A stretch of DNA of 55,976 nt from Bacteroidia bacterium. GTDB taxonomy: Bacteria > Bacteroidota > Bacteroidia > M30B66. Of this stretch, positions 1 through 55,976 are shown in pieces. The notes beneath the pieces were generated by a model. The model worked only from the letters and a program-made list of their open reading frames with translations, searched no databases and was not told the origin of the DNA. Every line of letters starts with the position of its first letter. The first letter of the stretch is position 1. The stretch lies in NCBI GenBank assembly GCA_018401705.1, contig JAGYKL010000022.1, positions 1 through 55,976 on the forward strand. The letters are read 5' to 3'. The position numbers and the translations under genes are program-made.

Positions 1-588
1 GAATACAAAAGGATTAGCTACCGGAGGACCTGAGCAAGCAGCGGGATTAAAATAATTCCAGGTGCAATTGTTAAAACCGTTAACAGTGGCAGAAGTTAAA
101 TAAGGTCCTCCGTTTTGACTTATATCAAAAAACAACCGGTCGCCTGAATCAAGACCTTGTCCTTGAAATGTTGGAGAAGTGCATAGCACATGCGTGCGGT
201 AAGCAATCGAAAGAACAATATTCTGATAGCATGATACGTCAACTAAACTGAATTCAACTTCGGCACCATTTTGATTGTTCGTGCATGATCCACCTGAAGG
301 AGCTCCATTGATGCAGTTTGCACTACCAACACCGCATGTTTGACTTCCTCCTCCTATTCTTAATGAGTTTACTCCACTTGCGGCATAACCGGGACCGTAA
401 TTTCCCTGCCCTACGAGCACCTGAGGACTAGCAGTATTCTGAAAAACTGGGGTAAATGACCAATTATCATTTGCTGCACCTTCGAAGCCCTGAAAAGCAA
501 TTTGTGTTTGACCATGCAAACGCAACGATTGGCTATATGTTAGAACTATCAACATACCAATAAGAATTTGCTTGAAAACAGGTTGCAT
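1..588 (-). CDS. Partial secreted surface protein (N-terminal 196 residues)
   Basis: An open frame runs from an ATG at 588 off the left edge without a stop, so only the N-terminus is visible. It starts MQPVFKQILIGMLIVLTYS, a signal peptide, and the mature part begins near QTQIAFQGFEG. The next about 150 residues are rich in Ser, Gly, Asn and Cys (CGVGSANC, GGSCTNNQNG, DVSCYQ) and resemble the beta-sandwich that opens many Bacteroidota extracellular nucleases and lamin-tail proteins. I assign no enzyme function. The ATG was chosen because the signal peptide starts there. A weak -7-like box (TAAGTTTA, minus strand, 632-639) lies about 45 nt upstream. The gene lies downstream of the 1526-aa protein on the same strand. 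A C-terminal T9SS domain would be expected outside the window. Confidence 0.7.
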   Translation of the reverse strand, partial: MQPVFKQILIGMLIVLTYSQSLRLHGQTQIAFQGFEGAANDNWSFTPVFQNTASPQVLVGQGNYGPGYAASGVNSLRIGGGSQTCGVGSANCINGAPSGGSCTNNQNGAEVEFSLVDVSCYQNIVLSIAYRTHVLCTSPTFQGQGLDSGDRLFFDISQNGGPYLTSATVNGFNNCTWNYFNPAACSGPPVANPFVF

Positions 589-765
589 GCAGCGAATAAG
601 TCTTCTGAGAATAACTTGACTTTCAGGATTGTAAACTTAGTTCTGATGCGTAACCTTAGTATTAATGAGGTGTTAAGCTTCTTTGAGAAATTAGGCATAA
701 ATAGCATATTATAATCTCTCAATTTAGCATTGAAGAAATCCACAAATAATGAAGTCTTATATCTA

Positions 766-3700
766 TCATTCATGGTAAATCGGTGTTGTTGTAGGCGTTG
801 ACAAAATGGTAATTATAAAGTCAGTGCTAGATGCAGGATTACAACCTATAGCAGGCACAGTATAAGAAATAGTATATGTATTGGGTGTTGACGCTGATAC
901 ATCAATCTGACCTGAGTTCGCATCGATTACTAAACCTGCGGTTGATGAATATGAGCCTCCCGATGTAAAGCCAGAAACCGGATTAGGATTAATATCTGCG
1001 TCATCTTGGCAAGTTTCGGTAGGATAAGTAAATGTTGTAACAGGTGTAACTGCCGGTGTAACTGTAAGGCATGTTTCTGAGAAGCAATCGGCACCTAAAG
1101 TGAAATCAATTGGGTCTGGAGTTGCGGCTCCAAAATCAATGAAACCATCCCCATAATTACTTTCTCCATCAGCGGCAGGCGTTAGAAATTGGTTGCTAAT
1201 AAACGTTGCTGCAGGATTGCCTAATCCAGGATCATTCACCAACATGGCAAAAGTTGAAATTGTACCTGAAGGATTTCCAAGAAATGATAAAGGAACAGCG
1301 AACTCAAAGCCTTGATTGAAATTTCCTGAACCGCCATTGGCTTGATAACCAAGCAAATCTGAACTAATGATGTTGCCGGTTATATCTGAACCGAGGTAAT
1401 AGTTGATATTATTCTGCATATCGTATAAATCAAAAAATGCTTCACCATTTGCTTGATTCATACACAGGATAAAGTCCGGATTAAAGCCCGAATCAAATGT
1501 GATTAAGCCATTAAGATTCTCCACCGAAACGTATGGAGCATTAGATCTTGCACTCCAAGCGCCTAGATTATTAAAGCCTCCCGGCTGACAGTCGATAAAG
1601 AGCAAAAATCTATTATTACTGTTATTTTCAGTTTGTCCAGCTAAAGCTCCAAAAAGGTATTCACCTCCATTTTGAAGGTAAAGAGCATCAAGATTATTGT
1701 TTGCTCCAAAACCACTAACCAAATTAGGATTGCTCATAGATAACGCAGTTGACCACTCGTTTTCTATGATATTTCCGTCAAATGTAAATGGAGGAGGAGG
1801 AAATGAGCGAACGCAGAATACATCCCCCGATGAGGGGTTATTATAATTGAAAGTGCTGGAACTACTAGGTAGGCCTTGTGAAACCCCGTTAATAAAAAAC
1901 TCAAACAAACTTCCGTTTGAAACGCTCATTACCGTTGAAACACCTTCACAAACAGGGTTTGGAGAGATTAATGGACTTGCAGGGATTGCAGTTATTACTA
2001 CATAAGTTTCGGCTGTTGAACCAGGACAAGTGCCTGCAGGAGGGACTGAATATGTGATTAAATAAGTTCCGGGTGATGCAGAAGAAGGAGTAAAAGTTCC
2101 TGTTGAACCATTCACAGTAAGACCGGCCGGAGTAACCGAAAACGTTCCACCGGCAGCGCCTGAAATTTGCGGAGATTGCAGGTTTGTATTATCAATGCAA
2201 AAAGGACTTCCAGGGTAAATAATGTTAGCCTCAGTAGATTGACTCTGAGTAACCTCAATGGTTGCTGTAGCATCCAAACAAGGAGGAGTTCCGGAAATTG
2301 TATACGTGTATAACCCAGGAGTGGATGTTCCTGGAGTGAAAGTACCCAAATCTCCATTTCCCAGAATAGATGGTCCGGTCCAGGCACCACCTGATTGCGG
2401 AGAATCTGTTAGCCGACTAAATAAATCAACAGGCGCAGCACCGTCGCACACAGATAGATTTGCACTTGTTCCCGCGTTAGGCTGAACATTAATATTTAAT
2501 GTATATGTGCTAATGATTGTATAAGTATCCCCTATTCCAACAGCTCCGTTTCCGTTAACATCGCAATAAGCATAAGCAGACACGATTTGTGTAATTGCTC
2601 CTGAAGTTGGATTAATTCCATCAGGGAATACATTATCTGGTGATGTAACAGCGGCAACAGGAGTAACTGAAGAAAAAACAGCACATGAATTAGCGGCATT
2701 TACAGCGTCAATCCAGCTCTGAAGAGAAAATGACGAACCTGAACAAATGGTTTCTTCAACATTAGCAATAATAGCTGGCTCACAACATAAGAAACTGGCT
2801 TGTGTTGGATAGAGGCAGGTAGCTGGAGTTGGAGCAAATTCACTGTAGGAAACACTCAAAGAAGCATTAAAGTTAGCATTCCAAACCCCATCAGCTAATG
2901 AACCACAGTTTGCCAATGGGTCAAATTCGCTATTTACTCCAGCTACATTAAATGCATTTGGATAAATGTAAATTTCAATATTAGAGGCCGAAGTAAAACC
3001 TCCAGGAATGTTATTAAGAGCGATGTTTATTGAATATGTTGTTGATCCTGCAGGTGGATTAATATCAGATATAACATTGCCATCAACAATTATTGTTACC
3101 CAAAAATCGTCCAAAGAAAAACCAGGAGGGTTGAAGCAATAATTACTCATATCAAATTGCAAATCCAAAGAGGTGGCATTTCCACCAATATTATTGGCGG
3201 GAATTTGTAAGTACGCTGAATTATTTATCCCCCCAAATGGGCTACTTGCAACCTGAAAATCATTTGAAACATATGTTTGATTTTGCTCAATTGGAATAAG
3301 TGTTCCTCCAGTTGTGCAACACCCTGGCCCTCCACTCAATCCATTGTATGTTATATCAAAATCCTGAGAACCTGATATGCAACTAGGGTTAGAAACGCTA
3401 GATGGGTCAGGTGAAATAGAAAATACCGTTCCGATGTCGGCTTGATCACAATCGTTATTCGGACTAACATCCCACTGACAAGTGGTGGAATTAAAATCGA
3501 TAATCACAACATCATTTGATGCTGAAGGCAAACTAGGATATACTGTAACGTTATTTGAACCCGAAGAAATCACACTTCCATTGGTATTGCATGTGATTTC
3601 CCATGGAAGATTAAGAGAAATTGTGTTACAGTAATTTGTGTTATTAATGCTTATTGGGACTCTAAAATCTCTACAAAACTCAACCGTTTGGACTACTGGC

Positions 3701-5346
3701 CCAGCGGGTGTTGAAATAGTTATAGTAGCAGGAGAAATGCTAACGTTGGCAGCGAAAATTGCAGAAGTAAAATTGAAGAAATTCCCAGAGATAGCATTGG
3801 TTAAAGGAGTTGATCCTTGAAAAACCTGAACATAACCATTTACGCCATTAAAGCCATCGCCAAAAGAGTCATAAACCTCAAGAATAAAAATAGTACCCTG
3901 TACTGCTGGGTCTATTTGACCAACATCTACAGAAAAAGGGTTACCCGTTATGAAAACATTACCACCTGCAACTTGCTGATTGGTTAACTGAGAGCGGATG
4001 ATCCAATCTATCTCTTCGGGAAAACTACTTCCATAGTCTCCCTGAATAGTCATAAATATTGCCCCGTTGCAACTTGTATTCTCTACTTCCAGATAATAGG
4101 TTTGATTTGAACAGGCTACAGAAGGACTGTTTGAAGTATTTGCATACTGCGGGCAGTTTAATGAAAGCGAAGCGCAAGAGGCGGGAGCTGTATAGGTTTG
4201 AGTTAATGAACAATTAGCATCACTAGAAAAAGAAGCCGTTACAGTGCAATTTGCTCCATTAGCATTGAGACCCGAGAGCGTATAGCTAATTTGATTGGGG
4301 AAAGGGGCGCTAAATGTTGTGGTTGCTCCGCAGGATGAAGAAATAGTCAAAATTCCATCTGCAGGAGGATTGTCAATTGTTACATCTCCACTTACAGTAT
4401 AATTGTTTGTAGTTGCATCACATATGCTTGGAACAGCCGTTAGAGAAACGATATTGCATAGTATACCACAGTTTGTAGATGCTGTTGAATTTGAGGCACT
4501 GTTAAAAGTGATAAAGCCCGGAAAATTCTCGAAATTAGTGAGTAGTAGAATATAAAATTCTCCAGCTTGAGCATTGATTATGCTAGCTTGTTCGAAAGCT
4601 GAACCTGAGAAACTACAATCTACATTTGGAGCTGTAGAATTTGCTATTTGCAGACATCCATCTTCGGGCGAAATAAAGGGTCCCCAAAGATTAAAATCAA
4701 CGTCAATTGGAAAACCGAAAATATCGAATTGCTCGATATCTATGTTTAAATCGCCAGGCGTTTCGATTTGCATGTAATACCAAACCGGATTCGGAGAAGT
4801 AAGCAAACAATTGATTGTGCCTAAGCCAGATTGATTAATATTGTTTGGAAATGTATAAGTTGAACTTGTGCAAAACGGCAGAGCTTCAGGACAAGTATCT
4901 CCAGTATTTGAAGGAGGAGGAGGAGTTCCACATGAGATTGTTGCTTGCCAGCCCCTTCGGCGAGTTATTCCATCAGAAAAAAATTGAAAAGTTAGACAGC
5001 CGCCAATTGTGGAGGCTATGACTCCGGGACTTAAATTGCCTGTGTAACTGCCAATTAATGGAGAAGCTGTTGATGGTCCGTTGTAAATATCAAGAAAATC
5101 AAATCCGCCCTCTAATCGAAAGTCTGTAAACGTAAAAATAACGGCCTCTCCAGCTGGTGCACAGAATGTTACTGTGAGTAATTGATTGTTTGAATATTGG
5201 GCGTTTGGACCGCCATCATCATAAAAAAATCCGCTGCAAGCGTCATTGATAGTTCCTAAATTACCCATATTATACACCTGCGAGAAGCTTTGCGAGAAAG
5301 CCCCAAGAAGGAATATAATAATGTATATGAGTAACTTCGATCTCAT
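766..5346 (-). CDS. Large secreted CUB-domain surface protein (1526 aa)
   Basis: A signal peptide (MRSKLLIYIIIFLLGAFSQS) is followed by a CUB domain at about residues 33-140, shown by VTFCAPAGE, FDFLDIYNG and CLTFQFFSDG. Then comes a block beginning DTCPEALPFCTS that is common in large Cytophaga/Flavobacteria surface proteins, then Ig-like/PKD-like repeats. Residues about 1185-1420 form a separate region (NIIENEWSTA ... FLLFIDCQPGG) that resembles a DOMON/CBM9-like beta-sandwich. Likely role: an exported adhesion or substrate-binding protein. It probably forms a unit with the 121-aa secreted protein that ends 3 bp upstream. Odd point: it ends abruptly at TPTTTPIYHE with no recognisable T9SS sorting domain or gliding-associated C-terminal domain, so the 3' end may be truncated. 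No catalytic motif is seen. Confidence 0.75.
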   Translation of the reverse strand: MRSKLLIYIIIFLLGAFSQSFSQVYNMGNLGTINDACSGFFYDDGGPNAQYSNNQLLTVTFCAPAGEAVIFTFTDFRLEGGFDFLDIYNGPSTASPLIGSYTGNLSPGVIASTIGGCLTFQFFSDGITRRRGWQATISCGTPPPPSNTGDTCPEALPFCTSSTYTFPNNINQSGLGTINCLLTSPNPVWYYMQIETPGDLNIDIEQFDIFGFPIDVDFNLWGPFISPEDGCLQIANSTAPNVDCSFSGSAFEQASIINAQAGEFYILLLTNFENFPGFITFNSASNSTASTNCGILCNIVSLTAVPSICDATTNNYTVSGDVTIDNPPADGILTISSSCGATTTFSAPFPNQISYTLSGLNANGANCTVTASFSSDANCSLTQTYTAPASCASLSLNCPQYANTSNSPSVACSNQTYYLEVENTSCNGAIFMTIQGDYGSSFPEEIDWIIRSQLTNQQVAGGNVFITGNPFSVDVGQIDPAVQGTIFILEVYDSFGDGFNGVNGYVQVFQGSTPLTNAISGNFFNFTSAIFAANVSISPATITISTPAGPVVQTVEFCRDFRVPISINNTNYCNTISLNLPWEITCNTNGSVISSGSNNVTVYPSLPSASNDVVIIDFNSTTCQWDVSPNNDCDQADIGTVFSISPDPSSVSNPSCISGSQDFDITYNGLSGGPGCCTTGGTLIPIEQNQTYVSNDFQVASSPFGGINNSAYLQIPANNIGGNATSLDLQFDMSNYCFNPPGFSLDDFWVTIIVDGNVISDINPPAGSTTYSINIALNNIPGGFTSASNIEIYIYPNAFNVAGVNSEFDPLANCGSLADGVWNANFNASLSVSYSEFAPTPATCLYPTQASFLCCEPAIIANVEETICSGSSFSLQSWIDAVNAANSCAVFSSVTPVAAVTSPDNVFPDGINPTSGAITQIVSAYAYCDVNGNGAVGIGDTYTIISTYTLNINVQPNAGTSANLSVCDGAAPVDLFSRLTDSPQSGGAWTGPSILGNGDLGTFTPGTSTPGLYTYTISGTPPCLDATATIEVTQSQSTEANIIYPGSPFCIDNTNLQSPQISGAAGGTFSVTPAGLTVNGSTGTFTPSSASPGTYLITYSVPPAGTCPGSTAETYVVITAIPASPLISPNPVCEGVSTVMSVSNGSLFEFFINGVSQGLPSSSSTFNYNNPSSGDVFCVRSFPPPPFTFDGNIIENEWSTALSMSNPNLVSGFGANNNLDALYLQNGGEYLFGALAGQTENNSNNRFLLFIDCQPGGFNNLGAWSARSNAPYVSVENLNGLITFDSGFNPDFILCMNQANGEAFFDLYDMQNNINYYLGSDITGNIISSDLLGYQANGGSGNFNQGFEFAVPLSFLGNPSGTISTFAMLVNDPGLGNPAATFISNQFLTPAADGESNYGDGFIDFGAATPDPIDFTLGADCFSETCLTVTPAVTPVTTFTYPTETCQDDADINPNPVSGFTSGGSYSSTAGLVIDANSGQIDVSASTPNTYTISYTVPAIGCNPASSTDFIITILSTPTTTPIYHE

Positions 5347-5349
5347 AAG

Positions 5350-5715
5350 CTAGTTAGATATAGGTTTTAACTTACCTTTTGGACTAATTGAGAAGCTCAG
5401 AATTTTATTTGAAGTTACAGCATGCTGCATAGCATCGCGAGATTGAATTGAATCCCCCTTCTTTAGTTCAGTTATTGAAAATAACTCAACGCTATAACCT
5501 GTGTTATCAATAGGAATAATCCTTCGGCCTTTCTCATAGCGATAAGCATCGAGCAAGCCAAAGTTATTAATGGCATCTACAACAAAAGTAGATTCCACTT
5601 TTGGATCTGATCCAAGCAAACGAAAATGCACTTTAGTTTCTGCGTTCTGACTGAACAAATTCAGGCAAAAGCATAGCAACAGCACAGCAATTAACTGTCC
5701 TTTTATAGTTAGCAT
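5350..5715 (-). CDS. Small secreted protein of unknown function (121 aa)
   Basis: The N-terminus MLTIKGQLIAVLLLCFCLNLFSQ is a signal peptide, with predicted cleavage after FSQ. The mature part is about 98 residues (NAETKVHFRLLGSDPKVEST ...), mixed alpha/beta in appearance, with no motif I recognise. The stop codon lies 3 bp before the ATG of the 1526-aa surface protein, so the two are almost certainly co-transcribed and may be translationally coupled. It could be an accessory or partner of that surface protein, but that is inference from position only. An 8-bp inverted repeat sits about 30 bp upstream of the start. Confidence 0.6.
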   Translation of the reverse strand: MLTIKGQLIAVLLLCFCLNLFSQNAETKVHFRLLGSDPKVESTFVVDAINNFGLLDAYRYEKGRRIIPIDNTGYSVELFSITELKKGDSIQSRDAMQHAVTSNKILSFSISPKGKLKPISN

Positions 5716-5743
5716 ACTTGATTTAATTTAAATTGATTCTCAA

Positions 5744-5773
5744 GCCTAATCAACTGATAAAGAGGGATTAGGC
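5744..5773. repeat. Inverted repeat upstream of the 121-aa gene
   Basis: GCCTAATC (5744-5751) and GATTAGGC (5766-5773) are perfect 8-bp inverted arms around a 14-nt spacer, 29 bp upstream of the ATG at 5715. It could be a hairpin in the 5' leader or a binding site for a dimeric regulator. There is no U-tract, so it is not a standard terminator. The rest of 5716-6027 (about 310 bp) is AT-rich and holds no gene I can see. Confidence 0.45.
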
Positions 5774-6027
5774 AACAGTACAAAGGAATAAATTAAATCA
5801 GGTTTTCAAGAAAAGGTAAGAGTGTAAATTTATTTGCATAGGCAGCATTAATCTCAATTTAGGTTGTTTGCGTGATTAAGGTTTTCAAATTCCACCCGAA
5901 TCATTCAGCAATTTACAATTGATTATTGATAAAATCAAAACATTCTTTACTAGATGAATTGATTTTTTTATTATATGCTAGCCTCAAATTGAGAGAAAAG
6001 CTAATAAATTGAATAGCTTCAAGTAAA

Positions 6028-6639
6028 TTATTGAGCCAACCAAATTAGACCTAGCTGAGGAGCAAAGCCTAAGAAAAAACCCACAGCAAGTTGAGCATTT
6101 GTATGAGCATTTAATAATAGCCGAGATGTTCCTGTTATACCAGCAATTAAAAAGAAGCAAGCTATTAGCATTCGTAAATCGACTGGCCAAATGACGGCTA
6201 ATGCTAAGAATGCTCCGCAGACCCCTCCTACTCCAGCCATGTGCAAGGAGACCTTCCAATAGTAGGTAAGTATTAGAATAGTTAATAAGGAGAAAATTCC
6301 TGCTATGAGAAAATATAAATAAGGCCCTGGCAAAGGAGCTCTGGTAATAAAATAATAATTGGCTACTTGAAATACTAGTGAGAAAATAATCGGGTAGATT
6401 CTATCTTCTCTCTTATCTAAATAAATAGAAGATATCATATTATACCTCAACAGCATGAAGATCATCAATACTGGCAGCAGAATGGTAAAAAGTGTGTTAC
6501 AGATAATTACATACCAACATACAGATTCAGGCAGTAGACGAAAGGAATAAAATGGCAAAGTGAGAAATACTAGTGAGCCTAGCAAAGGCATCAATAAAGG
6601 CTGAAACAGCCATGAAAACAACTTAGCAGCTTTATGCAT
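6028..6639 (-). CDS. PAP2-like integral membrane protein (203 aa)
   Basis: Almost the whole 203 residues form about six hydrophobic segments. The second half carries SLHMAGVGG and, further on, SRLLLNAHTNAQ. These resemble the second and third phosphatase motifs of the PAP2/phosphatidic acid phosphatase superfamily (SGH and SRxxxxxHxxxD), but the final Asp is replaced by Gln and the KxxxxxxRP motif is not evident (DKREDRIYP is the nearest match). It therefore belongs to the PAP2-like membrane proteins common in Bacteroidota, and phosphatase activity is uncertain. It follows the 169-aa membrane protein by 40 bp on the same strand, suggesting one transcript. A lipid or isoprenoid carrier role is only a family-level guess. 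Confidence 0.65.
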   Translation of the reverse strand: MHKAAKLFSWLFQPLLMPLLGSLVFLTLPFYSFRLLPESVCWYVIICNTLFTILLPVLMIFMLLRYNMISSIYLDKREDRIYPIIFSLVFQVANYYFITRAPLPGPYLYFLIAGIFSLLTILILTYYWKVSLHMAGVGGVCGAFLALAVIWPVDLRMLIACFFLIAGITGTSRLLLNAHTNAQLAVGFFLGFAPQLGLIWLAQ

Positions 6640-6679
6640 AATAATTGGCTAAAGTAAACTAACAGCGACTTTAAACCTA

Positions 6680-7189
6680 TTAAAGTATCATCAACATCGT
6701 AATCATTAGTACAATACTAATAATACTTGCCCCATATGCCACGGTATCATCTTTTCGAAAGAATACGCCGAATGCCGATGCTATTAAAAGTGAAATTGGG
6801 AAAGCGCCGTAACCCCTGTATACCGGAAGTATTGCTTCCATTTTAAAAGGCTTCTTATCAAGTTCACTTATCCCGCTAACTTGACGTACTGCCTTAAATA
6901 TGAGAGTTCTACAAACTTCTAACGTTGATTTCTCTTCAATCGCTGAAAATAATTCAGGCTTAGCCTTAAAACTGAAATCTTCTGTGATTATTTCAAGGTC
7001 ATAATTGGTAGATCCAAACCTTGTGCTTTCTTTAAAAAATGTTTTCTCCTTAACAACATGTGAGTCACATGTTGAGGGTAGAGCATAATCAAGTATTAAA
7101 AACAAAGCAAAAACACCTGTAGCTCCTGCTATCCATTTCATGAACACTGAATATGGTAAATCACTCTCGTCTTCAGGTTGATAGTACAT
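6680..7189 (-). CDS. Unknown membrane protein (169 aa)
   Basis: The sequence has one transmembrane segment near residues 18-36 (WIAGATGVFALFLILDYALP), a soluble extracytoplasmic domain of about 90 residues (SHVVKEKTFFKES ... FKAVRQVSG), and two closing hydrophobic segments (FPISLLIASAFGVFF; IISIVLMITMLMIL). No recognised motif. It is followed on the same strand by the PAP2-like membrane protein with 40 bp between them, so a shared role in the envelope is possible but unproven. The start is the only ATG that leaves the first transmembrane segment complete. Confidence 0.55.
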   Translation of the reverse strand: MYYQPEDESDLPYSVFMKWIAGATGVFALFLILDYALPSTCDSHVVKEKTFFKESTRFGSTNYDLEIITEDFSFKAKPELFSAIEEKSTLEVCRTLIFKAVRQVSGISELDKKPFKMEAILPVYRGYGAFPISLLIASAFGVFFRKDDTVAYGASIISIVLMITMLMIL

Positions 7190-7575
7190 AATTATTGCTA
7201 CTATTTATTACTATAACGCTAAATTATCAAATAATTATTTGCCTTTTTTGACGTATTTCTTCATTTCTTACAGCCAATGAGATCCAGGAGTCATTTCATG
7301 CAATTTCAATAATAATTTATCCTAGATTATTAATAATTGATGCTGTTTAAGCGAATTGCGGTTTGGATTATGCTGTATGAAGTGTGGGCTTTATGCATCC
7401 TTACTACCAAAAACGAAAATAACTTACATAGTTTGCTTTCAATTCATAGAAAATAACAAAGCCAACCAAATTCACAATATATTGATTACCTGAATATTAT
7501 CGGATTTGCTTTTAGAGTATATCTCATTCTGCAAGTTTTTTCTGTCATAAGTAAGCAAGAACATTTCTAGCAGTT
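7190..7575. other. Intergenic region between divergent genes
   Basis: About 390 bp of AT-rich sequence separates the start of the 169-aa gene (minus) from the promoter region of the nine-module surface protein (plus). It must contain promoters in both directions. I see no ORF, tRNA or repeat array in it. Confidence 0.6.
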
Positions 7576-7604
7576 TTGCAAGCTTACCACAGCTCGCATC
7601 TTTG
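7576..7604 (+). promoter_or_regulatory. Candidate Bacteroidota-type promoter for the nine-module protein
   Basis: A TTG at 7576-7578 lies 18 bp upstream of CATCTTTG (7597-7604), one mismatch from the phylum -7 box TAnnTTTG. The start codon at 7630 would then have a short leader of about 20 nt. Its position between the -7 box and the signal-peptide ATG supports the choice of 7630 over the in-frame ATG at 7576, which falls inside the promoter. Confidence 0.45.
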
Positions 7605-7629
7605 CCTCGTTAAAAATCTACCAGATCAC

Positions 7630-10600
7630 ATGAAGAAAATCTACCAAACTCATGTGCTCGTTCTTTCTTTGCTGTTTTATGTTCTCACGAGCGGAAATCT
7701 CTTTGCGATTTCTTATACGTGGAACGGCTCAGTATCAGAAGAATGGAGCAATTCGTCAAACTGGAGTCCCGCAGGGGTGCCGGACATCAGTGACGATGTT
7801 ATTATTGACGCTACAGGCAGTTTCGACCCATTATGGGAAGAATTGCCTGGAGTGAGAAATTTCACCTTAAATGGTGGAACATTTGACCTTGAAGGTTTCT
7901 TTATGCCAATTTATGGCACATGCAACTTCAATGGTGGAACCATTACAAATGGGACTCTAGTTTTGACTGGCAGCAACATAATTTTTGCCGGTACAGAATT
8001 CTTTTGCAACATAAATGCAAGTGGTCCAACCATAGAATTTGATGGTTCAGAATTTCATGGCAATGTTTCGGCTACCAAAGTTGGTGGCTCAAACGTTAGC
8101 AGTATTGGAGGCAATACCTTTCACGGGGATGTTACAATAACTAACGAAGACAATAGTCAATATCGCTTTCAGGCTTCATTTCCTGATATTTTTGAAGGGA
8201 ATGTCATTCTTAACAACACAAGTTCTGGAGGGATTTTCCTAGCCCACTCTTCTCTTAACACCCAATTCTTAGGAGATTTAGAGTTAAATTCATCTGGTTC
8301 TGGAGGAATCAGATTTGGGCAAAGCGGTGGAACCTGCACAATTTCAATAGATTCAGAAATGAGCATTGGAGGCAGCGGTTTCAGCAATGGACAATTAAGG
8401 TTTGCAGGTGTTACTCAATTGGGAAATTCCACAGCCAATCTTATTGGTAGCAGTGGAGCTCAAATTTATTTTGAGCCGTTATCAACATTTAATTCTCGTT
8501 TAAATATTGATTTTCCAAGATTCTACTTTAATGGTTCTACATTTAATGATAGTGTTAGAGTTGTTAATACTATCAACCAATCATCTACAAGTAATGGTGG
8601 AAACACATTTAATGGTGTTTTTACATTAATTAAAGAATCAAATGGTTGGTTAAGAATGGGCGATGTCGATCCTGACATCTTTAATAATGATGTTTACCTT
8701 CAAGACATGAGTGGAAACTCAGGGATTGAAATAGCAAGATCATCTGCCGGCAATGAGTTTAATGGCAATATTTATCTAAGCGGAGCCAATTCGGGAGCAA
8801 TTAATATTTGCTCTAATGGTGGAACCGCAACTCTCTCCTCGGGAAACACTATTGCTCTATGGGATGTTGGTTTTAACGGAGGCTCAATAAACATAGCTAA
8901 CTTAACTCAGCTTGGAACCGGTTTAATTAATTTTGTTCAAGCCACAGGTAATGGATTACTAATTCTAAATCCTGGATGTGAATTCAATGCAGAGATAGAT
9001 ATTTCATTTCCAAGCTTTTCACTTAACGGAGCTACGTTTAATGGTGATGCTAGATTTGTAAAAACAGTTTCCAGCACTAGATATAGTAATGGAGGTAATA
9101 TTTTCAATGGAAATCTAACTATTGAAAATCAAGAGAATGGCTCTATATACATGGCCAACATAAATCCTGATGTGTATAATAATCAAGTAGTATTAATTAA
9201 TAATGCCAATGGATACATTTACATGTCACACAATACTGGTTTGAGTATATATAATGATGCTGTATTTGTAAATTCAACAGGCACCTCGAGAGGAATATAT
9301 TTTGGAAATGGCGGAGGAAGCTCTTTGTTTAATTCAGGAAGCTCAATACAAATTGGTAGTGATGGTTTTACTACAGGAGAATTAAGACTAGCGCAAGTAG
9401 ATTATGATGATACTGAGCTTCTTCAATTAAGTGCACTTTCAGGAAACGGCCTAATTACAATAAATTCTTCAACGTTTGAGTCTGATATTAATTTCGTTTT
9501 TCCTCAACTTAATATCATATCTAGTGTCTTTAATGGAAGATTTACTGGCACTAAGACAAGTACAGGAAATAATACCTGGTCAGGAGGAAACACCTTTAAC
9601 GCACCTATTGCATTTACAGTTGAGAGTGCTCAGGTAATTTTAGGTAGCAGCATTGATATATTTAATGACTCTACAACCTTTATAAGTTCAGGTTCTGGCA
9701 GAATATATTTAGCTCATAATGCCGAAGGAACAGAATTTAATGGAGAACTACTACTTAGTGCTGAGGGTCCTTCATCATTAATTGCTTTTGGATATGGAGG
9801 TGGAACTGCAAGCCTTTCTTCAGGAAATAAAATTGCTTTCCCTAGCTCATCTATATGCAATGGCTCAATTAGATTTAGAAATCTTACACAATTAGGAAGC
9901 GGTCAAATAAATCTTTTAAGTGAAAGCAATACTTCATCTTTTTACTTCGAAACAGGCACAATTTTCAATGCCCCTTTAAATATTTCAGCAGGCGGTATTT
10001 ATTTGAATGGGTCTACATTTAATTCGGAAGTTACCATGTTGAATAATAACACGAATGTTACTTCAACTGGAGGAAACATCTTCAACAGTGATTTCGCTTT
10101 CACAAATAACTCAGCTGGCAGCTATACAATGGCGGGAACTAATCCTGACACCTATTTGGCTGATGTTACCTTAATTTCTGACGGGAACAACGCAAGAATT
10201 AATATAGCAAATGCTTCTGCAGGGAATCTAATTACTGGTGATATTTATTTGAATAGTATTAACGGTGCTGCTGGAATCAGAATATGTGATAATACCAGCG
10301 GAAATGTAACACTTCAATCAGGGTCTAGTCTCAAGATTGGTTCCGATGGTTTTGATTCAGGTGACTTATATATTTCAAGGTTAATTCAATTAGGAAATGC
10401 TTCAAATGATTTAGAGATGACTGGTTCCAGCAGAATTTATTTCCAAGCTGGTAATGACTTCGGTGGACCTGTTACAGCTGACGCTTCTCAAATAGCATTA
10501 AATGGAAGTACATTCCAAAATGTTTCTTCGTTTACTCAAACTGGCACATCTAATAATACTTGCTCTGGTGGCAACACATTTAATGATACAGCTTATCTTA

Positions 10601-13512
10601 TCGACTCAGGCGCTGGTGGTATTTGGACTCTGGCCAATGTTTCTGCCGATGTTTTCAATGCTCCTTTATATGTTTCCTCTTTAAACGGAGGTAGAATACG
10701 ACTGGCATATAATACACACGGAAATCAGTTTAAGAATTTGTTTCTTTCAAGTAAAAACGGTGCGGGAGGAATTGATATCTGCAGCGCAAGTACTAACTCA
10801 TCAGCTTCTATTGATGGAGGTCTTTTTTCTACAGCAGTTGATTTCAATTCTGGCGACTTAAACATTTATTCTTTAACACAAACTGGCAGTACTGAAAGCA
10901 CCCTTTTAACATCAGGTACGGCAAGAGCTTTAATTCAGCAAGGAAATACTTTCACTGGCAAAATAACAATACAAGCTGAAACAATTTCTTTTAGAAACTC
11001 TATTTTCAACGATGTATGTCGATTTACTCAAACAGGCTTTAGCAATACCACTTGTTATGGAGGAAACACCTTTGCTGATTCAACTTATATTATTGACTCA
11101 AGCACTGGTGGGAATTGGTATATCGGAAATAATCAATCTGATGATTTCCAAGGGCCACTCTCGGTTTCTACTAGCAATGGCGGAAATATATATTTAGCTC
11201 ACAATTCACCAGGAAATAGTTTTACTGATTTAATATTATCCTGCACAGCAGGTGGACAAGGCATTAGAATTTGTCAAGGTACTCTTGGAAGTGCAAGTTT
11301 TGATGGTGAAATAAAAATAGGTGCTGCAGGATTTTCTTCGGGGGACCTAGAAATTAGAAACTTAACTCAAACATCTGCTAACGACATTGAACTTCTATTA
11401 CCTCATGTTGATGGAAACATATATTTTGAAACGGGCACAACTTTTCTTGGAAATCTAACCGCTTCCGCGGGAAGGGTTTACCTTAACGGAACAACTTTTG
11501 GCAATGCTACTATTGAGCAAACTGGAAGTTTAAACATTACTTGTTTAGGAGGTAATACCTTTAATGGAAACTGCGACTTCACTCTTTCAGGATCTGGATA
11601 TTGGCTTTTCGGAAACTCCAACCCTGACATATTTAATGGAGATGTTACTGTGCATAATATAGGTAGTTCTATTTTCTATTTAGGTCATAGAGCAGCAGGA
11701 ACTGTTTTTAATGGAGATTTAATTCTTAACTCTACAGGAACTGCCACAGGAATTTACTTTGGCCAAAATAATGGCACCTCAACACTAAACAGTGGCGGCA
11801 AGCTAAAATTCGGATCTGAAGGATTCACTTCTGGAACATTTAGAATTAGAAATTTTGTTCAAAGTGGAGCTGATTCTGTTTTATTAAACTCTAATGTAGC
11901 TAACCTTAATGCATACTTTGAAACAGGAAATGAATTCAGAGGCTATACATCCATAAAATTCGCAAATCTATATTTGAATGGATCAAGCTATTATGGCAAA
12001 ACTTTAATTGAAAGAACCGGAACTGCAACCTTAGCTTGTAATGGTGGTAACTGGTTTTATGATGATGCAACTTTGCATTTGAGTGGAAGTGGACAATGGA
12101 GATTAGCAAATAGCTCAAGCGATTATTATTACTCTGATGTTACTTTCCTCCAAGATAATCCTAACACTCTTTACCCTGCTTATAATAGAACGGTACAATT
12201 AAGAGGTAATTACTCAAGCCTAGGCAGTGCTTATCCGATAACTACATCAGCAAATAATAATGCCGGATGGATTCAATTTGCAGGAAGCGATGACCAGGAG
12301 ATCATTTCCAATCCGTCTGAGACAGTTTCGATTGTAAACCTAAGTTTGAATAAAACAGGCGGAACTTTAAGCTTGAATGAAAATACGGTCATTACCAGAA
12401 ACCTCACTTTAACTTCTGGTGTTATTCAATCCTCTGCTTCTGCTTTATTAATTCTAAATGATAATGCGGTTTCATCTGGAGGTTCTTCTGCAGCATATGT
12501 AAGCGGCCCACTTAGAAAAATTGGTAATGATGCATTCACCTTTCCTACAGGAAAAGGTGGAATTTACAGACCTATCTCCATTTCTGCTCCTTCTAATACT
12601 ACTCATCATTTTACGGCTGAGTTATTCCTAGGAAGTGCCGATGGAACATACTCTCATAGCTCAAAAGATGCTTCTATTGAAACTCTTAGTCAATGTGAGT
12701 ATTGGATTCTAGATCGTACGAACGGAACTTCAAATGTGCAAGTTGGACTAAGCTATAATGGTATTTCTTGTTTGGTAACTAACCAAGCCACTCTTATTGT
12801 TTCAAGATGGAATGGTTCATCATGGACCAACCACGGAAACGGAGGAACTTCAGGTTCGGCTGCTTCAGGAACTATAGTAAGCTCTGGTGCTATAACTAGC
12901 TTTAGTCCCTTCACTTTAGGCTCTACATCGCCTGAAAACCCTTTGCCTGTTGAATTAATTACTTTTAATGCAAAGGCTAAAGAAGATGTTGTTGACATTA
13001 ATTGGTCAACTGCATCTGAAACAAACAATCATTATTTCGAAGTTGAGAAAAGTAAAGACTTAATCAATTTCGTATCTGTTGGGAAAGTAACAGGTAAAGG
13101 AAACACTACTCAAACATCTGATTATTCATTGACTGACGAAATGCCATATGAAGGCACTTCATACTACAGATTAGTGCAATATGACTTCAATGGAGATTCA
13201 GAGACATTTGACCCTGTTGCCGTTAATTTTGAAAACAAAGCAGAATTGGGAATCCAACTTTGGCCTAATCCTGCAAAAGACATAATAAACATTCAACTAA
13301 GCAACTTCAAAGATGAATTGATAAACCTAACTGTAATTGATGAAATGGGCAGAATCATTGAGACATTATCTCCCGAGTTTAATGATGCCTCAATTAGTCA
13401 AATTCAACTAAACAATTATAAAAGTTGGAAAAGTTTATACACAATGGTTTACAGTAAATCTCATCAAGCGAAAAAGCAAGCTTATAAAAACATTAAAAAA
13501 AATAATCGGTGA
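7630..13512 (+). CDS. Giant secreted solenoid protein with nine ~164-aa tandem modules, T9SS-sorted
   Basis: From the ATG at 7630 the protein has a signal peptide (MKKIYQTHVLVLSLLFYVL ...) and an opening WNG...W...NW motif. It then has nine tandem modules, each marked by a G-G-N-x-F core (DNA starts 8107, 8596, 9091, 9593, 10069, 10567, 11059, 11548, 12043), giving a period of 476-502 bp. Each module repeats phrases such as IFNGDV, IYLAHN, GxFNGDL, GSDGF and LTQLG, typical of a right-handed beta-helix or beta-solenoid. After the array come an FN3-like region (LPVELITFNAKAKED, WSTASETNNHYFEVEKS) and a T9SS type A sorting domain (LGIQLWPNPAKDIINI). The reading frame slips by one base near 13,425: the other frame reads SGKVYTQWFTVN and then KRKSKLIKTLKK, the expected domain end. 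The last about 28 residues of the annotated frame are therefore wrong. Likely a cell-surface adhesin or fibre. Confidence 0.85.
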   Translation: MKKIYQTHVLVLSLLFYVLTSGNLFAISYTWNGSVSEEWSNSSNWSPAGVPDISDDVIIDATGSFDPLWEELPGVRNFTLNGGTFDLEGFFMPIYGTCNFNGGTITNGTLVLTGSNIIFAGTEFFCNINASGPTIEFDGSEFHGNVSATKVGGSNVSSIGGNTFHGDVTITNEDNSQYRFQASFPDIFEGNVILNNTSSGGIFLAHSSLNTQFLGDLELNSSGSGGIRFGQSGGTCTISIDSEMSIGGSGFSNGQLRFAGVTQLGNSTANLIGSSGAQIYFEPLSTFNSRLNIDFPRFYFNGSTFNDSVRVVNTINQSSTSNGGNTFNGVFTLIKESNGWLRMGDVDPDIFNNDVYLQDMSGNSGIEIARSSAGNEFNGNIYLSGANSGAINICSNGGTATLSSGNTIALWDVGFNGGSINIANLTQLGTGLINFVQATGNGLLILNPGCEFNAEIDISFPSFSLNGATFNGDARFVKTVSSTRYSNGGNIFNGNLTIENQENGSIYMANINPDVYNNQVVLINNANGYIYMSHNTGLSIYNDAVFVNSTGTSRGIYFGNGGGSSLFNSGSSIQIGSDGFTTGELRLAQVDYDDTELLQLSALSGNGLITINSSTFESDINFVFPQLNIISSVFNGRFTGTKTSTGNNTWSGGNTFNAPIAFTVESAQVILGSSIDIFNDSTTFISSGSGRIYLAHNAEGTEFNGELLLSAEGPSSLIAFGYGGGTASLSSGNKIAFPSSSICNGSIRFRNLTQLGSGQINLLSESNTSSFYFETGTIFNAPLNISAGGIYLNGSTFNSEVTMLNNNTNVTSTGGNIFNSDFAFTNNSAGSYTMAGTNPDTYLADVTLISDGNNARINIANASAGNLITGDIYLNSINGAAGIRICDNTSGNVTLQSGSSLKIGSDGFDSGDLYISRLIQLGNASNDLEMTGSSRIYFQAGNDFGGPVTADASQIALNGSTFQNVSSFTQTGTSNNTCSGGNTFNDTAYLIDSGAGGIWTLANVSADVFNAPLYVSSLNGGRIRLAYNTHGNQFKNLFLSSKNGAGGIDICSASTNSSASIDGGLFSTAVDFNSGDLNIYSLTQTGSTESTLLTSGTARALIQQGNTFTGKITIQAETISFRNSIFNDVCRFTQTGFSNTTCYGGNTFADSTYIIDSSTGGNWYIGNNQSDDFQGPLSVSTSNGGNIYLAHNSPGNSFTDLILSCTAGGQGIRICQGTLGSASFDGEIKIGAAGFSSGDLEIRNLTQTSANDIELLLPHVDGNIYFETGTTFLGNLTASAGRVYLNGTTFGNATIEQTGSLNITCLGGNTFNGNCDFTLSGSGYWLFGNSNPDIFNGDVTVHNIGSSIFYLGHRAAGTVFNGDLILNSTGTATGIYFGQNNGTSTLNSGGKLKFGSEGFTSGTFRIRNFVQSGADSVLLNSNVANLNAYFETGNEFRGYTSIKFANLYLNGSSYYGKTLIERTGTATLACNGGNWFYDDATLHLSGSGQWRLANSSSDYYYSDVTFLQDNPNTLYPAYNRTVQLRGNYSSLGSAYPITTSANNNAGWIQFAGSDDQEIISNPSETVSIVNLSLNKTGGTLSLNENTVITRNLTLTSGVIQSSASALLILNDNAVSSGGSSAAYVSGPLRKIGNDAFTFPTGKGGIYRPISISAPSNTTHHFTAELFLGSADGTYSHSSKDASIETLSQCEYWILDRTNGTSNVQVGLSYNGISCLVTNQATLIVSRWNGSSWTNHGNGGTSGSAASGTIVSSGAITSFSPFTLGSTSPENPLPVELITFNAKAKEDVVDINWSTASETNNHYFEVEKSKDLINFVSVGKVTGKGNTTQTSDYSLTDEMPYEGTSYYRLVQYDFNGDSETFDPVAVNFENKAELGIQLWPNPAKDIINIQLSNFKDELINLTVIDEMGRIIETLSPEFNDASISQIQLNNYKSWKSLYTMVYSKSHQAKKQAYKNIKKNNR

Positions 13513-13514
13513 TG

Positions 13515-13549
13515 AACCTCTGTTCCTGTAATCCGGCAGGGGGTTTTTT
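13515..13549 (+). terminator. Rho-independent terminator after the nine-module protein
   Basis: Arms AACCTCTG (13515-13522) and CAGGGGGTT (13537-13545) pair imperfectly and run into a six-T tract (13544-13549). The arms look as though they contain an indel, as does the neighbouring coding end, so the original stem may be longer. Confidence 0.55.
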
Positions 13550-13608
13550 GTTAAAAAGTGGCATAAAATAATTATGCACCCTTTTATTTACAAATACTTA
13601 TTGAAATG

Positions 13609-14325
13609 TTAACATGTTGTATTTACAGACTCATTTATTAAGTAAATTTGTTTACCTCACAACCTGGAGTCAATATGATAGGCAGGAGCTATCTGATATA
13701 TCCGCTACCAGCTCCTAAACCGCCCATTTCAGTTGCAAATCCACAGACCACCATTCCCGCAACAGTTTTTAACACTGAACGCTTTGGAGAAATCACAGAG
13801 AAAAATATCAAATCGGCACTTAAGATTTGTGTGATGAACTTAAGGTAAAAAAGCTGCATTCTGAATTGTTGTCGCCCACAGCCTTAGGACCAGAAGGCAT
13901 TTCATTGTTTGACTAGCTGTAAAACTTGAGAAGCCACTACCGCCGGTTACATTCCAGCCATTAGCCCACTTAAATCAGTCCTGTTACACAGTCTGAGAAG
14001 AGAAGGGTGTAAGTCTGCTTTGAGCAGTAAATGCACTTCCATTTAGAGAAACCGTTCCCAGACCACATAAGTTCCAGCAACAAGATCTCCAAATACAGTT
14101 GCACCCAAGCCACTGGTTGGTAAATTTCTCCAACAATGGGAGCTGTTACATAATTGGCCGTGTGAACTGCAATTAAAAGTGCTATCCGCGCCAGTAGGCG
14201 TAGACCTATTTAGAGGCAGAGGCAGTAGGTACTATTGGATCCTCTTCTTCTTCGTCCTTTTTACAAGAACTTAAAACCATACTTGATGCTAATAGCATCA
14301 TAAAAATTTTCCTTGCATTAATCAT
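13609..14325 (-). pseudogene. Frame-broken lipoprotein gene
   Basis: The 5' end is clear: MINARKIFMMLLASSMVLSS followed by C, a lipoprotein signal with lipobox LSSC, then an acidic linker KKDEEEEDPIVP. The open frame ends at 14206. Beyond it the protein continues only by changing frame: GTVSLNGSAFTAQSRLTPFS, WANGWNVTGGSGFSSFTASQ, MPSGPKAVGDN, and finally KTVAG, ATEMGGLGAGSGYI and KQIYLINES. A stop fits at 13609-13611. Together these outline a secreted beta-sandwich lipoprotein of about 235 aa, of a kind common in Bacteroidota. The start at 14325 is chosen because the signal peptide begins there. Either the gene is decayed or the consensus here has several indels. The latter is favoured because conserved blocks survive between the shifts. 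Confidence 0.55.
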
Positions 14326-14606
14326 AATTAGGTTTAATTTGGTTAGCAAAGTCAAATTAAATAAATCCAGTAAATCCTTAGATTTCCGCCTCCAAAAGAT
14401 TGTTAACATTCAATTGTGATGAAAAATTTCAAAATCGCCTCCTATTTACATCCATTCTAAATAGAGCTGCTTTCTTTGATTAACTATAACTTTAGCATTC
14501 TCTTGAGCTTGCTCTACTAGGCTTTAATTTCAAGCTTTTCGAACAATTCAAACAAAACAATCAAACAGTATGTTGGTGAAATAGAACTCTAAACAGATTT
14601 TACATA
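14326..14606. other. Divergent intergenic region upstream of sdhCAB
   Basis: Roughly 280 bp of AT-rich sequence lies between the lipoprotein start (minus) and the sdh promoter (plus). An in-frame upstream ATG at 14409 would extend the lipoprotein ahead of its signal peptide and is not credible. No other gene or repeat is seen. Confidence 0.5.
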
Positions 14607-14637
14607 TTGCGGAGTACATCTATGCTCCCTACATTTG
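14607..14637 (+). promoter_or_regulatory. sdhCAB promoter (TTG-N20-TACATTTG)
   Basis: TTG (14607-14609), a 20-bp spacer and TACATTTG (14630-14637) match the Bacteroidota sigma factor consensus TTG-N19-21-TAnnTTTG exactly. The sdhC start codon is at 14664, leaving a leader of about 20 nt. It is the best promoter match in the window. Confidence 0.7.
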
Positions 14638-14663
14638 CAGACCTCTCATAAAAATTTAACTCT

Positions 14664-15356
14664 ATGGCAACTGTTTCGGCAGGTTTATTAAAATCTTCAT
14701 TGGGCAGGAAGTACCTTATGGCACTTTCAGGTTTATTTCTTTGTCTATTTTTAGTAGTTCACTTACTTGGAAATCTTCAGTTATTTAAGGATGACGGCGG
14801 GCAGGCGTTTAACGAATATACTTACTTGATGACTCATAATCCACTCATTAAAATAGTGGCTTATGTTAACTACGCGTTTATTTTGTTACACGTGTTTGAT
14901 GGTTTTATGCTAACACGCGCAAATGCTAAAGCTAGAGGAAGTAGCTATGCTAAAGTTGACCAAAGCAAAAGCTCAACATGGAGTTCAAGAAACATGGGAA
15001 TTTTAGGAACTCTCATTCTAATTTTCCTGGTTGTTCATATGAAATCTTTCTGGTTTGAAATGAAATTTGGAACCATGCCTACAATCTCCTATGAAGGTAA
15101 CTCTATGGAATACAAAGACATGTATACTGTTGTTGCTGAAGCTTTTTCCCAAACATGGTATTCATTACTATATGTCGTAAGCATGTTTGCTTTGGGTTTC
15201 CACCTCGTTCATGGATTTCAGAGCGGATTTCAAACGCTCGGTTTAAACCATCACAGGTATACACCTGTTATTAAAACAATAGGCATCGGCGTATTTGCCA
15301 TTTTAATTCCGGCTCTTTTTGCTGCAATGCCTCTATTCTTTTTATTATTAAACTAA
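14664..15356 (+). CDS. sdhC: Succinate dehydrogenase cytochrome b subunit
   Basis: This 230-residue membrane protein is the single, diheme cytochrome b558 anchor found in Bacteroidota and epsilonproteobacterial Sdh/Frd. About five transmembrane helices are visible. Candidate heme-ligand histidines lie in VVHLLGN (helix 1), [16 protein letters not shown] and FHLVHGFQ; a soluble stretch [12 protein letters not shown] follows. It binds the SdhA/SdhB catalytic pair to the inner membrane and passes electrons to menaquinone. It is first in the operon, 11 bp before sdhA. Length and motif order are normal for the family. Confidence 0.95.
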
Positions 15357-15367
15357 AATACCACACT

Positions 15368-17284
15368 ATGACACTGGATGCTAAAATACCTGAAGGATCT
15401 CTATCAGAGAAGTGGACGAAATACAAATCCAGTATTCCTTTGGTTAATCCTGCCAACAAAAGGCATATTGAAGTAATTGTTGTTGGTTCTGGCCTTGCCG
15501 GAGCTTCTGCTGCAGCTTCTTTGGCCGAAATGGGCTATAAAGTAAAAGTCTTCTGTTTTCAGGATTCTCCAAGAAGAGCTCACAGTATAGCAGCCCAAGG
15601 GGGAATTAATGCAGCAAAAAATTACGCTAACGACGGTGACTCAGTTTACCGTTTATTCTACGACACTATTAAAGGTGGTGACTACAGATCCAGAGAAGCG
15701 AATGTTCATCGCTTAGCTGAAGTTAGTACTTCAATTATAGATCAGTGCGTAGCACAAGGAGTTCCTTTTGCTCGCGAATATGGTGGTTTGCTTGACAATC
15801 GATCTTTTGGTGGGGTTCAGGTTTCAAGAACTTTTTATGCCAGAGGTCAAACCGGACAGCAATTGTTACTTGGTGCTTATTCAGCCCTAAGCCGCCAAAT
15901 TGGTCGCAAGCAAGTTGAAATGTACTCTCGTCATGAAATGCTGGATGTAGTGCTAATTGATGGCAAGGCAAGAGGAATTATCGCAAGAAATCTTGTAAAT
16001 GGTAAGTTAGAAAGATATTTTGGACACGCTGTTGTTCTCGCCTCCGGCGGATATGGTAACGTGTTCTTCCTCTCTACTAACGCCATGGGAAGTAACGTAA
16101 CTGCAGCCTGGAAGGCCTACAAAAAAGGAGCTTTTTTCGGAAATCCTTGCTTCACTCAAATACACCCAACCTGTATTCCTGTTTCAGGAGATCATCAATC
16201 AAAATTAACGTTGATGTCTGAATCTCTAAGAAATGATGGAAGAATATGGGTTCCTAAGCAAAAAGACGATAATCGTAAACCAAAAGATATTCCTGAAGCT
16301 GAACGTGACTATTATTTAGAACGTAGGTATCCTGCCTTTGGAAACCTCGTTCCGAGGGATATTGCCTCAAGAGCAGCCAAAGAAAGATGCGATGCTGGTT
16401 ATGGAGTTGGGAAATCTAAAATGGCTGTTTATCTTGATTTTGCTGATGCGATTAACCGTTTAGGTAAATCTGTCATTGAAGCTCGATATGGTAACCTTTT
16501 CGAGATTTATGAAAAGATTACAGGAGAAAATCCTTACGAAACGGCCATGAGAATTTATCCTGCTGTGCATTACACTATGGGTGGTTTATGGGTTGATTAC
16601 AATCTAATGACCACTGTAAACGGACTTTACGCCACTGGGGAAGCTAACTTCTCTGATCACGGTGCTAATAGACTGGGTGCTTCAGCGCTAATGCAAGGGC
16701 TTGCTGATGGTTATTTTGTTTTGCCAATAACAATTGGAGCTTATTTAAGCAAGGAAATTGGCACTAAAGCAATTCCTACCGACCACCCTGAATTTGAAAA
16801 AGCTGAGAATGAAGTAAAAGAAAGAATAGATAGACTTATTAAAATTCAGGGAACTGAACCTGTAGATTTCTACCATAAGAAATTAGGTAAGGTTATGTGG
16901 GAATATTGCGGAATGTCTAGAAATTCAGAAGGCTTGCAAAAGGCCAAGAAAATGGTTCAGGAAATTAAAGCTGAATTTTGGTCAAATGTGAGAATTCCCG
17001 GTTCATCTTCAGAAATGAACCCTGAACTTGAAAAAGCGCTAAGAGTAGCCGATTTTATTGAACTTGGTGAGCTTATGATTGACGACGCTTTTAATCGCAA
17101 TGAAAGTTGCGGAGGACACTTCAGGGAAGAATATCAGACTGAAGATGGCGAAGCCTTAAGAGATGATAACAACTACGCTTATGTTGCAAATTGGGAATAC
17201 AAAGGAGAAAACACTGATGCTCAATTACATAAGGAAAATCTGGTATTCGAGAATGTGAAGCTTGTTCAACGTTCTTACAAATAA
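15368..17284 (+). CDS. sdhA: Succinate dehydrogenase flavoprotein subunit
   Basis: The 638-aa protein oxidises succinate to fumarate with covalently bound FAD, in the TCA cycle and respiratory chain at the cytoplasmic face of the membrane. Visible features: the dinucleotide fold [20 protein letters not shown] (from about residue 37), the FAD-linking His in [13 protein letters not shown], the substrate-region [10 protein letters not shown], and the C-terminal FAD/substrate segment [20 protein letters not shown]. Length is normal for the Bacteroidota type. It lies between sdhC and sdhB (23 bp to the latter) on the same transcript. No irregularities. Confidence 0.97.
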
Positions 17285-17307
17285 TATTAACGAATAAAAT
17301 TTTTGAT

Positions 17308-17670
17308 ATGAAAGTCACACTAAAAGTTTGGCGTCAGAAAAACAAAGACTCTAAAGGTGAGTTCAAGTCTTATGCGATGGATGATGTCTCAGAAGACATG
17401 TCTTTCCTTGAAGTATTTGATGTTCTTAATGAAGAGCTCGTTAGAAAAGGAGAAGAGGAACCAATCGCTTTTGACCATGATTGTCGTGAAGGAATTTGCG
17501 GAATGTGTTCAATGTACATCAACGGACGCGCGCATGGACCCAATACCGGAACAACGACCTGCCAGCTTCATATGCGCAGTTTTAAAGACGGTGATACTAT
17601 CATGGTTGAACCATGGAGAGCTAGTGCATTTCCTTTAATTAAAGATTTGATATTGATCGCTCAGTTTTAG
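17308..17670 (+). CDS. sdhB: Succinate dehydrogenase iron-sulfur subunit, N-terminal part (frame broken)
   Basis: Residues 1-115 are a normal SdhB N-terminal ferredoxin domain. They carry the [2Fe-2S] cysteine cluster CREGICGMC and a later TTTCQLHM. At about 17,645 the frame slips: the annotated frame reads LILIAQF and stops at 17670, whereas the other frame reads DIDRSVFDRVIRQG, which is the normal continuation. A complete SdhB is about 245 aa, so half the protein, including the ligands for the [4Fe-4S] and [3Fe-4S] centres, lies in the broken tail. The subunit carries electrons from FAD to the heme b subunit. Third gene of sdhCAB. Confidence 0.9.
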
Positions 17671-18032
17671 ACAGAGTTATTCGGCAGGGAGTGTTTCGTT
17701 TCGTTACCTACTGAATGCTGTTGACGCAAACTCAGTTCCGATTCCCAAAGGACGCAGACAAAGCTTTCGATGCAAGCAGCTTTGCATTGGTTGTGAGCTT
17801 GTGTGGCCACCCAAAACGCTTCAAGATGTTGTTTGTTTCGCCAAGGTTTCTCAATTGGCTTTGCTTCCGTAAGGTCACTGAACGTCATCGCAGGGTAAAA
17901 AGTATGGTAGAAGCAATGAAGGTTTCTGCAACTGCACAAATACCGGAGCCTGCGAAGTTGAATGTCCGAAAGGAATTAGCCCAGAAAATATAGCAAGAAT
18001 GGTGATTTTCTGTAGCAAATATTGTAGATTGA
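17645..18032 (+). pseudogene. sdhB: Remaining C-terminal half of sdhB, scattered over three frames
   Basis: Family blocks appear in the right order but in changing frames: NAVDANSVPIPK (17714-17749), DADKAFDASS (from 17751), a CIGC(G)ACVAT cluster segment recoverable by restoring one G, KVSQLALLP, VTERHRRVKSMVEAM, NCTNTGACEVECPKG and ISPENIARM, with a likely stop near 18030-18032. Most breaks can be repaired by restoring single bases, and the Fe-S cysteines survive. This is what uncorrected base deletions in the consensus look like rather than an old pseudogene. If real, the organism would lack a functional complex II. Confidence 0.8.
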
Positions 18033-18042
18033 TGAGCTTGAC

Positions 18043-18072
18043 CAATAAAAAAGGGGCATTGTACCTTTTCAT
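18043..18072 (+). terminator. Possible terminator at the end of the sdh operon
   Basis: Just after the reconstructed sdhB stop, AAAAAGG and CCTTTTC flank a short GC-containing loop (about 18047-18070). The arms are imperfect, as expected if this stretch carries indels. The position, between convergent sdhB and the giant minus-strand gene, fits a shared terminator. Confidence 0.3.
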
Positions 18073-19641
18073 TGATAATGACCAAACTTTTTTGTCACTT
18101 ATACCATCGGCATTCAAAGCTTTATAGTAAGTTCATATGATTTGGGCCTAATGCTTCCGTTCCCAATTGAACTAATGTTCCCTGACACTTGTTATTAGTC
18201 TCCAGCATCAATCACTTCAAAGACTGTTGTTTTGGTTTGGGGAATTGCGACACTGAACCAGAATTGACTATTCTTACTCAACAAAAATGGCTTGCCCTGC
18301 CACCTTGGTGTTGCAATTTGCTAAAAGCAAACCCATCCACCTGAGGCCAGGAACTTGCCGTCATAACTATTTGTTTCAACCTGTAATAACTAATTCCTCT
18401 AAAGTGGATTTAAGGTCTTCAATTCATATATTCTGATTTGAGCCATATTTCATTCCCATTAATCCTGCCTATTTGTCAAAAGTTTCAGTATCCCTACTTC
18501 TTTCTACAATAAAGTGTGACTATTATTAATTTCATGCAGTTATCCAATTCAAATGCAATCAGTCTGTATCTAGTTTTCAGCTGAGAAGTTGGGTACTTAT
18601 TGCAGGGCAGTTCCGTTTCCAATTCGCAAACTCACTAAAAGTGGTTATTCCTGTCCATGTAATGAGTTATTTCCTGTGTTTGCCAGATCCTGAACCAATT
18701 CATATAGTATTTAAAGCCAAAACAGTTTGCCATCCTCCCATTATATTTGCAGGAAACAATAATGAAGTCAAAACTAAGAACATCCAGAATTTGCAAAAAC
18801 ATATTCTATAAGAATAAATAGGATTTGAAATTCCAATTACCAACCAAGTCCAACACTATTCAGGAATATTGTTTCATCGTCAGCGTTAGGGATGCGCATT
18901 CCCAGTCCAATTTCAAATCAATAGTTGCAGCACTTAATGTTGCTTGATCTAAAATCACATCAGTGGTGAACTCATTATCCCCTTATAGGGGAAATAATTC
19001 TTGGCTTGCTAATTTTATATATGATGCCCAATCAAACTAATTATCAGAGAGTTTTCCTTCCAAGAATGAGACATAACTGTTGGGAGTCACACCACTTCAC
19101 TATTCCATCCGAGATGTTTCACCCAGTAATGTGTAGCCAGTCTTCAGGCCCATTTTCCATGTCTGGCAAGTCTCGACCCAACGATGATTGCTCATTAGAA
19201 CTTCGCCAAAAGCCTTATTGGACCTTTAAATTTTGAATGTTTAACCATTGATGCTGAAAATACTTTGATTATTACTTCGCCATTCAGCTCCTCAAACTTC
19301 CACTTCCCTTGATTTAACCAGCATCACCATCACAAAGAAGACATTCCCAGCTAGCTCTGATGTCAGCATCAACCGTTATGCATCGTTATCATCATCCATC
19401 TACACAACCCCAGCACCAATAATTAGGTCTCCTTTGAATCTGTAAGTAGTTTGCATAGGGCTGACTTCACCAACTACATTTTTCTCCAAGAGAAGAACCT
19501 GCCAATCTAAAAGTTATAGGTTAATAGAATGATGCAAAACTCTCTAATGAATTTTCAAAGTATCAGCTCCTAAAGTTTATTACAAACACATCTGCTAACC
19601 AATAGCTAGTTCTCCACTAATACCACACAAATTCAACACCA
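18060..19641 (-). pseudogene. Frame-broken 3' continuation of the giant surface protein
   Basis: Downstream of the stop at 19642 there is no long frame for 1.6 kb, yet short protein-like stretches follow one another on the minus strand in different frames. Examples are VVLNLCGISGELAIG directly after the stop, TYRFKGDLIIGAGVV, and near the far end ALNADGISDKKVWSLSM, which resembles the tail of the FN3-like domain that usually precedes a T9SS sorting domain. The preceding intact part ends in a WVGSVDSDWNNCLNWDDGKVP-type motif that normally introduces a beta-helical 'fabric' region. So this looks like about 520 further residues of the same gene with many indels. Individual fragment assignments are weak. 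Confidence 0.45.
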
Positions 19642-22600
19642 CTACGTTGACGACCTAATTGTGCGTATTGTATGTTGAATTCCTGATAACTCGCAATTGT
19701 TTACCGACAAATCATTCAGAATCACATCAGTTAAGACAGATGGCACCTTTCCATCATCCCAATTAAGACAGTTATTCCAATCAGAGTCAACACTTCCTAC
19801 CCATAAACCGGGAGTTCCGCCAAAACCAATATTCGCAATTGACAGTATATCGCTTTCAACTGAACAATTATTTTCATCCGATACAGTTACTGTATAGTCT
19901 TGAGACGCAGATAAGGGACTAGCTGTTGTAATTTGATTTGTTGCATCATCTAAACCAATATCTGGAAGCCATTGGTAAATTAGGTTGCCTGTTCCTCCTG
20001 TAGCGGAAGCACTTATGGTAGCGGCAGAACCATTGCAAATTGATTGGCTTCCAGTTACCGTAACCGAAGGTAGTGGGTGAACTTCAACCATTACATTCTC
20101 TACTTTTGCACAACCATCATAGGTTGTTGTGTAAATATATGTGGTAATTGCTGTTGCAGCGCCTGTATTTTCAAGAATTTCAGAAGGATTGTCCGTCTGA
20201 GGATCGAGAATCTCTCCATTATCAATCCCAGGTGCAGCAGGTCTTACCCAAGTGAATGTAGCTCCACTTAAATTTGCCTCTGGTTCATAAATAAACTCTG
20301 ATCCACTGCAAATAGCTGGTGGTAAAAGTGTAGTAATTAATTCGCCAACTGGCTTAACTGAAATAGGTATTGGAGAATTTAAAACGCTACATCCATAAGT
20401 GTTTGAAGTATTTACAATATAAAATGCATCAGATTCAGGACTGAGAACCGGATTCTGCTCTGAGGAATTGTAAGACATTGGATCTGAAGTCCATGCGAAA
20501 TCATAGTTGGTTGTATTTCCTGAAATGGTAACATTATCAATTGCCCAGTACCTTGCTCTGCCTTGAGCGAAATAGTTAAATCTAATATAGAGATTTGGAT
20601 AACCAACGTAAGCTGAAATATCAATTGTTACATTTTGAAAATTGGTGCTACTTCCTTGCGTGCTGGTATATGATTGCAATGTTGACCACGTTCCTCCATC
20701 AGTAGAAACCTCAACCCTTGCATTTTCGCCTGGTCTATTTTCGAACCTGAAGTAATGCCAAAAGTCAAGTTGTAGCGATGAATAACCAACAGTACTCAAT
20801 GAAGGTGATGTTAATGCAGTTAATGTGGCTGTTCCATTCTGATTTCTGCTATGACTAATATAACATTGCGAATTATCGTTAGACCTAAATTGAACATCAC
20901 TATTGTAATTGTAAGGGCGAAGTGTCCAGTTTGCATTACTAACACTACCGCCTATTGAATTATTTATTCTATTCCAATTATTTATACTTCCGTTAAAATT
21001 CTCAGAAAGTAAAACTGACAAATAAGATGATCCTGAAGCAAACAATTGAGCACTTTCACCAAGACAAATTTCTGATGTTGAACTTGAAGCATTAATTGAT
21101 CCTTCAAAAGTATATGGATTAATGGTTATGTAAGCAGTGTCGCTCACTGCAGCGCAACCACCTGAAGCTGCCAATGAATTGACAACCGCATAATTACCAG
21201 GAATACTTGCAGATATATTAATTGCACCTGTACTTGAATTTAATGAAAGTAAGTTAGAAGAACGTGTGAAGGTTCCACCAACTCCCCCATCTAAAAACGT
21301 TGGTAAAATAGGTGCAGTATTAATTGACTGACAAAGACTATTGCTACCATATTGAAAAGAGGCTACCGGACTTGGGGGAATTGTAATGACCCTCGTAAAA
21401 ATAGCAGGACTGCATGCACCCTGAGGAGTAATTGTATTTGAAATAAGATATGTTCCAGGGACGCTATTTTCTAAGTCAACTTCACCTGATGAAGAACTGG
21501 CGAAAACAAGTTCAGAACTTGAAAAGTCTGTAAGTGAAAGATCATCAATATTGATTCTTTTAACAGACGTCGATGTTGCACCCGAAGCATGAACAATTCT
21601 AATTCTCACATTTCCTGAAACATTGATAGCCGTATAAAATGTTTTTACAACATTGCTTGCAATAAAATTGCTTCCAGCTTGTGTCCAAGAGCCACCTCCA
21701 TTTGTAGAATATTCGACTTTCCAAGTTACTTGAGCATCAGTGCTAAACCTTTGGTAATTAAATGAGATTATACCAATACCATTAGCCTTATCTGCATTCA
21801 TACTTGCAGAAGAAGTTGTTGCGCCTTGCAATCGCAAGGATCTGGAACCAAATTTCCAATCTGTTCCACCTGTTCCAATAAGTGCAGAAGTTAGATTCCA
21901 CTGAATTCCACTCAAATTAACGTTCCCTGAAGCATAGGCTGTTTTAGTTTCTCCAACACCTTCAAAGTTTACCAAATAGGAAACTTCTCTTGAGCTAAAA
22001 ACACCTGCATTTCCTGAAATTAAAGGAGATGGGTTACTTGATGAACTGCAAAAAGGAGAGCCGATAAAATCGAAATCTGCATTAGGGTTTGATGATATTA
22101 CAACTTCAACAGGCTCAATATCTGAGCATCCAGATACCGAACTTTGTATATAATATGTACCGCTGTTTACAGCTACAGGATTAGAAATAGCATTTGTGGC
22201 AGACAAATCATGCCAATAAGTAAATGCTCCTGTATGCAAACTTCCAGAAGTAACAGAAGGTTGAGTTAAATCAACTAATCCCGAGCAAGCAGCTTGATTT
22301 GTAATTTGAAGTTGAGGTGTTTGTGTAACGCTAATCGTTACATTATTTGAAAGCTGCCTAGAACAACCACTTGCTGCTCTGGTTGCAGTTACAAAAAAAG
22401 TGGTTGTTGACTCCAGATCACCCGTTTCTATTGAGATACTTGCTCCATTTCCATTAACAGCAGAACCCACAATATCTCCGCTAACTGATTCAACAAGTTG
22501 GTAAAACACACCGGATTCAGAATTAGCCACATTAATCTGAGTTGAGGTTCCTGAGCATATCACAGAGCTGACCGATGAAGTAAGCTTATCATCAGGTACA

Positions 22601-25600
22601 GTATTGATAACGACCGGAACACTAGATATATAGCTACAGCCTAATGCATCTGTTATGGTAAGATTGTAAATCCCTGCATGTGAACTTGTTGCACTAGCTG
22701 CAACTGTAGGGTTAGCTACAATAGAGGTAAAACCATTTGGCCCTTGCCAAGAGTAATTGAAAGGACTTGCTCCTCCAATTGCATTAGCATTTAAGAACAA
22801 AGGAGATCCTTCACAAACAGGAATGTTTCCGTTAACAACCGGAGTAGCCTCTAAGGCAATAGGTGCTAACGTAGAAAATGAAATATCGTCTAAAGCAAAA
22901 TCATTCCCCCCTAAAATTGTATTTAAATTTACAATTGATAAATCAGCACTGGATAATGGACCGGAATTCCATAAGCCATAAAATCTGACCCAATTGTAAG
23001 GGCCATTTGAGTTTGTATATCCATTTGGTAAATAAGCTATTGTTCCAACCTGATTGCCGTTTATTGCAAATTGAAGCACTGCATTATTTCCATTAACGAC
23101 ACTCATACCCCATGCTGAAAAATAATAAGTTGTATTGGGCTGTATAGTTATGTTATTCTGACTCCAAACTGTGGCTCCAAGTGCGGGACTGCCATTGATC
23201 ACCATAATATTCCCAGACCCATTGTTTCTTTCTCTACCTCTAAAGGCAGTATGCACATTGTTAGCATTTGGCACAATCGCGTATGTACCTTCAGGATATA
23301 ACTCTGTATTTCCACCAACATCTGCACGATAAGAATAACCGGTTACAAAGCCTGTATTTCCTAAAGAAAAGGTTCCATTTGTTACCAATTCGGTAGCAAT
23401 GTCAATTGAGGCACCTGCAGAACAACCTGTGGCATTTCCGAGTGTTACTGAATATGTTCCAGCTTGATCTACCTCAATATAACTGGTAGTTTCACCTGTA
23501 TTCCATAAATATGACGCAGCAGATGATGAAGTTAAGCCGATATTACCATTTGGAAGGCAGTATGTTGGGGTTATTGTTGCTGCAGGAGCAGGATCTACAG
23601 TAACAGCAATTGTTCTCGGAGCACTTGTTCCACAATAATTTGTAGCTGTTACGCTCAAATTTCCTGATGTTGCAGAGTTTGAGTAATCAACAGTAACTGA
23701 ATTACCGCTACCATTAATAGTTGCTCCAGAGCCGGAATAGTTCCAATTATAAGTTACACCTTCCGAAAATGGAACCGTGTAAACTACTGCTGCATCGCCG
23801 CGACAAATAGAAACATCAGAATTCAAAAAAGCTAGAGGCTGAACTGGAACAGAATTAATCTCAATGGTCGATACTTTGTTATAATCAGAAATAACAAGGT
23901 CTTCAATATTCATTCTCCTGTCGGTTGAGGTATTACCTCCTGCCGCATGTCTTATTCTGATTTGAATGTTGCCTGATACATTTACTTGTTCACTGAAATA
24001 TTGAATATTATTATTTGAAGGAGCAATAAAATTCGACCCTATTTGTGTCCAACTTGCTCCGTTATTTTGTGTGTACTCTACCAGCCATTCTACTTGTGAA
24101 TCGGTTCCGAACCTTCTGTATTTAAAAGAGATTTGACCAATTCCATTTGGTTTATTCTCAAGCATTCTGGCTTGACCGTTACTTCTTCCTCTAAACCTTA
24201 AGGATCTTGCGCCAACTCGATAATCTGAGCCTGAATTCCCTGTCATAACTTGATCAAGGTTCCATAAAATTCCTCCAAAATAAGTGTTCCCGTTATTATA
24301 GGTATTCTTAGCCTCACCTGTTCCCTCACAATCTACTGTGTATGATTGAGAATTACTTTGTGCCAAACCAGTAGCATTAGATACTGATATAGTTCCTGAA
24401 CTAGCTGCTGCAGGCACTGTGGCTGTAATTTGAGTGTTGCTTATTTGAGTAAAAGCTGCAACTTGCCCATTGAATTTGACTGTTGTTGTTCCATCAAAAT
24501 TCAACCCATTTAATGTAACAAGATCGCCAACACATGCTTGTGCCGGAGAAAAATTTGAAATGTAAGCTTTAGGAACTACAGTTCCAAAAAAGAAGAAATT
24601 ATCTATACTTAACTCTCCTGTTGAATTACCAGAACCATATCCATATATTCTGAAAGTTATCGAACTTCCTACATTTTGAAATAATGTTGAGGCTAGGTTA
24701 ATGTTTCCTCCTGTAGTGCTTGGATTAGGACCTAAGTCGCTCGAATAATTGTTTATGCTACTTCTTACTCTTATACTACTTGGCCCAATAGATGAGCGAG
24801 TTGCAGAAAAAAGAAAATTGCTGAAATTGATTTTATATCCAGGGTTTGGTGTTATAGTGAACTCGAAATAATCATTTGCAGAAATGGAATTATTTATGTT
24901 ATTATTTGTAACAAAGCCTCTTGCATTAAATCTATCATTATCTAAAACAGGTATAAGTCCTGAAGCATAGCTTATTCCAGACACAGTAACTTTTGGATCA
25001 ACAACTTGTCCACTAGTAAATGGATTTGAGCTACTAGGATTAACACCTGTAACAGGGCTGCTCCAAATTGTGGGGCTTACTAAAACTAAACCATTTGCTC
25101 CACGCCCTCCAGTCTTAGTTGATCCTGGGGTTCTTCTAGCACCGCCGCCGCCGCCGCCATAATTAAAACCATTTTGACCGTTTCCATTACCTGTTCTTCG
25201 GTTTGCGCCACGTCCGCTATTCGGCCCATTGCCATTACCTCCTCCATTGTTTGTGCCGCTAAATCCATTGCCGTTTAAGCCAGCTGCTCCGCCTCCTCCA
25301 GCTCCATTACCTGCTGACTGTCCTCCTTGTCCTCCTGAAAACTTTAAGAATCCCAGTGAAGCGGAGGCCAAGCCGCCATTTCCTCCTGTAAGTGAATTAT
25401 CATTTGGGCCTTCACCACCTGCAGCTAAGACTATTGCCGGCGAGCCAAAAGAGCTTGGTTGACCATTCTGAACACTTAAGTTCCCTCCCAATCCAACGTT
25501 AACAGGAATTATACTGCCTGGCGTTACGGTAAAAGTGCTACATGCAAATGCACCGCCGCCGCCACTGCCACCGCCGCCATTAGTAGATCTTGTAGTTCCC

Positions 25601-25845
25601 TTACCCCCAGAACCCCAGCATTGTACAGTTAGAGTTTGAACATTAGATGGCACTGTATAATTTCCACTATTTGTAAAGGTCTGACTTGTTTGCGCAAGTG
25701 CTTCGGTTGTTAATGCAACTACATTAATAATAATTAATATTAGTAAGACTGAAAGACTCTTTAAAAATGGAGTCTGAATAGTATTCTTACTTGCACTTTT
25801 ATTCCAAAGTAATTTTGGGATCATATTTCGGTGATTTATTTTCAA
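19642..25845 (-). CDS. Giant mosaic secreted surface protein (2067 aa, C-terminus broken)
   Basis: The N-terminus carries a long signal peptide (LLILIIINVVALTTEALAQ). Domains in order: a glycine-rich domain of the Gly_rich_2 kind (residues about 55-260; TFTNSGNYTVP, then Gly runs), an IPT/TIG Ig-like domain (about 425-505; ISNFSPAQACVGDLVTLNG), and a first copy of a beta-sandwich module of about 150 aa (505-653). Then come PKD/Ig-like repeats, a region with TFSLGNTGFVTGYSYRAD-like carbohydrate-binding character, and a second copy of the same module (about 1291-1442). Further Ig-like repeats and a MAM/jelly-roll-like stretch (WNRINNSIGGS ... LQLDFWHYF) follow, and finally DWNNCLNWDDGKVP. It stops at 19642 without a sorting domain; the remainder appears in broken frames to about 18,060. 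Likely an exported adhesin or polymer-binding protein. No catalytic site was recognised. Confidence 0.8.
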   Translation of the reverse strand: MKINHRNMIPKLLWNKSASKNTIQTPFLKSLSVLLILIIINVVALTTEALAQTSQTFTNSGNYTVPSNVQTLTVQCWGSGGKGTTRSTNGGGGSGGGGAFACSTFTVTPGSIIPVNVGLGGNLSVQNGQPSSFGSPAIVLAAGGEGPNDNSLTGGNGGLASASLGFLKFSGGQGGQSAGNGAGGGGAAGLNGNGFSGTNNGGGNGNGPNSGRGANRRTGNGNGQNGFNYGGGGGGARRTPGSTKTGGRGANGLVLVSPTIWSSPVTGVNPSSSNPFTSGQVVDPKVTVSGISYASGLIPVLDNDRFNARGFVTNNNINNSISANDYFEFTITPNPGYKINFSNFLFSATRSSIGPSSIRVRSSINNYSSDLGPNPSTTGGNINLASTLFQNVGSSITFRIYGYGSGNSTGELSIDNFFFFGTVVPKAYISNFSPAQACVGDLVTLNGLNFDGTTTVKFNGQVAAFTQISNTQITATVPAAASSGTISVSNATGLAQSNSQSYTVDCEGTGEAKNTYNNGNTYFGGILWNLDQVMTGNSGSDYRVGARSLRFRGRSNGQARMLENKPNGIGQISFKYRRFGTDSQVEWLVEYTQNNGASWTQIGSNFIAPSNNNIQYFSEQVNVSGNIQIRIRHAAGGNTSTDRRMNIEDLVISDYNKVSTIEINSVPVQPLAFLNSDVSICRGDAAVVYTVPFSEGVTYNWNYSGSGATINGSGNSVTVDYSNSATSGNLSVTATNYCGTSAPRTIAVTVDPAPAATITPTYCLPNGNIGLTSSSAASYLWNTGETTSYIEVDQAGTYSVTLGNATGCSAGASIDIATELVTNGTFSLGNTGFVTGYSYRADVGGNTELYPEGTYAIVPNANNVHTAFRGRERNNGSGNIMVINGSPALGATVWSQNNITIQPNTTYYFSAWGMSVVNGNNAVLQFAINGNQVGTIAYLPNGYTNSNGPYNWVRFYGLWNSGPLSSADLSIVNLNTILGGNDFALDDISFSTLAPIALEATPVVNGNIPVCEGSPLFLNANAIGGASPFNYSWQGPNGFTSIVANPTVAASATSSHAGIYNLTITDALGCSYISSVPVVINTVPDDKLTSSVSSVICSGTSTQINVANSESGVFYQLVESVSGDIVGSAVNGNGASISIETGDLESTTTFFVTATRAASGCSRQLSNNVTISVTQTPQLQITNQAACSGLVDLTQPSVTSGSLHTGAFTYWHDLSATNAISNPVAVNSGTYYIQSSVSGCSDIEPVEVVISSNPNADFDFIGSPFCSSSSNPSPLISGNAGVFSSREVSYLVNFEGVGETKTAYASGNVNLSGIQWNLTSALIGTGGTDWKFGSRSLRLQGATTSSASMNADKANGIGIISFNYQRFSTDAQVTWKVEYSTNGGGSWTQAGSNFIASNVVKTFYTAINVSGNVRIRIVHASGATSTSVKRINIDDLSLTDFSSSELVFASSSSGEVDLENSVPGTYLISNTITPQGACSPAIFTRVITIPPSPVASFQYGSNSLCQSINTAPILPTFLDGGVGGTFTRSSNLLSLNSSTGAINISASIPGNYAVVNSLAASGGCAAVSDTAYITINPYTFEGSINASSSTSEICLGESAQLFASGSSYLSVLLSENFNGSINNWNRINNSIGGSVSNANWTLRPYNYNSDVQFRSNDNSQCYISHSRNQNGTATLTALTSPSLSTVGYSSLQLDFWHYFRFENRPGENARVEVSTDGGTWSTLQSYTSTQGSSTNFQNVTIDISAYVGYPNLYIRFNYFAQGRARYWAIDNVTISGNTTNYDFAWTSDPMSYNSSEQNPVLSPESDAFYIVNTSNTYGCSVLNSPIPISVKPVGELITTLLPPAICSGSEFIYEPEANLSGATFTWVRPAAPGIDNGEILDPQTDNPSEILENTGAATAITTYIYTTTYDGCAKVENVMVEVHPLPSVTVTGSQSICNGSAATISASATGGTGNLIYQWLPDIGLDDATNQITTASPLSASQDYTVTVSDENNCSVESDILSIANIGFGGTPGLWVGSVDSDWNNCLNWDDGKVPSVLTDVILNDLSVNNCELSGIQHTIRTIRSST

Positions 25846-26434
25846 GCTTGCATACGGCCTAAAAAATATTTTGTTCCAAGCACCAATACATTATGAATAT
25901 TAGCACCCATATAGAAGAATAATCAACACCCATCCATGCTAAAGCATGCAATAGACCTCTCAGAATGAAGCTTCCATCTGATGATTTTACTGTAATCCCC
26001 CGATTTTAAAACGAAATATAAGGTTAGGCCAAATTTTCGGCGGCAAAATTACTCACTTGCAAACACCCTTCCTAGTCTTTCTGGAATAATTTGTATGACC
26101 CAAGTATAATATGAGTACTAACACCTATTTTTTCTTAAAACCAAACTGCGCTTCCTCAATAAATACAATTTATACTTTTATTACAAATCATCATACGTTT
26201 TTATTCACGATTAGTAACCATTGTAAGCAAATTGCATAATTCATAGAGGTTACAATTTAAATATAATTCAGAAATCACATATATTAATTTTAGATAAATC
26301 ACTGATTTTCAACAATAACAATAATCTTAAGAAGCTTTTTTTCTCACAATCTTAAACACTCTTCGATACACCGCTATATGACACGAAATATTTCTTAAAC
26401 AATTCGGCACTTTTAGCAGTACTTAGTTCTTGAA
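25846..26434. other. Divergent intergenic region (about 590 bp)
   Basis: This very AT-rich gap separates the starts of the giant surface protein (minus) and the ligase gene (plus). A minus-strand TAATTTTG at 26044-26051 is a possible -7 box for the surface protein, though with a long leader (about 190 nt) and no good -33 partner. I see no coding potential, RNA gene or repeat in the rest. Confidence 0.45.
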
Positions 26435-26540
26435 ATGAATCATTTGTTAACCTCTACAGAAAGTTTGATTTAACACAGTCAACCAATGAAAATTATAAAT
26501 TAAAGAATTATTTCAACGTTGCTGATGAGAAAGACAAATT

Positions 26541-27047
26541 ATGGGCACTCGTTATTATCCTACTGCACACTCTAAAAGAACGGTTACAACAGCCCCAAGC
26601 AGACAATGGGCGGCAGAACTTTCAGGAATTCCAGACTGGTTATTTGAGGAATCGTATCACACAGTTGGTGACCTTGCCGAAACAATCGCATTGCTTGTTG
26701 ATCAGAAAACTGAATCGGAAAATCGTCCTCTATTCGAATGGATGGAAGTGCTTGCGAGCCTTAAATCTTCTGATGAGGAGAAGAAAAGAGACATAATAAC
26801 TTCTGCATGGCTTGATATGAATTCTGAGCAGCGATTTGTTTTTAATAAGCTTATTACAGGAGGCTTTAGAGTTGGGGTTTCTCAAAAAACTGTTGAAAAA
26901 GCTATTTCACAAATTTCAGGTATTGAAGCTGCGCAAATTGCGCATCGCTTGATGGGAAATTGGGAACCGAACTCTACGACCTGGAAAAAACTCATTTTGG
27001 AGCCTGGTATTTCAGAAGACCTGTCTAAACCTTATCCCTTTGCTTAG
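26541..27047 (+). CDS. ATP-dependent DNA ligase, intact internal fragment
   Basis: The 168-aa open frame matches the N-terminal adenylation-flanking helical domain of the bacterial ATP-dependent DNA ligase family that normally runs to about 530 aa. Family-typical blocks are KRTVTTAPSRQWAAEL, GIPDWLFEESYHTVGDLAET, RFVFNKLITGGFRVGVSQKT, AHRLMGNWEPNSTTWK and SEDLSKPYPF. The true start is probably the ATG at 26435, read as M-N-H-F-(V)-N-L-Y-R-K-F-D-L-T-Q-S-T-N-E after one restored base; the annotated ATG at 26541 lies inside the gene, and residues MGTRYYPTAHS are out-of-frame. The enzyme seals nicks by a lysyl-AMP intermediate and probably serves repair alongside the NAD-dependent LigA. Partner exonuclease and helicase genes often linked to it are not adjacent. 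Confidence 0.75.
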   Translation: MGTRYYPTAHSKRTVTTAPSRQWAAELSGIPDWLFEESYHTVGDLAETIALLVDQKTESENRPLFEWMEVLASLKSSDEEKKRDIITSAWLDMNSEQRFVFNKLITGGFRVGVSQKTVEKAISQISGIEAAQIAHRLMGNWEPNSTTWKKLILEPGISEDLSKPYPFA

Positions 27048-28003
27048 CATATCCGCTTCAAGATGAACCAAATTCACTTGGAAATGCTCAAGATTGGCTT
27101 GCCGAATGGAAATGGGATGGAATTAGAGGCCAATTAATAATTAGAGGTGAGTTTTATTTATGGTCAAGAGGAAGAACTAATTACAGAGAGGTTTCCTGAA
27201 TTCTCAGAAATACGGTGTTCTGCCTGAGGGAACAGTCATCGATGGTGAAATTGTAATTTTAAAGCAGGAAAATATTATCATTTCAACACTTCAAACCAGA
27301 ATAGGCAGAAAGAGCCTCGAAAGAAAATCTTAAGCGAGTCTCCGGCGTGCTTTATAGCTTTGAGGATTTAGGTTATTAGGAGTCTGATGAAGATTTAGAA
27401 ACAGACCATTAACTGAAAGAAGAGAGAAACCTCAGGAACTAATAGAAAATAATCCAATCGATTTATTGAAATTTTCTGATTCTACTCAGCTTCAAAGCTG
27501 GGAAGAACTTGCCAAAACAAGAGAACTTCAAGAGAAAATGATGCTGAAGGTCTCATGTTAGTAAACACATATTCATTCAGGAATATAAACCAGGAAGGAA
27601 AAGAGGTGATTGGTGGAAATGGAAGGTTGAGCCAATGAGCATCGATGCTGTTATGATTTATGCCATGGCTGGGCATGGCAGAAGACTGGAATCTTGTCGG
27701 ACACACTGCCGTGTGGAATGAAGGAGTATTATACCAGTAGCAAAGGCATACAGCGGTCTAACAGATGCGGAAATAAAGAAGTTATGCTTTAAGCAAAGCT
27801 AATACCATTGAAAAATTCGGACCGGTAAGAAGTGTTAGAGCAGAATTAGTTTTTTGAAATTGGGTTTGAAAATATTCAAAAGAGCAAAAGGCATAAATCG
27901 GGGAGTTGCTTTAAGATTTCCTAGAATATTGAGATGGCGAAAAGACAAACCCGCAGTTGAAGCAGACCATTTAAGTAACTTAATATCACTTGTAAAAGAA
28001 TAG
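27048..28003 (+). pseudogene. Remaining two thirds of the ATP-dependent DNA ligase, frame broken
   Basis: The ligase continues through all three plus frames: LAYPLQDEPNSLGNAQDWLA, then EWKWDGIRGQLIIR, which contains the motif I lysine (K-x-D-G-x-R), then [110 protein letters not shown] and a stop at 28001-28003. (Some blocks require restoring a single base.) The nucleotidyltransferase and OB-fold domains are thus both present in order. The pattern of intact motifs with repeated one-base slips argues for consensus errors over gene loss, but loss of this non-essential ligase cannot be excluded. Confidence 0.75.
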
Positions 28004-28108
28004 TATAGTTCAATTTTATAAGAATTTAAAACCTGTTAAATATACTATTGCATTCAAACATTAGCCAATTAGGGCTCAATCTAAGCATGCTTTGCGGTAA
28101 AGTTTAAT

Positions 28109-28116
28109 TAGCTTTG
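28109..28116 (+). promoter_or_regulatory. Candidate -7 box (TAGCTTTG) for the PurF-like gene
   Basis: TAGCTTTG fits TAnnTTTG exactly and lies 36 nt upstream of the ATG. The nearest upstream TTG (28092-28094) is 14 bp away, shorter than the usual 19-21 bp, so the -33 element is uncertain. Confidence 0.4.
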
Positions 28117-28152
28117 CAAAGAGAATTTCAATAATAAAACTAATACATCTCG

Positions 28153-30054
28153 ATGAGCGATTTTCTTAAACATGAGTGCGGAATTGTACTCATTCGCCTG
28201 CTCAAACCTCTTGACTATTATCGCGAAAAATATGGTTCAGCCAGGTATGCATTAAATAAGCTTAATCTGCTTATGGAGAAGCAGCATAATCGCGGTCAGG
28301 ATGGTGCGGGCATAGCTTGTATTAAATTTGATATGCCTCCAGGCAACAGATATATTGGAAGGTTTCGCTCTAATGCTTCACAGCCGCTAAGAGAAATTGT
28401 TGAAAAGATCAATAGCTATTTTGAAGAAATTAAACACGATTATCCTGATCAAATAAATGACACAGATTTCCTGAAAGAGCATGTCCCCTTTATAGGAGAG
28501 CTTTTAATGGGTCACCTTCGATATGGCACTTTTGGAAAAAATAGTATTGAAAGTTGTCACCCATTTCTAAGACAAAATAATTGGAAATCCAGGAATCTAG
28601 TAGTTGCTGGAAATTTCAACTTAACTAATGTTGATGAACAATTCCAACAACTGCTTGACTTAGGCCAACATCCCAAAGAAATTGCAGATACAGTTACTGT
28701 ACTTGAAAAAATAGGTCATTTTCTGGATGAAGAGAATGAACGTCTATTTGCACATTTTAAAAGGCTTGGATATTCGAACCAGGACATTTCAGAACTGATT
28801 GCCAGAGATTTAGACATATCAGAAATTCTTAAACAAGCATCAAAAAGATTTGATGGAGGTTATGTAATAACAGGAATGATTGGGCATGGGGATGCCTTTG
28901 TGATGCGTGACCCTAATGGAATAAGGCCTTGTTTTTTCTACCAAGATGATGAAATTATTGCAGTTACTTCTGAGCGTCCTGTTCTACAAACAGCCTTCAA
29001 TATCTCAATAGACCAAGTTCATGAATTGCCCCCTGGCCATGCAATGGTGATTAAGAGAGATGGTGAAGTTTCATTTAGTGAAATACGTAGTCCAAAACCA
29101 AGAACATCTTGCTCTTTCGAAAGAATTTATTTCTCTAGAGGTAGTGATGCAGATATATATAAAGAGAGAAAAGAATTAGGCCGACGAGTGAGCAAAGAGG
29201 TGCTGAAGCAGATAGATTACGACATTGAAAACACAGTATTCTCCTACATCCCTAACACAGCAGAAACTGCATTTTACGGAATGCATGAAGGGGTTAATGA
29301 ATGGTTAAATGGAGAAAAAAGAAAGCGTATTCTTCAATTAAATGGTGACCTTTCTGATTCAAGATTAAAAGACATTCTTGAGCTAAAAGTGCGTACAGAA
29401 AAGCTTGCTATTAAAGATGCAAAACTGAGGACTTTTATTGCCGACGATTTACATCGGGATGAAATGGTTGCTCATGTGTATGACGTAACCTACGGAGTTG
29501 TTAAACCCAAAGTGGACAGTTTGGTTATCACTGATGATTCAATTGTGAGGGGCACCACATTAAAACAAAGCATTCTAAGGATTTTAGACAGGCTCGAGCC
29601 AAAAAAAATCATTATTGTTTCTTCAGCACCACAAATCAGGTATCCCGATTGTTATGGCATTGACATGGCAAAGCTTGGCGATTTTGTCGCATTTCAAGCA
29701 GCAATTGCTTTGCATCAGGAAAATGATTCTAATTTCATTCTTCAGCAAGTATATGAAGAATGTGTTCGACAGGAGAACTTACCTAAAGAACAAATCGTAA
29801 ATGCTGTTAAGAAAATCTATGAACCTTTTACATACGAAGAGATTTCATCTAAAGTAGCTGAACTGGTAAAGCCAAAAGAAATACATGCTCAAGTAGAGGT
29901 GATTTTTCAAAAGCTTGAAGATTTACATGAAGCATGCCCTGGGCACACAGGCGACTGGTATTTCTCAGGAAACTATCCCACCCCTGGTGGAAACAAAGTT
30001 GTGAATAGAGCATTTATCAACTACTACAACAAAGTAAACGAGAGGGCTTATTAA
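28153..30054 (+). CDS. PurF-like amidophosphoribosyltransferase (Bacteroidota 630-aa type)
   Basis: The protein combines an N-terminal class II glutamine amidotransferase with a C-terminal phosphoribosyltransferase domain, as in PurF, which makes phosphoribosylamine from PRPP and glutamine in purine synthesis. The presumed nucleophile is Cys9 in KHECGIVLIRL, implying removal of an eight-residue leader. HNRGQDGAGIA, GHLRYGTFG, AGNFNLTN and MRDPNGIRPC are amidotransferase motifs, and VITDDSIVRGTT is the PRPP-binding loop. At 633 aa it is longer than PurF (about 470-510 aa), with extra helical segments around residues 150-200 and 330-400. This form is conserved in Bacteroidota, where it usually coexists with ordinary PurF, so it may be a paralogue with a modified role. 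It stands alone, followed by convergent genes. Confidence 0.85.
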   Translation: MSDFLKHECGIVLIRLLKPLDYYREKYGSARYALNKLNLLMEKQHNRGQDGAGIACIKFDMPPGNRYIGRFRSNASQPLREIVEKINSYFEEIKHDYPDQINDTDFLKEHVPFIGELLMGHLRYGTFGKNSIESCHPFLRQNNWKSRNLVVAGNFNLTNVDEQFQQLLDLGQHPKEIADTVTVLEKIGHFLDEENERLFAHFKRLGYSNQDISELIARDLDISEILKQASKRFDGGYVITGMIGHGDAFVMRDPNGIRPCFFYQDDEIIAVTSERPVLQTAFNISIDQVHELPPGHAMVIKRDGEVSFSEIRSPKPRTSCSFERIYFSRGSDADIYKERKELGRRVSKEVLKQIDYDIENTVFSYIPNTAETAFYGMHEGVNEWLNGEKRKRILQLNGDLSDSRLKDILELKVRTEKLAIKDAKLRTFIADDLHRDEMVAHVYDVTYGVVKPKVDSLVITDDSIVRGTTLKQSILRILDRLEPKKIIIVSSAPQIRYPDCYGIDMAKLGDFVAFQAAIALHQENDSNFILQQVYEECVRQENLPKEQIVNAVKKIYEPFTYEEISSKVAELVKPKEIHAQVEVIFQKLEDLHEACPGHTGDWYFSGNYPTPGGNKVVNRAFINYYNKVNERAY

Positions 30055-30104
30055 TTGCCCTTCCTTAAGGTTTAGATGATTAAATTATTTATCATAATTT
30101 GAAA

Positions 30105-31217
30105 TTAAAGACCTATTCTTTGCATAAACTTAGACTTTCTATCCGCACCTGGCCCTTTAATCCTAAAGCCGGCAAATAATCTAAACCAGGTATAACTATT
30201 ATCTATCCAGATTCCCAGTCGTTCATTTCCTGAAAAAGAAATCGAGTATGAGCTCAGCCCTGCAAACCATTTATCACCATTATAACCAGTGATAATTCTG
30301 AACTCTGACATGCCCACAAACTGACCTGGCTCTCTCACAATTTGCTGGTCTTGAACTTGATAAAGACTGTTTTGAATAGATAAACCAGGCACAAAATACA
30401 AGGTTAAAAACCAGCTTTTGTTGTAAACAAAGGTATGCACATATCCTATGTTGAAATTGAAATTGCTCACTCTTTGAGCAACGACTAATTTATCAGAATC
30501 AAATAATGGTATGGCTTTATCGGGAATTAGTGTGTAACCAGAATCACTATTTAATCCATAAAAGCGCATTGAAGCTCCAGCAAGAAAACTCCCAGCACTT
30601 CTCTCCTGTCTGTCTAACTGCCAAAGCGCAGCCCGATAAGAAAATCTCTCCGGTTTAAAGCAATAGTAAACATTACTAAAAAAAGTGCTTGTGTAAACAT
30701 CTCCCCGCTGAGGAAAATTATCAGAGATTGAATTCCATTCTGGGTCAATACTTCTCGGATTTGTTAAGAAAAAACCTTTGTAGAACTGCAGAAAATTCGA
30801 ATTCCAGATTCGTTTTCCATTGAAGTTGGCTCTGAGCGAGAATTGTGACGAATTTCCTTTTCTATCTCCATCAACGGTTGAAAACGAAACTAAACCTAAG
30901 GATAAACTTAACCACTTATAATCGAAGGAAGCTATAAGATTTGTTCGTGTATTCGGCTCAAACCTCAATAACAAAGTATCTAAAGCAGCATTTCTGATAT
31001 CGAGTGTTTGCCTCCTCCTGGCAAATTCGAAAGTAAAATGCGGATTACTTCTAAACGATCTTACAAAAGCACTGTTTGTAATACTTGATGACCCTGTGTC
31101 GGGTACTGAAGAAAAAACACTCTGAGTAGAAGAAATTAAGAATATTAGTGACAAAAAAAATCCTGTCCGATTATTCGGGAAAAAGGCCTCGAAATATCGG
31201 ACAGGAAAATGTGTCAT
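30105..31217 (-). CDS. DUF4421 family outer-membrane-associated protein
   Basis: A 370-aa protein with a signal peptide after a short charged start (TGFFLSLIFLISSTQSVFSS). The mature part has alternating aromatic/hydrophobic beta-strands (FDYKWLSLSLGLVSF, NFNIGYVHTFVYNKSWFLTLYFVPGL) and closes with YTWFRLFAGFRIKGPG, the pattern of the DUF4421 family of presumed outer-membrane beta-barrels in Bacteroidota. Function unknown. Its ATG lies 6 bp after the stop of the M43 metalloprotease, so both are on one transcript. It converges on the PurF-like gene with a 50-bp gap containing only weak inverted repeats. Confidence 0.75.
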   Translation of the reverse strand: MTHFPVRYFEAFFPNNRTGFFLSLIFLISSTQSVFSSVPDTGSSSITNSAFVRSFRSNPHFTFEFARRRQTLDIRNAALDTLLLRFEPNTRTNLIASFDYKWLSLSLGLVSFSTVDGDRKGNSSQFSLRANFNGKRIWNSNFLQFYKGFFLTNPRSIDPEWNSISDNFPQRGDVYTSTFFSNVYYCFKPERFSYRAALWQLDRQERSAGSFLAGASMRFYGLNSDSGYTLIPDKAIPLFDSDKLVVAQRVSNFNFNIGYVHTFVYNKSWFLTLYFVPGLSIQNSLYQVQDQQIVREPGQFVGMSEFRIITGYNGDKWFAGLSSYSISFSGNERLGIWIDNSYTWFRLFAGFRIKGPGADRKSKFMQRIGL

Positions 31218-31223
31218 AGTTAA

Positions 31224-33521
31224 TTAGTGCGCTACTGCAATCCTAGCAATGCTTTTTCCTTTTTCAGAATTAAGAGAAAGGAGATAAAGTCCTGAAGAAA
31301 GGTCATTCACAGGAACAAATATTCTAGTTCCTGGCATTAGCTTGCTTATCATTTGATTATAAACGACTTTACCTCGAACATCGTATAATACAAGTTCAAC
31401 ATTATTTTGCTCACTTATAAATTCTGTTTGAACACTAAGCATGTCGCTCACAGGATTAGGAGAAACCTTAAGAGGAGCTAAAGCAATTGCGCTTTCAAGT
31501 GATAAAGCCTCGAGGAGAAAATCATTGGAATAAGCTGTGCAACCACCTTGTGATGCAGAAACTGAATAAGTACCTATTTGAGAAGGAGACCATGTAGTGC
31601 CACTTGCTCCGTTTATAGGAGTTCCATTAAAGAACCACTGAATTGAGCCAGTTGCTCCGCTTACTACAAGCTGACTGCCATTAAAAGTTACTACAGGTGA
31701 AGCTGGAGGATTTGAAACTGTTACAACATTATTAGTAGTTTGACTTGATGCCTCCCCTGAACAGCCTCCTGTTATTGTTAAAGTAGCTCCAAAATTCCCA
31801 GCCGAGTTGTAGGAAACGCTTGGATTTATTTGATCTGAACTAGCTGGAGAACCTCCAGGGAAAGTCCAAGCGTAGCTTTGAGCACCTTGAGACGTAGCAT
31901 TGAAAGTAACTTCTCCTCCTGCACAAATATTTGCTGGAGTAACTGAGAATGTTGCTAATGGAGCAGGTTGCTGAAGAATTGGGTGAATCATATGATTCAC
32001 TGTTAATTCCCAACTTGCTGTTTCTGTGTATGCATGCCATGTTCCATCATCAAACTGCTCGTATGCAGTATTAACTGAAACATCGCCATCAGTATTTGTA
32101 TAAACAGAGATTGTCACACCCGATGCAGGTTCAACATCATACCCTAAATAATAAGCTCCTGAAAGAGTAATTGGATTAGTAAATTCTACCTCTGTGTAAA
32201 ACCCTCCATTAACATTAGAAATAATTGTAGATAAAGGAACTGTGGCTGATCCTAAAACTGTGCCCGGAAGGCCTGAAGCTCCATTATCGTCCCACACTTT
32301 AAAGGTTACTTGATGGTTATTTACATTACCTGCATCTGCAAATGAGAACCCAAACCAAGCATTCGTTAGTATATTATAGCCATTGCTAACTGTAAATTTA
32401 TCCGCTTTAGCTAAATCCCCGTAAGTGTTGGTTCCAGCAACATAGCCTGTGGTTTGATCACCATAAATTACAGCTGAACCAGGAAAAGGAAAATTAATTG
32501 TATCAGCACAAGCGCCCGTAACTGGCGGAGGAGGCTGATTTGTGCAAGCATTCGACGTTAATAAACCAGCTCTGGCTCCACCAAGAGAAAATAATGCTTG
32601 TGCTCTTGCCTTCTGTCCGTTAGTGAACATTGTAGCACAATCATCATCCATATAATCCATGTAGTTCATGAACATATCTCCATTTGGTCCATTACTGCAT
32701 GAAACATGAGGATAATTAGGACAACCGTAATTTGCATCACTTTGATTAGGAGTATCAGATACTTCATCAGTGCCGTTGCAAGCTCCGTCGTCATCTCCCC
32801 AAATGTGGTATAGATTTAACCAATGTCCAACTTCGTGAGTTGCTGTTCTTCCTAGATTATATGCAGTGTTAAATGGATTTGCAGGTGGTCTTCCTACGCT
32901 TGTGTACGTAAGAACAACACCATCTGTATTTGGATTACCTCCTGGAAATTGAGCATAGCCTAAAAGCTGGCTTCCTAAGTCACACACCCAGATATTCAAA
33001 TACTTCGCAGAATTCCATGGGCTTTTACCTCCGTTATTATCTCTTTTAACATTGTTATTAGTGTTAAAGCTATTCACTGAAGTTTGAGTGCGGGTAATTC
33101 CACTAGTTGCATTCCCTTGAGGGTCTATACTTGCTAAGCAAAACTCAATTTCAAAATCGGCAGCCACACCTTGAAATGCCGAAGGTGTTTGACTGAAATT
33201 TGCATTGAGTTTCCTGTAATCTTCATTCAAAATATCAATTTGAGAAAGAAGCTGAGCATCAGAAATATTCTCAGTTGCATTTTGATAAACAACATGAAAT
33301 ACAACCGGAATAGTTACCAAACTTCGTGAGCCGCTTTGCGGATTGTACGATTCTACAAATTGGTTTGTGTGTTCGCTGATTGCTGCTCGATTAGCTGCAT
33401 AATTAGGATCGTTTGCCAACATATCGGCATGACTTTCCATTGTTCCACAGCGTTGATTTTGCGAAAATACTGCACTTGAACTTAGCAGTAATAATAAGAT
33501 TGATTTTGTGATTTTTTTCAT
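31224..33521 (-). CDS. Secreted M43 (pappalysin/cytophagalysin-type) zinc metalloprotease, T9SS-sorted
   Basis: Layout of the 765 residues: signal peptide (1-20, ...SSSAVFSQ), a propeptide region, and the M43 catalytic domain with zinc site HEVGHWLNLYH at 229-239 and Met-turn MNYMDY at 285-290. A beta-sandwich of about 150 aa follows, then a PKD domain (about 521-600; SYAWTFPGGSPAS), an Ig-like module, and a T9SS type A sorting domain from about 690 (PLKVSPNPVSDMLSV). It hydrolyses proteins outside the cell or on its surface. The family motif is HExxHxxGxxH; here the Gly is Asn, but all three zinc histidines and the catalytic Glu are present, so it should be active. It is the first gene of a two-gene unit with the DUF4421 protein. 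Confidence 0.92.
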   Translation of the reverse strand: MKKITKSILLLLLSSSAVFSQNQRCGTMESHADMLANDPNYAANRAAISEHTNQFVESYNPQSGSRSLVTIPVVFHVVYQNATENISDAQLLSQIDILNEDYRKLNANFSQTPSAFQGVAADFEIEFCLASIDPQGNATSGITRTQTSVNSFNTNNNVKRDNNGGKSPWNSAKYLNIWVCDLGSQLLGYAQFPGGNPNTDGVVLTYTSVGRPPANPFNTAYNLGRTATHEVGHWLNLYHIWGDDDGACNGTDEVSDTPNQSDANYGCPNYPHVSCSNGPNGDMFMNYMDYMDDDCATMFTNGQKARAQALFSLGGARAGLLTSNACTNQPPPPVTGACADTINFPFPGSAVIYGDQTTGYVAGTNTYGDLAKADKFTVSNGYNILTNAWFGFSFADAGNVNNHQVTFKVWDDNGASGLPGTVLGSATVPLSTIISNVNGGFYTEVEFTNPITLSGAYYLGYDVEPASGVTISVYTNTDGDVSVNTAYEQFDDGTWHAYTETASWELTVNHMIHPILQQPAPLATFSVTPANICAGGEVTFNATSQGAQSYAWTFPGGSPASSDQINPSVSYNSAGNFGATLTITGGCSGEASSQTTNNVVTVSNPPASPVVTFNGSQLVVSGATGSIQWFFNGTPINGASGTTWSPSQIGTYSVSASQGGCTAYSNDFLLEALSLESAIALAPLKVSPNPVSDMLSVQTEFISEQNNVELVLYDVRGKVVYNQMISKLMPGTRIFVPVNDLSSGLYLLSLNSEKGKSIARIAVAH

Positions 33522-33734
33522 TTCCCCTTTTAAAAAACGGAGTGCAAGTTACCAATAAAACAAGCTCTTCATTTGAAAAATGAGTAAACTTCCTTACACA
33601 TATTTCAACATCATTAATGATAGCAAAAATGGCCCTATGAAGCTAAATTTCTTCGAACTGTGGTAAAAAACCTAAATTTTCAACTCCACACTACGGGCTT
33701 TTGAATAGTTTTGCAATCAAATTCAAAAGATATT

Positions 33735-34526
33735 ATGGGATTTTTCGATCCTGCTGCCTGGGATGCCTTATTTACTGTTAATGGAATAATCACTTTGTTC
33801 TCACTTAGTGTTCTTGAGATTGTTTTAGGTATCGACAATATTATTTTCATTTCAATTGTTGCCTCAAAACTTCCGAAGAGCAGTCAAAGAAGAGCAAGAG
33901 TAATTGGACTTTCACTTGCTTTAGTATTCAGAATAATGCTGTTAAGCATTATCTCTTGGATTGCCGGCTTGAAAGAGCCCATTGTAGAAATATTTGGTTT
34001 TGGGGCAAGCGGAAGAGACTTGATTTTATTTGCAGGAGGTTTGTTCTTAACTGTAAAAACTATTATTGAAATAGTCGAAAAGTTAAATAAGGATGAAGAA
34101 GAAAACACTGGAACTGTTACAGCAACTGGATTTGCCAGAGCTATTGTTCAAATAGTACTGTTAGATATTGTATTTTCTTTTGATTCCATTCTCACTGCAG
34201 TTGCCATTTCTTCCAATCTAGCAATTATGATTATTGCCGTTGTATTTGCAATAATCATTATGATTGCTTTTGCTGGAGTTGTAAGTGACTTCATTAATAA
34301 GTACCAAACAATCAAAATGCTAGCTCTTGTATTTTTAGTTGCAATAGGAATAGTTTTAATCCTTGAAGCTTTGCATGTTGAAGAGAACTATCATATCGAT
34401 CTTAAAAACTACGTTTACATTGCAATGGGCTTTTCTTTAACCGTTGAAACGTTAAATCTGTTAAGAACAAGAAATGCATTACGTCGCACAAGAGCCTTAA
34501 ATACTGAGAAGAAGAAGGATTCCTAA
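33735..34526 (+). CDS. TerC family integral membrane protein
   Basis: The protein begins MGFFDPAAWDALFTVNGI and has about seven transmembrane segments. Conserved acidic residues of TerC lie in the membrane: LEIVLGIDNIIF, LDIVFSFDSILTAVA. A charged loop LNKDEEENTG separates the halves. TerC proteins are implicated in metal (Mn) export or metal supply to secreted enzymes, or in tellurite resistance; which applies here is unknown. The ATG at 33735 was preferred over 33711 because family members start close to MGxFD and the 33711 ATG overlaps a possible -7 box (TAGTTTTG, 33706-33713). Confidence 0.88.
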   Translation: MGFFDPAAWDALFTVNGIITLFSLSVLEIVLGIDNIIFISIVASKLPKSSQRRARVIGLSLALVFRIMLLSIISWIAGLKEPIVEIFGFGASGRDLILFAGGLFLTVKTIIEIVEKLNKDEEENTGTVTATGFARAIVQIVLLDIVFSFDSILTAVAISSNLAIMIIAVVFAIIIMIAFAGVVSDFINKYQTIKMLALVFLVAIGIVLILEALHVEENYHIDLKNYVYIAMGFSLTVETLNLLRTRNALRRTRALNTEKKKDS

Positions 34527-34578
34527 TTTGTGGCAACGTATTTGCAATTTTAACAACATACCAATAACACCGAATACT

Positions 34579-35304
34579 ATGAAACCATTAATTATCGCGG
34601 CAATTATGTTTTTTGCTGCATCAGCCACAGAGGCTCAGAATTTATTAAACCAGGTAAAGAATCAGGTTAACAACGCTGTTGGAGGTAATAATGCAGGTTC
34701 ATCATTAAGCAACGATGAAGTTATCAGAGGTCTTAAGGAAGCTTTGAATGTTGGGACAAACAATGCCACTGGCAAAGCATCAAAAATAGACGGCTTTTAC
34801 AAGAATGCTATTATAAGAATTCCATTTCCTCCAGAAGCTAGAGCAGTTGAGTCAACAGCAAAGCAATTGGGTATGACAAAGCAAGTAAATGACTTTGTAA
34901 AAACTATGAACCGCGCTGCAGAAGAGGCAAGTAAAGAAGCCGCTCCAATTTTTGTTGATGCTGTTAGAACTATGACTATCAATGATGGTCTTACTATCCT
35001 TAGAGGGGGAGACGGTGCAGCTACCAACTACTTAAAAGGCAGAACTCAAAGCCAGTTAAATTCTAAGTTTTCGCCTATCGTTAAAAGAGCTATTAATAAA
35101 GTGCAGCTCACAAAATACTGGAAACCTATCGTTACTAAATACAACAAGATTCCCGGGGTGAGAAAACAAAATCCAGATCTCGATAAATATGTAACGGATA
35201 AAGCTTTAGAAGGTCTATTTAAGTTAATTGCTGATGAAGAAAACAAAATCAGAAAAGATCCTGCTGCAAGAGTAAGTGACATTCTCAGAAAAGTATTCGG
35301 ATAA
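34579..35304 (+). CDS. DUF4197 domain-containing secreted protein
   Basis: From the ATG at 34579 the protein has a signal peptide (MKPLIIAAIMFFAASATEAQ). The mature, mostly helical domain carries family phrases: SNDEVIRGLKEALNVGT, IRIPFPPEA, MNRAAEEASKEAAPIFVDAV, NDGLTILRGGDGAAT and VTDKALEGLFKLIADEE. DUF4197 proteins are periplasmic and of unknown function. The upstream in-frame codon at 34528 (TTG) would put 17 residues ahead of the signal peptide and is rejected. It follows terC by 52 bp and ends in a strong terminator. Confidence 0.88.
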   Translation: MKPLIIAAIMFFAASATEAQNLLNQVKNQVNNAVGGNNAGSSLSNDEVIRGLKEALNVGTNNATGKASKIDGFYKNAIIRIPFPPEARAVESTAKQLGMTKQVNDFVKTMNRAAEEASKEAAPIFVDAVRTMTINDGLTILRGGDGAATNYLKGRTQSQLNSKFSPIVKRAINKVQLTKYWKPIVTKYNKIPGVRKQNPDLDKYVTDKALEGLFKLIADEENKIRKDPAARVSDILRKVFG

Positions 35305-35324
35305 TAGAACTCTTTAATAACAAA

Positions 35325-36044
35325 CTAGAACGCCTTTCCGCCCGGAAGGGCGTTTTTCTTTTTAACATCTACAAGCTTATCGGCTTTAGCTCCAACTTCT
35401 ACAGGCTTGCCAAGAAAATGGGGTTGCGTGTTTAATAAATAAACATCCAAAACAGCTCGTGACCTGGCGAATACTTCACGTAGGCCGGAAGTCCAGCCAG
35501 AAGCATCATTTACATCGCGTGCTGCATAGCCAACAACGGGGATATCTTGCTGTAAGGCAATAAATAAGGCTCTTTCAAGATGAAATTTTTGGGAAATAAT
35601 TGTAAAGCTATTTTGTCCAAAGACCTTTTTACATCTTAATACAGAATCGAAAGTTCGTAAGCCAGCAAAGTCCATGTAAATTGCTGTATCAGGAACCCCT
35701 TTTTTGAGCAGCGCCTTTCTCATATCCCGAGGCTCATTGTAATTTAACGTTCTGTTATCTCCACTAACAATGATGTAATCTATCTTGCGTGAATTGAATA
35801 AATCTGCAGCTGCTTCAATTCTATACCTAAAAAACAAATTAGGATTCCCTGAGCGATTATACTTTGATGTTCCTAATAATAAACCAACCCTGGAATGAGG
35901 AATCGCGGAAGATTGATGCACAATAAAAGCCTGGCTTGTGTTCTCAACAAGAGAATTGCTGAACCACAAACCCAAAACTATAAGTACTGAAATAAAGACA
36001 GTTAGCTTAAGAATCCTAATCGCCCAAAACCTCAAACGGTGCAT
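35325..36044 (-). CDS. SanA/YdcF-like (DUF218) envelope protein
   Basis: A 239-aa protein with one N-terminal transmembrane helix (ILKLTVFISVLIVLGLWFS) and a DUF218 domain: VGLLLGTSKY, FRYRIEAAADLF, DYIIVSGDNR, EPRDMRKALLKKGVPD, and the SQKFHLERALFIA block with its His. This matches SanA, which affects the outer-envelope barrier (vancomycin sensitivity at high temperature in E. coli). The biochemical activity is not established. The final residues KKKNALPGGKAF are encoded by the shared terminator hairpin. The start lies only 75 bp from the divergent E1 start. Confidence 0.82.
   Translation of the reverse strand: MHRLRFWAIRILKLTVFISVLIVLGLWFSNSLVENTSQAFIVHQSSAIPHSRVGLLLGTSKYNRSGNPNLFFRYRIEAAADLFNSRKIDYIIVSGDNRTLNYNEPRDMRKALLKKGVPDTAIYMDFAGLRTFDSVLRCKKVFGQNSFTIISQKFHLERALFIALQQDIPVVGYAARDVNDASGWTSGLREVFARSRAVLDVYLLNTQPHFLGKPVEVGAKADKLVDVKKKNALPGGKAF
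35329..35357. terminator. Bidirectional terminator between DUF4197 and the SanA-like gene
   Basis: AACGCCTTTCCG (35329-35340) and CGGAAGGGCGTT (35343-35354) pair over 12 bp with one G-U type mismatch, leading into a T-rich tract on the plus strand. It serves the DUF4197 gene. On the minus strand it lies inside the last codons of the SanA-like gene, so the convergent messages share one hairpin. Confidence 0.85.
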
Positions 36045-36103
36045 AATTCAAAGAACGGAAAATCCCGACATTTATGATAATAAAAAAGGTCGGTTTGAAT
36101 TAT

Positions 36104-36111
36104 TATCTTTG
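36104..36111 (+). promoter_or_regulatory. -7 box (TATCTTTG) next to the E1 start codon
   Basis: TATCTTTG fits TAnnTTTG exactly and ends 7 nt before the ATG at 36119. A transcript starting the usual 5-7 nt beyond the box would have almost no leader. No TTG is seen at the expected -33 distance. Confidence 0.5.
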
Positions 36112-36118
36112 CAGGAAA

Positions 36119-38536
36119 ATGAGCAATATGGCAGGAAAGACAAACTTACCGGAACAAACAGGAAAAGAAATAAGCTTTGATGAATTTCTTGAAACAGTTG
36201 TGGAAGATTATAAAGTAGCCTGCGAAAGCCGGGAAGCAAGCCTTCTTGGTAGAAAGGAAGTCTTAACCGGAAAGGCCAAATTTGGAATCTTTGGCGATGG
36301 TAAAGAAATAGCTCAAATTGCTTTAGCAAAAGTGTTTAAAGAAGGTGATTGGCGCTCGGGATATTACAGAGACCAAACTTTTATGCTAGCTGCAGGCTTA
36401 ATGACTCTTGAACAATTCTTCGCACAACTGTATGCTCATGCAAACGAAGATGCCGAACCAATGTCTTCTGGTCGTTCTATGAACGGACATTTTGCCACAA
36501 CTACCGTTGAAAAAGATGGCAGCTGGCGTGAACTGTCAGCTTTAAAAAATGTGTCGGCTGATATTTCGCCAACTGCTGGTCAAATGCCTCGTCTTCTCGG
36601 ACTTGCTTTGGCTTCGAAAGTTTTTAGAAATAATGAGGCTCTTCATAGTGAAACCCAATTTTCTCAGAAAGGAAATGAAGTTGCTTTTGGAACGATTGGA
36701 GATGCAAGTACATCTGAAGGACTATTCTTTGAAACAATAAATGCTGCAGGTGTGCTTCAAGTGCCTCTTGCAATATCTGTTTGGGATGATGGCTACGGAA
36801 TCTCTGTTGCTAAAAAATATCAAACTACTAAAGCAAGTATTTCTAAGGCATTAGCAGGTTTTGAAATGTCTGATGAAGAAAAAGGCTTTAGGATATACAA
36901 AGGTAAAGGCTGGGATTATGCAGGCTTAGTTGAGCTTTATGAAAAAGGAATCTCTCAAATGAGAGAGGATCATATTCCAGCTTTGTTTCATATCGAAGAA
37001 ATGACACAGCCTCAAGGGCATTCTACTTCAGGTTCGCATGAGCGATATAAAAGTCCAGAAAGACTTACATGGGAAGAAGATTTTGATTGTATTAAGAAAA
37101 TGAGAGCATGGATTATTGAAACTGCAATAGCCACTGAAGCTCAATTAGAAGAAATAGAGAAATCTGCTAAAAAGAGAGTAAAAGAAGCGAAGGATAGTGC
37201 TTGGAAAGCTTTTCAAGCTGAGATGCTCGAAGAAAAAATCAAACTCGAAAGCTTGCTCGAAGGCGAATTTTCGAATGGCTTGGATACAATTCTTTCAAAT
37301 CTTAAAAACAACAGAGAACCATTACGAAGAGACATCTCAGAAGCTGCAAGGAAAGCACTGAGAAACCTAAGAGGAATTTCATCCCCTGTAAGGGAAAACC
37401 TTAAAGCGTTTATTCAAAATCAGAAAGAAGATACATTTGAAAAATACAGCTCCTGGCTTTACACAGAAGGTGATAATTCAGCATTAAATGTTGATGCAAT
37501 TGCCCCGGTTTACGAGTCAGAACCAAATCTTGTTGATGGGCGTGAAATTTTGCGTGATAATTACGATGCTATTCTTGAAACAAACCCTTATTTCCTAACT
37601 TTTGGAGAAGATGCCGGGGGAATTGGTGGTGTTAATCAAACTCTAGAAGGTTTGCAAAAAAAGCATGGTGAACTAAGAGTTAGCGATACCGGCATTCGCG
37701 AAGCTACAATCATTGGACAAGGAATTGGAATGGCGATGAGAGGTTTAAGGCCAATAGCTGAGATTCAATATCTTGATTATTTGCTCTATGCGATTCAAAT
37801 AATGAGTGATGATTTAGCAACTCTAAGGTATCGCACCAAAGGAAAGCAAAAGGCTCCACTGATTGTTTCTACCAGAGGGCATCGCTTAGAAGGAATTTGG
37901 CATTCAGGTTCACCAATGGGAATGATTATCAATGCATTAAGAGGTGTTATGGTTTGTGTTCCAAGAAATATGACACAAGCGGCCGGAATGTACAATACCC
38001 TGCTATCTGCAGATGATGCAGCATTGGTAATTGAACCATTAAACGGTTATAGAATTAAAGAAAATCGTCCATCTAACATGGGAGAATTTAAAGTAGCCTT
38101 GGGTAAATCTGAGATTCTTCAAGAGGGAAGCGATATCACATTGGTAACATATGGTTCATGCTGCCGAATTGCTCAAGCTGCTATTGATGAGCTTACTGAA
38201 ATGGGCATTTCTGTAGAATTGATTGATATTCAAACATTGCTGCCTTTTGATTTGGATAGCACAATTTCAAAATCGCTTGAAAAAACTAATAAGTTATTAA
38301 TCCTTGACGAAGATGTTCAGGGAGGAGCTAGCGGCTTTATTCTTCAGCAAGTCCTTGAAGTTCAGGGAGGGTTCAGATTTCTTGATTCTGATCCTGTAAC
38401 TTTGAGTTCAAGAGATCATAGACCAGCCTACGGATCTGATGGTGATTATTACTCAAAACCAAGTGTTGATGATGTAATTGAAACTGCCTACGGCATGATG
38501 TCGGAGTACAATCCAAGTCTTTATCCTGCTATTTAA
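36119..38536 (+). CDS. Fused alpha-beta 2-oxoacid dehydrogenase E1 component
   Basis: One 805-aa chain contains both E1 subunits of a thiamine-diphosphate-dependent 2-oxoacid (probably branched-chain) dehydrogenase complex. The alpha half (about 1-390) has FGDGKEIAQ, RSGYYRDQT, SMNGHFATT and the ThDP motif GDASTSEGLFFE ... WDDGYGISV. A charged linker (KKRVKEAKDSAWKAF) joins it to the beta half (from about residue 470), which has TFGEDAGGIGGVNQTLEG, DTGIREATIIGQGIGMA, the PIAEIQYLDYLLY block and YGSCCRIAQAA. Start: the upstream ATG at 36074 lies beyond the candidate promoter, so 36119 is preferred. The stop overlaps the murQ ATG by one base. The product would feed acyl-CoA to the E2/E3 partners, which are not in the window. 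Confidence 0.88.
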   Translation: MSNMAGKTNLPEQTGKEISFDEFLETVVEDYKVACESREASLLGRKEVLTGKAKFGIFGDGKEIAQIALAKVFKEGDWRSGYYRDQTFMLAAGLMTLEQFFAQLYAHANEDAEPMSSGRSMNGHFATTTVEKDGSWRELSALKNVSADISPTAGQMPRLLGLALASKVFRNNEALHSETQFSQKGNEVAFGTIGDASTSEGLFFETINAAGVLQVPLAISVWDDGYGISVAKKYQTTKASISKALAGFEMSDEEKGFRIYKGKGWDYAGLVELYEKGISQMREDHIPALFHIEEMTQPQGHSTSGSHERYKSPERLTWEEDFDCIKKMRAWIIETAIATEAQLEEIEKSAKKRVKEAKDSAWKAFQAEMLEEKIKLESLLEGEFSNGLDTILSNLKNNREPLRRDISEAARKALRNLRGISSPVRENLKAFIQNQKEDTFEKYSSWLYTEGDNSALNVDAIAPVYESEPNLVDGREILRDNYDAILETNPYFLTFGEDAGGIGGVNQTLEGLQKKHGELRVSDTGIREATIIGQGIGMAMRGLRPIAEIQYLDYLLYAIQIMSDDLATLRYRTKGKQKAPLIVSTRGHRLEGIWHSGSPMGMIINALRGVMVCVPRNMTQAAGMYNTLLSADDAALVIEPLNGYRIKENRPSNMGEFKVALGKSEILQEGSDITLVTYGSCCRIAQAAIDELTEMGISVELIDIQTLLPFDLDSTISKSLEKTNKLLILDEDVQGGASGFILQQVLEVQGGFRFLDSDPVTLSSRDHRPAYGSDGDYYSKPSVDDVIETAYGMMSEYNPSLYPAI

Positions 38537-39348
38537 TGAGTTCATTATCCACTGAAAGTGAATCTAGATACGATAATCTAGAAAAGATGCCAACGGTTGA
38601 GCTATTGGGCAATATGAATCGTGAGGATAAGACTGTAGCTGAAGTAATTGAAGCTGAAATCCCTAAGATAGCTGCGCTATCGGATGCGATTGCAAGTCGC
38701 ATGCATGAGGGTGGTAGATTGTTTTACATTGGCGCTGGTACCAGCGGAAGACTTGGAGTTGTTGATGCATCTGAGTGCCCGCCAACCTACGGAATTGAGT
38801 TTGATAAAGTGATTGGAATTATTGCCGGTGGAGATTCTGCTATCAGGAAAGCCGTTGAATTTGCTGAGGATGATGAAAATCAGGCTTGGAAAGATTTACA
38901 GGCATGGAATATTAGTACTATAGATACCGTTATTGGAATTGCGGCATCAGGAACAACTCCTTATGTAATTGGAGGAGTGAGTGATGCGAGACGATTTGGA
39001 TGTATAACAGGATGCATAAGCTGTAATGCAAATTCACCTTTAGCTGCCGTGGTTGACTTTCCTATTGAAGTAATTACCGGGCCAGAATTCATTACAGGAA
39101 GCACTCGAATGAAAGCTGGTACTGCTCAGAAGCTGGTTCTTAATATGATAAGTACTTCGGTGATGATTAAGTTAGGTAGGGTGAAAGGAAACCAGATGGT
39201 AGACATGCAACTTTCTAACAACAAACTTGTTGAAAGAGGAACCCGAATGGTAATGAAGGCTCTGGATATTGATAAAGAAGAGGCTGAAAAATTATTGAAA
39301 GCAAATGGTAGTGTGAGGAAAGCAATTGAGGCGTTCGGACAGAAGTAA
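38536..39348 (+). CDS. murQ: N-acetylmuramic acid 6-phosphate etherase
   Basis: The 270-aa SIS-fold lyase cleaves the lactyl ether of MurNAc-6-phosphate to GlcNAc-6-phosphate and lactate in peptidoglycan recycling in the cytoplasm. Visible: YIGAGTSGRLGVVDASE followed by CPPTYG (sugar-phosphate site and catalytic Glu region), IIAGGDSAIRKAVE, IAASGTTPYVIGG, and the family signature TGSTRMKAGTAQKLVLNM. Its ATG shares one base with the E1 stop (TAATG), which points to translational coupling. Length is slightly short of the E. coli enzyme (298 aa), mainly at the C-terminus. Confidence 0.95.
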   Translation: MSSLSTESESRYDNLEKMPTVELLGNMNREDKTVAEVIEAEIPKIAALSDAIASRMHEGGRLFYIGAGTSGRLGVVDASECPPTYGIEFDKVIGIIAGGDSAIRKAVEFAEDDENQAWKDLQAWNISTIDTVIGIAASGTTPYVIGGVSDARRFGCITGCISCNANSPLAAVVDFPIEVITGPEFITGSTRMKAGTAQKLVLNMISTSVMIKLGRVKGNQMVDMQLSNNKLVERGTRMVMKALDIDKEEAEKLLKANGSVRKAIEAFGQK

Positions 39349-39353
39349 TAATT

Positions 39354-39923
39354 ATGCAGGATATCGAACCTTTCTATAACTGGCGAGGACTTTACGACTC
39401 AGCCGAGGATGATTCTTCCCCATTTCATGGGAGAGTATATAGCGAATTTCAGTACAGCACTACTATTTACAATCATTATATTCATCCGCAATGGGATGAA
39501 TTTGGCTCAGAGACGCTTTATCTGAAAGTTCTATTTGCCGACTATGAGAATGAGTTTGCAGTGATTGAACTTATGGGCGAGTGGAACGATGCCATCGGAA
39601 ACGATATTATGTTCTTAAAGAGAGATGTAATCGACGAGATGATTCACTGTGGTATAAAAAACTATATTCTTATCGGAGAGAATGTGCTTAATATGCATAC
39701 CTCCGAGGAAGATTATTATGAAGAATGGTTTGATGATATAGAAGATGGCTGGATAGTAGGATTGAACTTCCGGGATCATGTTATTGCAGAATTCAACTCC
39801 GTTGGAATTGACCAATACATCGTTTTCGGTGGACGATTTGACGAAATAAACTGGCGAAAATACCAACCACAAGATTTATTCAATCTCATAAACCTCTTCA
39901 TGACAAGAAGATTAGAAGCTTAA
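39354..39923 (+). CDS. Conserved-looking hypothetical protein (189 aa)
   Basis: A soluble, acidic protein (rich in Asp, Glu, Tyr and Trp) with no signal peptide or transmembrane segment. Notable stretches: FYNWRGLYDSAEDDSSPFHG, FAVIELMGEWNDAIGNDI, KNYILIGENVLNMHTSEEDY and WRKYQPQDLFNLINLFM. I do not recognise a family. It starts 5 bp after murQ, making it the third gene of the E1-murQ unit, and its stop overlaps that of the convergent Nudix gene by 3 bp. A role tied to either neighbour is not evident. Confidence 0.65.
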   Translation: MQDIEPFYNWRGLYDSAEDDSSPFHGRVYSEFQYSTTIYNHYIHPQWDEFGSETLYLKVLFADYENEFAVIELMGEWNDAIGNDIMFLKRDVIDEMIHCGIKNYILIGENVLNMHTSEEDYYEEWFDDIEDGWIVGLNFRDHVIAEFNSVGIDQYIVFGGRFDEINWRKYQPQDLFNLINLFMTRRLEA

Positions 39924-40390
39924 TTCTTAGTTTTATTTCTCGCTTTAATTAAAGCAACAACATGCTTATCAACGGGCCAACTAAGGTCATCAACATTAAG
40001 TGTATCGATTGGAATCCACCTAAATGCAATTGAATCATTTATTGGAGGAATACCATCATATCTATTAGAGATACATTTGAATTTAATATCCTCGCGAAAG
40101 CGACACAAATAATAAACGCTCAAGAGTTGACCTCCTCCTCTAAACATGGATTTAATGTAAAAATCAGTAGTATAAAAGTGTTCAAGCACTTCAACTTCTT
40201 GCTCGCATTCCTCAATAAATTCACGCTTAAGTCCTTCAATTAAACCTTCACCATATTCTAATCCCCCACCAGGGAATTTTGTCATATATTGATTCTGACA
40301 ATATTCATCACTTACAAGAAGTTCGTTCTTATCATTAATTATCAAACCATACACTCGAACATTAAAATGATTTACACCTTCTTCAGCCAT
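39920..40390 (-). CDS. Nudix hydrolase
   Basis: A 156-aa Nudix protein that hydrolyses a nucleoside diphosphate linked to another group; the substrate is unknown. The Nudix box is visible as FPGGGLEYGEGLIEGLKREF followed by IEECEQEV: the metal-binding REF..EE core is intact, but the usual Gly after the EE pair is Glu. The upstream strand (NHFNVRVYGLIINDKNELLV) and a later strand (SVYYLCRF) are typical of the fold. The ATG is preceded 4 nt upstream by a -7-type box (minus strand TATGTTTG). Confidence 0.88.
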   Translation of the reverse strand: MAEEGVNHFNVRVYGLIINDKNELLVSDEYCQNQYMTKFPGGGLEYGEGLIEGLKREFIEECEQEVEVLEHFYTTDFYIKSMFRGGGQLLSVYYLCRFREDIKFKCISNRYDGIPPINDSIAFRWIPIDTLNVDDLSWPVDKHVVALIKARNKTKN

Positions 40391-40394
40391 AGAA

Positions 40395-40402
40395 CAAACA
40401 TA
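40395..40402 (-). promoter_or_regulatory. -7 box (TATGTTTG) next to the Nudix start codon
   Basis: On the minus strand TATGTTTG fits TAnnTTTG and ends 4 nt before the ATG at 40390. No clear TTG lies at the expected distance. If used, the mRNA would be leaderless or nearly so. Confidence 0.4.
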
Positions 40403-40572
40403 ACAAAGGGCAAGCTATAGAGTTTAAAATACAAATGTTTATGTCTGAAAACCTCAAATCTAAATCTTGATATAAACCGAGACCTTCGTTAAGGACTCTA
40501 TTTGGCAGGATGTTTAGATTTTACGCCCTGATAATCTGATAATTAAGAAAATAATCAATATATTACCTTGTA

Positions 40573-40591
40573 TTACATAGTACTGTGTTAA
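40573..40591. promoter_or_regulatory. Palindromic operator for the PadR regulator
   Basis: ACATAGT and ACTGTGT (40575-40588) form directly abutting 7-bp arms with one mismatch, inside TTACATAGTACTGTGTTAA. Sites of the form ACATAGTACT(A/G)TGT are what a winged-helix PadR dimer binds. It sits in the spacer immediately upstream of the -7 box for the padR-pspC operon, so the natural reading is autorepression. Confidence 0.6.
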
Positions 40592-40600
40592 ATTAAGTTC

Positions 40601-40608
40601 TATGTTTG
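40601..40608 (+). promoter_or_regulatory. -7 box (TATGTTTG) of the PadR-PspC operon
   Basis: TATGTTTG fits TAnnTTTG exactly and ends 4 nt before the PadR ATG at 40613, so the transcript may be leaderless. The PadR palindrome ends 9 bp upstream of it and would block polymerase. Confidence 0.55.
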
Positions 40609-40612
40609 CAAT

Positions 40613-40951
40613 ATGAATTTAGAGAACACAAAGGCTCAGATGAGAAAAGGGGTGTTGGAGTTTTGCATCTTATCCATTCTTTCAAATGGCGATGCTTACA
40701 CCAGCGACATTATAGGGAAGCTCAAAGAGGCGAAATTGATTGTTGTTGAAGGAACACTCTATCCTCTTTTGACCCGTTTAAAAAATGCCGGACTCCTATC
40801 TTACCGTTGGGAAGAAAGTAATTCTGGACCACCTCGCAAATACTATGGACTTACAGAACTTGGCACACGAGTTCTTGCAGAATTAAAAACTACCTGGGAT
40901 GAATTGGTAGAATCAGTAGCTATAACACAACAAAAACCTTCTGGAATTTAA
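40613..40951 (+). CDS. PadR family transcriptional regulator
   Basis: At 112 aa this is a small PadR-s1 winged-helix repressor. Visible: MRKGVLEFCILSILSNGDAYTSD (helices 1-2), EGTLYPLLTRLKNAGLL (the recognition helix region, near-invariant in the family) and GPPRKYYGLTELGTRVL (the wing). It presumably responds to envelope or membrane stress and represses its own operon through the palindrome just upstream. The PspC gene follows after 4 bp, an arrangement common in Bacteroidota. Confidence 0.92.
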   Translation: MNLENTKAQMRKGVLEFCILSILSNGDAYTSDIIGKLKEAKLIVVEGTLYPLLTRLKNAGLLSYRWEESNSGPPRKYYGLTELGTRVLAELKTTWDELVESVAITQQKPSGI

Positions 40952-40955
40952 TATC

Positions 40956-42581
40956 ATGAACAAGACTATAAGTATTAATCTAAGTGGAATGCTCTTTAAT
41001 TTAGAAGAGTTGGCTTATGAAAAACTATCGAAATACCTCGCACAGCTAAAGCGTTCTTTTGAAGGAACTCAAGGAAAAGACGAGATTCTTGCTGACATTG
41101 AAAGCAGAATTGCTGAACTATTCACAGAAATGCTTAAGAATAAGCAAGTAATTCTTGAGAAAGAGGTAGATGAAGTAATTGCAGTTTTGGGCGCGCCAGA
41201 AGAATACGAAACTGAAAAGGAAGACTATTCTAACACCAGCAGTAGAACTAATACAAACTATGAATACTCTGATTCGAGGAGGCTTTTCAGAGATCCCGAA
41301 AACTCTGTCTTTGGAGGTGTTTGCTCAGGTGTTGGACATTACTTCGGGATTGATGCTGTTTGGCTTCGTTTGGCTTTTGTTATAGCTCTATTTTTCGCTG
41401 GTACAGGCCCTCTATTGTACATTATACTTTGGATTGTTTTACCAAAAGCTAACACAACCGCCGAGAAACTTCAAATGAGAGGAGAGCGGGTTAATATTGA
41501 GAACATTGAAAAAAAAATTCGTGAGGAGACTGAAAGAATAAAAGTTAAAGCCGGCGAATTTGGGAACAAAGCTCGAAACGAGTTAAATAATGCCAATGTA
41601 GGCGCTCGGGTAGGAGGTTTTGTAAATGAATTCCTTCATTTGATATTCAATTTCATCAAAGGAATCACAAAGGTAATTGGAAGAACTCTTGGCCTTTTCC
41701 TGCTCCTCGCAGGAGGAATGCTCCTTCTAGCTTTAATTGGAGCTTTCGCAACCAAAGGAATCTTTTTTACCGGGAACGAAATGGGCGGCATGAGCGTGTT
41801 CAAAATAGGCGACTTTCTTGATGTATTTTTTGAGTCTGGATTACAACAAGACTTGTTTATTATTGGAATAGTGCTTTTACTTATAACTCCCGTGATTGGC
41901 CTAATTCTATTAGGATTGAGGCTAGTTATTTACCCAAGAGTTAGTCTAACCTGGCCAGCTTCTGTAAACGGAATGCTTTTCATTGCGGGCTTGGTTTTGT
42001 GCATCGTTACCGGTGCTATGCTCCTTACTGATTTTAGCGCAAAAGGCCGACGAATAGACCCGGTTGAAGTTAGAAACCCTAAATCTGATACGCTAAGAAT
42101 AGCTGTTCAACCTAATAGCGAACTTAACATCAAGCAATTTGCTCACATAGATAATTGGAGATTTTATCTCGATGATGAAGACCATTTCATAACTGGTAGA
42201 GTAAGGTTGAATATCATTAAATCGCAAAACGAAGAGTTACTGATGAGTGTAAACAGATCTGCAAGAGGAACCGATAAAAAGCAGGCAATTGAAACTGCCA
42301 ATAAAATCAAGTTTTTCGTAAAACAAGAGAATAACACACTTTACTTTAATCCGTATTTTACCCTTCCGGGTGATGCAAAGTGGAGAAGACAAAGACTGGA
42401 ATTTACTCTAGAAATGCCTGAGGGAAGTTTTATTTATATTGATAAAGGCCTCGAAAAAATACTCAACGATATTCCAAACACTCAAAACATGGATGATGAT
42501 GAAATGAGCGGTCATACTTGGATTATGGGTAAGGAAGGCTTGAGCTGTTTGAGCTGCCCGATAGAAGAAACAATCTTCTGA
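40956..42581 (+). CDS. PspC domain-containing membrane protein
   Basis: A 541-aa protein. The N-terminal about 90 residues (MNKTISINLSGMLFNLEELA ... EVDEVIAVLGAPEEYE) form the soluble helical region usual in PadR-linked PspC proteins. The PspC domain follows at about 108-165 (RRLFRDPENSVFGGVCSGVG, IDAVWLRLAFVIALFF), then a charged coiled-coil-like stretch. Next come three to four transmembrane segments (LFLLLAGGMLLLALIGAF; LFIIGIVLLLITPVIGLILL) and a C-terminal extracytoplasmic beta-domain of about 170 aa. It is probably a membrane sensor of envelope stress working with PadR. 4 bp after padR, same operon. Confidence 0.88.
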   Translation: MNKTISINLSGMLFNLEELAYEKLSKYLAQLKRSFEGTQGKDEILADIESRIAELFTEMLKNKQVILEKEVDEVIAVLGAPEEYETEKEDYSNTSSRTNTNYEYSDSRRLFRDPENSVFGGVCSGVGHYFGIDAVWLRLAFVIALFFAGTGPLLYIILWIVLPKANTTAEKLQMRGERVNIENIEKKIREETERIKVKAGEFGNKARNELNNANVGARVGGFVNEFLHLIFNFIKGITKVIGRTLGLFLLLAGGMLLLALIGAFATKGIFFTGNEMGGMSVFKIGDFLDVFFESGLQQDLFIIGIVLLLITPVIGLILLGLRLVIYPRVSLTWPASVNGMLFIAGLVLCIVTGAMLLTDFSAKGRRIDPVEVRNPKSDTLRIAVQPNSELNIKQFAHIDNWRFYLDDEDHFITGRVRLNIIKSQNEELLMSVNRSARGTDKKQAIETANKIKFFVKQENNTLYFNPYFTLPGDAKWRRQRLEFTLEMPEGSFIYIDKGLEKILNDIPNTQNMDDDEMSGHTWIMGKEGLSCLSCPIEETIF

Positions 42582-42693
42582 TGTTATTACAAAACCAATT
42601 GCTCTATACTCTAGAATATTTAAGGCCTTTGCGTGAATAATCACTGCATTAGCAGTTAATCGATATTATTTTGCTCTGTATTATATTTACAGC

Positions 42694-44793
42694 GTGCAAA
42701 GCCTTGATATACCTTTAATTTCGGTACCGGGAATCTTACCAAAACGAATAGCTCTTCTTAAAAAAGAATGTGCAATCGAAACAGTTGGAGATTTATTGCA
42801 ATACTATCCCTTTAGGTATGTCGACAGAACTCGCTTCTATACCATAAAGGAAATAAATGAGGAACTGCCGTACATTCAACTAATTGGCAAGATTGAACAG
42901 GTTCGCTTAATTGGTCAGAAGCAAAAACAAAGACTAAGTGTTCTGCTAAGAGACAAAACAGGTACAATTGAGTTAGTTTGGTTTCAAGGCATCAAATACA
43001 TTCAAGATCGTCTGAAGCCGGGTGCTGATTTTATTGTCTTTGGAAAGCCAAGTTCATTTAATGGAGCTTGGAATATGGCACATCCAGAATTAGAACTTTA
43101 TTCAGAAGAAAAAGCGGCAAGAGCATCCAAATTACAGCCAGTTTACTCTGGAACCGAGGCAATGAAAAGAGCCCGGCTCGATAGCAAAGCAATATCATTA
43201 CTTATTCAACAAGTATTGAGGTGGTGCGAAGGTAACATTCCTGAAACGTTGCCGGCATCAATACGAAATATGCTTTCGCTAATTCCGCTCCATCAGGCTT
43301 TTGTTGATATTCACAACCCGAAATCGGCAGAAGAACTTAGCAAAGCAGAAATACGTTTAAAATTTGAGGAGCTGTTCTTCTTACAGCTAAGGTTGATTCA
43401 GAGTAACCGAATTAACAAACAAGCAATCAAAGGTTTCCCGTTTACTAAAATCGGCGAAGCATTCAATAGCTTTTATGCAAACCAATTGCCCTTTGAGCTA
43501 ACCAATGCGCAAAAGCGAGTAATCAAGGAAATAAGAAGCGATGTTGCCAAGCCATCACAAATGAACCGACTTTTGCAAGGTGATGTTGGAAGTGGCAAAA
43601 CAATAGTAGCATTTATGAGTATGCTAATGGCTATTGACAATGGGTTTCAAGCTTGCTTAATGGCACCCACAGAGATACTTGCCCAGCAACACTTTGCAGG
43701 ACTTCAACCTTTTGCCGAGGCTATAGGATTAAAAATCGCGTTACTAACAGGCTCTGTTAAGAAAAAAGCAAGAAAGCCTATTCACGAGGAACTACTTAGT
43801 GGTGAGTTACATATACTAGTTGGAACGCATGCTCTGCTTGAAGACAAGGTAGCTTTTCACAATTTAGGGCTTGTTGTAATTGATGAACAACATCGTTTCG
43901 GCGTAGCGCAGCGAGCCAGAATGTGGGCAAAGAACACATTACCACCGCATGTTTTGATTATGAGTGCTACGCCTATTCCCAGAACTTTGGCTATGACACT
44001 TTATGGAGATTTGGATATTTCGGTAATTGATGAACTGCCTCCCGGCAGGAAGCCAATCCAAACCCGTCATATCTACGATAAAGATAGAATTGGGATGTTC
44101 AATTTCATTCAGCAACAAATTGAACTTGGAAGGCAGATTTATATCGTTTACCCTTTGATTGAGGAAAGTGAACAGCTTGATTATAAAAACCTTGTTGATG
44201 GATTTGATCATCTATCGGCAGTTTTCCCCCCACCAAAATATCATTTGAGTATTGTTCATGGTCGCCTTTCGGCGGAAGATAAAGACTATGAAATGCAACG
44301 TTTCATAAAAAAGCAAACGCAAATTATGGTTGCTACCACTGTTATTGAAGTTGGAGTGAATGTTCCCAATGCTTCAGTGATGGTGATTGAAAGTGCCGAA
44401 CGCTTTGGACTTTCACAGCTTCATCAATTAAGAGGAAGAGTTGGTCGCGGAGCCGATCAGTCTTACTGCATTTTGATGACAGGTTTCAAACTCAGTAAGG
44501 ATGCCCGAACACGTCTCGAAACTATGGTTGAAACAAATGATGGTTTTAAAATAGCAGAAGTTGATTTACGCCTTCGTGGTCCGGGAGATTTACAGGGAAC
44601 CCAACAAAGTGGAACGATGGATTTAAGAATTGCTGATATTTCAAGAGATAGCAAACTACTTATTTATTGCAGAGAACTTGCTAGCAAAGTTCTCGAAAGT
44701 GACCCCGAACTGAACATGGAAGAACATCAGCCGATAAGGCTAAAACTACACGCACTCCAACAAAAGCATTTAAACTGGGGAAGAATATCTTAA
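42694..44793 (+). CDS. recG: ATP-dependent DNA helicase RecG
   Basis: The 699-aa monomeric helicase remodels stalled replication forks and branched DNA. Features in order: the N-terminal wedge/OB domain (PGILPKRIALLKKECAI, GDLLQYYPFRYVDRT), Walker A GDVGSGKT, the Walker B variant DEQHRFGVAQRA, SATPIPRTLAMTLYGD (motif III), TTVIEVGVNVPNA (motif V), LRGRVGRG (motif VI) and the TRG-like C-terminus. Length is normal. The start is a GTG at 42694; no in-frame ATG precedes it. A -7-like box (TATATTTA, 42682-42689) ends 4 nt upstream. Converges on the next gene. Confidence 0.97.
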   Translation: MQSLDIPLISVPGILPKRIALLKKECAIETVGDLLQYYPFRYVDRTRFYTIKEINEELPYIQLIGKIEQVRLIGQKQKQRLSVLLRDKTGTIELVWFQGIKYIQDRLKPGADFIVFGKPSSFNGAWNMAHPELELYSEEKAARASKLQPVYSGTEAMKRARLDSKAISLLIQQVLRWCEGNIPETLPASIRNMLSLIPLHQAFVDIHNPKSAEELSKAEIRLKFEELFFLQLRLIQSNRINKQAIKGFPFTKIGEAFNSFYANQLPFELTNAQKRVIKEIRSDVAKPSQMNRLLQGDVGSGKTIVAFMSMLMAIDNGFQACLMAPTEILAQQHFAGLQPFAEAIGLKIALLTGSVKKKARKPIHEELLSGELHILVGTHALLEDKVAFHNLGLVVIDEQHRFGVAQRARMWAKNTLPPHVLIMSATPIPRTLAMTLYGDLDISVIDELPPGRKPIQTRHIYDKDRIGMFNFIQQQIELGRQIYIVYPLIEESEQLDYKNLVDGFDHLSAVFPPPKYHLSIVHGRLSAEDKDYEMQRFIKKQTQIMVATTVIEVGVNVPNASVMVIESAERFGLSQLHQLRGRVGRGADQSYCILMTGFKLSKDARTRLETMVETNDGFKIAEVDLRLRGPGDLQGTQQSGTMDLRIADISRDSKLLIYCRELASKVLESDPELNMEEHQPIRLKLHALQQKHLNWGRIS

Positions 44794-44847
44794 GGCTAAC
44801 TTGGCTAAAGAAGCGCTTCAACTACTTTCACTTATTCAAGACTTTGA

Positions 44848-47694
44848 TTAATGCTGCACTATTAATCGAGCTCCATGAACGTTGTCTTTACTCACAGCTT
44901 TCAATATATAAACTCCATTGTTAAGAGACTCAGTATTAAAAGTAAACGATGAGGAATTAGTATGGTGCAATTGTAATAACCGTCCCTGCGTATCATAAAT
45001 TTCTAAGTCGAATTCCTTAACAAGATTTGATACAGTTGCAACGTTGGATGAGGGATTAGGAAAAACAGATAAATGATCAATTTCATTGATATGCTCTATT
45101 CCTGAAACTGTAAGAAAAAAGCAGTTGCTCGTAAAGGAACAATTTTCCGTTGTCATAACAACTGCGTAATAACCATTTGTTAAAGGCTCATAAGTCATGT
45201 CAGTTGCTCCTGAAATTTCTTCATTTGTAGAACAGTTAATCCATTGATAGGTGTCTGCAAGCTGCAGGGTTGAAATAACACCTTCATTTTCGCTTACATT
45301 ATTATTGAAGGTACACTCATCAACAATTACAGTCTCTGCAGTATTAGTAGTCACAGCTGGTTCAAAATCAAAATATATGTCAACCTTATTGCCAATAACA
45401 TCTCCAATTTGGGCATTATCTCTTAGCAGAATTTTAAAAACAATTCCGCCGTGACTTTCAGGTTCATTGCTAGTGCTGTCGGCTAGCATAATATCAGGGA
45501 AATAAAATTCAAAAGCACCGTCTGAAGCTATATACCTAAGCTCAACGTTGTGGGTTGCAGAAATAAATTCGAAAGTACTTGGATCTACTAGAGAAGGCAA
45601 AGTATCTAAAATTAGAATATTCACAGCAGGAGCTGTTCCAGTATTCTGGAAACGCACATTATAAGTCAAATAGATTTGATCGAGCACTTCGAAGTTTGTT
45701 AGTGTATCCACATCAACTTTAATGTCATTTGGATCGCATGCTGCGACTATGACATTTTCATCGATTGCGGCATTATTTGCGGGATTTACGTCTCCAATAA
45801 TCGGATTGATGTAGCTTGATGCAATGTAAGGTGTACCAGTATTTGAGAAAGGAGATATTTGCAATTGAACGTAGATGTTTTGAGAAGTATATGGTTCAAT
45901 TGCTGTGATATTCCATACGATAGAATCGCTTGAGATATCAGGTATTACAGAAGCTGAAAGGAAAGAAGAAAGTTCAGTAGGGAAATTAAAAACCAGGGAA
46001 GCGTTGTTAACTGTTTCGGTACCAAAATTTTCATAGCTAATTACATATTGCGCCATAAAACCCTTAACTATCCCAGTGATTGGGTAAATATTGACTCGTA
46101 AATCTTGGTTACCTGCAATTTGCGTAAAGCTAAAATCGTTGCCATCATCAATTTGAGAATTTTGTGCATCGAAATAAGCTGATTGGCTTGAAGGGTTTGC
46201 AGTATGATAAGTTATTTCAGGTGCATTTACCACATAAGTTCCAGAATCATTCAAAAGCAAAGTATAATCACCATCTATATTTGTAAAGGTAGCCTGACCA
46301 CTTTCGAAGTTTACCATTTTATTTGAGCAAGGCAAATCGCCAGTATCGTATGTTCCATTGGTATTTAAATCATAAAACAGCTTGCCGTTTATCTCATTTG
46401 AATTAATCTTCATTTTGACAAGCCACATATCATATCCTCCATTATTACCCGAAACGTCGCCGGAAACAGATTGGACATCGCTAAAAATCATAAATTCCTG
46501 ATCGTTGATTATTGATATGTTGTCTAAGCCCTGAAAACCAGTATTATAAAAATCACTACCTGGACCACCTATTGATTTCTGCCATTCAATACTTCCAGCA
46601 TAATTTAGTTTTGCAATCCAAATATCTGAAGAACCTAAAGGGTCAGTAACATCTCCATCAGTTGAGGTCGAAATACTTGTCGTAAGATATCCTCCATCGT
46701 TTGTTTGAACGATATCAAAACCCTTGTCGCTGAAAGTACCTCCATAGCAATTTTGCCATTCGATATTAAGTGATGCATCAGTTTTAATAACCCAACAATC
46801 TGAACCACCATGATTATTTGTAATGTTCCCATTTGTGGAATTGGTAGCACCTATAAGTGCAAATCCTCCGTCACTGGTATGTATAAAATTATGGCCATCA
46901 TCCCAACTTGATCCTCCATAGCACCTTTTATGTATAATGTTCCATGAATTAGCGTCTATTACAATCATCCAATATTCTTCACCTCCATGAGCTCCGCAAT
47001 TTGCAACATCAAAGTTAGACGAGGTAGATATTGATAGTATTCCTATATTATTGTTTGCGAGGGTCCGAACTCGAGTACCAACATCTGTTGAAGTCCCTCC
47101 AAAACACTTTTGAGAAACCAGATCACCTGTTTCTGTAATCTCAACTAACCAAGTGTCTGAACTTCCATGGTTTCCGGTTACCTGCCCATCATTTGAACCT
47201 GTTGACCCCAGAAGTAAAAAATTACCGTTAGGCTTTTGAATAAAATGATTACCAACCTCATTTGCTGTTCCTCCATAACATCTCTTAAATTGCACTAAGC
47301 CATCTTGATTAAGCTTTAGAAACCATAGGTCGGCTGCTCCGCCATTTGTGGAATGATTTCCTGAAACATCGCCATCATTAGACCGGGAATCTCCAAAGAG
47401 TGCATATCCTCCATCAATTGTTTGAATTATTGTTTTTACTTCATCTAAAAATGAACCTCCATAAGTATTTGTCCATTGAACTTCGCCATTCTCATCAACT
47501 TTATTCACAAGGACGTTATTTCCTTGCTTTCCAGCGAGTATATAGCCTCCGTCGGACGTTGCATCAAAACTTCTGGCAATTTCATCTGAACTTGTTCCAT
47601 AGCATCTTTGCCAATCAATGACTGGTTGAGCATAAGCATTTCCTAAAAAGCTAAGGAATATCAAGGAATTGAGTAACAAAAAGACGTATTTCAT
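44848..47694 (-). CDS. Secreted seven-repeat (propeller) surface protein, T9SS-sorted
   Basis: A 948-aa protein with a signal peptide (YVFLLLNSLIFLSFLGNAYA). Residues about 22-430 hold seven repeats of 55-65 aa, each with C-Y-G-G-(T/S)...D-(E/V)G near its start, GG-(Y/F)-x-L in the middle and (D/S)-x-W-(L/I)-x-K at the end. Seven such units suggest a closed beta-propeller. Next is a carboxypeptidase-regulatory/SdrD-B-like segment (NGKLFYDLNTNGTYDTGDLP), DUF11/DUF7619-type Ig-like domains (ACDPNDIKVDVDTLTNFEVL, YNVRFQNTGTAPAVNILILD), and a T9SS type A sorting domain (LSVFPNPSSNVATV). Likely an adhesive or binding protein exported to the cell surface. No catalytic site is seen. Confidence 0.85.
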   Translation of the reverse strand: MKYVFLLLNSLIFLSFLGNAYAQPVIDWQRCYGTSSDEIARSFDATSDGGYILAGKQGNNVLVNKVDENGEVQWTNTYGGSFLDEVKTIIQTIDGGYALFGDSRSNDGDVSGNHSTNGGAADLWFLKLNQDGLVQFKRCYGGTANEVGNHFIQKPNGNFLLLGSTGSNDGQVTGNHGSSDTWLVEITETGDLVSQKCFGGTSTDVGTRVRTLANNNIGILSISTSSNFDVANCGAHGGEEYWMIVIDANSWNIIHKRCYGGSSWDDGHNFIHTSDGGFALIGATNSTNGNITNNHGGSDCWVIKTDASLNIEWQNCYGGTFSDKGFDIVQTNDGGYLTTSISTSTDGDVTDPLGSSDIWIAKLNYAGSIEWQKSIGGPGSDFYNTGFQGLDNISIINDQEFMIFSDVQSVSGDVSGNNGGYDMWLVKMKINSNEINGKLFYDLNTNGTYDTGDLPCSNKMVNFESGQATFTNIDGDYTLLLNDSGTYVVNAPEITYHTANPSSQSAYFDAQNSQIDDGNDFSFTQIAGNQDLRVNIYPITGIVKGFMAQYVISYENFGTETVNNASLVFNFPTELSSFLSASVIPDISSDSIVWNITAIEPYTSQNIYVQLQISPFSNTGTPYIASSYINPIIGDVNPANNAAIDENVIVAACDPNDIKVDVDTLTNFEVLDQIYLTYNVRFQNTGTAPAVNILILDTLPSLVDPSTFEFISATHNVELRYIASDGAFEFYFPDIMLADSTSNEPESHGGIVFKILLRDNAQIGDVIGNKVDIYFDFEPAVTTNTAETVIVDECTFNNNVSENEGVISTLQLADTYQWINCSTNEEISGATDMTYEPLTNGYYAVVMTTENCSFTSNCFFLTVSGIEHINEIDHLSVFPNPSSNVATVSNLVKEFDLEIYDTQGRLLQLHHTNSSSFTFNTESLNNGVYILKAVSKDNVHGARLIVQH

Positions 47695-47970
47695 AATAAG
47701 TGGAGCGCTAGCTATTCGTTAAATTCTCTAAATCAAATTTGATTCGCACTTGTTAAACATTGTTTGATGCTTTCAAAGTTTTGCCAATTAACCGGTAGAA
47801 CAATTTTAGCACTAATTATCCATAACCACAATAACCACAATGGGATACAACGTATAAGTTTATATCCTACAAAGAAGAAGCTGCAATAAGAGGAAATTAT
47901 ACTGATTTAGATAAGCGAGATTAATAAGCTTATCAATCAGAATATGCAGAAAACGTGAAATAGGCAGTTA

Positions 47971-49410
47971 TTACAGCTTGATACAAACATTCTTTGCTTC
48001 AGTAAAAAATTTAAGTGCTTCCCAACCGCCTTCACGGCCAACACCACTGTTTTTCACTCCGCCGAAAGGCGTTCTTAAATCTCTTAGCATCCAGCAATTT
48101 ACCCAAACAATGCCCGCTTTTAAATCCGCCGAAAGGCGATGAGCCCTTTTTACATTACTAGTCCAAACCGAAAAGGCTAAGCCGTAATCAGTACCATTGG
48201 CTATTTCAACAGCCTCTTCGTCTGAATCAAATGGAATTAAGCTAACAACGGGACCAAAGATTTCTTCCTGATTAATGCGGCATGCAGGACCTAAACCTTC
48301 AATAACAGTAGGCTCAATAAAGAATCCATTCTCATTACCTTGAGGAAATAAGCGGCTTCCTCCACTAAGAATAGTTCCACCTTCCTGCTTGGCAATTTCT
48401 ATGTATGAAAGAATCTTATTCATATGAGCTTCAGAAACAACAGCTCCCATTCTAGAGCCACTATTGAGTGGGTTACCTACTGTAATTTCCTTCACTTCTT
48501 TAAGAAACGCCTCTTTGAATTTGAGATAAATACTCCTTTCAATAAGCAACCTTGAGCCGCAAAGGCAAATTTGACCTTGATTAGAAAAAGCAGCCCTAAC
48601 AGTTTCATTAACAGTATTTTCAAACTCACAATCGGCAAAAACAAGCGTTGCATTCTTACCTCCAAGTTCAAGCGAAAGCTTCTTGAATTTCGGAGCAGCT
48701 ACTGAGGCTATTGATTCCCCTGTTTTGGTTCCTCCTGTAAATGAAATGGCGCTGATATCATCATGGGAAATTAGGGAAGCTCCAACCTTTGCACCTAGCC
48801 CCTGAACAATATTTAAAACTCCGTTTGGAAAACCAGCTTTAATGCAGAGCGATGCAAATCGAGTAGCTGTCATAGGAGTTACTTCAGAAGGTTTTGCAAC
48901 CACTGTATTTCCGGCGGCTAAAGCAGGAGCGATTTTCCACGTAAAAAGGTAGAGGGGTAAATTCCATGGAGAGATGCAAGCAGCAACACCAATTGGCTGG
49001 CGAAGTGTATAATTTATAGCTATATTATCCATTGCATGGGATTCTGACTGAGTATGCAGAATTGCCGTTGCAAAGAATCTAATATTGGCAATTGCCCTTG
49101 GAATATCTATGGTTTTAGCTACATGAAGAGGCTTACCTGAATCCAGACTTTCTTCTAAAGCAAGGTTCTCTATGTCCTCTTCCATAAGTTCAGCGAGTTT
49201 AAGCATTAGCTTACTTCTTTCTGAAGCTGGGGTTTTTGACCAAGTCGGAAATGCGCTTTTGGCAGCTTCCACCGCTAGGTGAATATCTTCTTTATTACTA
49301 TCAGGAATCAGGTTTATTACTTGACCTGTAGCTGGGTTAACATTTTCAAGCCAATTGTCGCTTAGAGGAGAAACAAGCTTTCCGTTAATATAATTGAGAA
49401 GTTTATTCAT
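47971..49410 (-). CDS. Aldehyde dehydrogenase, 2-aminomuconic semialdehyde / ALDH8-like
   Basis: A complete 479-aa NAD-dependent ALDH. Visible: the conserved PWNLPLYLFTWKIAPALAAG, NTVVAKPSEVTP (cofactor), FTGGTKTGESI (Rossmann), LELGGKNATLVF (general-base Glu) and NQGQICLCGSR with the catalytic Cys. The ICLCGSR form is typical of the 2-aminomuconic/2-hydroxymuconic semialdehyde dehydrogenases (ALDH8A1, XylG), enzymes of kynurenine/tryptophan or meta-cleavage degradation. No other gene of such a pathway is nearby, so the substrate is inferred from sequence alone. 27 bp downstream of the glycosyltransferase on the same strand. Confidence 0.87.
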   Translation of the reverse strand: MNKLLNYINGKLVSPLSDNWLENVNPATGQVINLIPDSNKEDIHLAVEAAKSAFPTWSKTPASERSKLMLKLAELMEEDIENLALEESLDSGKPLHVAKTIDIPRAIANIRFFATAILHTQSESHAMDNIAINYTLRQPIGVAACISPWNLPLYLFTWKIAPALAAGNTVVAKPSEVTPMTATRFASLCIKAGFPNGVLNIVQGLGAKVGASLISHDDISAISFTGGTKTGESIASVAAPKFKKLSLELGGKNATLVFADCEFENTVNETVRAAFSNQGQICLCGSRLLIERSIYLKFKEAFLKEVKEITVGNPLNSGSRMGAVVSEAHMNKILSYIEIAKQEGGTILSGGSRLFPQGNENGFFIEPTVIEGLGPACRINQEEIFGPVVSLIPFDSDEEAVEIANGTDYGLAFSVWTSNVKRAHRLSADLKAGIVWVNCWMLRDLRTPFGGVKNSGVGREGGWEALKFFTEAKNVCIKL

Positions 49411-49437
49411 AATTGATTGTAAATGTACAAAAGCAAT

Positions 49438-50526
49438 TTAGCTCGGTTGCTTAATCGGCCTTCCCTTCCAATATGTGTTTGACTTAGTGAAAGTTAGAAT
49501 AAACACAAAAAGAACCAGAAAGGGGTAAACTATCCTAAAAACCGGCCAAAAAAGAGCGTCATTTGCACTCATTTGGATAGGAGAATACAGTCTAAGCAGC
49601 AAAAGCTCCGGAATAATAACCAAAGTATACATTGGTCCAAAAGCCAAAAGCCCGGGAATAAAGTTGATCATCCATAGCATAAAGAAAAAAGCATGTAGTT
49701 TTTCTTTCAAACCATTTAGGTGATTTGTTTTGGAGGCCCACCTCACACGCTGATAAAACCAATCAGACCTTTTATTTCTGAGTTTTGTAATAACTGTAGC
49801 ATCGTCATTTTGATGGTAAAGAATTTTCAGGCCAGCCTCTTTAAATGAGTTCATTAGCAAAACATCATCGCCCGAAGCCAGATGTGCATGAGATTGGTAC
49901 TGACCAACCTTTTCCCATGCCGACTTTTTGAACATCAAATTTGCTCCGTTAGCGAGAAAAGAACTTTCATTGTTCACCCCTGCACGCGTTATCGTTTGAA
50001 GAACCAATAATTCAATATGAGAAATGAGTGAATAAAAGCCTGTTTCTGCTGGTATTCCAGATACAGGTGAGATAATCATATCGCAATGATGTTCTTTAAT
50101 TCCTTTTCTTTTAGTGTTGAGCCATGACTCAGAAAAGACACAATCAGCATCGGTTGTTAGTATCCAATTGTTTTTTGCCTGAAGGATAGCTATTGAAAGG
50201 GCATGCTTCTTAGAGCTTAGTATACCTTTATTAATTTCAATTAGCCTAAAGGCGGAAGGAAAGCCTCGCAATCTGGAAGCACTAGAAATTTCAGATTGAT
50301 CATCAACAAGAATAACTTCATCATTATCATTAAGCTTCAGATTTCCAAGACAATTAATTAAGTCGGGCAAATTATTCTCTTCGTTTCGAAAGGGAATGAT
50401 AACTGAAATCCCGATTTCTAAGTTAGGTTCATCAGATTCTATGCTTCCTGTATTGGCTGAAATCCAGAGCATAAGATAAAAAGGCAAAACAATGCAAATG
50501 AAAAATACCAAGGCAGCCATAGGCAA
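49438..50526 (-). CDS. Family 2 glycosyltransferase, membrane-bound
   Basis: A 362-aa GT-A enzyme with an N-terminal transmembrane segment (ALVFFICIVLPFYLMLWIS), catalytic domain, and three C-terminal transmembrane segments. Catalytic-domain motifs: ISVIIPFRNEENNLPDLI, EVILVDDQSE, the metal-binding TTDADC, ASGDDVLLMN (acceptor-site Asp) and QRVRW. This is the organisation of processive/polyprenyl-linked GT2 enzymes that build surface polysaccharide or glycolipid; donor and acceptor are unknown. Divergent from ruvC, with only 38 bp between the start codons, so the two promoters must overlap. Confidence 0.88.
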   Translation of the reverse strand: MPMAALVFFICIVLPFYLMLWISANTGSIESDEPNLEIGISVIIPFRNEENNLPDLINCLGNLKLNDNDEVILVDDQSEISSASRLRGFPSAFRLIEINKGILSSKKHALSIAILQAKNNWILTTDADCVFSESWLNTKRKGIKEHHCDMIISPVSGIPAETGFYSLISHIELLVLQTITRAGVNNESSFLANGANLMFKKSAWEKVGQYQSHAHLASGDDVLLMNSFKEAGLKILYHQNDDATVITKLRNKRSDWFYQRVRWASKTNHLNGLKEKLHAFFFMLWMINFIPGLLAFGPMYTLVIIPELLLLRLYSPIQMSANDALFWPVFRIVYPFLVLFVFILTFTKSNTYWKGRPIKQPS

Positions 50527-50564
50527 CTAATTTAAGGCGATTTACTTTGTAACTTGGCTGCGAA

Positions 50565-51134
50565 ATGCAAAAAGACAAAGTGATTTTAGGCATTGACCCA
50601 GGAACTAACGTTATGGGTTATGGGCTTATACATATTACAGGCAAGAAACTCAGCTTGCTGCATCTGGGGGTGTTGAATATGAATAAGATAGACAATCATG
50701 GAATGAAGCTTAAGATGATATTTGATTGTGTTTTAAGCCTAATTGAAACATATCACCCTGACGAGGTTGCTGCAGAAGCCCCCTTCTTTGGTAAAAATGT
50801 TCAATCGATGTTAAAGCTTGGAAGAGCTCAAGGTGTTGCTATGGCAGCTGCACTTCATAAGAATCTACCTGTTTTTGAATATTCTCCACGAACGATAAAG
50901 CAAAGTATTACTGGTAAAGGTGCGGCATCAAAAGAACAAGTCTCTGAAATGCTCCAAAGACTTCTAAATGCGCCACCAGAGGCTTTACCGAAGGAGTTAG
51001 ATGCGACTGATGGATTGGCAGCAGCTGTTTGTCATTACTTTCAAAACACAAAAGAAAGTATGCCTGTCAAAACCAAAAAGGTGGGTTCTTGGGCTGCTTT
51101 TGCTAAGAATAATCCTGAAAGGTTAAAATCCTGA
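50565..51134 (+). CDS. ruvC: Crossover junction endodeoxyribonuclease RuvC
   Basis: The 189-aa Holliday-junction resolvase carries its four acidic catalytic positions: GIDPGTNVMGYG (Asp, N-terminal), AAEAPFF (Glu), and a pair in ELDATDGLAAAVCH. YSPRTIKQSITGKGAASKEQ is the typical DNA-binding loop. A C-terminal extension of about 20 residues (KTKKVGSWAAFAKNNPERLK) is usual in Bacteroidota. A -7-like box (TAACTTGG) ends 7 nt upstream of the ATG. It ends 1 bp from the convergent HIT gene. Confidence 0.96.
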   Translation: MQKDKVILGIDPGTNVMGYGLIHITGKKLSLLHLGVLNMNKIDNHGMKLKMIFDCVLSLIETYHPDEVAAEAPFFGKNVQSMLKLGRAQGVAMAAALHKNLPVFEYSPRTIKQSITGKGAASKEQVSEMLQRLLNAPPEALPKELDATDGLAAAVCHYFQNTKESMPVKTKKVGSWAAFAKNNPERLKS

Positions 51135-51135
51135 G

Positions 51136-51528
51136 TTATATTGAGCTGAGAATTCTCTCCTGAATAGCCTTTAGTTCTTCTTGCGAAGGTTTCATTTTCG
51201 GACGAGAGAAATTGATGTCTTCCACATGATTCAAAGGTACAAGGTGAATATGAGCATGAGGAACTTCCAAGCCAATAACGGCAATCCCAATTCTTTTACA
51301 AGGGATAGACTTTCTCAATTTTGATTCCACCTCTTTTGCGAAGGAAAAGAGGTGCTGATAGGTTTCTTGATCTAAGTCAAATATGTTATCAACTTCCTTT
51401 TTGGGCACAACAAGCGTATGTCCTTCCACAAGAGGAAAAACATCTAAAAAGGCAAAACAGTGATCATCTTCAAGAATTTTGAAGGAAGGCAAATCGCCCT
51501 GAATGATTCTTGTAAAGATTGATGGCAT
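51136..51528 (-). CDS. HIT family nucleotide-binding protein
   Basis: A 130-aa HINT-like protein. The histidine triad is HAHIHLVP, and SIFTRIIQGDLPSFKILEDD is the typical N-terminus. It hydrolyses AMP-linked substrates (e.g. adenosine phosphoramidates) in the cytoplasm. Its ATG overlaps the greA stop (TAATG), implying translational coupling to greA, a pairing often seen in Bacteroidota. Confidence 0.93.
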   Translation of the reverse strand: MPSIFTRIIQGDLPSFKILEDDHCFAFLDVFPLVEGHTLVVPKKEVDNIFDLDQETYQHLFSFAKEVESKLRKSIPCKRIGIAVIGLEVPHAHIHLVPLNHVEDINFSRPKMKPSQEELKAIQERILSSI

Positions 51529-52010
51529 TAGTCTCTGCTGATATCTAAGATTTCGAGCTTAACTTTTCCGTTTGGCACAGTGGCTTCAACAACTTCACCG
51601 ACTGTTTTCCCAAGTAGAGACTTTGCTACTGGCGAACTAACAGAGATTTTTCCTGATTTCAAATCAGCTTCATTTTCAGCAACAAGAGTGTAAGTCATTG
51701 TTGCGTTATTTGCAAGATTCTTGATTTTAACTTTTGAGAGAATCAGTACTTTAGAATTATCGAGTTTTGATTCATCTACAACTCGTGCGTTAGCCAATAA
51801 GGTTTCCATTTTAGAAATCTTAAGCTCTAAAAGGCCTTGAGCTTCCTTTGCTGCATCATATTCAGCATTTTCAGAAAGGTCTCCTTTATCTCTAGCTTCA
51901 GCAATTTGAGCAGAAATAGAAGGTCGTTCAACTCTTTTTAGTTGTTCGAGTTCGTCGCGTAATCTCTGCAACCCCTCTTCGGTTAAATAAGTATAATTAC
52001 TAGAAGACAT
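51528..52010 (-). CDS. greA: Transcription elongation factor GreA
   Basis: The 160-aa protein stimulates RNA-cleavage by backtracked RNA polymerase. The N-terminal coiled coil (EEGLQRLRDELEQLKRVERP, SAQIAEARDKGDLSENAEYD) ends in the acidic tip residues DLSENAEYDAAKEAQ, and the C-terminal FKBP-like domain has VSSPVAKSLLGKTVGEVVEA. Normal length. Upstream lies a 17-bp perfect hairpin that separates it from the PorV-like gene. Confidence 0.96.
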   Translation of the reverse strand: MSSSNYTYLTEEGLQRLRDELEQLKRVERPSISAQIAEARDKGDLSENAEYDAAKEAQGLLELKISKMETLLANARVVDESKLDNSKVLILSKVKIKNLANNATMTYTLVAENEADLKSGKISVSSPVAKSLLGKTVGEVVEATVPNGKVKLEILDISRD

Positions 52011-52032
52011 AATTCAATGATTTAAGGCAATA

Positions 52033-52072
52033 AAACGGAAAGACTCTTCAGATTAGAAGAGTCTTTCCGTTT
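52033..52072 (-). terminator. Strong terminator downstream of the PorV/PorQ-like gene
   Basis: A perfect 17-bp stem (52033-52049 pairing with 52056-52072) with a 6-nt loop, followed on the minus strand by TTTTATT. It lies 44 bp beyond the stop of the PorV/PorQ-like gene and should stop its transcript before greA. Confidence 0.85.
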
Positions 52073-52116
52073 GGATGCTAAATTACAAAAGCATCCTAAA
52101 CAAAACAAGTTATTGA

Positions 52117-53199
52117 TTATAGATTGATTCTGGCGCCTATTGTGTGAACACCTGAGAATGGATTAGAAGCACGGTAAGCATAATCAATGGCGAACGTTGT
52201 ACCTTTTTTGTTAAGAGGAGCTTCTACAGTAAAACCTGCAGTTGGACCTGTGAAGGCATTAGATCTTCCATTTGTATTACTAATATCATCAGCGGCATCA
52301 TTACCACTAGAAGATATTTCAGCCATGTATCCACCACGAACCATAAACATTTTATTGAACGAATACTCAAGTCCGCCAACTACTTGATCTTTAGAAAAAG
52401 AATTAGAAGTAAAGTTTGCTGCAATAGTAATCTCATGTTTTTCAATTGAATTGAAAACATAAGCTCCACCAATATTTAGCAATGAAGGCAGTTCAAACGC
52501 CTCACTTCTTTGCTCAACAGTTAAACTTGCACCAGTTGCTGGTACAGTTCCTCTAAAAGATAAACCGTCGCCATTAAACTGCATTCTTGGACCAACATTT
52601 CTCAGGGAGATACCAAAGCGAATATTCTCAGTTTTACCTGTGATATACTGAACGCCAGCATCAAAGCAAACACCTGTTGCTCTAACATCAGAAATTGATT
52701 GAGAAATAGTTCTCAATACCAATCCACCGTAAATACTGTTTGAAAACTCCTTAGCATAAGAAACACCTATGTTGGTAAGATTAGGCGTAAATGTTCCAAT
52801 ACCACCTTCTGGCTGATCAACAGTAGTAACAAGGATATCTCCAAAGTTCATTGACATTACACTTAAACCAATTGTCCCAGTCTTGTCTTTACCAACGCCT
52901 TGAGTGATACCGAAAGCGTTTATCGCAACACCAGAACCTCCAAACCAATTAGAGTGAGCAAACAATACTTCAGTCTTTTTTGTAAAAGCTGTTCCTGCAA
53001 CATTTAGGAACTGGGCTTCTAAACCTCTTACCATAGAGGTATTTGCACCTGCCCATCCAGAACTTCTTGCGAATGGATTTATAAGCAATTCAGTAGCTCC
53101 TGCTTGTCCTACCCTATCTTCATTACCAGCTTGCACTGAAGAAGAAAAAACAGATGAACAAAAAGCAAGCAATGCAAATGAACGATATATGTATTTCAT
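52117..53199 (-). CDS. PorV/PorQ family outer-membrane protein
   Basis: A 360-aa protein with a signal peptide (FALLAFCSSVFSSSVQAG) and a beta-barrel-like body rich in alternating strands, ending in FAIDYAYRASNPFSGVHTIGARINL with a C-terminal hydrophobic strand. The N-terminal GQAGATELLINPFARSSG followed by WAGANTSMVRGLEAQFLN and the FLNVAG/NPA-like turn are the hallmarks of the PorV/PorQ (DUF3308-type) family. PorV proper is the T9SS shuttle for cargo. This is a paralogue class that typically sits beside one large surface protein, here the 913+-aa gene 32 bp upstream on the same strand, so it is probably its dedicated partner. Followed by a strong terminator. Confidence 0.78.
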   Translation of the reverse strand: MKYIYRSFALLAFCSSVFSSSVQAGNEDRVGQAGATELLINPFARSSGWAGANTSMVRGLEAQFLNVAGTAFTKKTEVLFAHSNWFGGSGVAINAFGITQGVGKDKTGTIGLSVMSMNFGDILVTTVDQPEGGIGTFTPNLTNIGVSYAKEFSNSIYGGLVLRTISQSISDVRATGVCFDAGVQYITGKTENIRFGISLRNVGPRMQFNGDGLSFRGTVPATGASLTVEQRSEAFELPSLLNIGGAYVFNSIEKHEITIAANFTSNSFSKDQVVGGLEYSFNKMFMVRGGYMAEISSSGNDAADDISNTNGRSNAFTGPTAGFTVEAPLNKKGTTFAIDYAYRASNPFSGVHTIGARINL

Positions 53200-53231
53200 G
53201 TTTATAGTCGTTTCTTATGAATAATGTATGA

Positions 53232-55976
53232 TTAGAATGTATCCAGGTCAATTGGACGCATTACACCAAACCATTTAAGTACTTTTTCTCCTACACCGGG
53301 CACATTAACATGTATGAGATAGATTCCACTTGATATTGTAATACCAACTTGATTTTTCAAATCCCAGTCTAGAGAGGTAGAAGGATCTGCTTTATCATAA
53401 GAACGGATAAGCAAACCATTCATAGTAAATATTTTAATCTCGCAATTCTGAGGAAGGTTTGTGATTTTGACTCTATTGTCAAGCTGATTCGTTTCATATC
53501 CAGAATAAGCATAGTAAGGATTAGGCACAACATTGATAAGGTTCAATGCAGCTTCTGCAACAAAAGCGTCGTTTCTTCCTGCATATAAATCTCCAGTATT
53601 GAATGAATACAATGGATTATTATTATTTACAGGGTTAACTTCTGTTTCGCCGCTGTTGTATCCTTGTTGATAAGGCTTATTAACACGAATTCGAATTTTT
53701 AATTCATTGCTTAGGAAATCCTGATTTGCAACAGCTAGAGGAATTCCAACCCAAGCAGCAGATTGGAAAACTTGACGTTTATTAGCCGCTGTAGGATTTT
53801 CAAGTTTAGATCTTATGAAAGCTCCTTCATCATAACGCGGCATCTGGTTCGATATGTTAGGACCTGCATTATCAAATACATAGATAAAATGCTTACCTCC
53901 AAGTAAATTTCTCAGTTCTCCATTGTCGAAGATGAACGATCTTGAAGAAGGATTAAAAATCATATCTCGACCATTGTCCTGTGCTAATCTGGAAGATTCT
54001 CCAAAGGCGATGTTCAATCTTTCTCCAGTCTCAACGTTTATTGCATAGCCTGGGAACCAACCCATTCCAATACCATCACCATCAGGATCACCTTCTTTAT
54101 TAACTGAAGGACTGGCTCTAAGATTAAGCTTATCTGCTCCACCAATATTGAAGTTAGCATCATCGCCTGTTTCAAATACTGGACAGCGACTCCATTTAGA
54201 TTTATCTGGAGTAAATACTATGTCAACACTTGAAATTCGTCTCAAGAAACTTCTTGATTGAATAGAAGAAGAAGTTGAATAAGCTGGTCCATCATTAAAT
54301 CTTGAAACAAGCATATAAGGAGCCCAAGTTCCGCCAAGAATACTTTCAAAAGTTTGAGTTGGATCTAATGGCTCATCAGCAATAATAACATCGCCACAAT
54401 CAGGGTTTGTATTATCGGCCTCTTGGAAACCAGAGCGAATCCAGTTCGCAGCGTTATCACAACCTTCCTGATCAGCTAAGAAAGATAGCCATCTTTTTGT
54501 GTTATCCGCAAAATCCTGAGTAGCTGTAATGAAACCAATATCTCCAGATGTATTCTCACCTGGTTCAGCAACTTGATTAATTTCAACTGAGAAACCCCAA
54601 TCAGCAATGATCTCTTCCACACCTTCAGAGATTTTATGTGTAGAATTATAAACATTATCACCTGCAGGCCCATCAAGATAAGTTAATGTCCAAGTATTAT
54701 CAGTGGAATCCGGCTCTAGGTTATTCATTCTAAGTTCGAAATTTCCTTCAGGAATAGACTTTGGATCTACCACTTTAACATTTACAGGACCTGCATTTCT
54801 TTGATAAACTGGATTTTTAGACCAATATGGGGCTTGCATTATTTCGTCAATGGTAGCTTGAGTTAAATCAACATTATTACCTCCATTACCAAATCCTTCA
54901 ATTCTTGTTAAAGAGGGAACTTCACCATATTGAGCACGAACATTCAATCCACCAGCTTCAGGAGCACTTATGTGCGGAATTCCAGTGTAAATCTGAAGAG
55001 TAGCAGAACCAAATGTCCTTCTACCTGCCAAATAGCTTAAACCAAACTCTGGATTATCAATAATATCGGCTGTTGAGTAAGAAAGAACTAAGTAATAATA
55101 CTTCTTATGATTTACTAATCTATTATCTCCTGTTGCAAAAAGGTCTGTGGTAATTCTAAAACTATTTCTCAAACCTTGGTTTTCTCCACTAACTTCAATC
55201 TCAGGAACACTTTCCTCGATATCCTGATTGTAATATCTATTTACTACCTGAGTTATACTATCTCTAATATCAACCTGAGCAACAAGTCGTGCGTTATTTG
55301 CGTCTTTGATATCGTTTACGGTTACATTCAAATCTTTAAGTTGAAAAATTTGATACCCTTGAAATTTATAAGTAACATCTCCAAAACCTGGGATAGATGT
55401 TTTATCCTCATATTTTTCAATTTTGTCATTATTCGTATTATCAAACAGAAGAACCAATTCACGATTCAATTCAACAACTTTGGTTAATGGCGCATCAGGA
55501 CCATTAATGATGCTGAAACAGTTGTCGAATAATGCTTGAGCATCATCATCTACTCTTCTTACCACTTCTACAGAAGCTAAACGACCGCCTGAAGAAGCTC
55601 TTCCCCAAACAACACCAAAAGTAATTTTATTGAAAGCTCCTGAAGCAAGTGTAAATGGTCCTGCAGACTGAAGAATTCTAAAGTCAGAAGGAGGAACTGA
55701 ACCAAACTGGTCAATTGACCAAGATGCCAATGGCTGATCTTCTGGTTGACATGTTTGAGTGGCTCCAGTTATCATGTAACCTAAACCTCTTGGATCAGAA
55801 TCTCCAGGGAACATATAGCTGTAAGGAGTTCCTGCACCATAACCATTGCCACCATAAATCATTTCAGTACCATCTTTCCAAATACCTCTCAGGTAATTGT
55901 AAACGTGCTGACCGTTATCTGGGTCATTTGCATAGTTAGGACCTGTACTTGTGTAATAGATGAAGCGAGCCATTCC
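53232..55976 (-). CDS. Large surface protein, partial (N-terminus beyond right edge)
   Basis: The reading frame stays open to the right end of the window (codon before MARFIYYTSTGP is Gly), so the true start lies outside; at least 914 residues are present. The body has long mixed alpha/beta regions (FKITFGVVWGRASSGGR-like, RRISSVDIVFTPDKSKWSRC, DGDGIGMGWFPGYAI) without a motif I can name. The C-terminus has VNVVPNPYYAYSGYE, a T9SS-type sorting domain region with IKIFTMNGLLIRSYDK and SGIYLIHVNVPG, closing in MRPIDLDTF. It belongs to the class of very large Bacteroidota surface proteins encoded directly upstream of a PorV/PorQ-like barrel. Function unknown. Confidence 0.8.
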   Translation of the reverse strand, partial: GMARFIYYTSTGPNYANDPDNGQHVYNYLRGIWKDGTEMIYGGNGYGAGTPYSYMFPGDSDPRGLGYMITGATQTCQPEDQPLASWSIDQFGSVPPSDFRILQSAGPFTLASGAFNKITFGVVWGRASSGGRLASVEVVRRVDDDAQALFDNCFSIINGPDAPLTKVVELNRELVLLFDNTNNDKIEKYEDKTSIPGFGDVTYKFQGYQIFQLKDLNVTVNDIKDANNARLVAQVDIRDSITQVVNRYYNQDIEESVPEIEVSGENQGLRNSFRITTDLFATGDNRLVNHKKYYYLVLSYSTADIIDNPEFGLSYLAGRRTFGSATLQIYTGIPHISAPEAGGLNVRAQYGEVPSLTRIEGFGNGGNNVDLTQATIDEIMQAPYWSKNPVYQRNAGPVNVKVVDPKSIPEGNFELRMNNLEPDSTDNTWTLTYLDGPAGDNVYNSTHKISEGVEEIIADWGFSVEINQVAEPGENTSGDIGFITATQDFADNTKRWLSFLADQEGCDNAANWIRSGFQEADNTNPDCGDVIIADEPLDPTQTFESILGGTWAPYMLVSRFNDGPAYSTSSSIQSRSFLRRISSVDIVFTPDKSKWSRCPVFETGDDANFNIGGADKLNLRASPSVNKEGDPDGDGIGMGWFPGYAINVETGERLNIAFGESSRLAQDNGRDMIFNPSSRSFIFDNGELRNLLGGKHFIYVFDNAGPNISNQMPRYDEGAFIRSKLENPTAANKRQVFQSAAWVGIPLAVANQDFLSNELKIRIRVNKPYQQGYNSGETEVNPVNNNNPLYSFNTGDLYAGRNDAFVAEAALNLINVVPNPYYAYSGYETNQLDNRVKITNLPQNCEIKIFTMNGLLIRSYDKADPSTSLDWDLKNQVGITISSGIYLIHVNVPGVGEKVLKWFGVMRPIDLDTF

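Follow-up and report, generated by a model that had tools for sequence, protein, structure and literature searches.

The gene at positions 7630-13512 of the window, that is, of the whole 55,976-nucleotide stretch analysed here, probably encodes a secreted beta-solenoid stalk that is anchored at the cell surface. The features that compose it are the following:

7630-13512, + strand: whole gene, putatively T9SS-exported modular beta-solenoid protein of 1,960 aa (ORF and signal peptide)
7708-8106, + strand: N-terminal cap (SYTWNGSVSEEWSNSSNWSPAGVPD to DDVII), leading into a partial first solenoid unit (AlphaFold2 model; kept in relatives)
8107-8595, + strand: module 1, 163 aa (GGN-x-F spacing, alignment, profile)
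8596-9090, + strand: module 2, 165 aa (same evidence as module 1)
9091-9582, + strand: module 3, 164 aa (same evidence)
9583-10068, + strand: module 4, 162 aa (same evidence)
10069-10566, + strand: module 5, 166 aa (same evidence)
10567-11058, + strand: module 6, 164 aa (same evidence)
11059-11547, + strand: module 7, 163 aa (spacing, alignment, profile; AlphaFold2 together with module 8)
11548-12042, + strand: module 8, 165 aa (spacing, alignment, profile; AlphaFold2 together with module 7)
12043-12192, + strand: truncated module 9, reduced to approximately two initial turns (profile positions 1-49/50 only)
13258-13509, + strand: type A T9SS C-terminal sorting domain (PF18962; 24.8 / 32.1 bits)

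The reading frame (7576-13512, + strand) is open from a TTG codon at 7576; the likely natural start is the ATG at 7630, which precedes the signal peptide MKKIYQTHVLVLSLLFYVLTSGNLFA. A signal peptide of the same MKKIY type also opens the N-termini of the long orthologues. The protein is acidic, with a pI of 4.3, and its composition is rich in Asn, Gly, Ser and Thr.

The array is marked out by nine GGN-x-F sites, at 8107, 8596, 9091, 9583, 10069, 10567, 11059, 11548 and 12043, with spacings of 163, 165, 164, 162, 166, 164, 163 and 165 residues (486-498 bp). The initial annotation had recognized the regular period of ~492 bp and placed eight of the nine sites correctly; the remaining site, given there as 9593, lies at 9583, and the spacing is therefore tighter than the range of 476-502 bp reported at the time. 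Likewise, nine modules had been counted, of which eight are complete, with a further partial unit ahead of them next to the N-terminal cap; the unit starting at 12043 is matched by the module profile over its first 49-50 positions only, so that the array consists of eight full modules and a truncated one. In 300 composition-preserving shuffles of the protein, the GGN.F pattern occurred 0.23 times on average and at most twice. The best self-offset of the protein is 164 residues, where the mean BLOSUM62 score is -0.01, compared with -0.58 +/- 0.03 at the best offset of the shuffles, a difference of ~20 standard deviations. The high DNA divergence noted earlier is borne out by pairwise comparison of the full modules, which share 39-52% identity in DNA and 22-41% in amino acids; as expected from such divergence, Tandem Repeats Finder called no repeat in the array.

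Each module comprises seven unequal turns of about 24, 25, 26, 25, 25, 18 and 21-22 residues, bounded by conserved anchors at positions 5, 29, 54, 80, 105, 130 and 148; the turn boundaries were set manually, guided by the alignment and by the strand predictions. When turns are compared with each other, 1, 2, 3 and 7 are alike, while 4, 5 and 6 are each distinct. Because the turn types differ, the repeat is visible at 164 residues and only faint at 24-25. Eight residues are invariant in all eight modules (G1, G2, N3, F5, D27, I69, G96 and F130), and of these, G1, G2, F5 and D27 stay unchanged throughout 28 two-module rows drawn from the window and its relatives.

For a pair of adjacent modules (7 and 8), the prediction that the initial annotation had suggested, AlphaFold2 produced a model built entirely of strands, with no helix, a mean pLDDT of 96.2 and a pTM of 0.92, from an alignment of the 28 two-module rows (window and related-genome loci). 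A second model, which covers 7708-9150 (the cap, modules 1-2 and the start of module 3) and is based on an alignment of 8 related rows, reached a pLDDT of 92.2 and a pTM of 0.87. In both models, short strands recur every 18-26 residues and the structure continues from module to module; in the second, the N-terminal cap passes straight into the solenoid strands. The turns are thus predicted to coil and stack along one axis in the manner of a beta-solenoid. The earlier suggestions that the unit corresponds to several beta-helix turns and that the array forms a single very long solenoid agree with these predictions: the model and the alignment place seven turns in each unit, and the modelled chain is unbroken across the module junctions.

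Comparison with known folds yielded distant similarities. The best Foldseek match in the PDB has an E-value of 0.3, and TM-scores are at most 0.34, so neither the cross-section nor the handedness can be inferred from any homologue. These weak matches are mostly beta-solenoids (Ag43, TibA, EtpA, HMW1, Fap2, PL6 lyases and curli); polygalacturonases and one S-layer protein (RsaA) are also among them. In a fold search of viral models, the best match, an unnamed phage protein with a TM-score of 0.52, has a weak E-value and suggests no function. At the sequence level, searches of Pfam, NCBIfam and PDB sequences gave no family that matches the module, which eliminates a known repeat family as its identity in these collections, and a search of literature titles and abstracts returned no described T9SS solenoid repeat. 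The impression recorded earlier, that the unit belongs to no described family, has thus held up, and the profile search from the units that had been proposed along with it retrieved relatives in genomes. The module is a widespread, uncatalogued sequence family.

The surface attachment via the T9SS that was proposed in the initial annotation is supported by the C-terminus, which matches PF18962 with 24.8 bits in the context of the whole protein and with 32.1 bits as the tail alone, the cut-off being 27 bits. A frameshift hiding the sorting domain was considered: the alternative frame after LNNYK scores 30.8 bits compared to 32.1 bits as is, and hence no frameshift needs to be invoked at the C-terminus. 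The genome encodes SprA (SprA_N, PF14349, E 1e-168) and at least 150 further PF18962 tails; the four-module paralogue on contig C25 carries a T9SS tail as well. Pfam and NCBIfam scans revealed no C-terminal outer-membrane beta-barrel of the autotransporter type, and the Pfam scan revealed no N-terminal TPS domain. On these sequence grounds, the protein is presumably exported through the T9SS and anchored at the surface.

Relatives are concentrated in the order. A profile built from the eight modules matches nine of its ten genomes, the single genome without a match being 73% complete; among the 60 nearest genomes sampled, 17 contained hits, as did 4 in a phylum-wide sample of 395; outside the order the occurrence is patchy within the class. 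Those related records that carry names are metagenome-assembled genomes (MAGs) of Bacteroidota, and isolate names suggest an origin in lakes and ponds. The order holds two genes of the family: a short one (~1,310 residues, four full modules), which is present in all nine module-bearing genomes, and a long one (~1,790-1,960 residues, seven or eight full modules), which was not found in G004 (93% complete) and G005 (100% complete). A search with the four-module orthologues retrieved seven MAG contigs, all with four-module genes. The N-terminal cap is conserved in relatives, and in the distant genome G054 four loci (L054, L055, L056 and L057) encode the cap and modules followed by differing C-terminal parts; the module is thereby joined to varied C-termini in several genes, like a general-purpose stalk. 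Four more paralogues, with one to two modules each, are found in G000 (L014 on C34, L015 on C12, L016 on C9 and L017 on C18). These small paralogues share ~74-76% DNA identity with the C34 copy, their first module has ~30 extra residues, roughly one turn, and at least two of them (C12 and C18) are interrupted by stops or frame changes.

Orthologues with seven or eight full modules occupy syntenic positions: the window's gene and that of G006 have the same pair of small genes and the same succinate dehydrogenase genes as neighbours, and G008 agrees as far as its stretch reaches. The ~1.1 kb that separate the solenoid gene from the succinate dehydrogenase genes (13520-14660) contain no ORF of at least 150 aa and may harbour a decayed gene. 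The gene for the iron-sulphur subunit, sdhB (17308-17993, + strand), appears frameshifted: a 120-aa ORF containing Fer2_3 is followed, in a different frame, by what seems to be the C-terminal half. In G006 the frame stays open for at least 234 codons at this site, and the disruption reflects either indel errors in the contig or decay. Two further very large secreted proteins (PKD/Ig-like/reelin-type; CUB) are encoded at 19642-25845 and 766-5346, both on the - strand; neither ORF closes with a recognisable T9SS tail, and both are possibly cut by frameshifts.

The history of the arrays is reflected in a tree built from 98 modules. For the short gene, each of modules 1-4 falls together with its positional counterparts in all nine species; for the long gene, this pattern largely holds in G003, G006, G007 and G008, and G003 shows one recent tandem duplication. 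In the window's gene, modules 1, 2 and 4 group together, as do 5, 6 and 7; the modules of G019 and most of those of G022 cluster within their own protein, which indicates separate amplification in these lineages, as far as the tree can tell. Since modules at corresponding positions of the array fall together across species, the arrays are old, and judging from this clustering, the four-module arrays appear to predate the radiation of the family. Recent amplification can be dismissed as a general explanation in view of the 22-41% identity and the clustering by position across species. The earlier statement that the array was not recently amplified is thus valid for the four-module arrays and only partly so for the window's array with its two internal groups.

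Selection on a fixed total length, as the initial annotation had assumed, is not what the relatives suggest: their departures from 164 residues are mainly 21-30 residues, about one turn, and the fixed length therefore probably reflects whole turns. A requirement for complete turns would be the simplest constraint, and the near-constant length results most simply from the duplication of whole modules whose turns tolerate few insertions and deletions. Arrays would grow or shrink through duplication of entire modules and, more rarely, by one turn at a time.

The most likely role of the protein is that of a rigid surface stalk or adhesin, which could operate in the following manner: The signal peptide would direct the chain to the periplasm, from where the type A C-terminal domain, by analogy with known T9SS cargo, would lead it through the type IX translocon to anchoring at the outer membrane. 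Outside the cell, the N-terminal cap would begin one uninterrupted beta-solenoid with its turns arranged in heptads. The eight modules and the partial ends may add up to ~60 turns, which, at the usual beta-solenoid rise of 0.48 nm per turn, would give a rod of ~30 nm. The acidic rod most likely keeps the distal N-terminal cap off the cell, and its repeated lateral surface may be available for binding polysaccharide or neighbouring cells. Pfam and NCBIfam scans found no known adhesive domain in the protein; the solenoid itself could be the functional part, or it could polymerise.

A self-assembling filament or S-layer-like coat, in which monomers are joined end to end or side by side via the solenoid, would suit a long, uniform and acidic solenoid that is conserved throughout the order, and RsaA and a curli subunit are among the weak fold matches. 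However, the N-terminal cap and the C-terminal T9SS tail speak against open-ended stacking, and the G054 relatives with their unrelated C-termini are easier to reconcile with a stalk than with a subunit of a coat; we consider such assembly unlikely. The filament that had been envisaged initially gives way to a monomeric stalk of ~30 nm, with its cap and tail, as the more economical reading. It is quite unlikely, too, that each module carries one ligand or metal site, for example at the invariant GGN / D27 turns, at intervals of ~3.4 nm: the invariance of G1, G2, N3, F5 and D27 in the eight modules, which for G1, G2, F5 and D27 extends to the 28 two-module rows, and the recurrence of each face only once per seven turns, because the turn types differ within the module, are in line with such sites, but turn-forming or packing roles explain the same residues. 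A distinctly long shot is an undescribed architecture, in which a fixed heptad, made up of unequal turns of four kinds and duplicated as one block, would use GGN / D27 to present a ligand every ~3.4 nm on the 30 nm rod, the number of modules setting the binding valency. A carbohydrate-active enzyme with a pectate- or alginate-lyase-like beta-helix and an active site in each or one module, as the PL6 lyases and polygalacturonases among the weak fold matches might hint, is very improbable, given that no enzyme family in Pfam and no PDB sequence matched, that the module-invariant residues (G, G, N, F, D, I, G and F) look structural and that enzymes do not usually contain eight similar copies.

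The modules represent a deep, uncatalogued repeat family in old, position-conserved arrays, found throughout an order of uncultured freshwater Bacteroidota as well as in scattered relatives, and they merit a database family model of their own. The family is a well-behaved case of solenoid growth by whole seven-turn modules or single turns, and a confidently predicted rod whose length steps between orthologues offers a useful test of stalk length at the bacterial surface.

Among T9SS surface proteins, SprB, the gliding adhesin of Flavobacterium johnsoniae, is very large and repetitive; set beside it by description, the protein studied here has 1,960 aa and a type A tail (PF18962), and no link between the two was found. 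With T9SS type A cargo of Bacteroidota in general (Por_Secre_tail, PF18962), it shares the signal peptide, the large beta-rich extracellular part and the type A tail, whereas its repeat region belongs to no Pfam or NCBIfam family. The solenoid adhesins Ag43, TibA, EtpA, HMW1 and Fap2, which appeared as weak fold matches, likewise expose a long solenoid at the surface; in contrast to them, the protein gave no Pfam match to an autotransporter barrel or a TPS domain, shows no sequence similarity and a TM-score of at most 0.34, and combines presumable T9SS export with a heptad of unequal turns. Fibrillar adhesins are very large extracellular proteins with a stalk that projects a binding domain (PMC9210967); the protein studied here has a stalk-like solenoid, and the Pfam and NCBIfam scans returned no known adhesive domain to go with it. 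The Giant1-5 surface proteins of Apilactobacillus are very large and extracellular and possess a beta-solenoid part (PMC12863079). Both phylum and anchoring are unrelated to those of Giant1-5 and the fibrillar adhesins. The solenoid of Giant1-4 forms an N-terminal domain similar to a binding domain (PMC12863079), whereas here the solenoid makes up most of the protein.
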